Both the position numbers and the translations under genes were made by a program. Under the pieces are notes generated by a model. It saw only the letters and a list, made by a program, of their open reading frames with translations, was not told the DNA's origin and made no database searches. A stretch of 64,000 nucleotides of DNA from Rhizomicrobium sp. (lineage in GTDB: Bacteria; Pseudomonadota; Alphaproteobacteria; Micropepsales; Micropepsaceae): the NCBI GenBank assembly GCA_037200385.1, contig JBBCGL010000001.1, positions 4,107,418 through 4,171,417 on the forward strand. Reading direction: 5' to 3'. How positions within the stretch are numbered: the stretch's first letter is position 1; every line of letters starts with the position of its first letter. Below, one piece after another: positions 1 through 64,000 of the stretch.

Positions 1-11
1 GCATTGAAAAC

Positions 12-27
12 AGCATCATATGATGCT
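12..27. promoter_or_regulatory. Perfect 16-bp palindrome, likely VapBC operator
   Basis: The sequence agcatcatatgatgct is its own reverse complement and lies 25 bp upstream of the vapB start codon. Type II antitoxins of the VapB class usually bind such palindromes to autorepress their operon together with VapC. The role is inferred from position and symmetry only. Confidence 0.6.
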
Positions 28-52
28 ATATTCCGTGCGGCAGGAGACACAT

Positions 53-250
53 ATGCGAACAACTTTGTCGCTTGACGACGACCTGATCGCGAAGGCGCGT
101 GAATATAGCGGTCTCGAAGAAAAATCGGCCATTGTCCACGAGGCTTTGAAGTCTTTCGTGCAGCAGCAGGCGGCCCGCCGACTCGCGCGTCTTGGCGGCA
201 GCGATCCGCATGCGCGTGCGGCGCCGCGTCGGCGGCCGAAACCTGCGTGA
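53..250 (+). CDS. vapB: VapB-family antitoxin
   Basis: A 65-residue protein with an N-terminal RTTLSLDDDLIAKAREYSG ribbon-helix-helix-type DNA-binding segment (residues 2-20) followed by the short helical region typical of the VapB antitoxins paired with PIN toxins. The tail is basic and proline/arginine rich. ATG 53 is chosen because aggaga lies about 6 bases upstream and the conserved MRTTLSLD start sits there; the in-frame ATG at 20 lies inside the operator palindrome. The stop overlaps the vapC start codon by 4 nt (GTGA), so the two are translationally coupled. VapB should neutralise VapC by direct binding and autorepress at the palindrome upstream. Confidence 0.85.
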   Translation: MRTTLSLDDDLIAKAREYSGLEEKSAIVHEALKSFVQQQAARRLARLGGSDPHARAAPRRRPKPA

Positions 251-618
251 TTCTCGTCGATGCCTCGATCTGGATCGATCATATCCGATCACCGGATGCA
301 TCGTTGCAGCCGCTGTTGGACGCAAACGAAGTCGCCTGCCATCCTTTTATCATCGGCGAAGTCGCGCTGGGGCACATACGGCCGCGCGACGCCGTGCTCG
401 CAGGCCTGAAGATACTCCCGTCGGCGATAATTGCGGCCGACGGCGAAGTGGTTCAATTGATCGACCGATATCAACTCACGGGTTCGGGATTGGGCTATGT
501 CGATGCTCATCTTTTGGCGTCGAGCCTTCTCACCGTCGACTGCTTGCTCTGGACGAGAGATAAGAAGCTGAAGGAATTCGCCTCCAGACTCGGCACAGCC
601 GCCAAAGGCTTGAACTGA
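247..618 (+). CDS. vapC: VapC-family PIN-domain ribonuclease toxin
   Basis: A 123-residue single PIN domain. The acidic catalytic set is visible: D5 in ILVDASIWID, E38 in IIGEVALG, D86 in GYVDAHLL and D105 in WTRDKKL, which coordinate Mg/Mn in this RNase family. The length is normal and no catalytic residue is missing, so the toxin looks functional. The start is GTG, overlapping the vapB stop by 4 nt. VapC toxins usually cleave tRNA or rRNA, but the target cannot be read from sequence. Only one base separates the stop from the next ATG (620), an unusually tight link to a metabolic gene. Confidence 0.9.
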   Translation: MILVDASIWIDHIRSPDASLQPLLDANEVACHPFIIGEVALGHIRPRDAVLAGLKILPSAIIAADGEVVQLIDRYQLTGSGLGYVDAHLLASSLLTVDCLLWTRDKKLKEFASRLGTAAKGLN

Positions 619-619
619 C

Positions 620-1498
620 ATGATCCTCCGTTCCTTCCTCTTCGTCCCCGCCGACAGCGACAAGAAGCTCGCCAAGGCGAAGTCGTCGCCGGCCGATGCG
701 CTGATCCTCGACCTGGAGGATTCGGTCGCTGCCGAGAACCGTCCCCGCGCCCGCGCCATGGCCGCCGACTTCCTGCGCGATAAGAACCGCCAATCCGTCT
801 GGGTCCGCATCAACCCGGTCGGCTCCGCCGATTTCGTCGACGACATGGCGGCGGTGGTCGGTGCCGCGCCCGCCGGCCTCGTCGTGCCCAAGCCGGACGG
901 CCCGCAGGACCTGCTCACCCTCGACGCCCATCTCATCACGCTGGAGACCCAGGCCGGCCTGCCGCAGCGTGCGATCAAGCTGCTGCCCGTCGCGACCGAG
1001 ACGCCGACCGCCGTGCTGTCGCTGCAGGACTACCGTTCGCCGCCGCCGCGCCTCGCCGCGTTGAGCTGGGGGGCCGAAGACCTGTCCGCCGCGCTTGGCG
1101 CCGCGACCAACCGCGACGAGACGGGCGAATTCCTCTTCGTGCACAAGATGGTGCGCGCCCTGGTGCTGATCGCCGCCAAGGCGGCCGGGGTCGCCGCCGT
1201 CGAGACGCTGCACGCCGATTTCCGCGACCGCGCGGGTCTCGAGCGCGCCGCGCGCCTCGCCCAGCGCGAGGGCTTCAGCGGCATGCTCGCGATCCATCCC
1301 GACCAGGTCGAGCCGATCAACGCCGCCTTCACGCCCTCGGCCGCCGATGTCGAGCACGCGACGAAGGTCGTCGCCGCCTTTGCTTCAGGCGCCGGCGTCG
1401 CGTCGCTCGACGGCAAGATGCTCGACCAGCCGCACCTCAAGCAGGCGCGTCATGTGCTGGCGCTCGTCGAGGCATTGCGCTTGAGCATCCAGGCATAA
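620..1498 (+). CDS. HpcH/HpaI aldolase / citrate lyase beta (CitE)-like CoA lyase
   Basis: A 292-residue TIM-barrel protein of the CitE/malyl-CoA lyase family. It opens with LRSFLFVPADSDKKLAKA and carries the conserved LILDLEDSV metal/acid segment near residues 29-37 and WGAEDLSAALGA near residue 150. Members cleave or form C-C bonds in 3-hydroxyacyl-CoA substrates such as malyl-, beta-methylmalyl- or citramalyl-CoA; the substrate is undetermined here. It starts one base after vapC and is probably co-transcribed with vapBC. Its last 49 nt overlap, on the opposite strand, the 3' end of the OPT transporter gene. Confidence 0.85.
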   Translation: MILRSFLFVPADSDKKLAKAKSSPADALILDLEDSVAAENRPRARAMAADFLRDKNRQSVWVRINPVGSADFVDDMAAVVGAAPAGLVVPKPDGPQDLLTLDAHLITLETQAGLPQRAIKLLPVATETPTAVLSLQDYRSPPPRLAALSWGAEDLSAALGAATNRDETGEFLFVHKMVRALVLIAAKAAGVAAVETLHADFRDRAGLERAARLAQREGFSGMLAIHPDQVEPINAAFTPSAADVEHATKVVAAFASGAGVASLDGKMLDQPHLKQARHVLALVEALRLSIQA

Positions 1499-3414
1499 AG
1501 CCCGGCGACCAGCGCCACGAACACCACGATCGCAATGGGGTTGGCGAGCGCGAAATCCGCCGGCACCAGCGCCAGCGGCGCGTCCTTCGTCAGGCCCACG
1601 ATGAGCGCCGCGTTCAGCACCCCGAACAGGCTCTCGCCCACGATCATCCCCGACGCGACCAGCACGCCGAGCCGCGTCGCCCGCTGCGGATTGGCGGCCC
1701 GCTTGGCGCGGCCGTCATACCAATGGCCGACCACCGCGCCCAGGGTGAGCGGCAGCGTCGCCGACATCGGCAGATAGATGCCGATCGCGACCGCCAGTGG
1801 CGGCAGGCGCAGCCACTTGGCGCGTCCCAGAAGCTCGTCGATGACGACCAGCCCGATCCCGACCGCCACCCCGATCCCGATCATCGCCCAGTTCAGATTG
1901 TGCCCGATCACGCCCTGCGCCAGCGCGCTGATCAGCGTCGCCTGCGGTGCGTTCAGCGCCTTGGCCGTCGCATGCGGTGCGCCCGCGATGCCATAGGCAT
2001 GCACCAGCAGGTTCAGCACGGGCGCGATCACCGCCGCGCCGGCCACCACGCCGACCAGCAGCGCGATCTGCTGCCGCCACGGCGCCGCGCCGACCAGCTG
2101 GCCGGTCTTGAGATCCTGGAGATTGTCGTTGGAGATCGTCGCCACCGCGAAGACGACGGAGGTCACGATCAGCGCGAACGCCACCACCGGCTGCGTCGGT
2201 CCCGGCGCCGCGACGAGCAGCAGAAGCCCCGCGCAGGCCACGATGGTGAGGATGCCGACGCTGCTGATCGGGCTGTTCGACGATCCCAGCAGGCCCGCCA
2301 TGTAGCCGCACACCGCCGCGATCAGGAAACCCACGACCAGCACGAAGGGCAGCGAGACCGCGGTCAGCACCGCGGCCTGCGCGCCCAGTCCCGCCTCGTT
2401 CGCGAAGCGCCAGATGACGAAGGCCGCGACTGCCAGGCCGGCGATCGTCAGGCCCAGGATCCAGCCGGCGCTCAGATCGCGCTCGCGCTGGTCGCCGCCG
2501 GCGGCGATCTTGGACCGCGCCGAGGCCAGGGTGCTGACCAGCCCGCCGACCACCGGCCTGGCGAGCTTGATCAGCGTCCAGATCGCCGCAACGGCGATCG
2601 CGCCGGCGCCGATGAAGCGCACTTGGTGCTGCCAGATCGCCATCACATGCGTGCCCAGGTCGCCCGCCGCCGGCATCGCGGCGGTCAGCAGCGGCACCGC
2701 CACGCCCCAGCCGATCACGATGCCCAATAGTCCGGCGATGCCGACCGAAAGCCCGACCAGGTGTCCCGCGCCCATCAGCGCCAGCGAAAAGGAGAAGTCG
2801 AACGAAGTGCCGCCCTTGCCGGTCGAGAAGAAACGCTGGAATTCGCCTGCTGCGACTTGCGTCGCCGCCAGCGCGATCATGCCCAGCGATGCGACCGAGC
2901 CCAGGATGACCGCCAGGAAGCCTTCGCGCGCCTCGGCCGGATCGGCCGGCGTGCCGTCGTCGCGGACGCCTGCGCCGACCTTCAGCACCTCGGCCGCCGC
3001 GACGCCTTCAGGATAGGGCAGGTCGGAATGAGTCACCAGCGCCCGGCGCAGCGGGATCGTGAACAGCACGCCCAGCACGCCGCCCGACAGGCAGATCAGG
3101 AACGAGGTCCAGAATGGAAACCCGGTCCACCAGCCCACGATCACGAGGCCCGGCAGCACGAAGATGATCGACGACAGCGTCCCGGCCGCCGAGGCCACCG
3201 TCTGCACGATGTTGTTCTCGAGGATGGTCGAGCCGCGCAGGACGCTGAGCACGGCCATGGAGATCACCGCGGCGGGAATCGACGACGCGAAGGTCAGGCC
3301 GACCTTCAGACCGAGATAGACATTGGCCGCCGTGAACACGAGCGTGATGAGAACGCCGAGGATGAGGCCGCGAACGGTGAGCTCCGCCGCGGGGCGGATG
3401 GAAGAAGTGGTCAT
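1450..3414 (-). CDS. OPT family oligopeptide transporter
   Basis: A 654-residue, very hydrophobic membrane protein with about 14-16 predicted transmembrane segments. The N-terminal block (ELTVRGLILGVLITLVFTAA, then NVYLGLKVG) and the DLPYPEG-AAAEVLK segment are hallmarks of the OPT/YSL superfamily, proton-coupled importers of oligopeptides or metal chelates in the inner membrane. I start at ATG 3414 (MTTSSIRPAAEL); the longer upstream reading frame has no membrane-protein character and runs into an intergenic repeat. Its 3' end overlaps the CitE-like gene tail-to-tail by 49 nt. The substrate is not predictable. Confidence 0.88.
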   Translation of the reverse strand: MTTSSIRPAAELTVRGLILGVLITLVFTAANVYLGLKVGLTFASSIPAAVISMAVLSVLRGSTILENNIVQTVASAAGTLSSIIFVLPGLVIVGWWTGFPFWTSFLICLSGGVLGVLFTIPLRRALVTHSDLPYPEGVAAAEVLKVGAGVRDDGTPADPAEAREGFLAVILGSVASLGMIALAATQVAAGEFQRFFSTGKGGTSFDFSFSLALMGAGHLVGLSVGIAGLLGIVIGWGVAVPLLTAAMPAAGDLGTHVMAIWQHQVRFIGAGAIAVAAIWTLIKLARPVVGGLVSTLASARSKIAAGGDQRERDLSAGWILGLTIAGLAVAAFVIWRFANEAGLGAQAAVLTAVSLPFVLVVGFLIAAVCGYMAGLLGSSNSPISSVGILTIVACAGLLLLVAAPGPTQPVVAFALIVTSVVFAVATISNDNLQDLKTGQLVGAAPWRQQIALLVGVVAGAAVIAPVLNLLVHAYGIAGAPHATAKALNAPQATLISALAQGVIGHNLNWAMIGIGVAVGIGLVVIDELLGRAKWLRLPPLAVAIGIYLPMSATLPLTLGAVVGHWYDGRAKRAANPQRATRLGVLVASGMIVGESLFGVLNAALIVGLTKDAPLALVPADFALANPIAIVVFVALVAGLYAWMLKRNASTSAST

Positions 3415-3480
3415 GGCCCTCAAATCGAAAGACAGCCCGCCCAACTTACACGACGGCGCGGGAGCGCAAAGAATCCCAAG

Positions 3481-3566
3481 AATTTCGGGTGGGGGTCTCT
3501 CCCCGCTCACACCGCCCTCACCCGAAATCGCTTCGCGATTTTTCGGCCTCCCCGCAAGGGGGAGGC
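3481..3566. repeat. CCTCCCC-type palindromic intergenic repeat
   Basis: Positions 3515-3566 contain a module with CACCC, a variable hairpin (CGAAATCGC-TTC-GCGATTT, 3523-3541) and a G/C hairpin (CCTCCCC-GCAAG-GGGGAGG, 3547-3565). A partial module in the other orientation (TTCGGGTGGGGG) precedes it. The same architecture recurs at 19728-19771 and 19808-19855, so this is a dispersed REP-like family of the kind common between alphaproteobacterial genes. Confidence 0.7.
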
Positions 3567-3671
3567 GAAAGAAGAGATATCTTCCGTCAGGCCCCTCCGT
3601 CAGCCATGCACAATCGCGCATCGGGGTCTTCGCGATCCGCGCTGGCAACCGCGCCCGCGACGCCCGACACT

Positions 3672-4172
3672 ATGGATATGGCAGCAGGCTTTCCCTGTCT
3701 GACGGTCCTCGCCGGTTTCGGCCCCGTCCTGCTGCGCCCCGTTGGACGGTGCGACGCCCCGGCGCTGACCCGCTTCTTCGAAGCCCTCGATCCCGCCGAC
3801 ATCCGCGCCCGCTTCTTTGCCGGCCGCCACGGCCCGCCGCCCGGCTATGTCGAGCGTCTGGCACAGGCGGATTTCGAGCATGACCTGGTCCTGCTTGGCG
3901 CCGACGCCGGAACGGGCGCGCTGCTCGGCGGCGCCCGCCTTGTCGAGGGCGAGACCGCGATCACCGTCCGCTCCGACCTCAAGCACCGCGGCCTCGGCCG
4001 CCTGCTGATGCGCCGACTGCTCGACCATGCTCGCGACCGCGGGACCCACGATGTCTTCGCCGACATCCTGCCCGAGAACCGCGCCTCCCTCGGCCTCGCG
4101 CGCGACATGGGCTTCGCGTTCAGCCGCAGCGCGCGGACGCCGAATGTCGTACGCGCGTACTTGCACCTCTAG
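3672..4172 (+). CDS. GNAT-family N-acetyltransferase
   Basis: With the start at ATG 3672 (MDMAAGFPCL) the protein is 166 residues, the usual GNAT size; the longer frame upstream runs through an intergenic repeat and is unlikely to be translated. Motif A, the acetyl-CoA pyrophosphate loop, is visible as LKHRGLGRLLMRRLLDHA, and motif B as DILPENRASLGLARDMGF. GNAT enzymes transfer acetyl from acetyl-CoA to amines on proteins or small molecules; the acceptor is unknown. A strong intrinsic terminator follows at 4189-4226. It converges with the hfa operon. Confidence 0.8.
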   Translation: MDMAAGFPCLTVLAGFGPVLLRPVGRCDAPALTRFFEALDPADIRARFFAGRHGPPPGYVERLAQADFEHDLVLLGADAGTGALLGGARLVEGETAITVRSDLKHRGLGRLLMRRLLDHARDRGTHDVFADILPENRASLGLARDMGFAFSRSARTPNVVRAYLHL

Positions 4173-4188
4173 CGGCGCGCTCTGCGAA

Positions 4189-4226
4189 AAATTGCCCTCA
4201 TGCAGCGAAGCGATAGGGCAATTTTT
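4189..4226 (+). terminator. Intrinsic terminator of the GNAT gene
   Basis: A 10-bp perfect stem (AAATTGCCCT / AGGGCAATTT) followed by a T run, 17 bases after the GNAT stop codon. Confidence 0.85.
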
Positions 4227-4227
4227 C

Positions 4228-4266
4228 AAAAAAAAGAGGGGGGAGGGCACGAAGCCCTCCCCCCTT
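4228..4266 (-). terminator. Intrinsic terminator of the hfa operon
   Basis: On the minus strand an 11-bp stem (GGGGGGAGGGC / GCCCTCCCCCC, loop TTCGT) is followed by CTCTTTTTTTT, a canonical Rho-independent terminator 45 bases after the hfaD-like stop. It sits back to back with the GNAT terminator. Confidence 0.85.
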
Positions 4267-4311
4267 CCGGACACCACCGTTTGCCCCCGGTGGTGCCGAC
4301 GCGGAACCGGT

Positions 4312-5010
4312 TTACGGCGTGGTCGAGTAGTGGACCACCTGGGTGCTGTTGCCGACCGCCGAGGACGTCACGCCGACGCTGCCGCCGACATTGCGGACCG
4401 CGACATTGGCGGTGCTGAACACGTTGGAGGTGTTGGTCTGCTGCAGCACGGTGGGCGCGTTCAGCGCGTTGGTGTCTTCCGTATAGGTGTTGCCGTAGGC
4501 GGTGGACTGCACCGCCACGTCGCCGGTCACGTTGCGGACATCCGCGGTCACTTCCGAGCCCGGATCCTGCGCATGGCAGGTCTGCTTGCTGTTCACCGCC
4601 GTGACGTCCGGATCGGTCGACACGTCGGTCGAGTTGCAGACCGCGAGGCCCGAGATCGAGACGCTGCCGCCCACGCCGTTGACGTTCGCGTTGACGGTCG
4701 AGCCGATATTGGTGCTCTCGTCGTCCTGCGTGCTCGTGACATGCGTGTTGTCGAAGGTCACGGCCTCGAAGGTGTTGCCTGCGCCCTGGCTCTGGATGAC
4801 GACGTCGCCGGCGACATGGCTGGCATTCGTCGTCACCGTCGACCACTGCGCCCCGAAGGTGAGCTGGCCGTTGAGGATCGTGCTCCCCTGGGCCGTCGGC
4901 GCGACCTGGTCCGGACCGCTGCCGTTATTCGCTCCCGCGCAGGCCGGTGTCAGCGACAGGGTCGCTAGAACCGTAGAAGCGATAAGGAGCTTGGCGAGAC
5001 GCGTCGTCAT
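4312..5010 (-). CDS. hfaD: HfaD-like holdfast anchoring surface protein
   Basis: A 232-residue exported protein with a Sec signal peptide (MTTRLAKLLIASTVLATLSLTPACA). The mature part is Ser/Thr/Asn/Val rich with repeated short strands such as VAGDVVIQSQGAGNT, VTGDVAVQSTAYGNT and VGGSVGVTSSAVGNS, a beta-solenoid/curlin-like pattern. Three or more repeats end in GNT/GNS. Identification as HfaD rests mainly on position as third gene after hfaA and the CsgG-like hfaB, the same order as Caulobacter hfaABD, where these proteins fix the polysaccharide holdfast to the cell surface. It looks shorter than the Caulobacter protein as I recall it. The start overlaps hfaB by 86 nt and has GAGGA about 9 bases upstream. 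Confidence 0.65.
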   Translation of the reverse strand: MTTRLAKLLIASTVLATLSLTPACAGANNGSGPDQVAPTAQGSTILNGQLTFGAQWSTVTTNASHVAGDVVIQSQGAGNTFEAVTFDNTHVTSTQDDESTNIGSTVNANVNGVGGSVSISGLAVCNSTDVSTDPDVTAVNSKQTCHAQDPGSEVTADVRNVTGDVAVQSTAYGNTYTEDTNALNAPTVLQQTNTSNVFSTANVAVRNVGGSVGVTSSAVGNSTQVVHYSTTP

Positions 5011-5956
5011 TGTGGTGGTCCTCGTTGCGGGCGGTGACGGGGTTGTTGTTGGTGTGAACCGGCGGTGGATTGCGGTCGCTGCCGTCGGCCAGCGGGTCGG
5101 TGCTGGCGGCGCAGGAGCCGCTGGTGTGGTAGAGCCGGCTGGTCATCTCGAGCACGGCGCGCTCGATCACCGAGCGGACCGCGAGCTGGATCGGCTCCAG
5201 CGCGCTTTCGCCGACCGATGCGTCGAAGAAATTGGCGCCCAGGAAGTCGAACACGCCGACCGAGACCTGGCGGCCGATGATCTGCTTCTGGTAGGAGATC
5301 ACGTCGACCACCTGCAGCGTCTTGGTGTCCACCAGGCGAAGGTCGAGGCCGACATTCATGACGTACATGTTGCCGCCGGTCTGGCCCTTGATGCCGTTGG
5401 TGGCGGTCTCGCCGCCATCGGCCGAGGCGCCGACCGAGCGGATGTTGAAGTTCAGCTCGGTGATGCCGCCGACCAGGTAGTAGTCCGAGCCCGGGATCGA
5501 GCCCGCGATGATCTGGCGGTAGTCGTTGCCGCCCTGGCCGTTCGGGCCGGCATCCGCGCCGATCAGCTTGTTGTTGGCGTATTTGAGCTCCATCTCGGCG
5601 ACCGAGGTGTCGAAGCGCTCGACCAGCTGGACGCCGGCCTTGCTCAGCGCGCTCATCGCCATCAGGGCGGCGCCCTGGGTGATCTTGCGGCCGGAATTGT
5701 CGCTTTCCGCCTTGCCGGTGTAGTCGGCGATCTGGCCGACCGCGATCTTCAGCGGGCGCTGTCCGGTATAGCCGGCCATGCAGCGCAGGGCGGCGGAGTA
5801 GGGCGTCTCGTTCGAGATCACCGGCGAGCCGCCGATCGGCGCCGTGTAGCGGCCGGTCGTGCTGTCGGCCTGCGGGCTGATGCAGCCGGCGAGCGAGACC
5901 GCCGCGATCGCGAGGATCAACGGCTTGATGAGGTGTTTTCTTCCGCGGCGAGTCAT
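4925..5956 (-). CDS. hfaB: CsgG-family outer-membrane secretion lipoprotein HfaB
   Basis: A 343-residue lipoprotein with a lipobox at LAGC (Cys about 25). The body is the CsgG/HfaB fold: KIAVGQIADYTGKAES, GAALMAMSALSKAGVQLVER, YYLVGGITELNFN and LDLRLVDTKTLQVVDVISYQ are typical. CsgG forms an oligomeric outer-membrane pore that exports curli; HfaB is its holdfast-system homologue, needed for HfaA and HfaD stability or export in Caulobacter. The C-terminal 40 or so residues are low complexity and overlap the hfaD-like start by 86 nt. It is the middle gene of hfaA-hfaB-hfaD, 30 nt after hfaA. Confidence 0.88.
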   Translation of the reverse strand: MTRRGRKHLIKPLILAIAAVSLAGCISPQADSTTGRYTAPIGGSPVISNETPYSAALRCMAGYTGQRPLKIAVGQIADYTGKAESDNSGRKITQGAALMAMSALSKAGVQLVERFDTSVAEMELKYANNKLIGADAGPNGQGGNDYRQIIAGSIPGSDYYLVGGITELNFNIRSVGASADGGETATNGIKGQTGGNMYVMNVGLDLRLVDTKTLQVVDVISYQKQIIGRQVSVGVFDFLGANFFDASVGESALEPIQLAVRSVIERAVLEMTSRLYHTSGSCAASTDPLADGSDRNPPPVHTNNNPVTARNEDHHNDDASRQAPYRFYGSSDPVADTGLRGSE

Positions 5957-5986
5957 GGGATGGGGCTTCCCTCTGGAGTTCGAAAG

Positions 5987-6415
5987 TTAGTGGCCGTTGA
6001 TCGTGTTGGTGGCCGTCTGGTTGCCGTTGTTGGTCTGCGTTGCGTTGACGATGACCGTGTTGTTGTTTCCGAGCGTCACGACGTTGAGCTGGTTGCCGAT
6101 CGCCGTGGCGCTTCCGAAAGCCGTCCCTGCACCGCTCGTGCCAACCCCGCCGGCCGAGGCCGCGCCCGAGGCCGAGGCGCCCGCGCCGGCCATGCCGCCG
6201 AAATTCGCGCTGGTGAACTGGCCGTTCACCACGGTGAGATTGCCGTTGGCGTCGCGCAGCGAGGGCGTCGGCGCCTGGTTTTCCTGGCCGGCCTGCAATC
6301 CGTAGGGCGCGTTGTAGCTGGACGAATTGCTGTAATCCCCGGCCTGGGCGGTGCCCGCGAAGGCGGCTCCGGCAAGGAGCGCGGCGGCGAAGCGGATCGT
6401 GCTATGGACGGCCAT
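5987..6415 (-). CDS. hfaA: HfaA-like holdfast anchoring protein (curlin-like)
   Basis: A 142-residue secreted protein from ATG 6415 (signal peptide MAVHSTIRFAAALLAGAAFA, cleaved near AQAG). The mature N-terminus SSSYNAPYGLQAGQENQAPT and the Asn/Gln/Thr-rich tail (NNNTVIVNATQTNNGNQTAT) resemble HfaA and curlin repeats. A Gly/Ala-rich linker lies between. HfaA is the surface amyloid-like anchor of the holdfast in Caulobacter. In-frame ATG 6427 is an alternative start. First gene of the operon, diverging from the isomerase gene at 6570 over about 155 bp that must hold both promoters. Confidence 0.78.
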   Translation of the reverse strand: MAVHSTIRFAAALLAGAAFAGTAQAGDYSNSSSYNAPYGLQAGQENQAPTPSLRDANGNLTVVNGQFTSANFGGMAGAGASASGAASAGGVGTSGAGTAFGSATAIGNQLNVVTLGNNNTVIVNATQTNNGNQTATNTINGH

Positions 6416-6569
6416 GGGATGTCTCATGTGCAAAGGTGTCTCGCACCACCCATGAGCAACCGCCGTGCCAGCCATCCGGCCGGTCAGTACCGCGTTGGCC
6501 GCGGCCGCGTGTTCCAAAGCGGCACGGGCCTGCGTTATTTTGGATCGTCACCAACTGCCGGAGGCCCGC

Positions 6570-7172
6570 TTGGCTACGCTCGAGTTCTTCTTCGACTGTT
6601 CCTCGCCCTGGACCTATCTCGCCTTCACCCGGGTCCAGCCGATGGCGCAGCGCACCGGGGCCGACATCGTGTGGAAGCCGATCCTGGTCGGCGGCGTCTT
6701 CAACGCCGTCAACCAGGAGGTCTATGAGCGCCGGGCCAATCCCGAGCCGCGCAAGGCCGCCTACGGCGCCAAGGACCTCCAGGACTGGGCCAGGCATGTC
6801 GGGATCACGATCGTGATGCCGCCGCCGGTCTTTCCGGTGAAGGCGACGCTGGCGATGCGCTGCGCCTTGGCGGCCCAGGAAGAGGGCAAGGTGGTCGAAT
6901 ATTCCCGCGCCTGCTTCCAGGCCTATTGGTCCGATCTGAAGGACATCAGCCTGCCGCATGTCCTGCTGGAGGTCTGCGTGGCCGCCGATCTCGACGGCGA
7001 GCACATCCTGGCGCGGGGCCAGACAGAGGAGATCAAGGGTCGCCTGCGCGCCAACACCGACGAACTGATCGCGCGGGGCGGATATGGTTCGCCCACCATA
7101 TTCGTCGGCGGCGCCGACATGTATTTCGGCAATGACCGCCTGGAACTGGTCGAGGCGGCGCTGCTGCGCTGA
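6570..7172 (+). CDS. 2-hydroxychromene-2-carboxylate isomerase / DSBA-family protein
   Basis: A 200-residue thioredoxin-fold protein of the kappa-class GST/HCCA isomerase family. The N-terminal FFFDCSSPWTYLAF carries the SPW motif whose serine binds glutathione; the C-terminal YGSPTIFVGGADMYFGNDRL is the conserved DSBA-like cis-proline region. HCCA isomerases act in naphthalene-type aromatic degradation, but many homologues act on other glutathione-linked substrates. I choose TTG 6570 because GCCGGAGG lies 5 bases upstream and the fold begins immediately (ATLEFFFD); no ATG or GTG fits. Monocistronic. Confidence 0.85.
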   Translation: MATLEFFFDCSSPWTYLAFTRVQPMAQRTGADIVWKPILVGGVFNAVNQEVYERRANPEPRKAAYGAKDLQDWARHVGITIVMPPPVFPVKATLAMRCALAAQEEGKVVEYSRACFQAYWSDLKDISLPHVLLEVCVAADLDGEHILARGQTEEIKGRLRANTDELIARGGYGSPTIFVGGADMYFGNDRLELVEAALLR

Positions 7173-7311
7173 GCCCCTGGGCGGGAACTGCAATTTGTCC
7201 CGGCATTTTGCGGGATTTGCACCGGCTGGGACGCTGCGGTTCTTGAAGCCGGCCGCAGCCACCTTAGATATAGCGTGAGGCGCATCCGTCGCGCCGTCCG
7301 AGGAGGCCGTC

Positions 7312-7623
7312 ATGTCCGACACATCCAATCAGGCCAGCGGAATCCCGCCCGGACAGATTCCCGTCGTCGTGCATCCGCCTTTTCCGTTCCTGCGGCTGCT
7401 CTATTCCATCGGCTACGGCTTGGTCGCCTGGTTCGTCATGCATGTGATCTTCGTGCTGGCCGTCGTGCAGTTTGTGATGATCGCGATCAACGGCCGCGTG
7501 CATGAGGAGATTAAGTCCTTCTGCAGCACGCTGATCCAATACGAGTGGGAGCTGCTCGCCTATATCGTGTTCGCGCGCGACGAGATGCCCTTCCCGGTCG
7601 GCCCCTTCCCCAAGCACATCTAA
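7312..7623 (+). CDS. DUF4389 family membrane protein
   Basis: A 103-residue inner-membrane protein with one long hydrophobic stretch at residues 27-57 (FLRLLYSIGYGLVAWFVMHV onward) and the conserved C-terminal LIQYEWELLAYIVFARDEMPFPVGPFP, which identifies DUF4389. Function unknown in the family. A strong AGGAGG lies 5 bases before the ATG. It is a single gene between the isomerase and the TonB receptor. Confidence 0.8.
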   Translation: MSDTSNQASGIPPGQIPVVVHPPFPFLRLLYSIGYGLVAWFVMHVIFVLAVVQFVMIAINGRVHEEIKSFCSTLIQYEWELLAYIVFARDEMPFPVGPFPKHI

Positions 7624-7911
7624 GTACTCATCCGTACGCGGAATATTCGTTTATTCATCGTTGAATGAACATTGTTGTGCAAATGCGAGGGTGCATTGCA
7701 GCGCGTTTTGCTGTGACAAAACGGGCACAAACACTTTCCGATTTCGTGCGTGTCTTCGCCATTACTCGATAATCTTCTTGCTCGCTGCTTGAGCTTGCTC
7801 ATATCGTTCCAATGCCAAATTGCGTCGGTCTGGGTCCACTTGGAGAGCGAGTGGGGCGCAATGGGCATCAAGGCACGCGTCTATGCCGTGCCGCAACGGG
7901 GAGCTCAAATC
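7624..7911. promoter_or_regulatory. Intergenic leader of the TonB receptor gene with inverted repeat
   Basis: 288 bp without a gene. Positions 7649-7670 form a 9-bp near-perfect inverted repeat (GTTTATTCA-tcgt-TGAATGAAC, one G-T pair), a plausible operator for a regulator of the downstream receptor. The segment is clearly AT-richer than its surroundings. No other structure seen. Confidence 0.4.
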
Positions 7912-10900
7912 ATGCCTGCAATGCGTTCAGTCGCGACCGCACGGTCAGCTACGTTCATCAGTGCTTTGTTGATGTCGACCGCTTTCACGGTTCCTGCCTT
8001 CGCGCAGATCGAGACCGTCGTGGTGACCACCGAGCGCAAGGCCGAAGACATTCAGACCGTGCCGGTCGCCGTCACCGCGCTGAGCGGCGCCGACCTCAAG
8101 GCGAAGCAGGTCAACAGCTTCCGCGATTTGCAATTCCACGTGCCGAGCGTGACCTACACGAAGTCGAACTTCGGCGGCGCGCAGTTCCAGATCCGCGGCA
8201 TCACCACCCAGTTCGGTCTCGGCGCCGCCATCGCGCAGAACCAGAACGACATCTATCTCGAAGCCCCGGCGCTCGTGACCGGCCAGTATTTCGACGTCGC
8301 GGACGTCGAAGTGGCGCGCGGCCCGCAATCGACCTCCTATGGCCGCGCGGCGACCGGCGGCGCGGTGAACATCAACACCAACAAGCCGAACCTCGACGAG
8401 TTCCAGGCCCGCGCCTCCTTCGACTACGGCACCTACAACACGATGAAGCCGGAGCTGATGGTCAACGTCCCGCTCATCGACGGCGAGCTTGGCGTCCGCT
8501 TCGCCGCACTCGGCGTCTTCCATGACGGCTATGAGAAGAACGAATATGCCGGCCCGACCGTCTATACCAATGCCGGCCCGGTCGACAGCCGCGTCAACGG
8601 CCAGGGCACGGCTTCGGGCCGCGGCTCGATCCGCTGGCAGCCGAGCGCCGATACGCTGATCGATCTCACGGCCGAGATCGGCTACGAGAACGACACCCGC
8701 GTCCGCGGCGACAAGCAGGAATGCCATCGCGATCCGTCGGGCGTGATCGGCTGCTTGCCCGACCGCCTCGGCTTCGATCCGATCAACCTGAACGCCACCC
8801 TCGGCGCGACCCTCGGCTCCAAGCAGGGCCTGACGGCGCTGCTGAGCAACACCATCGGCGCGCCCTATGGCCTCTCGGTGCTGCTCGGCAACACGGTCGG
8901 CCTGTTCAATCTCGGCGGCAATGGCGGCCCGGGGGACCCGGCCGGCCCGGCCGGCGTATTTTTCCTCGGACCGGGCAGCCCCGGTCCGGCCCAGGTCAAC
9001 CAGATCGGCTCGGGCTTCGGCGGCGTGGTCTCGCCGGACCTGCTGACCTCGAACACCGCCTATAACCCGAAATTCAAGGGCAGCGACGCGGTCTACACCT
9101 TCAACTGGACCCAGACCGTCACGCCCTGGCTGAAATCCACCGTCGATTTCGGCTATTCCAACGGCTATCAGTTCACGCAGCAGGACTACAATGACGGGCC
9201 GCCGACCAATATCAGTTCGCTGATCGTGCCCTCCGTCCTCGGCTTCAACGGGGCCCTTGCCCTGCTTGGCGCCGATCCCACGCCTTACAACAACGCCTAT
9301 TTCGCGCCCGGCGGCGCGCCGATCGGCACCATTCCGATCTCGAACACCTATTACAACGGCAAGTTCGGTTCCTATGGCGGCATCATCGACAACAGCCGCG
9401 GCGGCGTGCTGATGAACACGCCCTATTTCACGACCTATGACGAAGACTCGTTCAGCAGCCGCGAGCTGACCGGCGAAATCCGGTTCCAGACCAGCTTCGA
9501 AGGTCCGCTCAACTTCTCGGCGGGTGCGTTCTGGATGTCGTTCCAGTCGCGCAACCAGTACTGGGTCGCGTCCTCGGCGCTCGATTTCGAAGCGATCGCG
9601 ATCGGCGGTCTCGTCACGGGATTGACGGGCTCGCCCGTGCCGCTCGTCGCGGCCGATCCGACCTTCGATTCGGAATCGCGCCGCGACGACGTGCAGTCGC
9701 GCTCGATCTTCCTCGAAGGCACCTACGACATCACCGACGATCTGCGGTTCATCGCCGGTGCGCGCTACAACGACGATCGCCAGAGCCTGCTGCGCACGAC
9801 CATCCCGGTCGGCGGCGCCTTGCTGACCAACGGCTTCGCGCCGATCGGCGCCCAGGTCAATCTCGACGTCACGAACCGCTCGCCCACCCTCGTTACGGGG
9901 CAGCAGAACAGCGTGACCGACCTGTGGACGGGCCGCGCGACCCTCAACTGGTCGCCGAAGCTCTCCTGGACGGATCAGACATTGGTCTACGCCACCGCGT
10001 CGCGCGGTGAGCTGGCCGGCGGCATCAACGTCGCCAACAATGCGCAGGCGGCCGCCGTCGTGCCGACGGTCTATGTGCCGGCGACGGTGGATGCGCTCGA
10101 ATTGGGCACCAAGAACACGCTGCTGGACGGCTCGCTGCAGGCCAACCTCGACGTCTGGTACTACAATTACGAGAACTACCAGGTCGGCATCATCGCCAAC
10201 CGCCAGGCGCTCACCCTCAACATCCCGGCCCATCTCTACGGCCTGGAAGGCGAGATCGTGTGGCAGCCCGAGGAAGACCTGGCTTTCAACCTGACCTTGT
10301 CGCTGACGCAATCGGCGGCCGGCAACTCCTTTGTCGCCGACCAGCGCAATCCCACGGCGAACGTGCCGAACTCGATCCTGGTCAAGGACCTGACCAACGG
10401 TTCGAACTGCGTGATCGTGCCGACCGCGAATGCGCTCGGCGTCGCCGCGACGGGTCATACTCCGGGCGAATCGTCCGCGCTTCATATCGCCAACTTCTAC
10501 CTGCCGAATGGCGGCAACGCCGCGATCGATGCCCCCTACGGCATTCCGCTGGTCAATTACGGCGTGTGCGCTCCGACGACGGCATATGCCGGCGGGGCTC
10601 CCGCGGGGTTCACGCCGACGCCGGCGCATCCGGTCTACACCTACGAAGACGCGCTCGAGGCGCAGGGCTTCCAATACACCTTTGCCGTCAACGCCAAGAC
10701 CGGTGCCCTGGCCGTCGACTCGACGGGCAGCACCTTCCACGACGGCAACGGCAATGTCGTCAACCTGCATGGCAATCAGCTGCCGCAGGTGCCGAATGCC
10801 CAGATCGGCTTCGGCGCGCAGTGGACGGCGCATCTGGGCGACTACACCCTGGTGCCGCGCGTCGACTACTACTGGCAGTCGAGCTTCCAGTCGCGCGTCT

Positions 10901-11127
10901 GGAACGACGCGAACATCGACCGGGTGGACGGCTGGGACACGATGAACGCCCAAATCCAGCTCAACGCGCCGGACGCCGCGTGGTACGCCAAGGTGTTCGC
11001 CACCAACGTGTTCGACAAGCGCAATCCGACGGGCGTCTATCTGACGGATCCGACCTCGGCGCTGTACACCAACGTGTTCTCCGAAGACCCGCGGGTCGTG
11101 GGCATCTCGCTGGGCGCGAGCTGGTAG
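7912..11127 (+). CDS. TonB-dependent receptor
   Basis: A 1071-residue outer-membrane receptor. Start at ATG 7912 has GGGGAG 8 bases upstream and gives a clean signal peptide (MPAMRSVATARSATFISALL, cleavage near AFAQ). The mature protein begins IETVVVTTERKAEDIQTVPV, a TonB-box-bearing N-terminus, followed by a plug domain (FRDLQFHVPSVTYTK, AEDI box) and a 22-strand barrel ending GISLGASW with the terminal aromatic needed for BAM insertion. It is large, with long Gly/Pro-rich loops near residues 330-360. Receptors of this group in Caulobacter and Sphingomonas take up carbohydrates or aromatic compounds as well as siderophores; the substrate cannot be assigned. An intrinsic terminator follows. 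Confidence 0.9.
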   Translation: MPAMRSVATARSATFISALLMSTAFTVPAFAQIETVVVTTERKAEDIQTVPVAVTALSGADLKAKQVNSFRDLQFHVPSVTYTKSNFGGAQFQIRGITTQFGLGAAIAQNQNDIYLEAPALVTGQYFDVADVEVARGPQSTSYGRAATGGAVNINTNKPNLDEFQARASFDYGTYNTMKPELMVNVPLIDGELGVRFAALGVFHDGYEKNEYAGPTVYTNAGPVDSRVNGQGTASGRGSIRWQPSADTLIDLTAEIGYENDTRVRGDKQECHRDPSGVIGCLPDRLGFDPINLNATLGATLGSKQGLTALLSNTIGAPYGLSVLLGNTVGLFNLGGNGGPGDPAGPAGVFFLGPGSPGPAQVNQIGSGFGGVVSPDLLTSNTAYNPKFKGSDAVYTFNWTQTVTPWLKSTVDFGYSNGYQFTQQDYNDGPPTNISSLIVPSVLGFNGALALLGADPTPYNNAYFAPGGAPIGTIPISNTYYNGKFGSYGGIIDNSRGGVLMNTPYFTTYDEDSFSSRELTGEIRFQTSFEGPLNFSAGAFWMSFQSRNQYWVASSALDFEAIAIGGLVTGLTGSPVPLVAADPTFDSESRRDDVQSRSIFLEGTYDITDDLRFIAGARYNDDRQSLLRTTIPVGGALLTNGFAPIGAQVNLDVTNRSPTLVTGQQNSVTDLWTGRATLNWSPKLSWTDQTLVYATASRGELAGGINVANNAQAAAVVPTVYVPATVDALELGTKNTLLDGSLQANLDVWYYNYENYQVGIIANRQALTLNIPAHLYGLEGEIVWQPEEDLAFNLTLSLTQSAAGNSFVADQRNPTANVPNSILVKDLTNGSNCVIVPTANALGVAATGHTPGESSALHIANFYLPNGGNAAIDAPYGIPLVNYGVCAPTTAYAGGAPAGFTPTPAHPVYTYEDALEAQGFQYTFAVNAKTGALAVDSTGSTFHDGNGNVVNLHGNQLPQVPNAQIGFGAQWTAHLGDYTLVPRVDYYWQSSFQSRVWNDANIDRVDGWDTMNAQIQLNAPDAAWYAKVFATNVFDKRNPTGVYLTDPTSALYTNVFSEDPRVVGISLGASW

Positions 11128-11150
11128 GCTTCGGACCGTCTTTCCCGGAA

Positions 11151-11180
11151 AAGGGCGCCGGCAGCGGCGCCCTTTTTCTT
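11151..11180 (+). terminator. Intrinsic terminator after the TonB receptor
   Basis: A 9-bp stem AAGGGCGCC / GGCGCCCTT with a 6-base loop, followed by TTTTTCTT, 24 bases after the receptor stop. Confidence 0.88.
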
Positions 11181-11282
11181 TGCCGCCGGCGGTCGCCGAT
11201 GTCGCTGGCCGGCGCCCGCCGTTCCGCGCCCGCGCCGGATGGACTAGCCTTCGGTATCCAACCGGCCGCCCAGGAGCCAACC

Positions 11283-12227
11283 ATGGAAACGCGCAAGCTC
11301 GGCACGTCCGGCATAGAGGTCTCGGTCGTCGGCCTCGGCTGCAACAATTTCGGCACTCTGAAGGTGGACGCCTCGCGCCGCGTGGTCGATCGCGCCCTGG
11401 ACCTGGGCATCACCCTCTTCGACACCGCCGACGTCTATGGCAATCGCGGCGGCTCGGAGGAGCAGCTGGGCGATATCCTGGGCGCCCGCCGCAAGGACAT
11501 CGTGCTCGCCACGAAATTCGCCATGCCGATGGACGACGCGGGCGCCAGATCCGGCGCCTCGGCCGCCTATATCCGCGAGGCCTGCGAGGCGAGCCTGAGG
11601 CGCCTCAAGACCGACTGGATCGACCTTTACCAGCAGCACCGCCCCGATCCGGACACGCCGATCGAGGAGACCCTGCGGGCGCTCGACGACTTGGTGAGAC
11701 AGGGGAAAGTCCGTGCCATCGGCTGTTCCAACCTGCCTGCCGACCAGCTGGCCGCGGCACATGCGGCCTCGCGCAAGCACGGCCTTGCGGCCTATGTCAC
11801 GGCGCAGGACCAGTACAGCCTGGTCGTTCGCGACGTCGAAACCGCGCTGCTGCCGGAACTGACCCGCGAGGGCATGGGCCTGCTGCCCTATTTCCCGCTC
11901 GCCAGCGGCCTGCTCAGCGGCAAGTACAAGAAGGGCGAAGCGGCGCCGGCCGGAACGCGCTATGCCCGCGCCGGCCGTTTCGCCGACACCTACATGACCG
12001 AGGAGAACTGGGCCATCGTCGAGGCGCTGACCGCCTTCGCCGAGGCGCGGGGCCGCACGGTCCTCGATCTCGCCTTCGCCTGGCTGCTGGCGCATCCCTG
12101 GCTGCCCAGCGTGATCGCCGGCGCCACCCGGCCCGAGCAGATCGACCAGAATGCCGCCGCGGCAAGCTGGAAACTGTCCGCCGGCGAGGTCGCCGAAGTC
12201 GATCGCATCACGCAGAAAACGGCTTAG
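11283..12227 (+). CDS. Aldo/keto reductase
   Basis: A 314-residue NADPH-dependent oxidoreductase of the AKR superfamily. The family start MxxRxLGxSGIEVSVVGLGC is present, with the catalytic tetrad recognisable as D and Y in FDTADVYGN, K in VLATKFA and H in LYQQHRPD. The C-terminal IAGATRPEQIDQN segment binds NADP. The AGGAG at 11272-11276 fixes the ATG. Likely reduces small aldehydes or ketones. It stands alone between the receptor terminator and a pair of inverted repeats that separate it from the convergent efflux genes. Confidence 0.92.
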   Translation: METRKLGTSGIEVSVVGLGCNNFGTLKVDASRRVVDRALDLGITLFDTADVYGNRGGSEEQLGDILGARRKDIVLATKFAMPMDDAGARSGASAAYIREACEASLRRLKTDWIDLYQQHRPDPDTPIEETLRALDDLVRQGKVRAIGCSNLPADQLAAAHAASRKHGLAAYVTAQDQYSLVVRDVETALLPELTREGMGLLPYFPLASGLLSGKYKKGEAAPAGTRYARAGRFADTYMTEENWAIVEALTAFAEARGRTVLDLAFAWLLAHPWLPSVIAGATRPEQIDQNAAAASWKLSAGEVAEVDRITQKTA

Positions 12228-12240
12228 GTCGGCGCTGCGC

Positions 12241-12363
12241 CATCCTTCGAGGGCCGCTGTGCGGCCACCTCAGGATGGCGGTTTCATTTTTGCCGCATTT
12301 ACCGACCGCGTCATGCTGAGGTGCTTGGTTCGCGGCAACGCCGCGAACCAAGCCTCGAAGCAC
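12241..12363. repeat. Facing pair of CCTTCGAGG...CCTCAGGATG palindromic repeats
   Basis: Copy 1 (12241-12278) reads CATCCTTCGAGG, a GGCCGC/GCGGCC hairpin, then CACCTCAGGATGG. Copy 2 (12311-12363) is the same element inverted (TCATGCTGAGGTGC ... GCCTCGAAGCAC) around a 13-bp perfect stem CTTGGTTCGCGGC-aac-GCCGCGAACCAAG. The element type is a common alphaproteobacterial intergenic repeat. It lies between convergent genes and may also stop transcription from both sides. Confidence 0.75.
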
Positions 12364-12369
12364 ACAGGT

Positions 12370-15300
12370 TCACTCCGCCGGCTGCGTCCGCGCTCCGCCG
12401 CCGAACAGGCTGCGCCAGCGGAAATGGCCGGCGCGCTCGCCGAGGTGATCGAGATAGGTGTAGATCACCGGCGTGATGTAGAGCGTCAGGAGCTGGGAGA
12501 CCAGCAGGCCGCCCACCACCGCCAGGCCCAGCGGCCGCCGCGACTCCGAGCCCGCGCCGAAGCCGATCGCGATCGGCAGCGTGCCCATCAGCGCCGCCAT
12601 CGTCGTCATCATGATCGGCCGGAACCGCACCAGCGCCGCTTCGACGATGGCCTTCTCCGGCGGCACGTGTTCGCTGCGCTGCCGGTGGAGCGCGAAGTCG
12701 ATCATCATGATCGCGTTCTTCTTCACGATGCCGATCAGCATGATCATGCCGACAAAGGCATAGACGCTGAGCGGCGTGTCCGATCCGGTGATGCCCGCGG
12801 TGAAGAGCTGGTGGAACAGCCACAGCGTGATCAGCGCGCCGACCGCCGCCGAAGGCAGGCCCGACAGGATGGTCAGCGGGTGGATGAAGCTCTCATACAG
12901 GATGCCCAGGATGATGTAGACCGTGATCAGCGCGATCAGCAGGAGCAGGCCCATATTGCTCAGCGAGCTCTGGAAGGCCTGCGCCGTGCCCTGGGCCGAG
13001 CCGCTCACCGTGTCGGGCAGGTGCAGTTGCGCCTTGACCCGGTCGATCGAGCTCAGCGCATCGCCCAGCGAGTATCCCTTGTCGAGGTTGAAGGAGATCG
13101 TGACCGCCGGCAGCTGGCCCTGGTGATTCACCGTCAGCGGCATGGTGCCCGGCGTCAGCTTGACCACCGAGGTCAGCGGCACCAGCGTCGTGCCGTCCGC
13201 CGCCGACAGGTAGATCCGCGACAGGTCGCTGAGCTTGAACTGGTATTGCGGCAGGAGCTCCATGATGACGAAATACTGGTCGGCCGAGCCGTAGATGGTG
13301 GACACCTGTTCGGTGCCGAAGGCCGCGCCCAGCGCGGTCTCGATCTTGGCCGGCGTGATGCCCAGGGCCGCCGCCTTGTCGCGATCGATCGCGACGTTGA
13401 TCGAGGGCGCCGCCAGGTCGAGGTCGGTCGTCACGTCCTGGAACCCCGGCGTGGTCGCCAGCGCGTTCATCAGCTTGAGCGAGGACGTCTGCAGCTCGCC
13501 TTGGTCGAGGTCCTGCAGCGTGTACTGGTACATCGATTTCGACTGACGGCCGCCGATCTGGATCGCGGGCGGGTTCTGCATATAGGTGTTGATGCCCGGC
13601 ACCGCGCCCAGCTTGGGCCGCAGCTGGCGGATGATCTCGTCCGCGGAATCGCGGTCGCCCGAATCCTTCAGAGTCAGAAGCAGCGTGCCGGTGTTGGTGC
13701 CCGTGCGCGAGCCGCCGCCGCCGACGAACGACATCACCGTCTTCACGCCGGGATTCTTCGCCGCGATCGCCGCAACCCGCTGCTGGTACTGCGCCATCTT
13801 GAGGAAGGAGGTGCGGTCGGCGCCCTCGGTCTGGGCACGGATCATCCCCTGGTCTTCGGTCGGGATGAAATCCAGCGGCACCAGGTAGAACATGCCGACG
13901 GTCGCGGCCAGGCTGGCGAAAAAGAGGAAAAGGATGAAACCGCGATGCGCCATGCTCCAGCCCAGCGAGCGCTCATAGCCGCCCTGGACGCGGTCGAAGA
14001 TCGCTTCGCTGCGCTCGTAGAAGCCGCCCGGCTTGTGCGCCTTGGCGGCCTTCAGGAAGCGGCCGCTCAGCATCGGCGTCAGCGTCACCGACACGATGCC
14101 GGAGACGACGATGGCGAGCACGATGGTGACCGCGAATTCGTGCAGCAGCCGCCCCACGATGCCGCCCATGAAGACCAGCGGGATGAACACCGCCGCCAGC
14201 GACACGGTCATCGACAGGATGGTGAAGGCGATCTCGCGCGAGCCGTTCATCGCCGCCTCGCGCGGCTGCTCGCCCTCCTCGATGTGGCGCACGATGTTCT
14301 CGAGCATCACGATAGCGTCGTCGACCACGAAGCCGACCGACAGCGTCAGCGCCATCAGCGACAGGTTGTCGAGATTGTAGCCGAACAGCGCCATGCCCGC
14401 GAAGGTGCCGATCACCGCGATGGGCAGCGCCAGCGACGGGATCACCGTGGCGGACAGGTTGCGCAGGAAGATGAAGATCACCAGCACCACCAGCACCGCG
14501 GCGATCAGCAGGGTGCTCTGCACGTCGGCGACGGAGCTGCGGATCAGCTGGCTGCGGTCGTAGATGATGTCGAGCGACAGCGAGGCGGGCAGCTGCTTGG
14601 AAAAGGCCGGCAGGATGGCCTTGATCTCGTCGACCACGGCGATGGTGTTGGAGCCGGGCTGGCGCTGCACCGCCAGCACGACGGCCGGCTGGCCGTTGAA
14701 CCAGCTATAGGCGAGGTTGTTCTGCACGCTGTCGATGGCGCGGCCGACGTCGCGCACCCGCACCGGCGCGCCGTTCTGGTAGGCGATCACCTGGTTGTTG
14801 AAGGCCGCGCCCGTCATCAGCTGGCCGTTGGCATGGATCAGCGTCGCCTGGGTCGGGCCGTTGAGCTGGCCGGTCGCCTGGTTGACGTTGGCGTTCTGCA
14901 GCGCCGCGGCGACCTGGTCGATGCCGATGCCGCGCGCCGCCAGCTGCGCCGGATCGATCTGGACCCGTACCGCGTATTTCTGCGAGCCGTAGACGTTGAC
15001 CTGCGCCACGCCGTTCAGCGTCGAGATCTGCCGCGCCAGCAGGGTCTCGGCATATTTGTCGACCTCCGACATCGGCAGGGCCGGCGAATGCAGCGCGATG
15101 AAGATCACCGGCTGGTCCGACGGATTGACCTTCCGGATGGTCGGCGGCGTCGGCATGTTGGTCGGCAGCTGGCGGCCCGCGGCCGAGATCGCGGACTGCA
15201 CGTCCTGCGCCGCCGCGTCGATGTTGCGGTCGAGGTCGAATTGCAGCGTGATCGAGGTCGAGCCCGCCGAGCTCGACGAGGTCATCGAGCTGATGCCGGC

Positions 15301-15522
15301 GATGGTCGAGAACTGGTTCTCCAGCGGCGTCGCGACCGCGGATGCCATCGTGTCCGGATCGGCACCCGGCAGGCTCGCCGACACCGTGATGGTCGGGAAG
15401 TCGACGTTGGGCAGCTCGCTGACCGGCAGGCTCGAATAGCCGAACAGGCCGAAGATCACGAGCGCCGCCATCAGCAGCGTCGTCATCACCGGCTTTTCGA
15501 TGAATTGCGCCGAGATGTTCAT
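12370..15522 (-). CDS. RND multidrug efflux permease (HAE1, MdtB/MdtC-like)
   Basis: A 1050-residue inner-membrane RND pump. It begins MNISAQFIEKPVMTTLLMAA and has the HAE1 hallmarks: PNVDFPTITVSASLPGADPD porter start, TM4 VGFVVDDAIVMLENIVRH with the paired proton-relay aspartates, and a C-terminal half repeating the N-terminal half. Sequence style is closest to MdtB/MdtC. It exchanges protons for drugs or detergents and needs the adaptor encoded 7 nt upstream (15530-16726) and a TolC-type outer-membrane channel that is not encoded here. Unlike the enterobacterial MdtBC pair only one permease is present, so it is probably a homotrimer. Confidence 0.93.
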   Translation of the reverse strand: MNISAQFIEKPVMTTLLMAALVIFGLFGYSSLPVSELPNVDFPTITVSASLPGADPDTMASAVATPLENQFSTIAGISSMTSSSSAGSTSITLQFDLDRNIDAAAQDVQSAISAAGRQLPTNMPTPPTIRKVNPSDQPVIFIALHSPALPMSEVDKYAETLLARQISTLNGVAQVNVYGSQKYAVRVQIDPAQLAARGIGIDQVAAALQNANVNQATGQLNGPTQATLIHANGQLMTGAAFNNQVIAYQNGAPVRVRDVGRAIDSVQNNLAYSWFNGQPAVVLAVQRQPGSNTIAVVDEIKAILPAFSKQLPASLSLDIIYDRSQLIRSSVADVQSTLLIAAVLVVLVIFIFLRNLSATVIPSLALPIAVIGTFAGMALFGYNLDNLSLMALTLSVGFVVDDAIVMLENIVRHIEEGEQPREAAMNGSREIAFTILSMTVSLAAVFIPLVFMGGIVGRLLHEFAVTIVLAIVVSGIVSVTLTPMLSGRFLKAAKAHKPGGFYERSEAIFDRVQGGYERSLGWSMAHRGFILFLFFASLAATVGMFYLVPLDFIPTEDQGMIRAQTEGADRTSFLKMAQYQQRVAAIAAKNPGVKTVMSFVGGGGSRTGTNTGTLLLTLKDSGDRDSADEIIRQLRPKLGAVPGINTYMQNPPAIQIGGRQSKSMYQYTLQDLDQGELQTSSLKLMNALATTPGFQDVTTDLDLAAPSINVAIDRDKAAALGITPAKIETALGAAFGTEQVSTIYGSADQYFVIMELLPQYQFKLSDLSRIYLSAADGTTLVPLTSVVKLTPGTMPLTVNHQGQLPAVTISFNLDKGYSLGDALSSIDRVKAQLHLPDTVSGSAQGTAQAFQSSLSNMGLLLLIALITVYIILGILYESFIHPLTILSGLPSAAVGALITLWLFHQLFTAGITGSDTPLSVYAFVGMIMLIGIVKKNAIMMIDFALHRQRSEHVPPEKAIVEAALVRFRPIMMTTMAALMGTLPIAIGFGAGSESRRPLGLAVVGGLLVSQLLTLYITPVIYTYLDHLGERAGHFRWRSLFGGGARTQPAE

Positions 15523-15529
15523 GGCCGCG

Positions 15530-16726
15530 CTATTTCTTCTGCGGCTTGGCGACGGTCACCGGCTTGCCCGGAACGACCTTCAGCTGGCCGTCGACGATCA
15601 CCGTGTCGCCGGGCTTGACCTTGCCCTCGATCGCGGCGGTCGTGCCGTCGTCATGCAGCACCTTCACCGTCACCATCACGGCTTTGCCGTCCTTGACCAG
15701 GTAGACGAAGTTCTTGTCGGGTCCCAGATTGATCGCGTCGTGCGGCACCGCGAGGGCGCTCTTGACCGTGTCCAGCACGACCCCGACATCGACCAGCTGG
15801 CCCGGCACCAGCGTGCCGGCTTCGTTGCCGAAGCTGGCACGCAGCTCGATGGTGCCGGTCTGGTCGTTCACCTGGTTGCCGACGAAGTTCACCGTCGCGG
15901 TGAGCGGCTGGGCGTCCGGCGCGTTCTGCTGCATCAGCGTCACCGCCATGCCGGACGCCATGCGCCTCTGGATGCGCGGCAGGTCGGCCTGGGGCAGGGC
16001 GAAGGAAATCTTGATCGGCGTGATCTGGGTGATCGTCACCAGGGGATTGCCGCCCGGCGCGACCGTGGTCGGTCCATTGCCCGTGCTGCCGGCTGCCGTG
16101 ATCTGGTTGCCGGGCTGGATCAGGATCGGCCCGGTCTTGCCGTCGATCGGCGAGCGGATGGTGGTGTAGCCGAGGTTGAGCCGCGCCGCGTCGACATTCG
16201 CCACGGCCACCAGATAGGCGGCCTTGGCATCGTCGGCATCCTGCGGCGCGACCGCCTTCTGTTCCAGCAGCCGGGCATAGCGCTCGGCCTTCGCCTTGGC
16301 CGAGGTCAGCGTGGCCGCCGCGTTGTCGTAAGCCGCCTGATAAGGCTTGGGATCGATCTGGAACAGCAGGTCGCCTTTATGGACGGTTTGTCCCTCGACG
16401 AAAAACGCCTTGAGCAGTTCGCCCTGAACCCGCGCGGTGATCTGTACCGTCGCGTCGGAAACTACGGTGCCGATCGTGTGCTCGGCCACGGTGAGATCCT
16501 GCCGCGTCACTTTCTGGACGACCACTGGGGGTGCCGGGGTCTTCTTGGGTGCCGTTCCGCCCATGAAGAACCAGGCGACGATGGCGGCCACCAGCAGCAC
16601 GCCGAGGATGCCTAGGATCAGACGCGTGCGCGTGCCGGTCTGCTGATAGGTCTCGCGCACCCGACCCGGAAGGTCTTGGGCAGCGCCGGTCGCGGCGTCG
16701 AAGGAACTGGGCATGCGGATGTTCAT
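15530..16726 (-). CDS. RND efflux periplasmic adaptor (MdtA/AcrA-like)
   Basis: A 398-residue membrane fusion protein from ATG 16726 (MNIRMPSSFDAATG). One N-terminal transmembrane anchor (LILGILGVLLVAAIVAWFF, about residues 36-54) precedes a barrel-sandwich/lipoyl half-motif (VTARVQGELLKAFFVEGQ), a coiled-coil hairpin (AYDNAAATLTSAKAKAERYA) and the second half (LNLGYTTIRSPIDGKTGPI). The tail is Lys/Gln rich. It bridges the permease encoded 7 nt downstream to an outer-membrane channel. The start is set by fold, since no strong ribosome site is visible; the longer GTG/ATG forms add no recognised sequence. Confidence 0.9.
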   Translation of the reverse strand: MNIRMPSSFDAATGAAQDLPGRVRETYQQTGTRTRLILGILGVLLVAAIVAWFFMGGTAPKKTPAPPVVVQKVTRQDLTVAEHTIGTVVSDATVQITARVQGELLKAFFVEGQTVHKGDLLFQIDPKPYQAAYDNAAATLTSAKAKAERYARLLEQKAVAPQDADDAKAAYLVAVANVDAARLNLGYTTIRSPIDGKTGPILIQPGNQITAAGSTGNGPTTVAPGGNPLVTITQITPIKISFALPQADLPRIQRRMASGMAVTLMQQNAPDAQPLTATVNFVGNQVNDQTGTIELRASFGNEAGTLVPGQLVDVGVVLDTVKSALAVPHDAINLGPDKNFVYLVKDGKAVMVTVKVLHDDGTTAAIEGKVKPGDTVIVDGQLKVVPGKPVTVAKPQKK

Positions 16727-17025
16727 AGAGCGGTCCGTCGGCCTGGATTCAAGGCGTGGTCCCTGGGCCAAAGGACATCACCCCCGCAATTCGCTGCCGG
16801 GCCGCGCTTCCAAGCCTGTCCTAGCATGGCCTTCGCCAATTGCCAGACCGGCAATGTCTTAAACTGTCGCGCCGCAGCATTCGGCGCGCAAACCGTCATC
16901 GAAGCTTCGCATGCGGAGCGTTAACCGCTCAATTCGCCTTGAGTTTCCTTGCGAAAATGCAATGTGTTGCTCTGCGGCATGGGCACCTATATAAGCCCGC
17001 GCTTTCCAGCCAGGCGCCCGAATCC
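16727..17025. other. Divergent intergenic region between efflux adaptor and typA
   Basis: About 299 bp without a gene. It must hold promoters in both directions. On the plus strand a clear sigma70-type promoter is visible at 16967-16995. I see no operator that would identify a local regulator for the efflux genes. Confidence 0.5.
16967..16995 (+). promoter_or_regulatory. sigma70-type promoter of typA
   Basis: TTGCTC (-35, 16967-16972), 17-bp spacer, TATAAG (-10, 16990-16995), giving a leader of about 25 nt before the typA ATG. Confidence 0.6.
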
Positions 17026-18861
17026 ATGGACATACGCAACATCGCGATCATCGCCCATGTCGACCATGGCAAGACCACGCTGGTCGACCAGCTCCTCAAA
17101 CAGTCCGGTTCCGTCCGCGAGAACCAGCACATGGACGAGCGTGCCATGGACTCCAACGACCTGGAGCGGGAGCGCGGCATCACCATCCTGGCCAAGTGCA
17201 CGTCGGTGGACTGGCACGGAACCCGGATCAACATCGTCGACACCCCCGGCCACGCCGACTTCGGCGGCGAGGTGGAGCGCATCCTCTCGATGGTCGACGG
17301 CGTCGTTCTGTTGGTCGACGCGGCCGAGTCCGTCATGCCGCAGACCAAGTTCGTGCTCTCGAAAGCGCTCAAGCTCGGCCTCAAGCCCATCGTGGTGATC
17401 AACAAGATCGATCGCCAGGACGCCCAGCCCAAGGAGACGCTGGAGTCGATCTTCGATCTCTTCCTCGCGCTCGAGGCCAACGACGACCAGCTCAACTTCC
17501 ACTATCTCTACGCTTCCGGCCGTAACGGCTGGGCGGTGAACGAGCTCACCGAGATTTCGGACGAGAACAAGAATCTCGACCCGCTGTTCAAGCGCGTCGT
17601 CGAGGATGTCCCGCTGCCCAAGCCGCTGGCGCTCGCCGGCGACGACCATCCCTTCAAGATGCTGGTGACGACGCTGGAGGCCGACAACTATCTGGGCCGC
17701 ATCCTGACCGGTCGCGTGGAATCCGGTGCCATCACCGTCAACCGCCAGATCAAGGTGCTGAACGGCAAGGGCGAAGTCGTCGAGCGCGCCCGCGCCACCA
17801 AGCTGCTCGCCTTCCGCGGGCTCGCCCGGGTGCCGGTGGAGCGCGTCGAGGCGGGCGACATCGTCGCCATCGCCGGCCTGACCGACGCAACCGTCGCCGA
17901 CACGCTGTGCGACATCACGGTGGAAGAGCCGATCCAGGCGCAGCCGATCGATCCGCCGACGCTCGCCATGACCGTGTCGGTCAACGACTCGCCGCTGGCG
18001 GGCCGCGAGGGCGACAAGGTGCAGAGCCGCGTGATCCGCGACCGCCTGCTGCGCGAAGCCGAGGGCAATGTCGCGATCAAGGTCAAGGAAACCGGCGAAG
18101 GCGCCTTCGAAGTCGCGGGCCGCGGCGAGCTCCAGCTCGGCGTCCTGATCGAGAACATGCGCCGCGAAGGCTTCGAGCTTTCCATCAGCCGCCCGCGCGT
18201 GCTGTTCAAGACCGGCGAGAAGGGCGAGCGCCTCGAGCCGATCGAGGAAGTCACCGTCGACGTCGACGATCCTTATACCGGCGTGGTGATCGACAAGATC
18301 AGCCAGCGCAAGGGCGAGATGCAGGACATGCGTCCGACCGGCGCCGGCAAGACCCGCATCGTGTTCAGCGCCCCGTCGCGGGGCCTGATCGGCTATCACG
18401 GCGAGTTCCTCACCGACACGCGCGGCACCGGCGTGATGAACCGCATGTTCTCCGACTACGCGCCGCACAAGGGGCCGGTGCAGGGCCGCGTCAACGGCGT
18501 CCTGATCGCCACCGGCGACGGCGAGGCGGTGGCCTATGCCCTTTGGTATCTCGAAGAACGCGGCAAGCTGTTCGTCGTGCCCGGCACCAAGGTCTATCAG
18601 GGCATGATCATCGGCCAGAACGCCAAGGACAACGACCTCGAGGTCAATCCGCTCAAGGCCAAGCAGCTCACCAACATCCGCACCACGTCGAAGGACGAGG
18701 CGGTGCGCCTGACGCCCATCGTGCCGATGACGCTGGAGCAGGCCATCGCCTATATCGAGGACGACGAGCTGGTCGAGGTGACGCCGCAGTCGATCCGCAT
18801 CCGCAAGAAGCAGCTCTCGCCGCACGACCGCAAGCGCGCCTCGCGGACGGAAGTGGCTTAG
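17026..18861 (+). CDS. typA: Translational GTPase TypA/BipA
   Basis: A 611-residue ribosome-associated GTPase. G1 [15 protein letters not shown] (about residues 10-24), G2 RERGITI, G3 [14 protein letters not shown] and G4 NKIDR are intact, followed by EF-G-like domains II, III and V and the TypA-specific C-terminal domain ([17 protein letters not shown]). Length matches the family (about 600-615). TypA binds the 70S ribosome and supports ribosome assembly and translation under cold or nutrient stress. ATG 17026 gives the canonical [17 protein letters not shown]. The gene ends 4 nt inside the convergent SDR gene, stop codons overlapping. Confidence 0.97.
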
Positions 18862-19709
18862 GCGTTCTTTTTCAGCCCAAGCTGTCCCGCTATCAGCTTG
18901 TCCACCATGCGTTTGGGCAGCGCGTTCATCAGGAAATTCTGGAACGGCCCCGGCGTCACCGTGTAGCGCACCTTCGGCTTGGGCGTGGTCAGCGCGATCC
19001 ACACCGCCTCGCCGAGCCGCTCGGGCGGCAGGCCCTTCTTGCCGTTCTTGACCATGTAGTCCTTCACCAGGGTCAGCGATTTGAAGTAGGGCGTGTTGGC
19101 ATAGATGTTGGCGTCGACCTGGTCGGCCTTGTCCCAGATCGGCGTCGCGACCGCACCCGGCGCGACCACGATCACGTCGATCCCGAACAGCATCAGCTCG
19201 CGGCGCAACGCTTCGCTCAAGCCCTCCAGCCCGAATTTCGATGCGCTGTAAGGGCCCAGGAACGGATTGGCGTTCTTGCCGCCCACCGACGAGATCATCA
19301 CGATCCGCCCCGGCGCGCCCTGGCGCGAGCGATCGGCGCCGAGCAGCGGTGCGAAGGCCTGGGTGACGATGAGCTGCCCGGTGAGGTTGACCGCGATCTG
19401 CTGTTTGAACTCGTCGAGCTTGAGATAGAGCAGCGGACCCGCCACCGCGATGCCGGCATTGTTCACCAGCCCCGCCAGCGTGGCGCCGCCCAGCGCCGCC
19501 GCGACCTGTTCGGCGCCGCGCGCGACGGCGCCCTCGTCGGTCACGTCGAACAGGACCGGCACGAAATTGGCGCCGAACTCCGTCTTCAGGCGCTCGCCGT
19601 CCGCCGCTTTGCGCACGCTCCCGAACACCCGGAAGCCCTTCTCGATGAGAACCTTGGCGATCCCCCAGCCGATGCCGGTGGACGATCCCGTGACGACGAC
19701 GGATTTCAT
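18858..19709 (-). CDS. Short-chain dehydrogenase/reductase
   Basis: A 283-residue classical SDR. The cofactor motif TGSSTGIG (residues 7-14), NNAG (83-86), the catalytic Ser near 140-141, Y154 and K158 (YSASK) are all present. Residue choice after strand 2 (R33 in SVRKAADGER) fits NADP(H) preference. The C-terminal half (VRYTVTPGPFQNFLMNALPK) is typical of SDRs acting on hydrophobic substrates such as fatty or steroid alcohols, but the substrate is not known. It overlaps typA tail-to-tail by 4 nt. Its 5' side faces the paired repeats at 19728-19855. Confidence 0.92.
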   Translation of the reverse strand: MKSVVVTGSSTGIGWGIAKVLIEKGFRVFGSVRKAADGERLKTEFGANFVPVLFDVTDEGAVARGAEQVAAALGGATLAGLVNNAGIAVAGPLLYLKLDEFKQQIAVNLTGQLIVTQAFAPLLGADRSRQGAPGRIVMISSVGGKNANPFLGPYSASKFGLEGLSEALRRELMLFGIDVIVVAPGAVATPIWDKADQVDANIYANTPYFKSLTLVKDYMVKNGKKGLPPERLGEAVWIALTTPKPKVRYTVTPGPFQNFLMNALPKRMVDKLIAGQLGLKKNA

Positions 19710-19727
19710 GGGAGACCTCGATGGTTC

Positions 19728-19855
19728 ACCTCCCTACGGGGAGGTCGACGCGCAAAGCGCGTCGGGTGGGGAAACTCTATCCGTGAATGCACGCCCTTCG
19801 CCATGCCCCCACCCGATCCGTCTTCGACGGATCGACCTCCCCGTGCCGGGGAGGT
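19728..19855. repeat. Inverted pair of CCTCCCC-type palindromic repeats
   Basis: Copy A (19728-19771) has hairpin ACCTCCC-tacg-GGGAGGT, hairpin CGACGCGC-aaa-GCGCGTCG, then GGTGGGG. Copy B (19806-19855) is the same order inverted: CCCACCC, hairpin GATCCGTC-ttc-GACGGATC, hairpin ACCTCCCCG-tgc-CGGGGAGGT. They match the module at 3515-3566. The pair occupies the divergent region between the SDR and HisN-type genes, and copy B contributes the ribosome-binding site of the latter. Confidence 0.75.
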
Positions 19856-19865
19856 AAAAGAGCGC

Positions 19866-20666
19866 ATGACCGTATCCCCCGACGCCATCGCCTTCGCCAA
19901 TCGCCTCGCCGACGCCGCCGGGGAGGTCATCCGCCCCTATTTTCGTCAGCGCCTGGACGTCACCGACAAGCGTCCCGTCATCCACGGCCAGCCGGTCTTC
20001 GACCCGGTGACCGAAGCCGACAAGAACGCCGAAAAGGCGATCCGGGCCATCATCGATGCCGAGCGGCCCGACGACGGCATCCTGGGTGAGGAGTACGGCG
20101 AGAAGCCGGGCACGACCGGCCTGCGCTGGGTCCTCGATCCGGTGGACGGCACGCGCGCCTTCATCAATGGCCGCCACGAATGGGGCTCGCTGATCGCGCT
20201 GGAAGACGACCTGAAGCCCGTGCTGGGCATCATCGACCAACCTTGGATCGGCGAGCGCTTCATCGGCGCCAATGGCAAGGCCGAGCTGCATTTCCGTGGC
20301 GCGGTTGTCCCGCTGCAGGTGCGCAAATGCACGCAGCTTTCCGAAGCGATCCTCTGCGCTACCCATCCCGACGGCTATTTCCAGAAGGAAGAGCGCGACG
20401 CCTTCCGCCGCGTGCAGCGCGCCGTGAAGATGACCCGCTGGGGCGGCGATTGCTACATCTTCGGAACGATGGCGCTGGGCTTCACCGACCTGATCATCGA
20501 ATCCGCCTTCCATCGCTGGGACGTGGCGGCGCTGATCCCGGTGGTCGAAGGCGCCGGCGGCGTCATCACCAACTGGCAGGGCGGCTCCTGCGCCGAAGGC
20601 GGCCAATGCCTCGCCGCCGCGACGCCGGAGCTGCACCAGGCGGCGATGACGTTGTTGAACGTCTGA
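19866..20666 (+). CDS. hisN: HisN-type histidinol-phosphatase / inositol monophosphatase family
   Basis: A 266-residue Mg-dependent phosphatase. The three metal-binding motifs of the inositol monophosphatase superfamily are visible: GEEYGE (G74-E75-E76), DPVDGTRAF (D91-D94-G95-T96) and WDVAAL near residue 215. The DPVDGTRAFINGRHEWGSLI stretch matches the HisN subgroup, which dephosphorylates L-histidinol phosphate in histidine synthesis; a 3'(2'),5'-bisphosphate or inositol-phosphate role cannot be excluded. The ribosome site GGGGAGG (19848-19854) is inside a 9-bp repeat-derived hairpin. A bidirectional terminator follows the stop. Confidence 0.85.
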   Translation: MTVSPDAIAFANRLADAAGEVIRPYFRQRLDVTDKRPVIHGQPVFDPVTEADKNAEKAIRAIIDAERPDDGILGEEYGEKPGTTGLRWVLDPVDGTRAFINGRHEWGSLIALEDDLKPVLGIIDQPWIGERFIGANGKAELHFRGAVVPLQVRKCTQLSEAILCATHPDGYFQKEERDAFRRVQRAVKMTRWGGDCYIFGTMALGFTDLIIESAFHRWDVAALIPVVEGAGGVITNWQGGSCAEGGQCLAAATPELHQAAMTLLNV

Positions 20667-20671
20667 GCGCC

Positions 20672-20708
20672 GATCTTTCCTCCCGAAACCACGGGGGGGA
20701 AGAAAGAT
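20672..20708. terminator. Bidirectional terminator between hisN and the hydrolase gene
   Basis: Inverted repeat ATCTTTC-CTCCCG ... CGGGGGG-GAAGAAAGAT between two convergent stops (20666 and 20712). A-rich and T-rich flanks allow termination from both sides. Confidence 0.6.
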
Positions 20709-20711
20709 ACG

Positions 20712-21638
20712 CTAAACGGTATTCGCGGCCACGAATGCGTCGAACGCGGTCCAGAACCGCGCGCGGATGGAGTCGTTCTCCATCAGGATCTCGTGCTCGG
20801 CATCCTCGAACTCGACATATGTCCCGCGCTGCAGCCGGTGTGCGAAATCGCGCGCCGCCGGCGTCAGGCAGATGCGGTCCTTGCCCGCGCCGCACACCAG
20901 CACGGGCGTCTCGATCGCCTCGGCATAGCCGGACGACATTTCCAGCGCCATCGACTCCGCTGCTGCCTTGAGCCAGCCCCAGGTCGGGCCGGCCAAACGG
21001 ATATCGGGATTCTTGGCGAGCAGTGCCTGGGCCTGCGCCCAGCGCCGGCGGTCGGATGTCACCAGATTGTCCTCGAAGCGCAGCTTGAGCGGGTCGCGCC
21101 CCTCCATCCCCAGCACCCAGTCCTCGGACCGGCCGAGCGCGTTCATCACCGCGGTCGCCAGCTTGGCGATCCAGGCCGGCTGGCCGCGCGTCGAAATCGC
21201 CATCATCGGCGCGCTCAACACCGCGGCGGAGAAGCTTGTCGGCCGGTCATGCAGCGTGCGCAGCAGGATATGCGCGCCCATCGAATGGGCGAGCGCGAGC
21301 GGCGGCTTGGCCGCGCCCAGCGGCTTGACGATCTGTTCGAGAAACGCCGCGAGGTCCTCGTCATATTCGGCGAAGTCGCGGATATGCGCCTTGCGCCCGT
21401 CCGCCAGCGCCCGGCTGGAGGCGCCCTGGCCGCGCCAGTCGAAGGTCGCGACGCAGAAGCCGCGCGCCCGAAGCTCGCCGATCACCTCGCCGTATTTCTC
21501 GATGAATTCGGTCTGGCCGTGCAGCAGCACGCAGACGCCGCGGTCAGGCCCGCCGGCGGCCGGCGCGAAGACCGCCGTGCGCAGCCGCGCGCCCCCTGGC
21601 GTATTGATGAAATGGGGAGAGAAGACGGGATCGCTCAT
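20712..21638 (-). CDS. Alpha/beta hydrolase, lysophospholipase/monoacylglycerol lipase-like
   Basis: About 308 residues from ATG 21638 (MSDPVFSPHF); a GTG at 21653 would add five residues. The oxyanion segment LLHGQTEFIEKYGEVIGEL and nucleophile elbow LAHSMGAHILLR (Ser in the HSMG motif), with a C-terminal EDAEHEILMENDSIR containing the catalytic His, are characteristic of the PldB/monoacylglycerol-lipase group. It probably hydrolyses lysophospholipids or glycerides at the inner membrane or in the cytoplasm, as no signal peptide is seen. Convergent with hisN. Confidence 0.85.
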   Translation of the reverse strand: MSDPVFSPHFINTPGGARLRTAVFAPAAGGPDRGVCVLLHGQTEFIEKYGEVIGELRARGFCVATFDWRGQGASSRALADGRKAHIRDFAEYDEDLAAFLEQIVKPLGAAKPPLALAHSMGAHILLRTLHDRPTSFSAAVLSAPMMAISTRGQPAWIAKLATAVMNALGRSEDWVLGMEGRDPLKLRFEDNLVTSDRRRWAQAQALLAKNPDIRLAGPTWGWLKAAAESMALEMSSGYAEAIETPVLVCGAGKDRICLTPAARDFAHRLQRGTYVEFEDAEHEILMENDSIRARFWTAFDAFVAANTV

Positions 21639-21682
21639 CGGGATATATGGCACGAGTGGCGCGTTCGCGGGTTATCGATCCC

Positions 21683-21766
21683 ATGGCGTGGAACGCAATC
21701 GCCTTCGTCCTGCTGCTGCTGGCGCTGTTCGCGCTGCTGCCGCGCTTCGACCGCTGGGACCGTTAG
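21683..21766 (+). CDS. Possible 27-residue single-span membrane microprotein
   Basis: A short ORF, MAWNAIAFVLLLLALFALLP followed by RFDRWDR. It is one 18-residue hydrophobic helix plus a charged, Trp-containing tail. It resembles in layout the tiny one-helix proteins frequent in alphaproteobacteria. No clear ribosome site is visible, so translation is uncertain. It lies between divergent hydrolase and convergent SCP2 genes, ending 5 bases before the SCP2 stop on the other strand. Confidence 0.35.
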   Translation: MAWNAIAFVLLLLALFALLPRFDRWDR

Positions 21767-21771
21767 GGCGC

Positions 21772-22095
21772 TCAGCCCCGGGCCTTTTGCAGGACGGGAC
21801 CGAGTTTCATCGCGAGTCCCATGTCGCCCGCCACCCGCAGCTTGCCCTGCATGAAGGCCGAGGTCGGGTCGAGTTCCTGGTTTGCCAGTTTCTCGAAATC
21901 GGCCAGCGAGATGGAAATCGTGGTGTCCGCCACCTGCCCGGCGCCATCGGTGACCGCATTGGGGCTCGACTTGCCGTCGAGCAGGACGCTGCCATCGTCG
22001 CCGAAATCGAATTTGAGCGTGCCGCCCAGTCCGGAATTGGCACCCAGCGCCGTGCCCATCTGCGTGATGATCTGCTGTACGACCGCCGAGGTCAT
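21772..22095 (-). CDS. SCP2 sterol-binding domain protein
   Basis: A 107-residue stand-alone SCP2 domain from ATG 22095 (MTSAVVQQIITQMG). The hallmark pattern LKFDFGDDGSVLLDG ... TTISISLADFEKLANQELDPT ... AFMQGKLRVAGDMGLAMKLG is intact. Such proteins bind lipids or acyl-CoA in a hydrophobic tunnel; bacterial single-domain members lack an assigned role. The longer upstream frame adds only an unrecognised basic extension. Confidence 0.88.
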   Translation of the reverse strand: MTSAVVQQIITQMGTALGANSGLGGTLKFDFGDDGSVLLDGKSSPNAVTDGAGQVADTTISISLADFEKLANQELDPTSAFMQGKLRVAGDMGLAMKLGPVLQKARG

Positions 22096-22280
22096 GCCGT
22101 GTCCTTCCCGAAAGCCCCTGTGCCGAACAGCCGGGGAATTGTGGGGATTATTAGCACCGGTACGCCCGGAGACAACCGCCGGCCGCCGCGGTTTGCATTG
22201 CGCATCCAATAAGCAGAACCTTCACAAACCGGGAAGGGCAAGAATATGTCCGTCAAACTGCACCGCAGCGGACGCCGCGC

Positions 22281-22703
22281 ATGAGCCTCGCGAACGACGA
22301 CGAAAGTCCGGCGGCCGCCAGCACGCTGCCGTCGCATGCCGCAGAAAAGCGCGATGCGCTGGGAAATTTCTGCTTCTATTTCCACTTCGCGGTGATGCTC
22401 TACATCGTCATCGGCTGGGTCGTACCGTGGCACGCGGCGCTGATCTTCTATCTGGGCTTTCTGCCCGCCGTCGCGCTCCAATGGCAGTTCAACAAGAACT
22501 CCTGCGTCCTGAACAATTTCGAATCCCTGATCCGGTCCGGGCAATGGCGCGATCCGCACAACAAGGAAGAGGGCGCCTGGCTGCTGACGCTGGCGACCGG
22601 CCTGTTCGGCTACCCGTTCCGGCCCTGGCAGATCGACCTCTTCACCTATTTCGTTCTCCTGGTGTTGTGGAGCGCCGGACTCGGCCACCTGCTTTGGTGG
22701 TGA
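22281..22703 (+). CDS. Unrecognised integral membrane protein
   Basis: A 140-residue protein with three hydrophobic segments: about residues 33-50 (FYFHFAVMLYIVIGWVVP), 53-68 (ALIFYLGFLPAVALQW) and 118-138 (LFTYFVLLVLWSAGLGHLLW). Between them is a polar stretch with NKNSCVLNNFESLIRSGQW, which looks conserved-site-like (Cys, Trp, Arg), and a hydrophilic N-terminus. I do not recognise the family. It lies just upstream of hsp20, but the RpoH-like promoter between them suggests separate control. Confidence 0.65.
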   Translation: MSLANDDESPAAASTLPSHAAEKRDALGNFCFYFHFAVMLYIVIGWVVPWHAALIFYLGFLPAVALQWQFNKNSCVLNNFESLIRSGQWRDPHNKEEGAWLLTLATGLFGYPFRPWQIDLFTYFVLLVLWSAGLGHLLWW

Positions 22704-22722
22704 AAGTTCCCATTTGGCGGCC

Positions 22723-22752
22723 CTTGAACGCCCTGGCACTCCTTCCTACCTA
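22723..22752 (+). promoter_or_regulatory. RpoH (sigma32)-like promoter of hsp20
   Basis: CTTGAA (22723-22728) and CCTACCTA (22745-22752), with 18 bases from CTTG to CCTAC. This fits the alphaproteobacterial heat-shock promoter pattern (CTTG then CYTAT after about 17-18 bases). It predicts a leader of about 95 nt before the hsp20 start. Confidence 0.5.
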
Positions 22753-22757
22753 GTGCT

Positions 22758-22851
22758 TGTCGAGCGGCCCATCGTGGCGTTCGGCATCACAAAACCGGCC
22801 CCGGTCCCTGCGGACGGGGTCAAACCGCAACGCTTTCAGGAGGTTGTAACC
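22758..22851 (+). promoter_or_regulatory. Possible ROSE-like RNA thermometer in the hsp20 leader
   Basis: The leader of about 95 nt holds a stable hairpin (CCCCGGTCC ... GGACGGGG, about 22796-22819). A weak terminal hairpin follows in which GCAAC (22827-22831) pairs with GTTGT (22843-22847) across the Shine-Dalgarno AGGAGG (22838-22843), with a G-G mismatch and G-U pairs opposite the ribosome site. A weak, mismatched helix over the ribosome site upstream of an Hsp20 gene is the ROSE layout. This is a manual fold. Confidence 0.45.
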
Positions 22852-23295
22852 ATGCGTGATTTTTCCCCCTATTTCCGTTCCACTGTCGGCTTCGACCAGC
22901 TCTTCCATCGCCTTGAGCAGGCCGTCGACGCGGGCAACGGCTATCCCCCCTACAACATCGAGCGCACCGACGAGACCCACTATGTGATCTCCGTCGCCGT
23001 CGCCGGCTTCGCCGAGAAGGATCTCAATGTCGAGGTCAAGGATGGCGTCCTGACGGTCATCGGCAAGCGCGAGGAAGGTGAGAAGCAGGCTTATCTCTAC
23101 CAGGGCATCGCCGGCCGCGCCTTCGAGCGCCGCTTCCAGCTCGCCGAGCATGTGGAAGTCCGCGCCGCGAAGCTGCAGAACGGTCTGCTCCACATCGATC
23201 TGGAGCGCGTCGTCCCGGAAGAGAAGAAGCCCCGCCGCATCGCGATCAACGCGCCGGCGCTGGCGACCATCGAAGGCCAGGCCAAGGCAGCCTGA
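22852..23295 (+). CDS. Hsp20 family small heat-shock protein (IbpA-like)
   Basis: A 147-residue alpha-crystallin-domain chaperone from ATG 22852 (MRDFSPYFRSTVGFDQLF), preceded by AGGAGG. The N-terminal class-A motif PYFRSTVGFDQLF, the domain core YVISVAVAGFAEKDLNVEVK and GVLTVIGKREEG, and the C-terminal I-x-I-like anchor RRIAIN are present. These holdases bind unfolding proteins during heat shock and hand them to DnaK/ClpB. The promoter and leader suggest heat induction at both transcription and translation. Intrinsic terminator follows. The upstream in-frame start at 22714 would lie before the promoter and is rejected. Confidence 0.94.
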   Translation: MRDFSPYFRSTVGFDQLFHRLEQAVDAGNGYPPYNIERTDETHYVISVAVAGFAEKDLNVEVKDGVLTVIGKREEGEKQAYLYQGIAGRAFERRFQLAEHVEVRAAKLQNGLLHIDLERVVPEEKKPRRIAINAPALATIEGQAKAA

Positions 23296-23311
23296 GGCTT
23301 CGCGTGAAATG

Positions 23312-23350
23312 GGAAAGGCCGGATGCCGGAAGGTGTCCGGCCTTTCCGTT
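23312..23350 (+). terminator. Intrinsic terminator of hsp20
   Basis: A 12-bp perfect stem GGAAAGGCCGGA / TCCGGCCTTTCC with a short T-containing tail (GTTT), 16 bases after the hsp20 stop. The T run is weak. Confidence 0.7.
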
Positions 23351-23481
23351 TGGAGGTGTGCGTGCAGGCGCGGATCGCCCTGTCGCCGCCCGGTTCCCGT
23401 CCTAACCACGTTTTCTGGCCCCGGATGACACCCCTGTGCGTTGGGCGTAGGGATGGCTTCGTAATAACAACCCGATAGATC

Positions 23482-24402
23482 ATGCCAAGCTGGCAAAGCT
23501 CCTTTGTCGATCGCCTGCGCCGCTTGGGCCGACCCAAGGGCGCCGGCGTCGAGACCGATATCGCCGAGCTGCGCCGCCAGTACACCTATCTGTCCGAGCG
23601 CTTCGGCGCCCCGCCGCGCGAGGCGGTGTTCGAGCCCGCCCAGGTCGGGCCGCTCAAGGGCGAATGGGTCAGGCTGCCCAATTCCTCGCCCAACCGGCTG
23701 ATCCTCTATTTCCACGGCGGCGGCTATATCGCCGGTTCGCCCCAGAGCCATCGCGCGCTGGTCGCCCGTCTGGCACAGGCCAGCGACGCGACGGCCTTCT
23801 CGCTCGCCTATCGCCTGGCGCCGGAATTCGCCTTCCCGGCCGCGGTGCGCGACGGCATCGACGCCTACCGCCACCTCATCGCCAAGAACGTCTCGCCGCA
23901 GCAGCTCGTGCTGGCCGGCGACGGCTCGGGCGGCGGCCTGGCCTTCGCGGTGCTGCATGCGGCGCGCAACGCCAACCTGCCGATGCCGGCGGGCTGCGTG
24001 GCGATGTCGCCCTGGGCCGACCTGTCGCTCGGCGGCTGGTCGGTGCTGCAGAACGCGAAGTCCGACAATGCGCTGAACTGGGAGCTGCTGTTCGTCAGTG
24101 CACGGCACTATCTGAAGAAGACGAATCCCTCCGATCCCTATGCCTCGCCGGTGTTCGCCAATTTCAAGGACTTCCCGCCGATCATGGTCCATGCGGGCAG
24201 CCTCGAAATGCTGCGCGACGACGCCTCGCGGCTCGGCGACCGCGCCGCCGACGCCGGTGTGCCGGTCAGCGTGGAGATCTATGACGGCATGCAACACGTC
24301 TTCCAGGCCAACCGCCACGTGCCCGAAGCGAAGGTGAGCCTGCAACGGCTCGGCCAGTTCATCCGCACGCGGACCACCGCGCAGGCCAGCGCGGCGCAGT
24401 AG
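23482..24402 (+). CDS. Alpha/beta hydrolase of the hormone-sensitive lipase group
   Basis: A 306-residue esterase. HGGGYIAGSP (residues 78-87) gives the oxyanion hole, GDGSGGG (147-153) carries nucleophile S149, and the acidic and His members appear in EMLRDDA and YDGMQHVFQ near the C-terminus. These define family IV bacterial esterases, which hydrolyse short-to-medium acyl esters. No signal peptide, so cytoplasmic. It stands alone and its 3' end faces the pentapeptide-repeat gene. Confidence 0.9.
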   Translation: MPSWQSSFVDRLRRLGRPKGAGVETDIAELRRQYTYLSERFGAPPREAVFEPAQVGPLKGEWVRLPNSSPNRLILYFHGGGYIAGSPQSHRALVARLAQASDATAFSLAYRLAPEFAFPAAVRDGIDAYRHLIAKNVSPQQLVLAGDGSGGGLAFAVLHAARNANLPMPAGCVAMSPWADLSLGGWSVLQNAKSDNALNWELLFVSARHYLKKTNPSDPYASPVFANFKDFPPIMVHAGSLEMLRDDASRLGDRAADAGVPVSVEIYDGMQHVFQANRHVPEAKVSLQRLGQFIRTRTTAQASAAQ

Positions 24403-24438
24403 CTGCGCCTCTCCGGGACGCGAACGAAGGGCCGTCCG

Positions 24439-25722
24439 CTATTGCGCGGCCGTCTGGACGTTGTCCGCGAACACCATCGGCAGCTTGGTGCCGCTCGTGT
24501 CGGCATCGGTCAGGTCGGCGTCGCGCAAATCGGCGTCGCTCAGATTCGCATAGGCGAGATCGGCGCCGGTGAAGCGGATGCGGCGCAGATCGGCACCGCG
24601 GAAATCGGCATAGCGCGCGACGGCGCGGTCCATCCGCGCGGGCAGCAGCCTTGCGTCCGAGAGCATCAGCGGCCCGATCCGCGCGTCGCGGAAATCGGCA
24701 TGGCCAAGACGTGCCCCGACGAAGTTCACCCCGCGCAGATCGGCACCGCCGAGCTTGACCGAGCGCAGGTCGGCGCCCGCGAGATTGCTGCCCTGCAGGG
24801 ATGCCCCTTCGAGATTCAGCCCATAGAGCGACGCCCCCGGCGCGATCAGCGCCGTCAGCGGCTTGCGGCCAAGCGCCGCGACGGCGCGCAGGTCCATGTT
24901 GGACAGATCGGCCGGCTTGCCTTCGCGGCCTTCGCTCTCGACCCAGCGGGCGTGGGAGTCGAGCAGGTCCTCGATCGGGACCGTGAGCTCGGCGGGGAGC
25001 TTTCCCATCGCCTGCTCGGTCAGCGTCTCGCTGAAATCGGCGCCCTGCGTCACGGCGAAATCGAGCTTGCAGCCGACCAGGATTGCGCCGTTCAGATCCG
25101 CGCCCGTCAGGTTGCAGCCCGACAGGTCGGCGTTCTCCAGATTGGCGCCCGACAGCTTCGCCTGGCGCAGATTCGCGCGCATCAGGCGGCAGCCCTTCAT
25201 GATCGCGTCGGTGAAATCGGCCTGTACCGCGATGGTGCCCGACATCTTGGCCCGCTCCAGATTGGCCGAATGCATCAGCGCCGCCGGCATCTCGGACGGG
25301 CCGATGTCATGGTTCAAAACCCGCAGCTCGCCATACTTGTCCTTCTCGGCGATCGTGCCTTCGCGCAGATCGGCCTCGAACAGGTCGGCACTGATCAGGT
25401 TGGCGCCCTTCAGGCAGGCGCCGCGCAGGTCGGCGCGCCGCATGCTGGCACTGCTAAGATTGGCGCGTCGCAGATCGGCGCCGAAAAAGCTCGAGGAGTC
25501 GAGCCGGGCCCCCGAGAAATTCGCCTCTTCCAGGATCGCGCCCGTGAAATCCGCGTCCGCCAGGTTCCGCCCCGACAGGTCGAGGCCGGACAGGTCGCTG
25601 AAAGCGAAGACCGCGCGTGCCCCGCCCATCCGGCCGGAATACAGCATCTCGTGGCGCGCCGCGGCGGCCGAAGCCTCTTTCTGGCTGAGCTTGGCGAAGC
25701 TCGTGCGGCTATGGGCGGTCAT
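24439..25722 (-). CDS. Large pentapeptide-repeat protein
   Basis: A 427-residue protein built from A(D/N)LxX repeats in two blocks: about residues 45-225 (for example LSGLDLSGRNLADADFTGAI) and 285-415 (for example LQGSNLAGADLRSVKLGGAD), split by a non-repeat linker with an acidic helix (LPAELTVPIEDLLDSHARWV). The repeats form a right-handed quadrilateral beta-helix. Some family members mimic DNA and protect gyrase (Qnr, MfpA), but most have unknown roles. No signal peptide or membrane span. Monocistronic. Confidence 0.88.
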   Translation of the reverse strand: MTAHSRTSFAKLSQKEASAAAARHEMLYSGRMGGARAVFAFSDLSGLDLSGRNLADADFTGAILEEANFSGARLDSSSFFGADLRRANLSSASMRRADLRGACLKGANLISADLFEADLREGTIAEKDKYGELRVLNHDIGPSEMPAALMHSANLERAKMSGTIAVQADFTDAIMKGCRLMRANLRQAKLSGANLENADLSGCNLTGADLNGAILVGCKLDFAVTQGADFSETLTEQAMGKLPAELTVPIEDLLDSHARWVESEGREGKPADLSNMDLRAVAALGRKPLTALIAPGASLYGLNLEGASLQGSNLAGADLRSVKLGGADLRGVNFVGARLGHADFRDARIGPLMLSDARLLPARMDRAVARYADFRGADLRRIRFTGADLAYANLSDADLRDADLTDADTSGTKLPMVFADNVQTAAQ

Positions 25723-25976
25723 GGGGACACCGGAAGAGCGTTAACTTTGGCGCGGGCCCAGTGTGGCGCCGGCGGCCTAATAGCTGATTAAGAAGCGGAA
25801 ATTTGCCTTCTTCGCAGCCTATGGGTAGGTGACTTCCGAGAAAATCGGTTATGGTGCCCTCGCTGCGGCTGGTTTCCGGGGTGGGGCCTTGCGGCATAAG
25901 CGAGGGTGATACGAAGAGAGGGCCCCGGGCTAGCCCCCTTCGGTTCCAATTTGGCCATGGTTACAAGAGGTTCGAC

Positions 25977-28900
25977 TTGAACAAGCGCGCTCTTATGCTT
26001 TCGGCTGCCGTGACGGCTTTGTTGTCCGGCCCGGCCTTGGCCACCGACACCAACGAAATCAAGACGGTCGTCTCGACAGCGCAGAAGACGAGCACGTCCA
26101 ACACTGCGGGAACCGGCCCGGGCGACATCCTGATCGATGCGGGTGGCGGTATCAGTTTCAAGTCCGCCACCGTTCCGATGCTCACCATCGATTCGAGCAA
26201 CAACGTCAACAATGGCGGCAGCATCTCGGCGTCCGACCAGGCCACGGCGACGGCGGTCCAGATCGACGCGAACGGGCTTGCGGGCAGCTTCACCAACACG
26301 GGCTCGATCAGCCTGGGCGGTTCCGGTACGGCCAAGACGGGCATCTACCTGGCCGGAACGAGCTCCTTCACCGGCAACATCGATCTGGAAAGCTCGTCGG
26401 CGGTCACCATCGTCGGCGACCAGTCCGTCGCCCTCAAGAGCGATGCCACGGCGATATTGAACGGCGACTGGCTGCTTGCCGGCGCCGTCACGGTGCAGCC
26501 GAGCAGCGACAATGAATCCTCGTCGTCGCAGGTGGTGCTCGCCAATTTGCAGGGTATCACCAACGGCAATATCCTCATCGGGACCTCGTCGACCATGACC
26601 GCGATCGGCAATGGCGCGGTCGGCTTCCTGCTGGGCGGCGCGCTGCAGCATTGTACGGTGGCGTCGTGCGCGGAGATCGGCACCTTCGCGAACTCGGGCA
26701 CCATCGCCGTGGCCGGCGTCGCGACGCGCTCGTCCAACAAGGGCAACGCCAATTCCGGTTCGGCCGTGATCGTGCAGAACGGGCTGGCCGGCGGATTCGT
26801 GAACAACGGACCGCTCAGCGCCAGCGACGGCACCGTCGCCGCCACGATCCAGGGCAATGGCTCGACCCAGGCCACGGCGACCATCCTGTTCACGCCCGGC
26901 GCCACGCTGAGCGCGCCGATGGTCATCGGTGCCGTCACCGGCGACGCGAACGGCACCTATGGCTTCATCAATCGCGGCATCATCTCGGCGTCGCCCGAAG
27001 ACCCCAATGAGCAGGCGCACGCGATCTTCATCGCGGGCAGCTCGACGAGTTCGGTCAACTTCACCGGCGGCATCTTCAGCTCCGGCACGATCACCGCCTC
27101 GACGACGAGCATCGATCCCGGCACCGCGGTCAGCGCCACGGCGATCGAGATCGCCGGTTATGCCAATGTTCCCGCGATCGAGATTTCGGCCCAGGCCGGC
27201 AGCGGCGGCACGGTCCTCGCGCAGATCTCCGGTCCCATGGGAGGGACGGCGCAGGCGATCTACATCCATGACAGCGGCACGGGCAGCGTTTCGGTTCCCA
27301 CGATCACGATCGATGCCGGCGCCACCGTCGCCGCCAACGCCATTGCGACCGACCCCAGCCTTCCCACCGTCGCGCTTTCGGCCGTGGCGATCGAGGACGA
27401 CACGGGGACGCTGACCACGCTCACCAACCACGGCACGATCAGCGCCTTCGCCACCACGCTTACCAACGGCCAGACCGCGCACGCCACGGCGGTATTCGCG
27501 AGCGGCCCGATCGGCAACGGCCTGACCTTCAACAATACCGGCACGGTGAAGGGCGATGTGATCTTCGGCGACGGCAGCGACACGTATAACGTCGTCGGTA
27601 CCGACAGCTCGACGACGGGCACGGCGACGCACACCGGCGCGATCGATTTCGGCGCGAGCTCGCGCGGCACGAACACATTCACCAACACCGCCGATCTCGA
27701 CGTGCTGCATGTCGGGCAGTTCGCCAATGTCGCGGGCTCCATCACCTCCGAAGGCACGCTCGACATCCGGATCGACAATTACGGCGCGTTGTCGGTCCAG
27801 AACGTCGACACGGCGCTGAACGTGCGCGACCTGACCCTGGCGGGCGGCGGCGTGACGACGGCCGGCACGCTGAACCTGACGGTCTCGCAGGGGCTCGGCA
27901 CGACGGCCGTCATCGCGGCCTCGGATGCCGTGACGTTCGGCACCGGCGCCAAGCTCACCGTGCAATATGGCAGCTTCATTCCGCTCACCGGCAACGGAAA
28001 ATTCGTCCTGCTTTCTGCGCCGACCGGCCATCTCAACATCGACCAGACCGATGTCGATGCCTATTCGGACGAGGTCGGCGGCCCCGACCATCTGCCCTAT
28101 CTGTTCGACAGCGCCGCGATCGATATCGAACATGTGGCCGGCAAGGACGAGCTGGTGCTGAACGTCGTGCCGAAAACCGTGCAGGCGCTCGGGATCACCG
28201 GCTACGCCGAGCACATGTTCCCCATCGCCAACCAGGCGGTGGCCAAGGACACGCTGCTCGGCGCCGCGCTCATCGCCGGCATCAATTCGCAGTCCGATGC
28301 CCAGAAGGCCTATGACGCCTTCGCGCCGGACGTCTCGGGCGGCGTGCGCCAGATCGCGATCTCGCTGACCGACCAGGGGACCGGCGTGGTCGCCGCGCGC
28401 AACCGCGAGCTTCGCATCTTCGGCAAGGAACAGGGCGACCTGACCCTGTGGGGCAACGAGTTCGGCGAATATTTCAGCACCAAGGGCGGCAACGTCTCGC
28501 CCAGCGATCCGACGCTGAACTCCGGCGCCGCGCCGGGCTTCAAGGATCACGGCTTCGGCTTCTCGCTTGGCCTCGACGAGGGCTCGGCCTCGGGCGGCTG
28601 GTACGGCGCGGCCTTCACCTTCTACACCGGCGACGTGTCGGAGGGCGGCGACCGCATCTCCAAGACCTCGACCCTGTGGTACATGCTCACCGGCTATACC
28701 GAATGGCGCGGCCGCGGCCTGTTCATCGAAAGCCAGGCCTCGCTCGGCTACGGCAATTTCAAGGGCAAGCGCATCCTCGACCTCACGATCCCGAGCACCG
28801 CCGGCGGCACGACCTTCACCCGCGAAGCGGACAGCAAGCGCGCCGGCCTCCTGGCCTCGATCGGCCTCACCATGGGCGCGCAGATGCATGCCGGCGGCCT

Positions 28901-29354
28901 GACGATGATCCCGCAGCTCTCGCTCGACGGCATGACCATGCGCGAGGAAGGCTTCACGGAGAGCGGCGGCGGCACCGGCTTCGACCTCGCGGTCAAACCC
29001 TACTACGCAAACTCGCTGCGCGCCTTCCTCGGCAGCGAATTCCGCACCGACATCGACCTCGGCGATTTCTTCCTGCAGCCCGCGGGACGCCTCGGCTATC
29101 GCTTCGACTTCCTGAACGATCCGGTGAAGCTGCATGCGCAGTTCGCCGATACCGATCCGACGCAGACCGGAAACCAGCCCGGCACGCCCTTCGCGATCCA
29201 GGGCCCCGACCCGGCGCGCGGCAACTACGTCGCGGGCGCGGCGCTCAACGCCACGACCGAGAACTGGACCATCGGCCTGAACTACGACTTCGTGCGCGGC
29301 TCGAACAACGCGACCGAGCAGGTCGGGACGCTCTCGCTGCTGGGCCGGATCTGA
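25977..29354 (+). CDS. Autotransporter beta-domain protein (type V secretion)
   Basis: A 1125-residue protein. TTG 25977 is chosen because AAGAGG lies 6 bases upstream and it gives a signal peptide (KRALMLSAAVTALLSGPALA). The passenger, to about residue 800, is Gly/Ser/Thr/Asn rich with repeated F/V-N-N/T-G-(S/T)-I/V strands (FTNTGSISLGGSG, FNNTGTVKGDV), the pattern of a right-handed beta-helix. The C-terminal 280 or so residues are an autotransporter barrel (EQGDLTLWGNEFGEYFST onward, YTEWRGRGLFIESQASLGYG). The last residues are LLGRI rather than the usual aromatic. Probably a surface adhesin or biofilm protein. Palindrome GGGCTAGCCC (25927-25936) lies in the leader. Confidence 0.88.
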   Translation: MNKRALMLSAAVTALLSGPALATDTNEIKTVVSTAQKTSTSNTAGTGPGDILIDAGGGISFKSATVPMLTIDSSNNVNNGGSISASDQATATAVQIDANGLAGSFTNTGSISLGGSGTAKTGIYLAGTSSFTGNIDLESSSAVTIVGDQSVALKSDATAILNGDWLLAGAVTVQPSSDNESSSSQVVLANLQGITNGNILIGTSSTMTAIGNGAVGFLLGGALQHCTVASCAEIGTFANSGTIAVAGVATRSSNKGNANSGSAVIVQNGLAGGFVNNGPLSASDGTVAATIQGNGSTQATATILFTPGATLSAPMVIGAVTGDANGTYGFINRGIISASPEDPNEQAHAIFIAGSSTSSVNFTGGIFSSGTITASTTSIDPGTAVSATAIEIAGYANVPAIEISAQAGSGGTVLAQISGPMGGTAQAIYIHDSGTGSVSVPTITIDAGATVAANAIATDPSLPTVALSAVAIEDDTGTLTTLTNHGTISAFATTLTNGQTAHATAVFASGPIGNGLTFNNTGTVKGDVIFGDGSDTYNVVGTDSSTTGTATHTGAIDFGASSRGTNTFTNTADLDVLHVGQFANVAGSITSEGTLDIRIDNYGALSVQNVDTALNVRDLTLAGGGVTTAGTLNLTVSQGLGTTAVIAASDAVTFGTGAKLTVQYGSFIPLTGNGKFVLLSAPTGHLNIDQTDVDAYSDEVGGPDHLPYLFDSAAIDIEHVAGKDELVLNVVPKTVQALGITGYAEHMFPIANQAVAKDTLLGAALIAGINSQSDAQKAYDAFAPDVSGGVRQIAISLTDQGTGVVAARNRELRIFGKEQGDLTLWGNEFGEYFSTKGGNVSPSDPTLNSGAAPGFKDHGFGFSLGLDEGSASGGWYGAAFTFYTGDVSEGGDRISKTSTLWYMLTGYTEWRGRGLFIESQASLGYGNFKGKRILDLTIPSTAGGTTFTREADSKRAGLLASIGLTMGAQMHAGGLTMIPQLSLDGMTMREEGFTESGGGTGFDLAVKPYYANSLRAFLGSEFRTDIDLGDFFLQPAGRLGYRFDFLNDPVKLHAQFADTDPTQTGNQPGTPFAIQGPDPARGNYVAGAALNATTENWTIGLNYDFVRGSNNATEQVGTLSLLGRI

Positions 29355-29357
29355 GGC

Positions 29358-29380
29358 CGGCCCTCCGCGGGGGAGGGCCG
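29358..29380. terminator. Bidirectional hairpin between autotransporter and ltaE
   Basis: A 9-bp stem CGGCCCTCC / GGAGGGCCG lies between the two convergent stop codons. It lacks a T run, so its termination role is inferred from position. Confidence 0.5.
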
Positions 29381-29381
29381 T

Positions 29382-30410
29382 TCACCGTGCCGCGTCGATC
29401 AGCTTCGCGACATCCGTCTCGGGCGTCGCGAAGGACAGCATCAGCCGCGCCAGCACGAAACCGTCCTGCGGCGCACCCCAGTCGTAGAACACGGCCCCCG
29501 CTTCGCGCAGCCTGGCGGCGAGCGCCTGCGGCATCCGCGCGAACACGGCGTTGGCCGATACCGGATGGGCGATCTCGATCGCACGGATCTCGGCCAGCCC
29601 CTGGGCAAGGCGCCGTGCCAGCCCATTGGCGCGGCGCGCATTGTCCAGCCAGTGATCGTCCGCCAGATAGGCGTCGAGCTGCGCCGAGACGAACCGCATC
29701 TTCGACAGCAGATGACCGGATTTCTTGCGGCGGTATTCGAAATCGCGCGCGTCTTCGGGATCGAAGAAGATGACCGCCTCGGCCGCCAGCGCGCCGTTCT
29801 TGGTCGCCCCGAAGGAGAGCACGTCGACGCCGCTCTTCCAGGTGAGCTCGGCGGGCGTGCAGCCCAGGCCCACCAGGGCGTTGGCGAAACGCGCGCCGTC
29901 GACATGCACTTTCATCCCGCGCGCCTGTGCGAGGTCCGCGAGCGCCGCGGTCTCGGCCGCCGTGTAGACCGTGCCGAGCTCGGTCGCCTGGGTCAGGCTC
30001 AGAACGCAAGGCTGGACCTGGTGGACCGAGCCGGCGCGAAAATTCCGGAGCGCCTGTTCGACGGCCGCCGGCGTCAGCTTGCCGTCGCTGCCGGCGATCG
30101 GCACCAGCTTGGCGCCGTGGGTGAAGAATTCCGGCGCGCCGCACTCGTCGACCGCGATATGCGCCTCGGCATGGCAGAGGATCGCGCCATGCGGCGGCGT
30201 CAGCGTCGCCAGCGCAAGGCTGTTGGCGGTGGTGCCGTTGATCACCGGATAGACCGCCACCTCGCGTTCGAAGACCTCGCTCAGGCGGCGCCGCACGCGC
30301 GCGGTGACCGCGTCGTCGCCATAGGCCGCGGCCGGTGCTTGGCCGATCGCGGCCAGTGCGCGCAGGATTTCCGGCGAGGCGCCGTATTGATTGTCGCTGG
30401 CGAAATTCAT
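29382..30410 (-). CDS. ltaE: Low-specificity L-threonine aldolase / beta-eliminating lyase
   Basis: A 342-residue PLP enzyme of fold type I. MNFASDNQYGASPEILRALA, the aromatic stacking region CHAEAHIAVDECGAPEFF, KVHVDGARFANAL (Asp pairing with the PLP ring N) and the Schiff-base region VLSFGATKNGALAAEAV (Lys in GATKNG) fit threonine aldolase. It cleaves L-threonine or allo-threonine to glycine and acetaldehyde. ATG 30410 has GGTGAG 7 bases upstream; GTG codons at 30422/30425 overlapping the glyoxalase stop are alternatives. It follows the glyoxalase gene, likely as an operon. Confidence 0.9.
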   Translation of the reverse strand: MNFASDNQYGASPEILRALAAIGQAPAAAYGDDAVTARVRRRLSEVFEREVAVYPVINGTTANSLALATLTPPHGAILCHAEAHIAVDECGAPEFFTHGAKLVPIAGSDGKLTPAAVEQALRNFRAGSVHQVQPCVLSLTQATELGTVYTAAETAALADLAQARGMKVHVDGARFANALVGLGCTPAELTWKSGVDVLSFGATKNGALAAEAVIFFDPEDARDFEYRRKKSGHLLSKMRFVSAQLDAYLADDHWLDNARRANGLARRLAQGLAEIRAIEIAHPVSANAVFARMPQALAARLREAGAVFYDWGAPQDGFVLARLMLSFATPETDVAKLIDAAR

Positions 30411-30418
30411 CGCGGTGC

Positions 30419-30859
30419 TCACCACGTGCCGGTATTGGGCATCGAGGCCCAGGGCTCTTGCGGCGGCAGCGCGGTGCCGTCCTGAAGCAGCTCGATCGAG
30501 ATCCCGTCGGGCGAACGGACGAATGCCATATTTCCGTCACGCGGCGGCCGGTTGATCGTGACCCCGCCTTCCATCAGCCGCTTGCATACCGCGTAAATAT
30601 CGCCGACCCGATAGGCGAGATGACCGAAATTCCGTCCGCCGGCATAGTCTTTCTCGTCCCAATTGTGTGTCAGCTCGACCATCGGGATTGCGTCGCCGCT
30701 GCCTTTTTCCGCATCCTCCGGCGCCGCCAGGAAGACCAGCGTGAAGCGGCCCATCGTGTTGTCGACGCGTCTGAGCTCCTTCAGGCCGAGCTTCGCGCAA
30801 TAGAATTCCAGCGCGGCGTCGAGGTCGCCGACACGAACCATGGTGTGGAGATAGCGCAT
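30419..30859 (-). CDS. gloA: Lactoylglutathione lyase (glyoxalase I)
   Basis: A 146-residue two-module VOC-fold protein: [20 protein letters not shown] with the first metal His, [12 protein letters not shown] with a metal Glu, [13 protein letters not shown] with the second His, and [13 protein letters not shown] with the last Glu. This is the full GloA metal set. It isomerises the methylglyoxal-glutathione hemithioacetal to S-lactoylglutathione. The C-terminal extension after the last Glu ([18 protein letters not shown]) is a little longer than usual. First gene of a pair with threonine aldolase. Confidence 0.94.
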
Positions 30860-31271
30860 CGTGATCTTCCCTATGCGGCGGCCGGTGCGGCCATCCGCAG
30901 CCCTAATGGCTTATGTTATCAATGAAATCGATGCTGACGAATGATCACAAGACGGAATCACTTGTCATGTTGCAGCGCGAGAGGCGCATTTTCGCCACGT
31001 TGAAAAAGAATGTTGTCGTGTCAGCAAAGCGCGGTGGAACGATTAGCCGCATCTGAACGATCATCGTGCAATGCATGCGGAGCAGCGGTTTATGCGTTAT
31101 CACCTCCTGGCAAAGTGGATTAAGGAATCCCGCGATTTTGCCGGGGTCCCGCGCCGGATATGCCATTCGCGCCAACCCATCGGAGGGATTGCTGCGCAAA
31201 AGCGCGGCGCTTGCGAATTAACTAGGCTGTTCACGAAGTTGCGTTTACCAAAATCGGAGACTAGACCCCCC

Positions 31272-31300
31272 TTGCGAACCGTGATTACGTTGGCTTTAAG
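31272..31300 (+). promoter_or_regulatory. sigma70-like promoter of the tonB operon
   Basis: TTGCGA (31272-31277), 17-bp spacer, TTTAAG (31295-31300). It predicts a leader of about 110 nt before tonB. Confidence 0.5.
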
Positions 31301-31365
31301 AAAAAGGGAGCATCGGGCGGTAACCGGTGCCGGGAGGGGGACGCGTACTTTGGCCCAAATCCGCC

Positions 31366-31397
31366 AATCCCGGTGCGAGCGCGCCGGGATTAGTTTT
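31366..31397 (+). promoter_or_regulatory. Terminator-like hairpin in the tonB leader
   Basis: An 8-bp perfect stem AATCCCGG (31366-31373) / CCGGGATT (31384-31391) followed by AGTTTTG, 20 bases before the tonB ATG. As it lies between promoter and gene it could act as an attenuator or stabilise the 5' end. Confidence 0.45.
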
Positions 31398-31417
31398 GTG
31401 TAGGCGACGGAAGACCC

Positions 31418-32068
31418 ATGGAACAACCAGCACACGATCTACGAACCCATCCCACGACCGTCGCCGAGAATACCAGTCGGCGCACGATCAGCTTTGCCGT
31501 TGTTGCACTCATTCATGTCGGCCTTGGCTTCGCGCTGATCGCAGGCCTCAAATCCGGCATGCTCGACAAGCTGCCCGAAGAATTGAAGGCGGAAGTCGTT
31601 CAGCCCAAGGATGAGGTGAAGCCGCCGCCGCCGCCGCCGCCGGATCTGGTCAAGCCGCCGCCGCCCTTCGTGCCGCCGCCGGAGATCAACATCCAGACGG
31701 ACGCGGCGCCGACCAATGCGATTACCGCGGTGCAGAACACCGTGGCGACTCCGCCCGCGCCGGTCCAGGCCGCCGAGCCGCCTCCGACGCCTTCCAAGGC
31801 TGTCGGCCGCACCCATGACTGCCAGTCCTATTATCCGCCGCTGTCCAGCCGCCTGAACGAGCAGGGCGATGTCGCGGTGCACTATGATGTGGGCGTCGAT
31901 GGCTCCATCAGCAATGTGGGCCTGACCAAATCAAGCGGCTTCGACCGGTTGGACCAGGCGGCGCTTTCGTGCGTTTCCTCCCGTTGGCGCAATACGCCCG
32001 CCATGCAGGGCGGCTCGCCCGTGGCTTCGCCGAATCATCAGGCCATCATCCGCTTTGTCTTCCACTGA
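31418..32068 (+). CDS. tonB: Energy transducer TonB
   Basis: A 216-residue TonB. One N-terminal membrane anchor (SFAVVALIHVGLGFALIAGL, about residues 28-47) with the His that contacts ExbD is followed by a Pro-rich periplasmic spacer (KPPPPPPPDLVKPPPPF) and the C-terminal TonB domain, here YYPPLSSRLNEQGDVAVHYD to VSSRWRNTPAMQGG. Two cysteines in that domain (HDCQSYYP and ALSCVSS) may form a disulfide. It couples the proton motive force to outer-membrane receptors. First gene of tonB-exbB-exbD-exbD-repeat protein. Confidence 0.93.
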   Translation: MEQPAHDLRTHPTTVAENTSRRTISFAVVALIHVGLGFALIAGLKSGMLDKLPEELKAEVVQPKDEVKPPPPPPPDLVKPPPPFVPPPEINIQTDAAPTNAITAVQNTVATPPAPVQAAEPPPTPSKAVGRTHDCQSYYPPLSSRLNEQGDVAVHYDVGVDGSISNVGLTKSSGFDRLDQAALSCVSSRWRNTPAMQGGSPVASPNHQAIIRFVFH

Positions 32069-32111
32069 CCATCACGTCCATTTTTCCCGGATTACACGGA
32101 GTAGTACGACA

Positions 32112-32948
32112 ATGAACTTGAAGCACCTGACGATCGCAGCCGCCTTCGTCCTGATTTCGGGCCTTGGCGCTAGCCAGGCCTTCGCCCAGTCCACGCCGCC
32201 TGCCGACCCCGCAGCGTCCGCCGCGGCACCGGCCGCCGCGCCGGCACCGGCTCCCGCCGCGCCTGCGATTTCCGCGCCGGCGCCCAAGCCCGCGGCATCG
32301 ACCGACAATCCCTATGGCCTCGAGGACATCATCAAGAAGGGCAACCCGGTCTCGCTGACCGTGCTCGGCCTTCTGGCGATCATGTCCGCCGGCACCTGGT
32401 ACATCTTCTTCATGAAGTTCTTCGAGCAGTCGCGCATCCTGACCCAGGCGCGCACGGTCGAGAAGCGCTTCTGGACCTCGGGCACGCTGGCCGAGGGCGT
32501 CGACAAGCTGCCGAAGAACTCGATGTTCCGTTCGGTGGCCGATGCCGGCATCCGCGCCAGCCAGGGCGGCACCAGCCTCGTCGGTCTCAATGACTGGATC
32601 GCGATGTCGCTGACCCGCCAGCTCGAAGACGCCAATTCGCGTCTGCAGGGTTCGATCGCCTTCCTCGCTTCGGTCGGTTCGACCGCGCCCTTCGTCGGTC
32701 TGTTCGGCACGGTGTGGGGCATTCTGCAGGCCCTTATCGCGATCGGCGTCGCCGGTCAGGCCTCGATCGACAAGGTCGCGGGTCCGGTCGGTGAGGCGCT
32801 GATCATGACCGCCATCGGCCTGATGGTCGCGGTGCCGGCGGTGTTGATCTACAACTACCTCGTCCGCCGCAACAAGGTCATCAACGAGAAGCTTCGCGGC
32901 TTCGCGGGCGACCTGCAGACCTATCTGATCACCAAGAGCGCCAAGTAA
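32112..32948 (+). CDS. exbB: ExbB / MotA-TolQ-ExbB proton channel
   Basis: A 278-residue protein with a signal peptide (MNLKHLTIAAAFVLISGLGA, cleaved near AFAQ) and an Ala/Pro-rich periplasmic stretch (residues 28-70) before the conserved core. Three transmembrane segments follow, starting with PVSLTVLGLLAIMSAGTWYI; the MotA/TolQ signature is LLASVGSTAPFVGLFGTVWG-like (here FLASVGSTAPFVGLFGTVWG). With ExbD it forms the rotary proton channel that energises TonB. The N-terminal extension is common in alphaproteobacterial ExbB. ATG 32112 is 43 nt after tonB. Confidence 0.94.
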   Translation: MNLKHLTIAAAFVLISGLGASQAFAQSTPPADPAASAAAPAAAPAPAPAAPAISAPAPKPAASTDNPYGLEDIIKKGNPVSLTVLGLLAIMSAGTWYIFFMKFFEQSRILTQARTVEKRFWTSGTLAEGVDKLPKNSMFRSVADAGIRASQGGTSLVGLNDWIAMSLTRQLEDANSRLQGSIAFLASVGSTAPFVGLFGTVWGILQALIAIGVAGQASIDKVAGPVGEALIMTAIGLMVAVPAVLIYNYLVRRNKVINEKLRGFAGDLQTYLITKSAK

Positions 32949-32982
32949 GCCAGGGACGCCGAACGGCGCGGAGATTTCATCC

Positions 32983-33432
32983 ATGGCTATGAACGTTCAG
33001 CAGGACGATCACGGCGAAGATCCGGATCTGAACACGACCATCAACACCACGCCTCTCGTGGACGTGATGCTCGTGCTTCTCATCATCTTCCTGGTCACCA
33101 TTCCGGTGATCGTGAAGACGGTTCCGGTCCAGCTTCCGAACTATAAGAACATCGCGACCATCACGAAGCCGGAAAACATCGTCGTCGCCGTCGATAAGGA
33201 CGAGAACATCTATTACAACAACCAGCCGATCGATCCGTCGGAGCTGAAGGACAAGTTGGAGGACGCGCTGCGGCGCGCCCTCGCGACCGCCAAGCCGCTT
33301 CCCGAGGTCCACATCCGGGCCGACAAGAATGTCCGCTTCCAGGCGGTCGGCCGGGTGGTGTTTGCCTGCCAGGTTGCCGGCATCCAGAAAGTCGGCTTCC
33401 TGACCGAACCGCGCAACGATCAGCCGCAGTAA
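32983..33432 (+). CDS. exbD: ExbD biopolymer transport protein, first copy
   Basis: A 149-residue ExbD. A short cytoplasmic N-terminus (TTINTTPLVDVMLVLLIIFL) carries the essential channel Asp at the start of its single transmembrane helix, then a periplasmic domain (VVAVDKDENIYYNNQPIDPS, VHIRADKNVRFQAVGRVVFA). It sits inside the ExbB pentamer and contacts TonB. It is followed, 26 nt downstream, by a second, divergent exbD. Confidence 0.94.
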   Translation: MAMNVQQDDHGEDPDLNTTINTTPLVDVMLVLLIIFLVTIPVIVKTVPVQLPNYKNIATITKPENIVVAVDKDENIYYNNQPIDPSELKDKLEDALRRALATAKPLPEVHIRADKNVRFQAVGRVVFACQVAGIQKVGFLTEPRNDQPQ

Positions 33433-33458
33433 CGCGAGCAGAGTAAAGGTATCGCCAC

Positions 33459-33878
33459 ATGGCAATGAATGTCGGCAACGAGAGCGGCGAAGGCGAGGTG
33501 ATGGTGGAGATGAACACCACGCCGCTGATCGACGTGATGCTCGTTCTCCTCACCCTTCTCATCATCACGCTTCCCATCCAGACGCACGCCGTGAAGCTCG
33601 ACATGCCGCAGAAGAACAACAAGCCGCCGCAGACGCCGCCGGTCGTGGTGACGCTCGTGGTGGACTTCGACGGCTCGATCCTGTGGAACGGCACCCAGGT
33701 CGACCGCGCGACGCTGGACAGCTACCTGTCCTCGGCCGCGACGGACGATCCGCAGCCGGAAATCCATCTCCAGCCCAACCGCCTGGCCAAGTACAACCAG
33801 GTGGCGATGGTGTTGGCCGATGCGCAGCGCATCGGGGTGACTCACATCGGGTTCACCGGCATCGAGAATATGCAGTAA
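33459..33878 (+). CDS. exbD: ExbD biopolymer transport protein, second copy
   Basis: A 139-residue second ExbD with EMNTTPLIDVMLVLLTLLII (channel Asp, then the helix) and a periplasmic domain (VTLVVDFDGSILWNGTQVDR, AMVLADAQRIGVTHIGFTGI). It differs clearly from the first copy. Paired exbD genes in one operon suggest an ExbD heterodimer inside ExbB, since the channel normally holds two ExbD chains. Ends 80 nt before the repeat protein gene. Confidence 0.93.
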   Translation: MAMNVGNESGEGEVMVEMNTTPLIDVMLVLLTLLIITLPIQTHAVKLDMPQKNNKPPQTPPVVVTLVVDFDGSILWNGTQVDRATLDSYLSSAATDDPQPEIHLQPNRLAKYNQVAMVLADAQRIGVTHIGFTGIENMQ

Positions 33879-33958
33879 GTGAGGGACGTCCCGGGGATCC
33901 CAGGTGCATGCGCCAGCATGCCTCTGGGTCCACGTTTTTTGAAGTAGAGGTCTGTAGA

Positions 33959-35068
33959 ATGCTGTCCAAGTCGCTTCGCGCCGCCGCAACGGCGCTTCTC
34001 CTCGGCACCGCAACCCTCGCGGCCGCCACCCTCTCGCTCACCGTGTCCGCAGAGGCGGCCGCGCGTCCTGCCGTGGGCAAGGCGCTTCAGACGGCGATCC
34101 GCGAGGCCGGTGCCGGCAATTACAGCGCGGCACGTGCCGCGGTGGCGCAGGCCGAGGCCGTCGGCGGTCTCACCTCCGGCGACCACGCCGCCATCGAGCA
34201 GGTGCGCTCCTATATCGCCCAGAAGTCGGGTGCCGCGGGCGGCAAGGGCGGGCTGGTCACCGACTACACGGCCGGCCGCTACGGCGCCGTGATCGCCGCC
34301 GGCCGCAAGGGCGGCCTCGACGCGCAGTCGATGCAGCTCGTGGCGCAGGCCTATTACCTCACGCACGACTACAAGGGCTGCACCAGCTACATCCGCAACA
34401 ATTTCGGCGGCGGCGCCGGCGAAAGCATCCTGCAGATGCAGCAGCGCTGCGCCTTCGAGAGCGGCGACAATGAGGGCCAGCGCATCGCGCTCGAGCAGCT
34501 CGTGCAGCGCACCAACAAGCCGGAATACTGGACCCAGCTTCTCAGCACCGCCGAGGGCACCAAGGGTGTCTCCGACCACGGCACGCTGGACATCTACCGC
34601 CTCAAATTGCTGACCAATACGCTGACCAAGAAGGACGACTACACCCTCCTGGCGCAGCTCGCGCTGCAGCTTGGCTTCGCGGCGGAGTCGGCCAACGTGG
34701 TCCAGAAGGGCATCACGGCCAAGGTCCTGACCGACGACCGCAGCGTGCGCCTGCTGAACATGGCCAAAGGGCAGGCCGGCGCCAATGCCGCGGGCTTTGC
34801 GCGGCAGCGGGCGACCGCCAACGGCGATGCGCTGGTCAAGCTGGGCGAAGATGCCTGGGGCCAGGGGCGCTTCCCGGATGCGCTGGCGCTGGTCCAGGCC
34901 GGCATCGCCAAGGGCGTGAGCGACAGCGACAATGCCCAGATCCGCCTCGGCATGGCCTATCTCGGCGCCGGCCAGAAGGAGCAGGCCATCCGCGCCTTCG
35001 CCAAGGTGAGCGACCCCAAGCAAAAAGTCGTCGCGCATCTCTGGGAAATCTACGCCCGCACGCGCTGA
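33959..35068 (+). CDS. Secreted TPR-like protein of the Ton operon
   Basis: A 369-residue exported protein with a signal peptide (MLSKSLRAAATALLLGTATL, cleaved near AEAA). The mature part is Ala-rich alpha-helical with degenerate TPR-like pairs: LQTAIREAGAGNYSAARAAV, YTAGRYGAVIAAGRKGGLDA, LGEDAWGQGRFPDALALVQA and IRLGMAYLGAGQKEQAIRAF. It probably stays in the periplasm and may scaffold the Ton machinery or receptors; genes of this type commonly close tonB-exbBD-exbD operons in alphaproteobacteria. Function unproven. A strong terminator follows. Confidence 0.8.
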   Translation: MLSKSLRAAATALLLGTATLAAATLSLTVSAEAAARPAVGKALQTAIREAGAGNYSAARAAVAQAEAVGGLTSGDHAAIEQVRSYIAQKSGAAGGKGGLVTDYTAGRYGAVIAAGRKGGLDAQSMQLVAQAYYLTHDYKGCTSYIRNNFGGGAGESILQMQQRCAFESGDNEGQRIALEQLVQRTNKPEYWTQLLSTAEGTKGVSDHGTLDIYRLKLLTNTLTKKDDYTLLAQLALQLGFAAESANVVQKGITAKVLTDDRSVRLLNMAKGQAGANAAGFARQRATANGDALVKLGEDAWGQGRFPDALALVQAGIAKGVSDSDNAQIRLGMAYLGAGQKEQAIRAFAKVSDPKQKVVAHLWEIYARTR

Positions 35069-35091
35069 GGCGCGTCCCGGCGCATGAATCG

Positions 35092-35123
35092 AAAAGGCCG
35101 GAGCCCGCTCCGGCCTTTTTCTA
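35092..35123. terminator. Bidirectional intrinsic terminator
   Basis: A 12-bp stem AAAAGGCCGGAG / CTCCGGCCTTTT, loop CCCG, followed by a T run on the plus strand and by TTTTC on the minus strand, between convergent stops at 35068 and 35121. Confidence 0.88.
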
Positions 35124-36803
35124 TTTGGGCTTCGGCTTGCCGCGGGGCGCGGTTCTGTTCAGCCACAGATAGGTCCGCACATCCGTATCCGGCGCTGCCG
35201 CGACGCCAGAGCCCGGCGCATGTGCGGTCAGCTCGCCGAGCGCGAAACCCATCTGCACGTCGTATGTCCGCGCGATCTGGTTGCGCAGCGGCTGCTCCGC
35301 CACATACCAGGCCCGCTTGACCGCGCCGTCGCGGCAGGTCGCCAGTTCGCGCGGGTCCGACGCGCCCCACCGATGCTCGACGCAATGATAAGGATCGAAG
35401 GAAAAGAGGAACAACCGCTTGCGCGCATCCTCATAGCCGAAGCCGACCGTCGCGCCGTCGCTCCGCGCATAGGAGATGCGGCAGGCCGCAGCGGTGCGGT
35501 CGTACATGGTCAGCATGTCGACTGCGAGGCCCGGCCCCGCATATTTGAGGCGCGGATCGCCGGCCTGGTACATCGCCATGAAGCGCGCGACCTGGTCGCG
35601 CAGCGCCTTGAACGCCGTCTTGAGCCGGGCGTCGCGCGACGGCGTCGAATAGGTCTCCCAGTCGCCTTCGGTGCCGTAGATGTTGGGCGGCAGCCGAGCC
35701 GGCTGGGGCATGTCCGTCAGCCCGGCATTGCGCGCCAGCGTCACCGCATCGGCACGGTAGTGCAGGTCGGCGCAATTGGACTCGACCATGTCGTGCACTT
35801 CCTTGAGCGGATCGAATTCCAGCCTGCCGCCGGCCAGCCGTGCCCGGACATAGTCGTAATAATCCATCGTCTCCTTGTTCAGCGTGAAGGTCCCGCCCCG
35901 CCAGTCGCGGTCGTCGTCGGGCCGCGGCCCATTGCCGAAGAACTGCTCCACCGAATAGTCCGTGATCTGACGGTTCATCGGCAGCACGACATGGCCTCCG
36001 GCGAAGCTGCCATCCGCTTGCTTCACCGCGCCGACCAGCGTCACCGGCCGCCAGTTCTTGAAGCCGGCCCCCATCCCCGGCGACGCGCGCACGAAGCGCA
36101 GATCGTAGAAGCCGCGCGTCATCGCATTGTCCGGATGGGCATCGAGATAATGGATGCGCCCGTCGGGATCGACACGATAGACCGTCGCCAGATGGCCGTT
36201 GGGGTCGTAGATCACCGTGCCCGGCCGGATCGATCGGGGCCCGATCGCCGGCGAATAGAAATCCTGCGGCAGCGGCGCCTCGAGCTCGGGATGGACGCGA
36301 TAGGTCGCCGACGAGATCGTGTCGCGCAGCGTGTCGATCACCGCATAGCCGCTTTGTTCGCCGCTCGGCACCATGACGCGCTCGGAAACCGCATTGCCTT
36401 TCGCGGTGTAGCGGATATCGCGGGTGTGGCCGCGGGGCTCGACGTCGCTGACATAGGCGAAAGGCAGGCCGCGCTTCCAGGCATAGTAGAACCGCAGCAC
36501 GTAAGGCAGGTCGGCGCAGTCGGAGCGGAAATAGATCCCCTCCGGGTCGGAGGCGCGGAACGGATTGCCGGGGCCGTGCAGGCAGCGGTCCACCGTATTG
36601 CAGTTCGAATCGCCCAGCGACGTCAGGAACTCGCCGAAGCCGCGCTCGTCTGCCGCGCTCCAGTGGTCGAAACGCACCACATAGAGCGCGGCGAGCACGG
36701 GCGGCGGCGTGACCGCGACGATCGGCGCCTCGTCCCCCGACGCGCCGGCGCCGCCCAGCAGCAGCGCTGCGAGCACGGCAATGGCCAACCTGGACGTCCC
36801 CAC
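35121..36803 (-). CDS. Secreted protein of unknown family, possible papain-fold enzyme
   Basis: A 560-residue protein with a signal peptide (MGTSRLAIAVLAALLLGGAG, cleaved near ASGDE). I do not recognise the family. Residues 40-230 have a pattern reminiscent of NlpC/P60 or other papain-like folds: C96 in SDCADLPYVLRFYYAWKRG at a helix start, H204 in YDPNGHLATVYRVD at a strand, and D221 in IHYLDAHPDN on the next strand. The C-terminal half (residues 330-540) holds several Cys (NCADLHYR, AACRISYAR, YHCVEHRW, LATCRDG) that could form disulfides. Exported to the periplasm or beyond. Divergent from modBC over 110 bp. Confidence 0.6.
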   Translation of the reverse strand: MGTSRLAIAVLAALLLGGAGASGDEAPIVAVTPPPVLAALYVVRFDHWSAADERGFGEFLTSLGDSNCNTVDRCLHGPGNPFRASDPEGIYFRSDCADLPYVLRFYYAWKRGLPFAYVSDVEPRGHTRDIRYTAKGNAVSERVMVPSGEQSGYAVIDTLRDTISSATYRVHPELEAPLPQDFYSPAIGPRSIRPGTVIYDPNGHLATVYRVDPDGRIHYLDAHPDNAMTRGFYDLRFVRASPGMGAGFKNWRPVTLVGAVKQADGSFAGGHVVLPMNRQITDYSVEQFFGNGPRPDDDRDWRGGTFTLNKETMDYYDYVRARLAGGRLEFDPLKEVHDMVESNCADLHYRADAVTLARNAGLTDMPQPARLPPNIYGTEGDWETYSTPSRDARLKTAFKALRDQVARFMAMYQAGDPRLKYAGPGLAVDMLTMYDRTAAACRISYARSDGATVGFGYEDARKRLFLFSFDPYHCVEHRWGASDPRELATCRDGAVKRAWYVAEQPLRNQIARTYDVQMGFALGELTAHAPGSGVAAAPDTDVRTYLWLNRTAPRGKPKPK

Positions 36804-36913
36804 GGCTCCCCCTTTTTGCCGGAACGGTAGAGGACGCCGCCGGAGCCGGGAAGCGTGGCCGGGCGGGCGGCTGGCCGATATAAGGCTTGCGTAACATTCC
36901 GGTCACCGCCTGC

Positions 36914-37603
36914 ATGGACGCGATCCTCACCCCGCCCGAGAGCGAGGCGCTGCTGTTGTCGCTGCGCATCTCGGCGACGGCCGTATTCGGCGCGCTGCCC
37001 TTCGCCTTCGCGGCTGCGCTGCTGCTCGCGCGCACCCGCTTTCCCGGCAAGACGCTGGTCGACGGTCTGATCCATGTGCCGCTGGTCCTGCCGCCGGTGG
37101 CGATCGGCTTCCTGCTGCTCATGGCCTTCGGGACGAGGGCCGGGCCGGGCGCCTTCCTGCTCCACAGCTTCGGCATCCGCCTGGTGTTCAGCTGGACCGG
37201 CGCGGCCCTTGCCTCGGCCATCATCACCTTCCCATTCCAGGTCCGTGCCATTCGCCTGTCGCTGGAAGCCATCGATCAGGGCCTCGGCGAGGCGGCCCAA
37301 ACGCTAGGTGCCGTCTGGTGGGACCGCCTGCTCAACATCACGCTGCCGCTGGCGCTGCCCGGCATCGCGGCCGGCGTCATCACCGCCTTCGCCGCGAGCC
37401 TCGGCGAATTCGGCGCCATCATCACCTTCGTCTCCAACATCCCGGGCGAGACCCGCACCCTGCCGCTCGCGATCTATACCGCGCTGCAGACGCCGGACGG
37501 CGAGGCGGAGGCGCTGCGCCTGTCGCTGATGTCGATCGCGCTGGCGCTGGTCTTCATGGTCCTGGCCGAGCTGGCGCAGCGCCGCATGCGGCCGCGCCCA
37601 TGA
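36914..37603 (+). CDS. modB: Molybdate ABC transporter permease ModB
   Basis: A 229-residue inner-membrane permease with five or six transmembrane helices. The EAA-loop ALEAIDQGLGEAAQTLGA-VWW contacts the ATPase, and SLGEFGAIITFVSNIPGETR is a ModB signature. It opens the channel for molybdate delivered by ModA. ATG 36914 gives the usual MDAILTPPESEALLLSLRIS start. Its stop overlaps the modC ATG by 4 nt (ATGA). No modA is found in the window. Confidence 0.94.
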   Translation: MDAILTPPESEALLLSLRISATAVFGALPFAFAAALLLARTRFPGKTLVDGLIHVPLVLPPVAIGFLLLMAFGTRAGPGAFLLHSFGIRLVFSWTGAALASAIITFPFQVRAIRLSLEAIDQGLGEAAQTLGAVWWDRLLNITLPLALPGIAAGVITAFAASLGEFGAIITFVSNIPGETRTLPLAIYTALQTPDGEAEALRLSLMSIALALVFMVLAELAQRRMRPRP

Positions 37604-38694
37604 GCGTCGAGCTTTCGCTGCGCCACGCATTCCCCGGCTTCGCGCTCGACATCGCCTTCACCCTGCCGCGCACCGGCGTCACCGCGCTGTTCGGCGCATC
37701 GGGCGCCGGCAAGACCACCATCGTCAACGCCCTTGCCGGCACGTTCCGGCCGCGCCAAGGCCGCATCGTCATCGCAGGGCGGACCGTGCTCGACACCGCC
37801 GCCGGCATCTTCGTGCCGCCGCAGCAGCGCCGCGCCGGCTATGTCTTCCAGGACGCCCGGCTGTTCCCGCATATGAGCGTGCGCGACAATCTCCTGTTCG
37901 GCTGGCGCCGCGCCCCGCTGAAGGCGCCGCCGGCGGAGATCGATCGCGTCATCGCGCTGCTCGGCCTGTCCCACCTGCTGGCGCGGCGCCCGCATGCGCT
38001 GTCCGGCGGCGAGAAGGGCCGCGTCGCGCTCGGCCGCGCCCTGCTGTCCGCGCCGCAGATCCTGCTGCTCGACGAGCCGCTGGCGGCGCTGGATGCGGAG
38101 CGGCGGGCCGAAATCCTGCCCTATCTCGAACAGCTGCGCGACGCGGCGAAGCTGCCCATGCTCTATGTCAGCCATTCGCTCGACGAGGTCGCACGGCTGG
38201 CCGACGACATCGTGGTGGTGAAGGACGGGCGCGTCGCGCTGCAGGGTTCGGTCTTCGACGTGCTGACGGGCCTCGAACTGCCGGCGCTGGCGGGTGCGCC
38301 GCCGCTCGGCGCGGTAATCGCCGCGACGGTCTCCGCCCATCGCGACGACGGCCTCACCGCGCTCGCCTTCGATGGCGGCACGCTGCTGGTTTCGCAGCTG
38401 GGCGAGCCCGTCGGCGCCCGCCTGCGCCTGCGCATCCGGGCCGAGGAGATCCTGCTCGCGCTGGAGGCGCCGCGCGGGATCAGCGCGAACAACGTGCTGC
38501 CCGCCCTGGTGTCGGGCATTGCCGAGACGGCGAGCCATGCCGATATTCAGCTCGCCTGCGGCGCCACCCGCCTCGTCGCGCGCATCACCCGTGCGTCCGC
38601 CGCAAGGCTGGCGCTGGCGCCCGGCAAGCCCATATTCGCCATCGTGAAATCGGTGACGGTCGGCCAGCCGGCCGCCCCCCTCCCGCGCTTGTGA
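37600..38694 (+). CDS. modC: Molybdate ABC transporter ATP-binding protein ModC
   Basis: A 364-residue ATPase. Walker A GASGAGKTT (about residues 34-42), Q-loop YVFQDARLFPHMSV, signature LSGGEKGRVALGRALL, Walker B ILLLDEPLAALD and switch His in MLYVSHSLDE are intact. The C-terminal 130 residues form a mop/TOBE domain (ISANNVLPALVSGIAETASH) that senses molybdate and can trans-inhibit transport. It begins inside the modB stop codon. Ends 52 nt before the M13 peptidase gene. Confidence 0.95.
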   Translation: MSVELSLRHAFPGFALDIAFTLPRTGVTALFGASGAGKTTIVNALAGTFRPRQGRIVIAGRTVLDTAAGIFVPPQQRRAGYVFQDARLFPHMSVRDNLLFGWRRAPLKAPPAEIDRVIALLGLSHLLARRPHALSGGEKGRVALGRALLSAPQILLLDEPLAALDAERRAEILPYLEQLRDAAKLPMLYVSHSLDEVARLADDIVVVKDGRVALQGSVFDVLTGLELPALAGAPPLGAVIAATVSAHRDDGLTALAFDGGTLLVSQLGEPVGARLRLRIRAEEILLALEAPRGISANNVLPALVSGIAETASHADIQLACGATRLVARITRASAARLALAPGKPIFAIVKSVTVGQPAAPLPRL

Positions 38695-38746
38695 TTGGCC
38701 TTGCGCGGGCCTCGCTGTAAGAGAGGCGGCCATCGGAGGGTTGGTC

Positions 38747-40804
38747 ATGAGACGGTTCCATGCGGCTTTGACGGGCTTGGCGGTCGCGATCGCAATTTGT
38801 GCCGGGCAGGCGGCGAGCGAAGCGCCGTTCGGCGCCTGGGGCTTTGATCTCACGGCGCGCGACACGCAGGTAAAGCCCGGCGACGACTTCGCCGCCTATG
38901 CCAACGGCGCCTGGAAGGCCCGCACCGAAATTCCGGCCGACCGCTCCAACTGGGGCATGCACGCCCAGCTCGCCGAGCGCGTGCTGCTGCAGCTGCGCAG
39001 CATCATGGAGGACGCCGGCAAGGCCGATCCGAACACCGTCGAAGGCAAGGTCGGCGCCTATTACGCGGCCTTCATGGACGAGGCACGGGTCGAACAGCTT
39101 GGCGCCGCGCCGCTCAAGCCCGCGCTCGACGCGGTGCGCGGCGCGGCCTCGCGGGAGGCGCTGACGGCGCTGATGGGCAGGGCCAATGCCGATTTCTACG
39201 GTACGTTCTTCTCGGTCTTCGTGCAGCCCGACGCCAAGGACCCGGCGCATTACGCGATCGGCCTCAGCCAGTCGGGCCTCGGCCTGCCGGACCGCGACTA
39301 CTACCTTCAGGATTCGTTCGCCGCGAAGAAGGCGGCCTATCAGACCTACATCGCGAAGCTGCTTGATTTGTCGGGCTGGCCGGATGCCGAGAAGAACGCG
39401 GCCGACATCGTCGCGCTCGAAACACGGATCGCAGAGGCGAGTTGGAGCCGGGTCGAAGAACGCGACGTCGTGAAGACCTACAACCCGATGTCGCTGGCGG
39501 AACTGAAGGCAATGGCGCCCGGCTTCGACTGGGACGGCTTCTTCGCAAGTGCCGGCCTCGGCGCGCCGGACAAGATCGTCGTGGTCGAGAAGACGGCGAT
39601 CCCGAAGATCGCGGCGCTGTTCGCCGCCGCCGATCTGGACACGCTGAAGGCCTGGATGGCGTTCAACATCGCCGACAACGCGGCGAACTACCTCTCCAAG
39701 CCCTTCACCGATGCGAGCTTCGAATTCCACGCCCATGCGCTGACCGGCGCGACGGAGCAGCGGCCGCGCTGGAAGCGCGGCGTGCACACCGTGGCGGGCG
39801 GCGACATCCTGTTCGGATTGCGCAGCGAGATCTATGGCTGCCTGGTCTGGGCGACCGGCGACCTCTATGTGGCGCGGCACTTCCCGCCGGCGGTGAAGGC
39901 CAAGGCGCAGGTCCAGATGGCCAATCTGAAGGAGGCCTTGCGCGCCCGCATCGCAAGACTGGACTGGATGAGCCCGGCGACCAAGGCCAAGGCGCTCGAC
40001 AAGCTCAAGACCCTGACGATCCTGATCGGTTCGGGGGTCGATGATCGCGACTATTCGAAGCTGGCCGTGACCCCCGACGACCTGTTCGGCGATGCGCAGC
40101 GGATCGGCGAATTCGAGTGGGCACGCCTCGCGGCACGGCCGGGCAAGATGGTCGATCGCCTCGAATGGGCCGAGTCGCCGCAGACGGTGAACGATTACGA
40201 AGACCCGGTGATGAATCTCGTCGCCTTCCCCGCCGCCTATCTCCAGGCGCCGTTCTTCGATCCCGGCGCCGATCCGGCGGTGAATTACGGCGCGGCCGGA
40301 CTGATGTCGCATGAGCTGACGCACAATTTCGACGACCAGGGCCGCCAATATGACGCGCAAGGCCGTCTCGCCGATTGGTGGACGCCGGCCGACGCGAAGA
40401 TCTTCGCGCGCCGCATCAAGGCGCTTGGCGCGCAATACGACGCCTATGAGGTGCTGCCCGGCCTGCACGTCAACGGCGACCTCACCATGGGCGAGAACAT
40501 CGCCGATCTCGGCGGCCTGCTGATCGCCTATGACGCCTATCACACGTCGCTCGGCGGCAAGCCGGCGCCGGTGCTGGACGGCCTGACCGGCGATCAGCGC
40601 TTCTTCCTCGGCTGGGCCCAGGTCTGGCGCTACAAGATCCGCGACGACGCGGCGCGCCAGCGCATCGTCAGCGATCCCCACGCCCCGGCCGGCGCCCGGA
40701 CCAACATCCCGCTGCAGAACATCGACGCGTGGTACGCCGCCTTCGGCGTGAAGCCCGGCGACCGGATGTACCGGGCCCCGAAGGACCGCGTGAAGATCTG
40801 GTGA
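38747..40804 (+). CDS. M13 family metallopeptidase (neprilysin/PepO-like)
   Basis: A 685-residue zinc endopeptidase with a signal peptide (MRRFHAALTGLAVAIAICAG, cleaved near AASE). HELTH at residues 522-526 gives the zinc and catalytic residues, and ENIADLGG near residue 583 supplies the third zinc ligand. The N-terminal M13 domain starts GDDFAAYANGAWKARTEIPA. Length is typical. Such enzymes degrade small peptides in the periplasm. ATG 38747 has CGGAGGG 6 bases upstream. Ends one base before the gtrA-like stop on the other strand. Confidence 0.93.
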   Translation: MRRFHAALTGLAVAIAICAGQAASEAPFGAWGFDLTARDTQVKPGDDFAAYANGAWKARTEIPADRSNWGMHAQLAERVLLQLRSIMEDAGKADPNTVEGKVGAYYAAFMDEARVEQLGAAPLKPALDAVRGAASREALTALMGRANADFYGTFFSVFVQPDAKDPAHYAIGLSQSGLGLPDRDYYLQDSFAAKKAAYQTYIAKLLDLSGWPDAEKNAADIVALETRIAEASWSRVEERDVVKTYNPMSLAELKAMAPGFDWDGFFASAGLGAPDKIVVVEKTAIPKIAALFAAADLDTLKAWMAFNIADNAANYLSKPFTDASFEFHAHALTGATEQRPRWKRGVHTVAGGDILFGLRSEIYGCLVWATGDLYVARHFPPAVKAKAQVQMANLKEALRARIARLDWMSPATKAKALDKLKTLTILIGSGVDDRDYSKLAVTPDDLFGDAQRIGEFEWARLAARPGKMVDRLEWAESPQTVNDYEDPVMNLVAFPAAYLQAPFFDPGADPAVNYGAAGLMSHELTHNFDDQGRQYDAQGRLADWWTPADAKIFARRIKALGAQYDAYEVLPGLHVNGDLTMGENIADLGGLLIAYDAYHTSLGGKPAPVLDGLTGDQRFFLGWAQVWRYKIRDDAARQRIVSDPHAPAGARTNIPLQNIDAWYAAFGVKPGDRMYRAPKDRVKIW

Positions 40805-41236
40805 TCAGCCGGGCCGGAACACGAACCGCTTCGACAGAGTGAAATTGAACACCAGCCCGACGGCCACGCCAACCGCGGTCGCGATCAGCGGATTGCCGAG
40901 CGGCAGCGGTGCGAAGCGTACGCACAGCACATAGGTCCCATAGTTCGCCAGCGCGCCGACGGCGTTGGCCAGCATGAACTTCAGCCATTCCCGCGCCAGC
41001 GCTCCGGCGCCGCCGGTGGCCGCGTGCTCGGCGAAGGTGAGGTTGCGGTTGCCCCACCAGGTGAAGGTCGCGGCGCAGAAGATGGAGATCACCCGCGCGC
41101 TGTAGGGGTCGAGGCCCAGCAGATGATGGAAGGTCCACAGCACCGCCTCGTCGACCACGAAGCCGGCGCCACCGACCGCGCCGAAGCGCACGATCCGCAG
41201 GCGCAGCAGGGCGCCGATACGCTCGGCCAGGCTCAC
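40805..41236 (-). CDS. GtrA family membrane protein
   Basis: A 143-residue protein with four predicted transmembrane helices and the GtrA signature FGAVGGAGFVVDEAVLWTFH at the N-terminus and FNFTLSKRFVFR at the C-terminus. GtrA proteins are thought to flip undecaprenyl-phosphate-linked sugars across the inner membrane for O-antigen or teichoic-type glycosylation. It overlaps the upstream GT2 gene by 4 nt, the normal gtrB-gtrA pairing in reverse order. Confidence 0.92.
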   Translation of the reverse strand: MSLAERIGALLRLRIVRFGAVGGAGFVVDEAVLWTFHHLLGLDPYSARVISIFCAATFTWWGNRNLTFAEHAATGGAGALAREWLKFMLANAVGALANYGTYVLCVRFAPLPLGNPLIATAVGVAVGLVFNFTLSKRFVFRPG

Positions 41237-42171
41237 GAGTTGCGCCGGTCTTGCGGGCCGCGCAGCGACAGATAGGCCATGCGCTTGGCTTCCCAGCGGC
41301 CGCGCGTGACGGTGTCGAGGATCAGCCCGCTCATCAGCGAGAGGAAGGCGATGATGATCAGGCCCGTCGCCAGCAGCGCGGTCGGCAGCCGCGGCACCAG
41401 GCCGGTGTGGTAATATTCCACCAGCAGCGACCAGCCCAGGGCGACCGAGATCACCGCGAGCAAGGCCGCGATCGCGCTGAAGAAGAACAGCGGCCGCTCC
41501 TCGCGGATCAGCTTGGCGATGGTGAACAGGATGCGGAATCCGTCGCGATAGGTGTTGAGCTTGCTCGCCGAGCCGGCGGGCCGCTCCTTGTACGCCGTGT
41601 CGACCTCGGCCATCGGCATCAGCAGGCGCACCGCATGCACGGTCAGCTCGGTCTCGATGCCGAAGCCCTCGGCCGTGAAGGGAAACGACTTCACGAACCG
41701 CCGCGACATGATGCGATAGCCGCTCAGCATGTCCTTCAGTTCGATCCCGAACATCAGCGCGGTCAAGCCGGTCAGCATCCTGTTGCCCAGGACATGGCCG
41801 GCGCGGTACGCGGCGGCCTCGGTATGCACCCGCCGCCCGGTGACGAGGTCGAGCTCCTCGCTGGTCAGCTTGGCGATCAGCGCCGGCGCCTGCGTCGCGT
41901 CATAGGTGTCGTCGCCGTCCGCCAGCACATAGATGTCGGCCTCGACGTCGGCGAACATCCGGCGCATGACGTTGCCCTTGCCCTGGCGCGGCTCGTTGCG
42001 CACGATGGCGCCCGCCTCCCGGGCGACCTCCGCCGTGCGGTCCTTCGAATTGTTGTCGTAGACGAAGATGTCGGCCGCCGGCAGCGCGGTGCGGAAGTCG
42101 CGCACGGTCTTCCCGATCGCGGCTTCCTCGTTGTAGCAGGGCAGGAGGACGGCGATTTTCGGATCGGTCAT
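41233..42171 (-). CDS. GT2 glycosyltransferase, GtrB / dolichyl-P-mannose synthase-like
   Basis: A 312-residue GT-A enzyme with a C-terminal membrane pair. VLLPCYNEEAAIGKTV, VYDNNSKDRT and LADGDDTYD (the D-x-D-type nucleotide-sugar/metal site) are clear; LSGYRIMSRRFVKSFPFTAE is the family acceptor region, and two hydrophobic helices (about residues 229-290) anchor it. It should transfer a sugar to a polyprenyl phosphate on the inner leaflet. ATG 42171 overlaps the preceding stop as ATGA; the ATG at 42183 is rejected for that reason. Middle gene of a three-gene overlapping operon. Confidence 0.92.
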   Translation of the reverse strand: MTDPKIAVLLPCYNEEAAIGKTVRDFRTALPAADIFVYDNNSKDRTAEVAREAGAIVRNEPRQGKGNVMRRMFADVEADIYVLADGDDTYDATQAPALIAKLTSEELDLVTGRRVHTEAAAYRAGHVLGNRMLTGLTALMFGIELKDMLSGYRIMSRRFVKSFPFTAEGFGIETELTVHAVRLLMPMAEVDTAYKERPAGSASKLNTYRDGFRILFTIAKLIREERPLFFFSAIAALLAVISVALGWSLLVEYYHTGLVPRLPTALLATGLIIIAFLSLMSGLILDTVTRGRWEAKRMAYLSLRGPQDRRNS

Positions 42172-43778
42172 TGGCGGGGCCATTTGAACACCGGACAGAA
42201 CTCATAGTCGCCGATGATGTTGGTGTCGAACACCGTGCATTTCAGCCAGTCGATCCTGAGGCCGTATTCGGCCAGTGCTTCGCGGGTCCGGCCCATGTCA
42301 TAGGCGTCGGACAGGACGTAGAGGTCGCGCCTGCGGGCGATCCATTCCCATACCCGGCCCTTCATCATCTTGGTGAGCCTGGTGCCATCCTGCGGCTGCA
42401 CCATCCAGCCGTCGATCCGCAGCAAGGGAATGCGGCGCGGGAAGGAGGGGGCGATGAACCCCAGCGGTCCGTCTCCGGTCAGCAGGACCATCGCCTTCTC
42501 GGGGTGCTCGATCTTCGGCAGGTCGGCCTGGACGAAGGGGTCGCTGACCGGCGAGCGCTCGATATACTCCACATGCGTCGTCGCCGCGGTGGCGATGAAC
42601 AGCACGGCCAGCACGATGAGCTGCACCCGTCGCGGGAGCGGCAGCAATCCGATGGCAATCGCGACGAGCAGCGGTCCGAGCATCTCGAGCCCGACGATGT
42701 AGCGGTAGATCGCGAACATCTTGAGCCAGACGAGATAGGACGCGCCGGCGAAGGCCAGGGTGACGGCCGCCGCGGCGGGCGACACCAGCGGCGCCTTGGA
42801 GCGCCGCCCGAGGAGCCAGACGACGATCGCGGCGAGACTCGTGACATAGGCCAGCATCACCCGGATGTCGCGGAACGGGATGTCGTCGGCGATGCGCCAA
42901 TCGAGCGCGAAGCGGATCGGAAAGGTCGCCGCGATCCAGAAATGCGTCGGCAGGAAGCGCATGTCGCGATAGGGCGCCGGCAGCGCGAGCGGCGATTTGA
43001 ACGACTCGTTGAAATAGGGGAAGAGCGGGTTGCCGGTGATGTGCTCGAGATGCAGCGTCCAATAGCCCATCATCGCCGCGACGCCGACCAGGCCCGCGAT
43101 GCCGCCGGCCAAAAGGCGCACCGACTGGTGCTTCCAGCTCCCGCCCAGTGCGACCAGCGCCGCCGCGAAGCCGATGGCGAAGGGAAATTCCGGCAGTTTG
43201 AGGCCGACCGTCGAGCCCACCAGCAGCCCGGCGCCGCCCGCGATCGCCGCGGCCTGCCAGAGCGGCCCTTCGCGCAGCCGCCGGCGGTTCACGACCAGGA
43301 CCGCGATCGCCGACAGGATCAGGACGCTCATCGTGTTGTCGTGATAGGTCGTGCCGAACATGTTGAGGCCGAGGCCGCCGGTCTGCCCCAGCAGCGCCAG
43401 TCCCGCCGCGCCCAGCTTGTACTCGTCGATCGCGAGGGTCTGGCGTCCCAGGATGTAGAGCGGCACGACATTGGCGCCCTGTACGCAGCCCAGCACGAAC
43501 AGCGCGAACCATGCCGGCGTATGCGTCGCCAGCAGGTAGAAGGGGATGTCCTGGAACGGGTTGTAGTAGCTCGCCTGGTGCGCCACGAGCATATCGATGG
43601 GCTCGCGCCCGTTCAGGAAGGCGTAGGGGATGTACCAATGGTAATTGCGGAAGTCCCAGGACGTGTCCTTGCCCAGCCACAGGACGTAGCCGCCCCAGAA
43701 CGCGATGGTGAGGCACAGGAACAGCCATTCATTCCGGCTGAGCCGGAGCGCGCGCGAATCGACACTGGCTACAGACAT
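42168..43778 (-). CDS. Multispan membrane protein, probable GT-C glycosyltransferase
   Basis: A 536-residue protein with about ten to twelve transmembrane segments and a soluble C-terminal tail (residues 410-536). The first periplasmic loop after TM1 has GKDTSWDFRNYHWYIPYAFL, with Asp and aromatic residues placed where GT-C enzymes carry their catalytic Asp. As first gene of the operon with the GT2 and GtrA genes, it is the natural polyprenyl-P-sugar-using transferase of the set, which would decorate a surface glycan. I do not recognise a named family. Confidence 0.7.
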   Translation of the reverse strand: MSVASVDSRALRLSRNEWLFLCLTIAFWGGYVLWLGKDTSWDFRNYHWYIPYAFLNGREPIDMLVAHQASYYNPFQDIPFYLLATHTPAWFALFVLGCVQGANVVPLYILGRQTLAIDEYKLGAAGLALLGQTGGLGLNMFGTTYHDNTMSVLILSAIAVLVVNRRRLREGPLWQAAAIAGGAGLLVGSTVGLKLPEFPFAIGFAAALVALGGSWKHQSVRLLAGGIAGLVGVAAMMGYWTLHLEHITGNPLFPYFNESFKSPLALPAPYRDMRFLPTHFWIAATFPIRFALDWRIADDIPFRDIRVMLAYVTSLAAIVVWLLGRRSKAPLVSPAAAAVTLAFAGASYLVWLKMFAIYRYIVGLEMLGPLLVAIAIGLLPLPRRVQLIVLAVLFIATAATTHVEYIERSPVSDPFVQADLPKIEHPEKAMVLLTGDGPLGFIAPSFPRRIPLLRIDGWMVQPQDGTRLTKMMKGRVWEWIARRRDLYVLSDAYDMGRTREALAEYGLRIDWLKCTVFDTNIIGDYEFCPVFKWPRQ

Positions 43779-43835
43779 GGGCTAGGGGCGCGCGCTCGAA
43801 GAAGGCGAGCCGGTTCTAGAGCAAGGCGTTGTGCC

Positions 43836-43863
43836 TGTCATGCCCGCCCATGCGGGCATCCAG
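43836..43863. repeat. GTCATGCCCGC...GCGGGCATCCAG palindromic repeat
   Basis: An 8-bp stem ATGCCCGC / GCGGGCAT within GTCATGCCCGCCCATGCGGG, then CATCCAG. This is a widespread alphaproteobacterial REP-like sequence. It lies in the 140-bp gap between two glycosyltransferase genes on the minus strand. Confidence 0.7.
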
Positions 43864-43918
43864 CCGCGGCGAAACGGGATTTCCCGTACCGGAAGGCGGC
43901 AGCCATAGGGCTTAGCGC

Positions 43919-44974
43919 CTACCCTTCCTGCGGCTGCTCTATTTCCAGATTGTTCAGGAATTGGCGCGTGGAGGCCACGCCCGAATGGTTAAGGGCATAA
44001 TGCCGCGCCAGTTCGCGCGGCAAGGTCAAGGCCCGGCGGCAGGCGGCTCCCAGGTCCTCATCCAGCGCCGCGGCGGCGCAATTGCCCACCACGTCCAGCA
44101 TCACGTCGCGCGGGAAGGTCGCCACCGGCGTCCCGCAGGCCAGCGACTCCAGCATCACCAGGCCGAACGTGTCGGTCAGGCTGGGGAAGACGTTCACGTC
44201 ACTGGCCGCGAAACAGCGTACGAGCTCCTCGCCGGACTTGGGGCCGAGGAATTTCGCCTGCGGGTATTTCGCCGCCAGGGCTTCGCGGGCCGGGCCGGGG
44301 CCGACGACGACCTTGGTGCCTGGCAGGTCGAGCGTGAGGAACGCCTCGATGTTCTTCTCGATCGACACCCGGCCGACATAAAGGAAGATCGGCTTGGGAT
44401 AGGGCAGGGTCGCGTCCGGGATGGGGCGGAAGCGCTCGACGTCGACGCCGCCTTCCCACAGCCGGACGTTCTTGAAGCCTTGGGCTTCCAGCTCGCGCTT
44501 CATCGCGGGGGTGCGCGCCATGGTGGCAACGCCCCGGGCATGGAACCAGCGCTCCCACGCCCACACCCAGCGCTCCGGGATGAAAGGGAAGCGGGCATGG
44601 ACGTATTCTGGATAGCGGGTATGGAAGGCGGTGGTGAACTCGATGCCGTGCTCGATGCAGATCGCCCGGGCGCTCATCCCCATCGTACCCTCAGTCGCGA
44701 TATGCACCGCATCGGGGGCGAATTCGCGGATGATCTTCTCCAGCCCCTGGCGTGGGAAGATCGCAAGACGGATCTCGGGATAGGTCGGCAGCGGCAGGCT
44801 GAACCGGCCCTCGGGCGTCGCATAGCGCACCTCGTGGCCGAGCGCCTTGAGCTCGCGGCCCAGCATCTCCAGCGTCGTGACGACGCCGTTCACCTGCGGC
44901 TTCCACGCATCGGTGACGATCAGGATCTTGAGGTGTTCCTTGCCGGGCACAGGAAAGCGGCCGAGCGGCCTCAC
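43919..44974 (-). CDS. GT4-family glycosyltransferase
   Basis: About 350 residues of a GT-B enzyme: KILIVTDAWKPQVNGVVTTL at the N-terminus (acceptor domain), FLYVGRVSIEKNIEAFL and PSLTDTFGLVMLESLACGTP (the E-x7-E donor motif) in the C-terminal domain. The start is uncertain; GTG 44974 (used) or GTG 44950 lie just after the phosphoesterase stop, and a longer frame would overlap that gene by 149 nt. Similar enzymes next to LpxH-like phosphoesterases occur in many alphaproteobacteria and are candidates for glycolipid or LPS-core synthesis. Confidence 0.82.
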   Translation of the reverse strand: MRPLGRFPVPGKEHLKILIVTDAWKPQVNGVVTTLEMLGRELKALGHEVRYATPEGRFSLPLPTYPEIRLAIFPRQGLEKIIREFAPDAVHIATEGTMGMSARAICIEHGIEFTTAFHTRYPEYVHARFPFIPERWVWAWERWFHARGVATMARTPAMKRELEAQGFKNVRLWEGGVDVERFRPIPDATLPYPKPIFLYVGRVSIEKNIEAFLTLDLPGTKVVVGPGPAREALAAKYPQAKFLGPKSGEELVRCFAASDVNVFPSLTDTFGLVMLESLACGTPVATFPRDVMLDVVGNCAAAALDEDLGAACRRALTLPRELARHYALNHSGVASTRQFLNNLEIEQPQEG

Positions 44975-44999
44975 CGCGTCCGGCCAGAGCCGCCGGACC

Positions 45000-45878
45000 C
45001 TACGCGGGTACAGGCGCGGCTTCGCCGGCGACGGCCCCCTCTTGGGATCCTGTGGCTTGGGCTGAAACGGGAGCGGCCCAACGAATGATCTCCAGATGTC
45101 CGCTGGCATCTTCGACAAGGGCTGTGCAGCTTTCAACCCAGTCTCCATCGTTATGGTAGAGGACGTTGCCGATCCGGCGGATCGCCGCCTGGTGGATGTG
45201 GCCGCAGATCACGCCGTCGAGGCCTTTGCTTTCGGCCGCCCGCGCCACCACTTCCTCGAAGCGGCAGACATATTCGACGGCGTCCTTGACGGCATGCTTG
45301 AGCCAGTTGGAGAGCGACCAATAGGGCAGGCCGAGCTTGCGGCGGATGCCGTGCAGCACCTCGTTGGCGGCCAGCGCCTTGTCGTAGGCCCAGGAGCCCA
45401 GATGGGCGAGCCATTTGGCGAACTCGATCACGCCGTCGAACTGGTCGCCGTGCAGCACCAGCAGCTTCTTGCCGTCCGCCGTCTCGTGCACGGTCTCGCG
45501 CACCACTTCCACGCCGGCATAGGTGCGGCCGCAGAAGCCGCGCAGGAATTCGTCGTGATTGCCCGGAACGAAGATCACCCGGGTGCCCTCGTCGACCTTG
45601 CGCAGGATCTCATGGACCACGCGGCTATGCGCCTCGGGCCAGAACCAGCGGCGCTTGAGCTGCCAGCCGTCGACGATGTCGCCGACCAGATAAAGGGTCT
45701 CGCAGCTGTTCTGCTCGAGGAAGTCCAGCAGCTGCTCGGCTTTGCAGCCCCGTGTCCCCAGATGGATGTCGGAGACGAAGATCGTGCGGTGGAAGCGTGT
45801 CGGCCGGGCCGGCGGCGACGCGACGCGCGGCGGCTTGAAAGACACCGGCGGCGATACCAGCCAGGAGATACGGGCCAT
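45000..45878 (-). CDS. LpxH-like UDP-2,3-diacylglucosamine diphosphatase family phosphoesterase
   Basis: A 292-residue calcineurin-fold metallophosphoesterase. The dimetal motifs are intact: SDIHLG (36-41), GDIVDGW (66-72), GNHDE (106-110), LHGDQFD and GHIHQAAIR. This is the COG2908 group, which includes the lipid A enzyme LpxH, but many alphaproteobacteria use the unrelated LpxI for lipid A and keep this group for other lipid diphosphates, so the substrate is open. The C-terminal 35 residues are a Pro/Ala tail. The GT4 gene follows at once. Upstream lies a phased GANTC repeat array. Confidence 0.85.
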   Translation of the reverse strand: MARISWLVSPPVSFKPPRVASPPARPTRFHRTIFVSDIHLGTRGCKAEQLLDFLEQNSCETLYLVGDIVDGWQLKRRWFWPEAHSRVVHEILRKVDEGTRVIFVPGNHDEFLRGFCGRTYAGVEVVRETVHETADGKKLLVLHGDQFDGVIEFAKWLAHLGSWAYDKALAANEVLHGIRRKLGLPYWSLSNWLKHAVKDAVEYVCRFEEVVARAAESKGLDGVICGHIHQAAIRRIGNVLYHNDGDWVESCTALVEDASGHLEIIRWAAPVSAQATGSQEGAVAGEAAPVPA

Positions 45879-45903
45879 TCGTCGCGCTCCTCAAAAGCGG
45901 ACG

Positions 45904-46003
45904 CGAATCTGCGTCCCTTCTGAAGCCGACTGCGTAACGGTGGCGCACGAATCTTTTGCGCTAAGCGTGCGAATCTTTTGCGGAAGGTCTGCGAATCTTT
46001 TGT
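45904..46003. repeat. 22-bp-phased CGAATCTTTTG direct repeats with GANTC sites
   Basis: CGAATCTTTTG occurs perfectly at 45948, 45970 and 45992, each 22 bp apart, and a partial copy (CGAATCTGCG) lies exactly two periods upstream at 45904. Each copy contains GAATC, a GANTC site for the CcrM adenine methyltransferase; more GANTC sites follow at 46037 and 46164. Two-turn helical phasing suggests cooperative binding of a regulator upstream of the LpxH-like gene, 70-125 bp from its start. Confidence 0.8.
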
Positions 46004-46175
46004 TGCGGTGCAGCGACAGCGGCATGACTTGGTAAGGATTCGTTAGGGATCACCCCGCGGATCAGCCTGTGATTTTGCGCCGCACAATAAAGTCGGAAGT
46101 TTCGAGAATGCCTGCAAATCAGGCTAATTGGCGCCGATTTGCTGGGTTTTTCACGAAATTGCCGAATCTTTGGAC

Positions 46176-46204
46176 TTGCGCGGAGCAAGGCAGGAGTCCA
46201 TATT
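46176..46204 (+). promoter_or_regulatory. Promoter-like sequence for the candidate small RNA
   Basis: TTGCGC (46176-46181), 17-bp spacer, CATATT (46199-46204). Modest match; it would start an RNA near 46211. Confidence 0.4.
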
Positions 46205-46210
46205 GTTGCA

Positions 46211-46304
46211 GCGCGGTATGACCGACCTCCCGTTAGTCATGCCGCCTGCCCTTCCTGGGCGTTTCCTCCCTGAACTTGGCCGCTCCTCTGGAGCGGCCTT
46301 TTTT
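46211..46304 (+). ncRNA. Candidate trans-acting small RNA with anti-Shine-Dalgarno loops
   Basis: About 94 nt, no ORF. Helix 1: a 10-bp stem 46213-46222 / 46236-46245 with a 13-nt loop containing CCTCCC (46226-46231). A small helix GCCC/GGGC (46248-46260) follows. Next is a single-stranded stretch TTTCCTCCCTGAACTT with a second CCTCCC (46265-46270). Last is a 9-bp terminator stem GGCCGCTCC / GGAGCGGCC (46278-46298) and six T. The layout resembles alphaproteobacterial sRNAs such as the alpha-r14 type, whose loops carry CCUCC anti-SD motifs; family membership is inference. It ends 89 nt before the convergent amidohydrolase gene. Confidence 0.6.
46278..46304 (+). terminator. Intrinsic terminator of the candidate small RNA
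   Basis: GGCCGCTCC-tct-GGAGCGGCC followed by TTTTTTCTT. It points to the plus strand only and no plus-strand coding gene precedes it within 6 kb. Confidence 0.88.
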
Positions 46305-46392
46305 CTTCCCCAGCTTCTGCTGCATCGCTATCGCACCGGACGCCGCTGGCGCCGCGCAAGTCCGAATTCTGGGCATCACGGAAACGGAAGGT

Positions 46393-47307
46393 TCACTCGG
46401 CGGCCAGGCTATGCCGGCGGCTGCGGGCCAACAGGCCCGGCTCGATGCCGACCAGGCGGGTGATCACCTCGGTCAGCCGGGCATGGACCAGCTCGAAATG
46501 CGGCCCTTTGGCGATCCGCTCCTCGTCCAGATAGATCGCGCGGTTGATTTCGACCTGCAGCGCATGCACGTCCTGGTCGCGTCGTCCGTGCAGATGCGTC
46601 GTGTAGCCGCCGGCATAGGGCGTGTTGCGTGCATGCCGGAAGCCCTGCGATTCGAAGGCGAGCTCCGCGGCCCGGGTCACGAGCGGCGCCGCGGCCATGC
46701 CGTAGCGGTCGCCCAGCACCACGTCGGGGATGGCGGCGGCGGACGGCATCGAGTGGCAATCGATGACGACGGCCACGCCGAACAGCGCGCGGGTTTCCTC
46801 CACCAATTCCCTCAAGGCGGCGTGATAAGGCCGATAAAGCCGGGTCAGCCGCTCCTCGGCGTCGCGCGCCGGGAGCTTGGCGCGGTAGATCTCCGCCCCA
46901 TCGCGCACGATCCGCGGGATCACGCCCAGCCCCGCCGCCACGCGCGGTGTCGGCGTGTCGACCGTGACCGCAAGGGCGCCCTCGAACATCGCGCTGTCGA
47001 TTTCCGCCGGCGCCCGGTTGGCGTCCAGGAAGGCGCGCGGAAAGCGAGCGGCGATCATCGGCGCGCCCAGCGCCACCGCACCGCAAAACAGCTCCTCGAC
47101 GAAGGCGTCCTCCGAGCGGCGCAACGAAAGCGCGCTGAGCCGGCTCATCGCCACGAAGCTGGCGGGGTAGGCGCGGCCCGAATGGGGCGAGGCGAAGACG
47201 AAGGGCACCGTCTGGCGGAACGGGCGATGGATGCGAAAGGGTTCGGCATACAGTCCGGCCAGCTCGGCGTCGCCGTCACCCGTCCTGCCTGATCCCGCCT
47301 GCGCCAT
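46393..47307 (-). CDS. N-formylglutamate amidohydrolase family protein
   Basis: A 304-residue zinc amidohydrolase of the FGase family. FVFASPHSGRAYP, RSEDAFVEELF, VVIDCHSMPS and YAGGYTTHLHGRRDQDVHALQVEINR (shown in part; the QVEINR motif) are conserved blocks with metal-binding His and Glu. The family hydrolyses N-formyl-L-glutamate at the end of histidine degradation, though stand-alone members outside hut clusters, as here, may act on other N-acyl amino acids. Divergent from cpdR. Confidence 0.9.
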   Translation of the reverse strand: MAQAGSGRTGDGDAELAGLYAEPFRIHRPFRQTVPFVFASPHSGRAYPASFVAMSRLSALSLRRSEDAFVEELFCGAVALGAPMIAARFPRAFLDANRAPAEIDSAMFEGALAVTVDTPTPRVAAGLGVIPRIVRDGAEIYRAKLPARDAEERLTRLYRPYHAALRELVEETRALFGVAVVIDCHSMPSAAAIPDVVLGDRYGMAAAPLVTRAAELAFESQGFRHARNTPYAGGYTTHLHGRRDQDVHALQVEINRAIYLDEERIAKGPHFELVHARLTEVITRLVGIEPGLLARSRRHSLAAE

Positions 47308-47411
47308 GCGATTCGCCGTCCTTGCCTTCAGTGGACCATTAACGCGCCAGCCCGATCAAGCGGCGAAAGGGCCGCGCCTTGCCGGGGTCGGTCTCCGTCC
47401 CGGCCCCGCCG

Positions 47412-47442
47412 TTAACCGTCGTTTACCGTTTGCCCGTTATAG
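47412..47442 (+). promoter_or_regulatory. CtrA-like box and -10 element upstream of cpdR
   Basis: TTAACCGTCGTTTAC (47412-47426) matches TTAA-N7-TTAA with one change, followed by TTATAG at 47437-47442. CtrA boxes overlap the -35 region of activated promoters in Caulobacter-type bacteria. The predicted start is about 20 bp before the cpdR ATG. Confidence 0.5.
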
Positions 47443-47470
47443 GCTTAAGTGGAGGGGCAAGAGCGGGCCC

Positions 47471-47830
47471 ATGGCGCATATTCTTCTGGCAGAAGACGAC
47501 GAAAGCTTGCGCAAGTTCCTCGCGCAGGCGCTGGTGAAGGCCGGCCATGCGGTCACCGATTTCGGCGATGGCGGCGATGCCTACGAGTGCCTGAAGGGCT
47601 TCCGCTTCGATCTTCTGGTCACCGACATTGTGATGCCGGGCATGGACGGCATCGAACTCGCCAAGCGCGCGGCCGAGATGGACCAGGCCTTGAAGATCAT
47701 GTTCATCACCGGCTTCGCGGCGGTCGCGCTGCATCCCTCGGCGAACGCACCCAAGCAGGCGAAGGTGTTGTCGAAGCCCTTCCATCTGCGCGAGATCGTC
47801 GCCGAAGTCGACCGCATGATCGCGGCGTAA
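47471..47830 (+). CDS. cpdR: Cell-cycle response regulator CpdR
   Basis: A 119-residue single receiver domain with near-identity to CpdR across its diagnostic blocks: MAHILLAEDDESLRKFLAQA, LLVTDIVMPGMDGIELAKRA (phospho-acceptor D52), IMFITGFAAVALHP and AKVLSKPFHLREIVAEVDRM. Unphosphorylated CpdR is the adaptor that brings ClpXP to the cell pole and primes degradation of CtrA and other substrates; the CckA-ChpT phosphorelay turns it off. ATG 47471 follows a GGAGGGG at 47451-47457. A CtrA-like box upstream fits feedback control. Confidence 0.96.
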   Translation: MAHILLAEDDESLRKFLAQALVKAGHAVTDFGDGGDAYECLKGFRFDLLVTDIVMPGMDGIELAKRAAEMDQALKIMFITGFAAVALHPSANAPKQAKVLSKPFHLREIVAEVDRMIAA

Positions 47831-48007
47831 GGCGCCACGCGCCATCCGAAATGAGGCCGTTTTGCGCGGTCAATGAGGCCGCCGCGCCCCATTGGCGCCT
47901 GCACGCCGCCGGATTTCTGCGCTCCCATTCCGCCGTCCGGCAAGTCCGAGCTGATCGGGGAGCCGGCCGCCGGCGCGCTTGGGCGTCGGCGAAAGCGGGA
48001 GGCATCG

Positions 48008-48658
48008 ATGCAGATTGCACGACACGACATACTGAGCACACGGCCCTCTGGGATGACGCCGCGGCGCGCGGCGATCATCGGCACGGTGGCGCTGCTGCAT
48101 GTGGGGGCGGCCTATATGCTCGTCAGCGGCATGGCGCAGCACATCATCGCGAATGTCGATCACACCCTCACGGTCGATCTCACGGAAAGGACCGTTCCGC
48201 CGAAGCCGGTCCCCATCCCGCCGACGCCGGTGCTTGCGGTCCCGGTCGAGAAGCAGGTCTACGTGCCTGAACCCAAATTCGACATCGCGCGGGACGAGCC
48301 GGTGATCCAGGCGACGCAGCATGACCCGCGTCCGCTCCAGCCGACCGAGCCGACCGCCTTGCCGGTCGACCGGGGCGCTGTCGCCGTTGCAGGCACCCAT
48401 ACGACGCCGCCTTATCCGGCGCTCGAAAGCCGCTTGGGCCATACGGGTACGGTGACTTTGACCGTCATGGTGGCGCCGGACGGCAACGTGGCTTCGGCCA
48501 GCGTCGCGCAGTCGAGCGGTTTCCCCGAACTGGATCAGGCCGCCATCGCCTGGGTGGTCGGACACTGGAAGTACAAGCCGGCCCTTGAGAGCGGCAATGC
48601 CGTGGCGAGCCGAACCTTGGCGGCAGTGAAGTTCGACCTGACACAGGCCCATCGCTAA
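48008..48658 (+). CDS. tonB: Second energy transducer TonB
   Basis: A 216-residue TonB from ATG 48008 with GGGAGG upstream. N-terminal anchor RRAAIIGTVALLHVGAAYML (about residues 19-38, with the His), Pro-rich spacer (PPKPVPIPPTPVLAVPVEKQ) and C-terminal TonB domain YPALESRLGHTGTVTLTVMV to WKYKPALESG. Here the canonical YP motif is kept, in contrast to the tonB at 31418. No exbB or exbD adjoins, so it probably uses the ExbBD complex encoded at 32-34 kb. A terminator follows. Confidence 0.92.
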   Translation: MQIARHDILSTRPSGMTPRRAAIIGTVALLHVGAAYMLVSGMAQHIIANVDHTLTVDLTERTVPPKPVPIPPTPVLAVPVEKQVYVPEPKFDIARDEPVIQATQHDPRPLQPTEPTALPVDRGAVAVAGTHTTPPYPALESRLGHTGTVTLTVMVAPDGNVASASVAQSSGFPELDQAAIAWVVGHWKYKPALESGNAVASRTLAAVKFDLTQAHR

Positions 48659-48676
48659 CGGCCACCGCAATTGCCG

Positions 48677-48711
48677 GCCCCGCAGAGCCACGACGCACTG
48701 CGGGGCTTTTT
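48677..48711 (+). terminator. Intrinsic terminator after the second tonB
   Basis: A 9-bp stem GCCCCGCAG / CTGCGGGGC followed by TTTTTG, 19 bases after the stop. Confidence 0.88.
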
Positions 48712-48806
48712 GCTTGGACGGGTCGGGCTTTGCCGCTTGAAAAGCTCGCTTGCCCCCCTGGGCAGTCGAGGCTATAGCTGCCGCCCCGCCGGTACCGGCA
48801 TCGCGC

Positions 48807-48881
48807 GGGCAATTAGCTCAGCGGGAGAGCGTCCCCTTGACATGGGGAAGGTCACAGGTTCAATCCCTGTATTGCCCACCA
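48807..48881 (+). tRNA. tRNA-Val(GAC)
   Basis: 75 nt with encoded CCA. Acceptor GGGCAAT/ATTGCCC, D-arm GCTC-AGCGGGA-GAGC, anticodon stem TCCCC/GGGGA with loop TTGACAT (anticodon GAC), T-arm ACAGG-TTCAATC-CCTGT, all helices perfect. The 3' end is 17 nt from the stop of a truncated integrase gene, marking an integration hotspot. Confidence 0.97.
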
Positions 48882-48897
48882 TTTTCAAGCACTTAGT

Positions 48898-49389
48898 TCA
48901 ACTTACAGAACCCACAACGACCAGTTTCGGCTGGCTCGGCAGAACGATATTGCGCTTCGTCGTTCTTGCGTTGATGTCCGCCATGACCTCGTTAATGGCG
49001 AGCCGTGCCGCACGCAGATAGCTCGGATCGTATTTGGCGTAGATCTCCGTCGTCCGCAGTCCAGCGGCCTTGTGTCCCAACATGCCTTGGACCTCCCGGG
49101 GCGGAACGCCGCGACGCCTGAGTTCTTTCGCCATGGTGTGCCGGATGCAGTAGGGCGAAATCCGCTCTGGCAAGCCTTTGGCTATCTTGAGCAGGCGCTG
49201 GAAGGCCTTCTTGACCGAGAAGACACGGTCACCGTGATAGGTGACGACGTAATTGGACTTCACTTTCTGTAACCATGGCAGCAGCGTGTTGGTCATCGGA
49301 ACCGTCGGCCGACACTTCTTTGTCTGCTTGCGACCTTCCACGCCTATCTCGTTCCGGCGTGCGCGAAATTCTCTATGTCGGCAAAGCAT
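48898..49389 (-). pseudogene. Truncated tyrosine-recombinase integrase
   Basis: 163 residues corresponding to the C-terminal half of a phage/ICE-type integrase. Box II is present as YCIRHTMAKEL (R83, H84; the upstream canonical His is Tyr80), then MLGHKAAG (H106) and TTEIYAKYDP (nucleophile Y117). The SAM-like N-terminal domain and the first catalytic Arg are missing, so it cannot be active alone. Usual length is 330-420. The broken end abuts the AraC gene. It reads toward tRNA-Val, as expected of an element integrated in that gene. Confidence 0.88.
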
Positions 49390-49444
49390 GCGATGTGTGC
49401 GCGAGCGCGCGGAGAGGTACGAGCAGATACGGTTGGCGCGACCG

Positions 49445-50545
49445 TTACACTGGCCGCTTGTGGCGCGGTGCCTGTCCTCGCCGATAGGCGCTGGGCGTCA
49501 TGCCGAACCAGCGCTGGCCGGCGCGCCGGAAGCTGCGCGCGTCGGAATAGCCGATTTCGGCGGCGATCTCCTCGAAGGATTTGTCGGTCATCAGCAGCGT
49601 CGCGGCCGTGCCGCGCTGAACATCGTCCAGCAAGGCGCGGAACGAGCTGCCAGCATCCGCAAGCCGCCGCCGTAGCGTGGCCGAGCTCATCCGCAGATGT
49701 CGCGCCACCGCCGTCTCACCGTGCAGTCCGCCGTAAATCGCCTCGCGAACATCCCTGACAATTGCCGGAGCGCCCTCGGTCGTGCGTGAGTTGCGGTCGG
49801 CTGCCGCTTCCTCGAGCAGGCGCATGAACTCGACGAATTCATGCGCCGCCCAGGTATTGTATTTGACCGGCGCGAGGGGCGCCGCCGCGTCACTTGCCCG
49901 ATAGGACAGCGTCGCCCCGCTACCTTTCACGATTGTTGGGCAGCGAAGAACGCTCTTCAGCATGGTCTTCCGGAATCGACCGATCGGCTCGGCCAATATC
50001 GCCTGCAGCGGCCGCAAGCGGCGGCCCGTGAGCCAGCGAAAGGCGCAATGGATCGTGAGCGCGAAGGTCTCGACGAACAATTCCATGCGCGCGGTTCGCT
50101 TGCCTTCATAGCTCAAGGCGATGCTGAGCCCCCGCCTGTTCCGCCTTACGGCGACCTTGATATCCGGCCTCAAAAGCACCGCGGCAGCGGCGAAACGTTT
50201 CAGAGCCTCACCCAGATTGTTGCCCTGGCCGGCGGCGGCCATGAGGATGCCGAGCGTGCCTTTGGGGATGGGTTTGGCCGATATGCCGAAGGATTCGTCG
50301 TCGGTTATGCGCATCTGTTCGAGGCACAGTTTCAGAAATACGGTCGAGGGTATGAATTCGTCGCAATCCGGACGGCCACTGCCGTGCGCGCCGGATTTCG
50401 CCAGCAGCCGCGTGGCCACGACGGACCCCAGAAGCAGAACCAAGTAATCTCTCGGCACATGAAAGCCTGCCGCCGTGAAATGCCCAGGTCCTTCGGGACG
50501 GCGGATGTGGACGGCGAGATTCACGCCTTTTCTCCCTGGCACCAA
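49445..50545 (-). CDS. AraC family transcriptional regulator
   Basis: A 366-residue regulator with a large N-terminal domain of the arabinose-binding/DUF type found in OruR- and ArgR-like AraC proteins (about residues 20-240) and a C-terminal double helix-turn-helix: GGLHGETAVARHLRMSSATL and KSFEEIAAEIGYSDARSFRR, ending WFGMTPSAYRR. The start (TTG 50545 or GTG 50542) is uncertain. It diverges from the acyl-CoA dehydrogenase gene over 225 bp and is the likely activator of that cluster, with a fatty or aromatic acyl ligand. Confidence 0.88.
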   Translation of the reverse strand: MVPGRKGVNLAVHIRRPEGPGHFTAAGFHVPRDYLVLLLGSVVATRLLAKSGAHGSGRPDCDEFIPSTVFLKLCLEQMRITDDESFGISAKPIPKGTLGILMAAAGQGNNLGEALKRFAAAAVLLRPDIKVAVRRNRRGLSIALSYEGKRTARMELFVETFALTIHCAFRWLTGRRLRPLQAILAEPIGRFRKTMLKSVLRCPTIVKGSGATLSYRASDAAAPLAPVKYNTWAAHEFVEFMRLLEEAAADRNSRTTEGAPAIVRDVREAIYGGLHGETAVARHLRMSSATLRRRLADAGSSFRALLDDVQRGTAATLLMTDKSFEEIAAEIGYSDARSFRRAGQRWFGMTPSAYRRGQAPRHKRPV

Positions 50546-50770
50546 CGTGACGAGCGCCGTTTATCCAGCTGCTATTTCATCACAATCACCCGGCTCTTGC
50601 GACAGCCGGAACGGCGCGCGGCAGCATTCCGTTACGGAAATTCTCATCTGCGGCGATTGCCGTGATCGAATTTGTCCCGGTCTTGTTGCACAGGCGCGTC
50701 CTAGCCGGGACCTGAGCTATGCACCAGAATCACGCAGCGCGGGCGCGCATTTTACGATTTCACGAGGCCG

Positions 50771-51976
50771 GTGGTGAATCTTGCGTTGACGTCTGAAGAG
50801 TTGCTGTTCCGCCGCGAGGTGCGCGCGTTCCTGGACGAGCATCTGACGGCCGAGCTGCGCGCGGCGGGACGCGCCACGACCAGCGTCTTCACGCCGAAGG
50901 CTTTCAGCATCGCCTGGCAGAAAATCCTGCACGCCAAGGGGTGGGTCGCGCCAAGCTGGCCGAAGCAATATGGCGGCACCGGCTGGACGGAAATGCAGCG
51001 CTACATCTTCGCCGCGGAATGTGCCCGTGCGGGTGCGCCTGGCCTGGCGCCGATGGGGCTCAGGATGGTCGGTCCCGTGATCATGGGCTATGGCACGCCG
51101 GAGCAGAAGGCGCATTACCTGCCGCGCATCCTTTCCGGCGAGGATTACTGGTGCCAGGGCTATTCCGAGCCGGGTTCTGGCTCGGATCTGGCATCGCTGT
51201 CTCTGCGCGCGATCTCCGACGGCGACGATTACGTGCTGAACGGCTCCAAGATATGGACCACGCACGCCCATTGGGCGAACAAAATGTTCTGCCTGGTGCG
51301 CACCCGGGCCGAAGGCAAGCCCCAGGCTGGCATCACCTTCCTGCTGCTCGACATGGCGAGCGCAGGTATCACCGTCGCCCCCATTATCACGCTGGCGGGC
51401 GAGCACGAGCTGAACCAGGTGTTCTTCACCGATGTGCGCGTGTCCAAGGCGGGCCGATTGGGCGAGGAGAATGACGGCTGGACGGTCGCCAAATATCTCC
51501 TCGAATTCGAACGCGGTGGCGGCGCGGCGGCCGGCCTGAAGGTCGCGCTGGAGCGGCTGCGCCAGATGGCGGAAGCCGAACCCGCCGGCGGCGGCGACGC
51601 CCTGCGCGACGATCCGGATTTTCGCCGCAAGCTGGCTGAAGCCGCGATTCGGATCGAGACGATCGAGATGACGGAGCACCGCGTCATGTGCGCCCTGGCC
51701 TCCGGCGGCAATCCGGGTCCGGCGTCCTCGATGCTGAAGATGCAGAGCACCGAGGCCATGCAGCGCCTGGACGAAATCGGCATCGAAGTGGCGGGCCACT
51801 ATGCGCTGGTAGAGCAGCCCGAAGCCCGCATGCCGGGCTCGAATATAGAACCGGTCGGCCCGGCGCACAGCCTCCACACAATGGCGCGCTATCTCAACAA
51901 CCGCGCGGCGTCGATCTATGGCGGCTCCAACGAAATCCAGCGCGACATCATCGCCCGCCATGTGCTGCGCCTCTGA
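50771..51976 (+). CDS. Acyl-CoA dehydrogenase
   Basis: A 401-residue FAD enzyme. GYSEPGSGSDLASLSLRA, LNGSKIWTTHAHWANKMFCL, FFTDVRVSKAGRLGEENDGW and the C-terminal YGGSNEIQRDIIARHVLRL are hallmark ACAD blocks. The style, with a charged EPGSGSDL loop and no fused domain, matches dehydrogenases in steroid, terpenoid or branched-chain acid catabolism. GTG start (50771 or 50774). Followed 12 nt later by an acyl-CoA ligase gene in the same operon. Confidence 0.93.
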   Translation: MVNLALTSEELLFRREVRAFLDEHLTAELRAAGRATTSVFTPKAFSIAWQKILHAKGWVAPSWPKQYGGTGWTEMQRYIFAAECARAGAPGLAPMGLRMVGPVIMGYGTPEQKAHYLPRILSGEDYWCQGYSEPGSGSDLASLSLRAISDGDDYVLNGSKIWTTHAHWANKMFCLVRTRAEGKPQAGITFLLLDMASAGITVAPIITLAGEHELNQVFFTDVRVSKAGRLGEENDGWTVAKYLLEFERGGGAAAGLKVALERLRQMAEAEPAGGGDALRDDPDFRRKLAEAAIRIETIEMTEHRVMCALASGGNPGPASSMLKMQSTEAMQRLDEIGIEVAGHYALVEQPEARMPGSNIEPVGPAHSLHTMARYLNNRAASIYGGSNEIQRDIIARHVLRL

Positions 51977-51988
51977 AGGATCAGGAGC

Positions 51989-53593
51989 ATGAGTTCATCG
52001 CAATCGGCTGCCCCGCTCGATCACGCACAGATTCCGACCCTTGCGGATATCCCGCGTTACCACGCGCGCGTTCGGCCCGACGACATCGCCCTGTCGTTCG
52101 AGGGCCGCGACACGAGTTTCGATGCGCTCGACCGGCACAGCAACCAGGTCGCCCACGCGCTCATCGAGGCCGGGGCGCGGCCGGGCGACCGCATCTGCTA
52201 TGTCGGCAAGAACAGCGACCATTATTTCGAACTGCTGCTCGGTGCGGCGAAGGCCGGGGTGGTGATGACGCCGATCGGCTGGCGGCTGGCGCCGCGCGAA
52301 GTCGCCTTTATGGCGAATGATGCGGAGGCCCGATTCCTTTTCGTCGGCCCGGAGTCGATGGCGCTGGTTCGCCAGATCGGCGGCGAGCTCGATAAAGTCG
52401 AACAAATCGTCGCCATGGAAGACGACGCGGCAGAATTTCCGCTCTATGAGGCGTGGCGCGATCGACAAAGCGACACCGATCCCGCACGGCCGATCCGGGA
52501 AACGGACATCGCCCTGCAACTCTACACCTCCGGCACCACGGGTAATCCCAAAGGCGCGATGCTGCGGCACGTCAATCTGCTCGGCGGACGGCGCCTGGCC
52601 GCGGAAGCCGGGCTCGACTGGAACCAGTGGGGTCCGGGCGATGTCAGCCTCGTGGCGATGCCGGTCGCGCATATCGGCGGCACCGGCTGGGGCATCGTCG
52701 GCCTCTACAACGGCGCCAAAGGCGTCGTGGCGCGCGAGTTCGATCCGACCAAGGTGCTCGATTTCATCGAGCGCGACAGGATTTCGAAAATGTTCATGGT
52801 GCCGGCGGCGCTGCAGATCGTCGTCAGCCAGCCGCGCGCCCGCGAGGTCGATTACAGCCGCCTGAAATACATCCTCTATGGCGCCTCGCCCATTCCGCTC
52901 GACCTCTTGCGCGAATGCATGGCGGTGTTCGGCTGCGGCTTCTGCCAGCAATACGGCATGACCGAAACCTGCGGCACGGTCGCCTATCTGCCGCCGGAGG
53001 ATCACGATCCGGCCGGCAATCCGCGCATGCGCTCCGCCGGCATCCCAATGCCGGGCGTGGAATTGAAGGTGATGGACGAAGCTGGAAAAACGTTGGGGCC
53101 CGGCGTCATCGGCGAAGTCGCGATCCGCTCGGTGGCGAACATGGCCGGCTATTGGCACCTGCCGGAGGCGACGGCCAAGACGGTCGACAGTGAGGGCTGG
53201 CTACGGACCGGCGACGCCGGCTATCTCGACGCCGACGGCTATCTCTACATCCAGGACCGTGTCAAGGACATGATCATCAGCGGCGGCGAGAACATCTATC
53301 CCGCCGAAGTCGAAAGCTCGATCTACGGCCATCCCGACATCGCCGAAGTCGCGGTGATCGGCGTGCCCGATGAAAGATGGGGCGAGGCGGTAAAGGCCGT
53401 CGTGGTCCCCAAGCCCGGCCGCACCGTCGATGCCGCCGATGTCATCGCCTTCGCCCGCTCGCGCATAGCCCATTTCAAGGCGCCCAAGAGCATCGACGTG
53501 ATCGCTGCCCTGCCGCGCAACGCTTCGGGCAAGATCCTGCGCCGCCAGTTGCGCGAGCCCTATTGGGCGAGCCGCGAGCGGCGGGTGAATTGA
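51989..53593 (+). CDS. AMP-forming acyl-CoA synthetase
   Basis: A 534-residue adenylating ligase. The P-loop YTSGTTGNPKGAMLRH, YGMTETCGTVAYLPP, GWLRTGDAGYLDADGYLYIQ, DRVKDMIISGGENIYPAEVE and the catalytic Lys in PRNASGKILRRQLR are intact. It activates a carboxylic acid with ATP and CoA, and the neighbouring dehydrogenase would act on the product. ATG 51989 follows GGATCAGGAGC. Second gene of the operon. Confidence 0.94.
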   Translation: MSSSQSAAPLDHAQIPTLADIPRYHARVRPDDIALSFEGRDTSFDALDRHSNQVAHALIEAGARPGDRICYVGKNSDHYFELLLGAAKAGVVMTPIGWRLAPREVAFMANDAEARFLFVGPESMALVRQIGGELDKVEQIVAMEDDAAEFPLYEAWRDRQSDTDPARPIRETDIALQLYTSGTTGNPKGAMLRHVNLLGGRRLAAEAGLDWNQWGPGDVSLVAMPVAHIGGTGWGIVGLYNGAKGVVAREFDPTKVLDFIERDRISKMFMVPAALQIVVSQPRAREVDYSRLKYILYGASPIPLDLLRECMAVFGCGFCQQYGMTETCGTVAYLPPEDHDPAGNPRMRSAGIPMPGVELKVMDEAGKTLGPGVIGEVAIRSVANMAGYWHLPEATAKTVDSEGWLRTGDAGYLDADGYLYIQDRVKDMIISGGENIYPAEVESSIYGHPDIAEVAVIGVPDERWGEAVKAVVVPKPGRTVDAADVIAFARSRIAHFKAPKSIDVIAALPRNASGKILRRQLREPYWASRERRVN

Positions 53594-53639
53594 ACCCGAT
53601 GCCCGGCCCGCCGTTATCATGACAGGAGTGCAACACCGC

Positions 53640-54530
53640 ATGACCGACACAGCCGCAACGATCTCTTCCAATACCGCCAAGCAGAGGCCATCCAGCTACG
53701 GCAAGATCGATTTCACAACGCCGAAGGGCGAGCCGGCCCTGACCGCGCCGGATTCGGTTTCCTGGCAGGTGTTCAAGAATCCGGTGTCGCTGTTCATTGG
53801 CGGCATCACGGCCGTGCTGCTCGAATTCGCCGAGCCCGGCGTGCGCTCGGGAGTCTGGGATCATTCCTCGTTCCGCCGTGAGCCCCTGGCGCGCATGCAG
53901 CGCACGGGCCTCGCCGCGATGCTCACCGTCTACGGGCCGCGCAGCAAGACCGAGGCGATGATCGCCGGCGTCCGCCGCATGCATGCGCGCGTCGTGGGAA
54001 CGACGCCGGACGGCACGCCCTATCATGCCAATGATACCCAACTGCTCGACTGGGTGCAGGCGACAGCGAGCTTCGGCTTCCTCGAGGCCTATAGCGCTTT
54101 CGTGCGGCCGGTCAGCGATGCGGACAAGGATAAATTTTATGCCGAAGCGGCGCCATCGGCGCGTCTGTACGGCGCAACGGGCGCCCCGACCTCTCGGGCG
54201 GAATTGAACGCCCAATTTGAAGCGATACGGCCGAAGCTCGAACGCTCCGACATCGTGTTCGAATTCCTCGACATCATGCTGCGCACGCCGATCCTCCCCG
54301 GGCCGCTGAAGCCCGTTCAGCGGATGCTGGTACGCGCCGCCGTCGAGATCACCCCGCAATGGGTTCGCGATATTCTGGGCCTGGGGCCGGAATGGAGTTT
54401 GAAACCGTGGGAGGCCAGGCTTATACGCATCGCCGGCGCGCTGGCGGATCGCATTCCGGTGCTGTCCAGCCCACCTTCGCAATCCTGCCGGCGCATGGGG
54501 CTTTCCTCGTTCTATCTCTATACGCGCTGA
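53640..54530 (+). CDS. DUF2236 / MpaB-Lcp-related protein
   Basis: A 296-residue protein from ATG 53640 (MTDTAATISS; CAGGAG 11 bases upstream). VWDHSSFRREPLARMQRTGL, RMHARVVGTTPDGTPYHAND and LLDWVQATASFGFLEAYSAF follow the DUF2236 pattern, the family of latex-clearing oxygenases and MpaB, in which these helices frame a b-type heme. In the third block family members often have His where this protein has Gln (WVQAT). Whether it binds heme is open. Last gene of the acyl-CoA operon, 47 nt after the ligase, and convergent with a TonB receptor. Confidence 0.82.
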   Translation: MTDTAATISSNTAKQRPSSYGKIDFTTPKGEPALTAPDSVSWQVFKNPVSLFIGGITAVLLEFAEPGVRSGVWDHSSFRREPLARMQRTGLAAMLTVYGPRSKTEAMIAGVRRMHARVVGTTPDGTPYHANDTQLLDWVQATASFGFLEAYSAFVRPVSDADKDKFYAEAAPSARLYGATGAPTSRAELNAQFEAIRPKLERSDIVFEFLDIMLRTPILPGPLKPVQRMLVRAAVEITPQWVRDILGLGPEWSLKPWEARLIRIAGALADRIPVLSSPPSQSCRRMGLSSFYLYTR

Positions 54531-54582
54531 TATAGACGCATGGCGTGCCCGTCCCAAAAAATTCGGGGCGGGCAGCGCGTTC

Positions 54583-57190
54583 TCAATTGAAATTGTAGGT
54601 CAGGGATGCACCGTAGGTCATGGTCATGCCCGGAAAGCGCACATAGGTGTTCGTGTTGTTGGCCACCGAGGTCCAATAATACTGGTTGGTGAGGTTGCGG
54701 CCCCAGATGGAAAGCAGCCAATTATTGTCCAGGCTATGGAGCCCGATGCTGGCGTTCAGCAGGCCGTAGGACTTGATCGCATAGACGGCGTCCGTGCACA
54801 GATCGGCGCAGGATTTCGACTGCCAATGCTCGTTGACGGTCGCCTGCAGACCGAGCGTATCGGTGATGGGCGTGTCGTAATTGAGCGTCAACGCGCCCTG
54901 CCAATGCGGACTATAGGGGAACCGGCCGCCCTTGAAATTCGCCGGGTTGCCGGCTTCGTCCACGCCGAGATAATTGCCGACATAGGTCTCGACATAGGTC
55001 GCCGCCAGCATCGCCGTCAGATGATCGGTGATCGCCCAGGTCACGTCGCCGTCCAGGCCTTTGGCATTGGACGTCGGAATATTCGCTACCCGGCCGAGAA
55101 CGGTATAGATCGGATCCGCGAACAGGACGCTCAGCTGCTTGTCGCCATAATCGTAATAGAACGCGGCAAGGTTGAGCTGAACCTTTCCATCCGCCAGCCC
55201 CGTCTTCACGCCCACTTCATAGGACAACAGGCGTTCCTGCTTGGCCGGGACCTCTTGGCTGGCGATGTTCGCGGCGATGATCGGGATATTGCCGGCCTTG
55301 TAGCCCTCGGACACGGACGCATAGAGCAACGTATCGGGCTCGACCTGCCAGTCCGCCGCGGCGCGCCACGCCACGTTGTCCTCGTTGAGCTTCTCGTTGA
55401 TCACGCCGAACGAATCGGTGACCGGATTGAATGAAACGCAGTCACCGGGGGCGATCGGGGCGGGTGTCGCCACGCCATAGATCAGCGGGAACAACGTGCG
55501 ATTCACGATGTTGACGCTCGTCGCGAGGTTTCCGTTCACGTCGAAGGAGCAGCCCGCGAAGGTCTGGTGATCCTGCGTATAGCGAATTCCGCCCGTGAGC
55601 TTGAGCGCATCGGTCAGTTGCCAGTCCGCGTTGACGAAGGCGCTCCATGTGTTGGAGTCGATCGTGCCGCGGTCGCCGAACGTGCGGAACGCCTCCGCCA
55701 TCTCCGTCGGCGTGGTGCCGAATGTGTTGATCGCGTTGAACGGCGGCGTGGCCAGCAAAACCTCGCCGAGCGAGCGGATCAGCAAGGCGCTGCTGTTCTG
55801 GCCCAGCATGGTCCGGTCGCCGTCGAAGATGGTGTCGTTGGCGTAGTAGCCGCCGACCATCCAGTGAACCGCATCGGTATCGCCCTGCAGGCGGAGCTCC
55901 TCGGAAAACGATCCGATATGCCCGACCTCGTTTTGCACGAGAATCTCGTAAGGGGCTCCCGACCAGTCGTTGACGCCGTCACGCTTGACATGATTGAACG
56001 CCGTCAGCGAGGTTGCCGAAATTATTGTCGTTGAACCTGTAATCGACGCGTCCGGCGATGGAATAGAAATTGTCGTTCTCGGCGAGCGGCCGGTTCATTC
56101 CCAGGCCGGTGCCGATATCGGCGCCGCGCTGGGCCGCAGGCTCCCAGTCGGCTTGCGAACCCTTTGTCGGTTGATTGGCCGCCAGGTAATTTTGCAGACG
56201 GGTGTCGATCGGCAGGCCGGCGACCGGCACCAATCCGCCGATCGGCAAGGTCGTCGCCGGGCAGACGCCGCCCGGGGTAAAGCCGGGCACGAAGGCCGCC
56301 GTAAAGACGCTGGACAATTGCAGGCAGGATTGGGCGTTCGGAGGGCCTGCCGCAACGGTCAGGCCGGTCGCCTGCGCCGCGACGGAGTCCGACCGGTTGA
56401 TCCAGCCATCGACCGTCAGGTTGACGGTCAATTGCGGTGTCGGCTGCCATTCCAATTCGCCGCGCGCGCCATAATTGTGCTTCCTGCCGAGCGTGTCGCC
56501 CGGACGCGTATTGCTGTGCTGCCAGCCGTCGGCGCTGTCTTCCGTGCGGAAGGCGAGGCGGGCTTTCAACGTGTCCGTCAGCGGGCCGCTGATGAAGCCC
56601 TCGAAATTGTATGTCCCGTTGTTGCCGCCTTCGGCGGTCACAGAGGCCGCGAAATCGTCCGTCGGCTTGTTGGTGATGAGGTCGATCAGGCCGGCCGTCG
56701 TGTTGCGGCCATAGAGCGTGCCCTGGGGCCCTTTGAGCACTTCGACGCGTTGCACATCGAACAGCGGCCCCGACATCATGAAGGGGTAGGCATAGGCGAC
56801 CTCGTCGACATAGGTGCCGACAGTGGAGGTCGCTGACAGATCGACCGTGTTGAATCCGATGCCGCGCAGCGTGAAGGTCGGCACGCCTTCATAGCTTTGC
56901 GAGACGTTGAAGCTTGGGACGACGGTGCCCAAATCCGTCACATTGGTGACACGCTGTGCCTTCAGCGCCGCCCCGCTGAAGGCCTGAATCGACATGCCGA
57001 CCTTGTTGATGTCCGCTTCGTGCCGTTCGGCGGTAACGACGACCGTCTCGATATCCGCTGCGTGGGCAGGACAGATCGCGGACGCGGTCGAAAGCAGTGC
57101 CGCCACCAGCAGCGAACGGCGTTGGACCCGGCTAACGGCCGGCTGAAACGCTAAGGTGCGGACGCAATTTGCGCCTCTCAATCCTGACAT
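54583..57190 (-). pseudogene. Frameshifted TonB-dependent receptor
   Basis: A receptor of about 865 residues split by one extra base at about 56021-56026. The upstream part (from ATG 57190, GGGAG 6 bases before it; signal peptide, TonB box IETVVVTAERHEADINK, plug ending near VLKGPQGTLYGRNTTAG, first barrel strands) runs to a stop at 55979. Just before that, GRVDYRFNDN should continue ISATSLTAFNHVKRDGVNDW in the next frame, which leads without a gap into the downstream barrel (54583 to about 56025, ending YGASLTYNFN). No other damage. Either a recent pseudogene or a sequencing error in an AATAATTT context. Confidence 0.88.
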
Positions 57191-57488
57191 CGTGTTCTCC
57201 CGGTATATTTTTATTTTGCGGGAGAAATCCGCGTGACGCAGACAGACGGCCTCTGAGGCCCCGGCTCTCAAGTCCGGTGCAATGCCGAAACAACTATGGC
57301 GCCGGCGCAGCTATCTGAATCACATGGCTCCCCCCGTTGCAGGATATTCCGCTATGACCGCGAGCTTTGGCGAGGACATCAGACGGCAATCGTCAGGGGA
57401 CAGATCTGCTCACGACAGAACGCTTGGTCGTGGCAGCCACGCGTCACGCGCCGGTTGCCTCTTCCCGGCCACCCCCTCGGTTGCGTGC
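57191..57488. other. Intergenic region upstream of the receptor gene
   Basis: 298 bp without a gene. AT-rich tract at about 57202-57217 next to the receptor start (likely -10/leader of the minus-strand promoter) and a small palindrome GGCCTC-T-GAGGCC at 57249-57261. Nothing else is supported; no clear terminator for czcA is visible. Confidence 0.35.
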
Positions 57489-60610
<3,122 letters not shown>

Positions 60611-60611
<1 letters not shown>

Positions 60612-61567
60612 TATTCCTCCTCCGCTTCGCCTTTGAGGAGGTCGGCCTTGATGATGTAACTGTTGGCCGACGCGTAGCGCTCGCCGGCGCGCAGGCCTTG
60701 CGTCACCTCCACCGCATCGCCCGACCGTTTGCCGATCGTCACCGCGTGCGCCTCAAATCCTTGCGCGGTCCGCACGAATACCACCACTTTGCCATGGACG
60801 TTCTGAAGGGCGGCAGGATTGACGGCGACCGGGGCCAACACCTCGGAGAGCACGACGTCCGCCGTCGCGAATTCCCCGGCCACCCAGCGGCCATCGGCAT
60901 TGTCGAGCACCGCGCGGGCCGCAACCGTCTGGCTGTCGGCGCTGCCGGCCGGCGCAACATAGGCAATCGTGCTGTGCGCCACCTGTCCGGCGTCCGAACC
61001 ACTGACCCGCACCTTCAATCCCGGACGCACCCGGCCGAGGTCGTGTGCAAACACCGCAAACTCGGCCCACACCGTGCCGAGATCGGCGACCTTCATCAGC
61101 ACCGTGTCGCTGCCGACCGACTCGCCGGGGTTTGCGTGACGTTCGAGGACGCTGCCCGCGATCGGCGACGGAATGCCGTAGGTCTGCAAACTCTCATTCG
61201 ATTCCACGGTGACCAGCGTCTCGCCGCGCGCCACCGTTTCGCCGGGCCGCTTGGTGACCGACCGGACCACGCCGGGATAGCGCGCGCGCAGTTCTTGCTC
61301 GCGCTCGGCATTGGGCTTGATGGTGCCGTAAAGGGTGACCGTCTCGCCGATGGCGGCCGGGCCAGCCGTCTCGATAGTAATGCCGGAATCGCGCGCCATC
61401 CCGGCGCTCATCGCCACTTCGTTCGGCGGCGCCTGCACGGGCGCGGCTTGCTCGGCGGTGGCCGCATCCTCGCGCCAAGGACGCACTACCACCAGCAACA
61501 CGATCAGTGCCGCGATAGCGGCGACCGTGAGCCAGACCCACGGTCTGTATGCGCGAAATATATTCAT
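60611..61567 (-). CDS. czcB: CzcB-type efflux periplasmic adaptor
   Basis: A 318-residue membrane fusion protein with an N-terminal anchor (WVWLTVAAIAALIVLLVVV), lipoyl-like halves (ARYPGVVRSVTKRPGETVAR and TYGIPSPIAGSVLERHANPG), a very short hairpin and a beta-barrel region (VWAEFAVFAHDLGRVRPGLK). It lacks the long His-rich extension of some CzcB proteins and ends DLLKGEAEEE. Overlaps czcC by 4 nt and czcA by 1 nt. Confidence 0.93.
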
Positions 61568-62871
61568 GGCGAACCTGTAATGTCGGAGGAACCAAGCGCC
61601 GTCAGGCGCTCCACTTCGATGCGTGCCGCATGCAGCCGCGTCAGGGCCGCGTTGAGCGCGCCGCGCGTCTCGAACAGCGCGCGCTGGGTGTCCAGCACGT
61701 CGAGATATTGAAAGCCGCCGACGCGGTAGCCGGCCAGAGCCAGCGTGAAGGCGCGCTGGGCTTGCGGCAGCGCGGCGTCTTTCAGGGATTTGATCTCGGC
61801 AAAGGCGCTCTTCCAGCGGCCCAAGGCATCCACGAGCTGTTGCGAGCGTTCCAGTTCGGCCTGCCGCCGCTCGCTCGAAATGCGCGTGACTTCCGCGCCT
61901 GCGCGCGCGATCTCGCCCTCGTTCTCGTTGAAGACCGGGATCGGGATGGAGACTCCTGCCACCAGCGCGGCATCGCGGCCTGCGAATTGGCGGACGCCGA
62001 GGCTGGCCCGAACGTCCGGCACCGCGCCGGCGCGCGCAAGCGCAAGATCGGCTTCGCGCGCGTCCCGCAACCGCGCAAACCGCACGAGGTCCGGCGCGTC
62101 CTTCAGCTTGGCCTCATAGTCGGCCAGCGCATCCGGTGCTTGCGCCACGAAGAACACATTGCCTGCCAGCGACTCCGTCACGATGGGCTCGCCCCAATAG
62201 CGGCCGAGTTTCTGCCGCGCCGTCACCAACGCCGATTCGGCGCGCTGGCGCGCAATGGTGGCATTGGTCAGCGCCATTTCGGCGCGGCTGCGCTGAAACA
62301 GCGGATCGCGCGCGGCGGCGACGCGGCGCGACACATCGGCAAAAACGCTGCGCGCCGTGCCTTCGAGGTCTTTGGCCAGCCGCACGCCCTCTTCGGCGGC
62401 GACGGCATCCATATAGGCCAGCGTGACATCGCGCACGAGGTCGAGTTGCGCGGCGCTGAGTTCGGTCTCGGCCGCACGGCGATTGGCGGCGGCTGCCTGC
62501 TGGCGCGCGTCTCGTTTGCCGCCGAGTTCGATAAGCTGCGCGACGCCGTAGGTGAACTCGGAACCCGACAGGCCGCGATAGGGGCCGGTGCCGATGATGT
62601 TCTCCGCCTCGACCGAGAGTTCGGGATTGGGCAGCAGATGGCTTTGCAATTCCGTGCCCGCCGCCGCCGCGACCCCCGCACGCGCCGCATCGAGGCGCGG
62701 CGACGCTGCGAGCGCGCGCTGCACCGCTTCGCGGACGGTCAAGGCCGGCGTGCCGGGAGCCTGCGGAGCCGCCGCGCTGGCCGACGCCATCGGCGAGACG
62801 CATAGCCATGCTCCAAGCGCTGCACGTTGAATGAACCAGGTCAAAGACCTGCATTGTGATTTGCGATTCAT
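61564..62871 (-). CDS. czcC: CzcC/TolC-family outer-membrane efflux protein
   Basis: A 435-residue OEP protein with a signal peptide (LTWFIQRAALGAWLCVSPMA) and two TolC-type repeats of paired coiled-coil helices (LTVREAVQRALAASPRLDAA; EIKSLKDAALPQAQRAFTLA, then LALAGYRVGGFQYLDVLDTQ). It forms the outer-membrane exit duct of the Czc pump. First gene of the czcCBA operon; overlap of 4 nt with czcB. Confidence 0.94.
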   Translation of the reverse strand: MNRKSQCRSLTWFIQRAALGAWLCVSPMASASAAAPQAPGTPALTVREAVQRALAASPRLDAARAGVAAAAGTELQSHLLPNPELSVEAENIIGTGPYRGLSGSEFTYGVAQLIELGGKRDARQQAAAANRRAAETELSAAQLDLVRDVTLAYMDAVAAEEGVRLAKDLEGTARSVFADVSRRVAAARDPLFQRSRAEMALTNATIARQRAESALVTARQKLGRYWGEPIVTESLAGNVFFVAQAPDALADYEAKLKDAPDLVRFARLRDAREADLALARAGAVPDVRASLGVRQFAGRDAALVAGVSIPIPVFNENEGEIARAGAEVTRISSERRQAELERSQQLVDALGRWKSAFAEIKSLKDAALPQAQRAFTLALAGYRVGGFQYLDVLDTQRALFETRGALNAALTRLHAARIEVERLTALGSSDITGSP

Positions 62872-62968
62872 GGTGTGCCGTTGCTGCGCGTCAACGAGGG
62901 TTGAGCGCGCCGATGAATGACGAATGAGCGCGCGGAGGCGCGCCCGACGAACGTCATCGAAACGGCGG

Positions 62969-63358
62969 TTAGATCAGCAAAGCGGTGAGTTTGCGGTGCG
63001 CCAGCGCGGTATTGCGCGCGGTGGCCAGCAACAGCGGTGCGCCATCGGCGCGCTGGAAGAGCGCGGCGCAGATCGCCAGCACCAGCAACGTGACAACGGC
63101 GAGCGCCGCATCGATTTGGGATTTTCCGTCGCTTCCAGCGGCCCTGTCGGTCTCCAGTTCCAGGTGCACGGAGACGAAATCGATCAGCCGTTCAGCGCTG
63201 CGCATTGAGCGGACCACGCCGTGATTGTCGGTCTCATCGGCGCATTGCGTGACATGCGCCGCCAGCAGCAACACCAGCAGCATGCCGAGCAGGGCAAGCA
63301 CCTGCACGGACAAACGGTCCGAGAGGCTGCGCATGGACAATGAAGCAGTGGATTGCAT
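62969..63358 (-). CDS. Small membrane protein upstream of czcCBA
   Basis: A 129-residue protein with two hydrophobic segments, about 18-35 (SVQVLALLGMLLVLLLAA) and 84-101 (AALAVVTLLVLAICAALFQR), joined by a polar loop with a Cys, a His and acidic residues (HVTQCADETDNHG). It lies 97 nt upstream of czcC in the same orientation, where czc operons often have a CzcI-like small protein, but I see no family signature. In-frame ATG 63334 is an alternative start. Confidence 0.6.
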   Translation of the reverse strand: MQSTASLSMRSLSDRLSVQVLALLGMLLVLLLAAHVTQCADETDNHGVVRSMRSAERLIDFVSVHLELETDRAAGSDGKSQIDAALAVVTLLVLAICAALFQRADGAPLLLATARNTALAHRKLTALLI

Positions 63359-63588
63359 GACACCCGAACCTAAATCCTAAAGCCAACAGTGGGTCAAGGT
63401 GAAAGATAAATTGCCCAACTCCCGCCGTATTTCTAGAACGGATTTATGTCAGAGTCGCATCGCATGATCCGCCGCACAAAACAGGGGCGTGCGCGGGATT
63501 GCAGCATCGCTGAAATGGTGGCCGACCACCGTCATTCGCAGTGCCTCGAAAGCTGTATGCTGAGGATGTTAACCGCAGAGCGAGCGCA
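63359..63588. promoter_or_regulatory. Divergent promoter region of the czc genes
   Basis: 230 bp between the small membrane protein gene (minus) and czcD (plus). On the minus strand TTGACC (63392-63397) and TTAGGT (63368-63373) are 18 bp apart, the long-spacer, TTGACC-led layout used by MerR-type metal regulators such as ZntR or CadR. No regulator gene is in view. A second promoter must serve czcD. Confidence 0.35.
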
Positions 63589-64000
63589 ATGGCTGACCAG
63601 CACGACCATCACCATCACCACGACCACGGTCATCATCACGCGCCGCCAAAAGACTTCGGCACGATGTTCCTGCTCGGGACGCTGTTGAATGTCGGCATTG
63701 TCGTTTTGCAAGCCACTTACGGTATCATCGCTCACTCGACCGCCTTGCTGGCCGATGCGGGGCACAATCTCAGCGACGTATTGAGTCTGCTTATTGCCTG
63801 GGGCGCGGCTGGTCTTGCCCGCCGTGCGGCGACCACGCGCTATACCTATGGCTTGCGCGGTTCGTCCATCATCGCCGCGCTCTTCAATGCCGTGTTCTTG
63901 ATGGTGGTGCTGGGCGGTATTGCCTGGGAGGCCATTCAACGCCTCTCCGATCCCGCTCCGGTGCAGGGCGGAATCGTCATGATCGTCGCCGCGGCGGGCA
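63589..64000 (+). CDS. czcD: CDF-family metal cation exporter (CzcD/ZitB-like), cut by the window end
   Basis: 137 residues are visible, running off the window. It begins MADQHDHHHHHDHGHHHAPP, a His-rich metal-binding tail, then TM1 FLLGTLLNVGIVVLQATYGI and the zinc-site motif HSTALLADAGHNLSDVLSLL (His-x3-Asp in TM2), with two further helices (IIAALFNAVFLMVVLGGIAW). CDF proteins export Zn, Co or Cd from cytoplasm to periplasm in exchange for protons. Too near the edge to be in a closed reading frame. Divergent from the czcCBA side. Confidence 0.92.
   Translation, partial: MADQHDHHHHHDHGHHHAPPKDFGTMFLLGTLLNVGIVVLQATYGIIAHSTALLADAGHNLSDVLSLLIAWGAAGLARRAATTRYTYGLRGSSIIAALFNAVFLMVVLGGIAWEAIQRLSDPAPVQGGIVMIVAAAG

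Follow-up and report, generated by a model that had tools for sequence, protein, structure and literature searches.

A predicted αr8 (MmgR/SisA) small RNA gene beside an N-formylglutamate amidohydrolase gene in Rhizomicrobium, with matches to the PhaR operator consensus at its promoter

Introduction

Does the plus-strand element at positions 46176–46304 of the 64,000-nucleotide stretch of Rhizomicrobium sp. DNA analysed here (the window) encode a small regulatory RNA and, if so, of which family and with what role? A preliminary description proposed a trans-acting anti-Shine–Dalgarno RNA of ~94 nt with its own promoter and terminator, a reading that fits the evidence presented below. The features that it listed (promoter, stem with CCTCCC in the loop, small helix, unpaired CCTCCC and terminator) are all present in the sequence.

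Small RNAs of the αr8 family are reported from every alphaproteobacterial order except the Rickettsiales (PMC12559287, in the sections cited here), so that finding one at this locus is expected. According to the same sections, most species have a single αr8 copy, adjoining a gene for N-formylglutamate amidohydrolase (FGase), and the common features of these RNAs are a terminator and 5'-UUUCCUCCCU-3' located downstream of a weak hairpin. Members of the family are tied to carbon storage and nutrient uptake.

The gene described here is real and well conserved, but it belongs to this known family. The best explanation of the whole, in which we place high confidence, is a chromosomal αr8 (MmgR/SisA) gene of a Rhizomicrobium-like alphaproteobacterium, predicted to give an RNA of ~94 nt with a 10-mer that blocks ribosome-binding sites and to be repressed by PhaR. 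The features are as follows.

46070–46090, no strand assigned: upstream predicted PhaR site, an exact match to WNWDDNYGCRNYGCRNHHWNW (consensus from PMC12542648, as given in the section cited)
46176–46181, plus strand: –35 element TTGCGC, read from the sequence; layout conserved in relatives
46199–46204, plus strand: –10 element CATATT, read from the sequence, 17-base spacer from the –35 element; conserved in relatives
46201–46221, no strand assigned: second predicted PhaR site, also an exact match to the operator consensus, lying across the –10 element and predicted start
46211–46304, plus strand: predicted αr8 (MmgR/SisA) small RNA, ~94 nt, RF00519; start placed 7 bases after the –10 element, end taken from the terminator
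46213–46245, plus strand: 5' hairpin from the fold, with a 10-bp stem (46213–46222 with 46236–46245); two-sided changes in 9 of 13 pairs
46226–46231, plus strand: loop CCUCCC, possible auxiliary anti-Shine–Dalgarno motif, mostly unpaired; in 7 of 81 members
46247–46261, plus strand: small second hairpin from the fold, UGCCC-UUCCU-GGGCG; its four inner pairs invariant in 41 distinct aligned members
46262–46271, plus strand: UUUCCUCCCU, the single-stranded family 10-mer, identical to the αr8 10-mer given in the cited section of PMC12559287
46278–46304, plus strand: intrinsic terminator, ending in a T run; paired in 98.9% of its alignment cells
46393–47307, minus strand: FGase gene, convergent with the small RNA (PF05013, E = 5.8e-70); the usual αr8 neighbour in the cited section of PMC12559287

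Family assignment

The Rfam covariance model RF00519 (named suhB and described as MmgR) matches positions 46241–46313 over its full length (model positions 1–77 of 77) and scores 63 bits, where the gathering score is 41. Because a family model matches above its gathering score, the element is beyond chance. The αr8 features are all found at the locus: the exact 10-mer, the weak hairpin that precedes it, the terminator and the adjoining FGase gene. On these sequence grounds the plus-strand element at about 46211–46304 is very probably an αr8 small regulatory RNA. Other families with CCUCCC ahead of a terminator resemble it but differ in scoring below their thresholds: anti-hemB (RF02837), SorX (RF02784) and the Betaproteobacteria toxic sRNA (RF02278) reach 22–30 bits, each under its gathering score, and the matches of SorY and rli32 are also weaker and under theirs.

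The genome, a single contig of 5.0 Mb, has two RF00519 matches, of which one exceeds the cut-off and the other is weak. The latter (L002, G000:C1:3537382–3537454, minus strand) scores 31 bits, below the cut-off of 41, and consists of CUUCCUCCUC followed by a terminator-like hairpin. It is possibly a diverged αr8 sibling or another anti-Shine–Dalgarno small RNA.

Within the order Micropepsales 88 of 96 genomes contain an RF00519 match, which is over the cut-off in 85. In named contigs 71 FGase loci were found, 27 of them with the strict αr8 core. From the other 44, 40 (all except L099, L100, L102 and L103) were scanned with RF00519, which exceeded its threshold in nine and not in 31. In all 36 loci carrying the small RNA, it lies on the strand opposite to the FGase gene. 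For 24 of the 27 loci the distance from the end of the FGase match to the nearest core is 60–188 bases (122 in the window); in L040, L054 and L075 the distances are 752, 1768 and 487 bases. An identical 300-base stretch that includes the start of the RF00519 match is shared by L015, from a genome placed in the same genus, and L101, from Rhizomicrobium electricum; the window accordingly falls near Rhizomicrobium within the Micropepsales. In a Hyphomicrobiaceae metagenome-assembled genome (L090) a tandem pair of αr8 cores stands beside one FGase gene.

Two other identities were weighed. The preliminary description favoured an αr14-type RNA (NfeR1, RF02344) with two anti-Shine–Dalgarno motifs. 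The αr14 design places such motifs in unpaired regions, and unpaired motifs and a terminator are indeed present at the locus. It is the covariance model that separates the two families: no αr14 match occurs at the locus at E values up to 5, where RF00519 matches in full, and membership was rejected on this ground. The whole genome also gave no αr14 match, although the control genomes were silent in the same search, so that absence is not established by it alone. Moreover, the loop motif occurs in just seven of 81 members. We regard an αr14 RNA as extremely improbable. That the element only ends a neighbouring transcript and gives rise to no free small RNA might be suggested by a strong terminator so close to the 3' end of a gene. 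Yet the strand that it terminates is opposite to FGase, the promoter, 5' hairpin and 10-mer are all conserved and relatives are detected RNAs, which makes this reading very improbable.

Structure and conservation

The predicted folding energy of the 129-nt stretch is –61.4 kcal/mol (z = –5.08), a value equalled by none of 200 dinucleotide shuffles. The predicted fold of the 94-nt RNA that would start at 46211 comprises the 10-bp 5' stem, the small helix and the terminator, the hairpin of which (46278–46298) has nine pairs, eight of them G–C, followed by a T run to 46304. In this fold UUUCCUCCCU at 46262–46271 is unpaired with probabilities of 0.70–1.00; in the 129-nt fold, which includes bases upstream of the predicted start, this second anti-Shine–Dalgarno motif is partly paired. 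The 10-mer is likely to be the main seed. It occurs in all 81 members taken, an invariance that is partly built in, because the members were picked by a pattern containing TT[TC]CCTCCCT. Besides the window they comprise 80 loci out of 84 fetched; the four dropped by the pattern are L141, L146, L150 and L153, and allowing a one-letter variant of the 10-mer recovers L141 and L146 but not L150 or L153.

An alignment was made of 43 of the 81 members (41 distinct); they were selected because their 5' hairpins are alike in length, a choice that favours that hairpin. In it 93.4% of cells in the three helices are paired. There are 13 pairs changed on both sides where shuffles give 6.3, and the covariation score of 0.277 compares with 0.159 for shuffles; none of 500 shuffles was as high on any of five measures. 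When the partners were slid out of register pairing fell to 34–51%, yet three to nine pairs still had two-sided changes. The two-sided changes lie in the 5' helix (9 of 13 pairs) and the terminator (4 of 9), with none in the second hairpin, which never varies and is therefore uninformative either way. Since 9 of its 13 pairs show such changes, the 5' hairpin is supported within the order. It lies almost wholly upstream of the RF00519 match, and adds a covariation-supported element to the picture of αr8 in the Micropepsales.

The loop of this hairpin is another matter. Five of the six letters of its CCUCCC (46226–46231) are unpaired at a probability of at least 0.98 in the 94-nt fold, the first C being part of a weak 3-bp inner helix. 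The loop is variable among members, and the hairpin segment contains CCTCCC in only seven of 81 and CCTCC in nine. ACCTCCCG is common to the window, L110, L111, L139 and the dropped member L141, and L009, L143 and L144 have similar loops; L138, which is among the nearest by FGase identity (as L033, 80%), lacks CCTCCC in the loop. A pair of conserved anti-Shine–Dalgarno motifs was accordingly rejected as a property of the family, and a conserved design with two CCUCCC motifs is unsupported: only the motif in the linker, which is the family 10-mer, is a family feature, and the second, in the loop, is a local elaboration. Orthologous regions in which the stems and CCTCCC motifs are not conserved had been named beforehand as one outcome that would count against the proposal; the stems proved to be conserved, but the loop motif did not. 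The preliminary description, working from the sequence alone, had found the gene and guessed the likely mechanism; it had the family wrong and gave the second motif too much weight.

A loop motif of this kind is not without precedent: MmgR has an anti-Shine–Dalgarno motif in its first loop for which, according to a review (PMC7143759, in the section cited), a role in targeting is predicted. We considered an αr8 RNA with two independent seeds, in which, within the clade, the 5' loop CCUCCC would target mRNAs of its own. The mostly unpaired loop, its identity in L110, L111, L139 and L141 and its similarity in L009, L143 and L144 are in keeping with this, as is slightly better pairing of the loop motif with 30 TonB-receptor leaders than with 30 dehydrogenase leaders (p = 0.025, unadjusted). 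That value comes from a pair of unadjusted tests for which start codons were assigned by a crude rule, and CCTCCC is missing from this place in 74 of 81 members, the near relative L138 among them. A second independent seed seems to us unlikely. Equally doubtful is a wider proposal, that in a Rhizomicrobium-like clade αr8 has been made into a two-seed RNA (the ancestral linker 10-mer and the 5' loop) that is switched by PhaR from the start-site box and forms one regulon with the phasin gene. We return below to the αr8 RNA with the linker 10-mer as its main seed.

Promoter and PhaR operator matches

A simple sigma-70 scan of 45000–47500 scored no promoter. The putative promoter is supported despite this because 70 of 81 members of the order keep its layout (TTG-N3, 16–18 bases and a CATATT-like hexamer).

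Upstream, positions 45901–46200 hold seven GANTC sites (45905, 45949, 45971, 45993, 46037, 46164 and 46194) and are the densest 300 bases of the window for this sequence (mean 0.48). GANTC is the methylation site of CcrM. Three of the sites are spaced by 22 bases, in copies of AATCTTTTG; L110 and L111 have this 9-mer twice each and L141 has it once, whereas L138 and L139 lack it.

The PhaR consensus WNWD2NYGCRNYGCRNH2WNW, in which we read D2 and H2 as DD and HH, comes from Sinorhizobium, where a site in the mmgR promoter is listed and PhaR shifts DNA in EMSA (PMC12542648, in the section cited). The window has only two full matches, 131 bases apart, the upstream one and that at the predicted start site, against an expectation of 0.34; as many as two arise in 4 of 100 shuffles. 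Across the genome there is no enrichment of the pattern, with 24 places (each on both strands) against 29 for a reversed control. Two of the 24 are those at the present promoter, and one, at 975150–975170, lies 105 bases ahead of the start codon (975044) of the only Phasin_2 (PF09361) gene of the genome. A 70-base segment upstream of this gene (L183, G000:C1:975101–975170) contains three TGCN3GCA dyads. Two of these are between the box and the gene, one overlapping CATATA 17 bases after TTGACA.

Of the 81 members, 78 have the core YGCRNYGCR in their 72-base promoter region, where mononucleotide shuffles lead one to expect 1.4. Among the 66 that have both a core and a recognized –10 element, 63 carry the core exactly 2 bases downstream of that element. 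The full 21-base pattern is present in 19 of the 81 promoter regions, with 0.65 expected from the flanks. The members are related to one another and the start-site box overlaps the 5' stem with its right half, so that conservation of the core is not independent proof of an operator. The genome has a gene with the DNA-binding domain of PhaR (PF07879), and the 4 kb around it contain no full PhaR box. The box matches suggest that PhaR probably represses transcription of the small RNA. Two further YGCRNYGCR cores lie in the intergenic region (46004–46012 and 46076–46084), where they may have a part in control of the divergent phosphoesterase and glycosyltransferase genes as well.

Mechanism and possible targets

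Family, structure, promoter and operator matches and synteny can be read from the DNA itself; from these we infer transcription, binding by Hfq and PhaR, and targets for the predicted RNA. A housekeeping-type promoter would yield the RNA of ~94 nt, whose single-stranded UUUCCUCCCU would pair with purine-rich ribosome-binding sites, presumably with the help of Hfq, and lower translation of a set of mRNAs. The 5' hairpin, which covaries, may protect or present the RNA and, in a small clade, add an auxiliary anti-Shine–Dalgarno loop. Repression by PhaR, probably through the boxes on and upstream of the start site, would couple the small RNA to the state of the carbon store. The RNA is most likely an Hfq-assisted, PhaR-controlled blocker of ribosome-binding sites. 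An hfq gene is encoded in the genome, and SisA represses a leader with which it pairs through the 10-mer (PMC12559287, in the section cited); by analogy, blocking through the 10-mer with Hfq should hold here.

MmgR lowers phasin proteins and PHB (PMC8401924). For the phasin mRNA of the present genome, a role as direct target is unsupported: the duplex with the whole RNA does not stand out from shuffles, 21 of 200 being at least as strong, and the motif energies on its leader (–7.9 and –8.6 kcal/mol) fall short of the medians in both of the comparison sets described next.

TonB-dependent receptors are a target class in Caulobacter, and the present genome has a large set, with 69 matches to the receptor plug domain. 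Leaders of 30 of these were compared with those of 30 of 78 short-chain dehydrogenase matches. With start codons assigned by a crude rule and p-values unadjusted, median pairing energies for receptors and dehydrogenases were –10.0 and –9.0 kcal/mol with the 10-mer (p = 0.06) and –9.3 and –8.7 kcal/mol with the loop motif (p = 0.025). Receptor leaders thus pair slightly better than the controls at best. Some individual ones, among them those in L227 and L239, pair strongly, at –16.5 and –16.2 kcal/mol, but one dehydrogenase control reaches –15.9 kcal/mol.

No place in the genome has AGGGAGGAA at 2–10 bases before an ATG. GGGAGGA is found 2–11 bases before ATG at 67 places, against seven for the reversed pattern, and we read these mostly as ordinary Shine–Dalgarno sites. 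Loci were available for 30 of the 67; 19 distinct frames of at least 100 amino acids scanned against Pfam included one TonB receptor, from which we claim no enrichment. Literature searches that covered Micropepsaceae small RNAs and CCUCCUCCC gave the αr8 and PhaR papers cited here; three of the other hits are general papers by title.

Comparison with related systems

The element shares with MmgR of Sinorhizobium meliloti (αr8, RF00519) the covariance model, the 10-mer region and the terminator; MmgR is 77 nt long, against the 94 nt predicted here. With SisA of Caulobacter crescentus, also αr8, it has in common UUUCCUCCCU after a weak hairpin, the terminator and the FGase neighbour (PMC12559287, in the section cited). 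Caulobacter is described there as having four αr8 siblings (SisA–D) and the sponge CrfA, whereas the present genome has the one match over the cut-off and the weak one.

The PhaR (AniA) box is likewise a feature of the Sinorhizobium mmgR promoter (PMC12542648, in the section cited). There it is located within the –35 and –10 elements (PMC8401924), whereas here it covers the –10 element and predicted start, a position close to that reported for SMa1961 in the cited section of PMC12542648. The control of αr8 by PhaR shown by EMSA in Sinorhizobium may hold in a distant order too, where the operator would have shifted to the start site.
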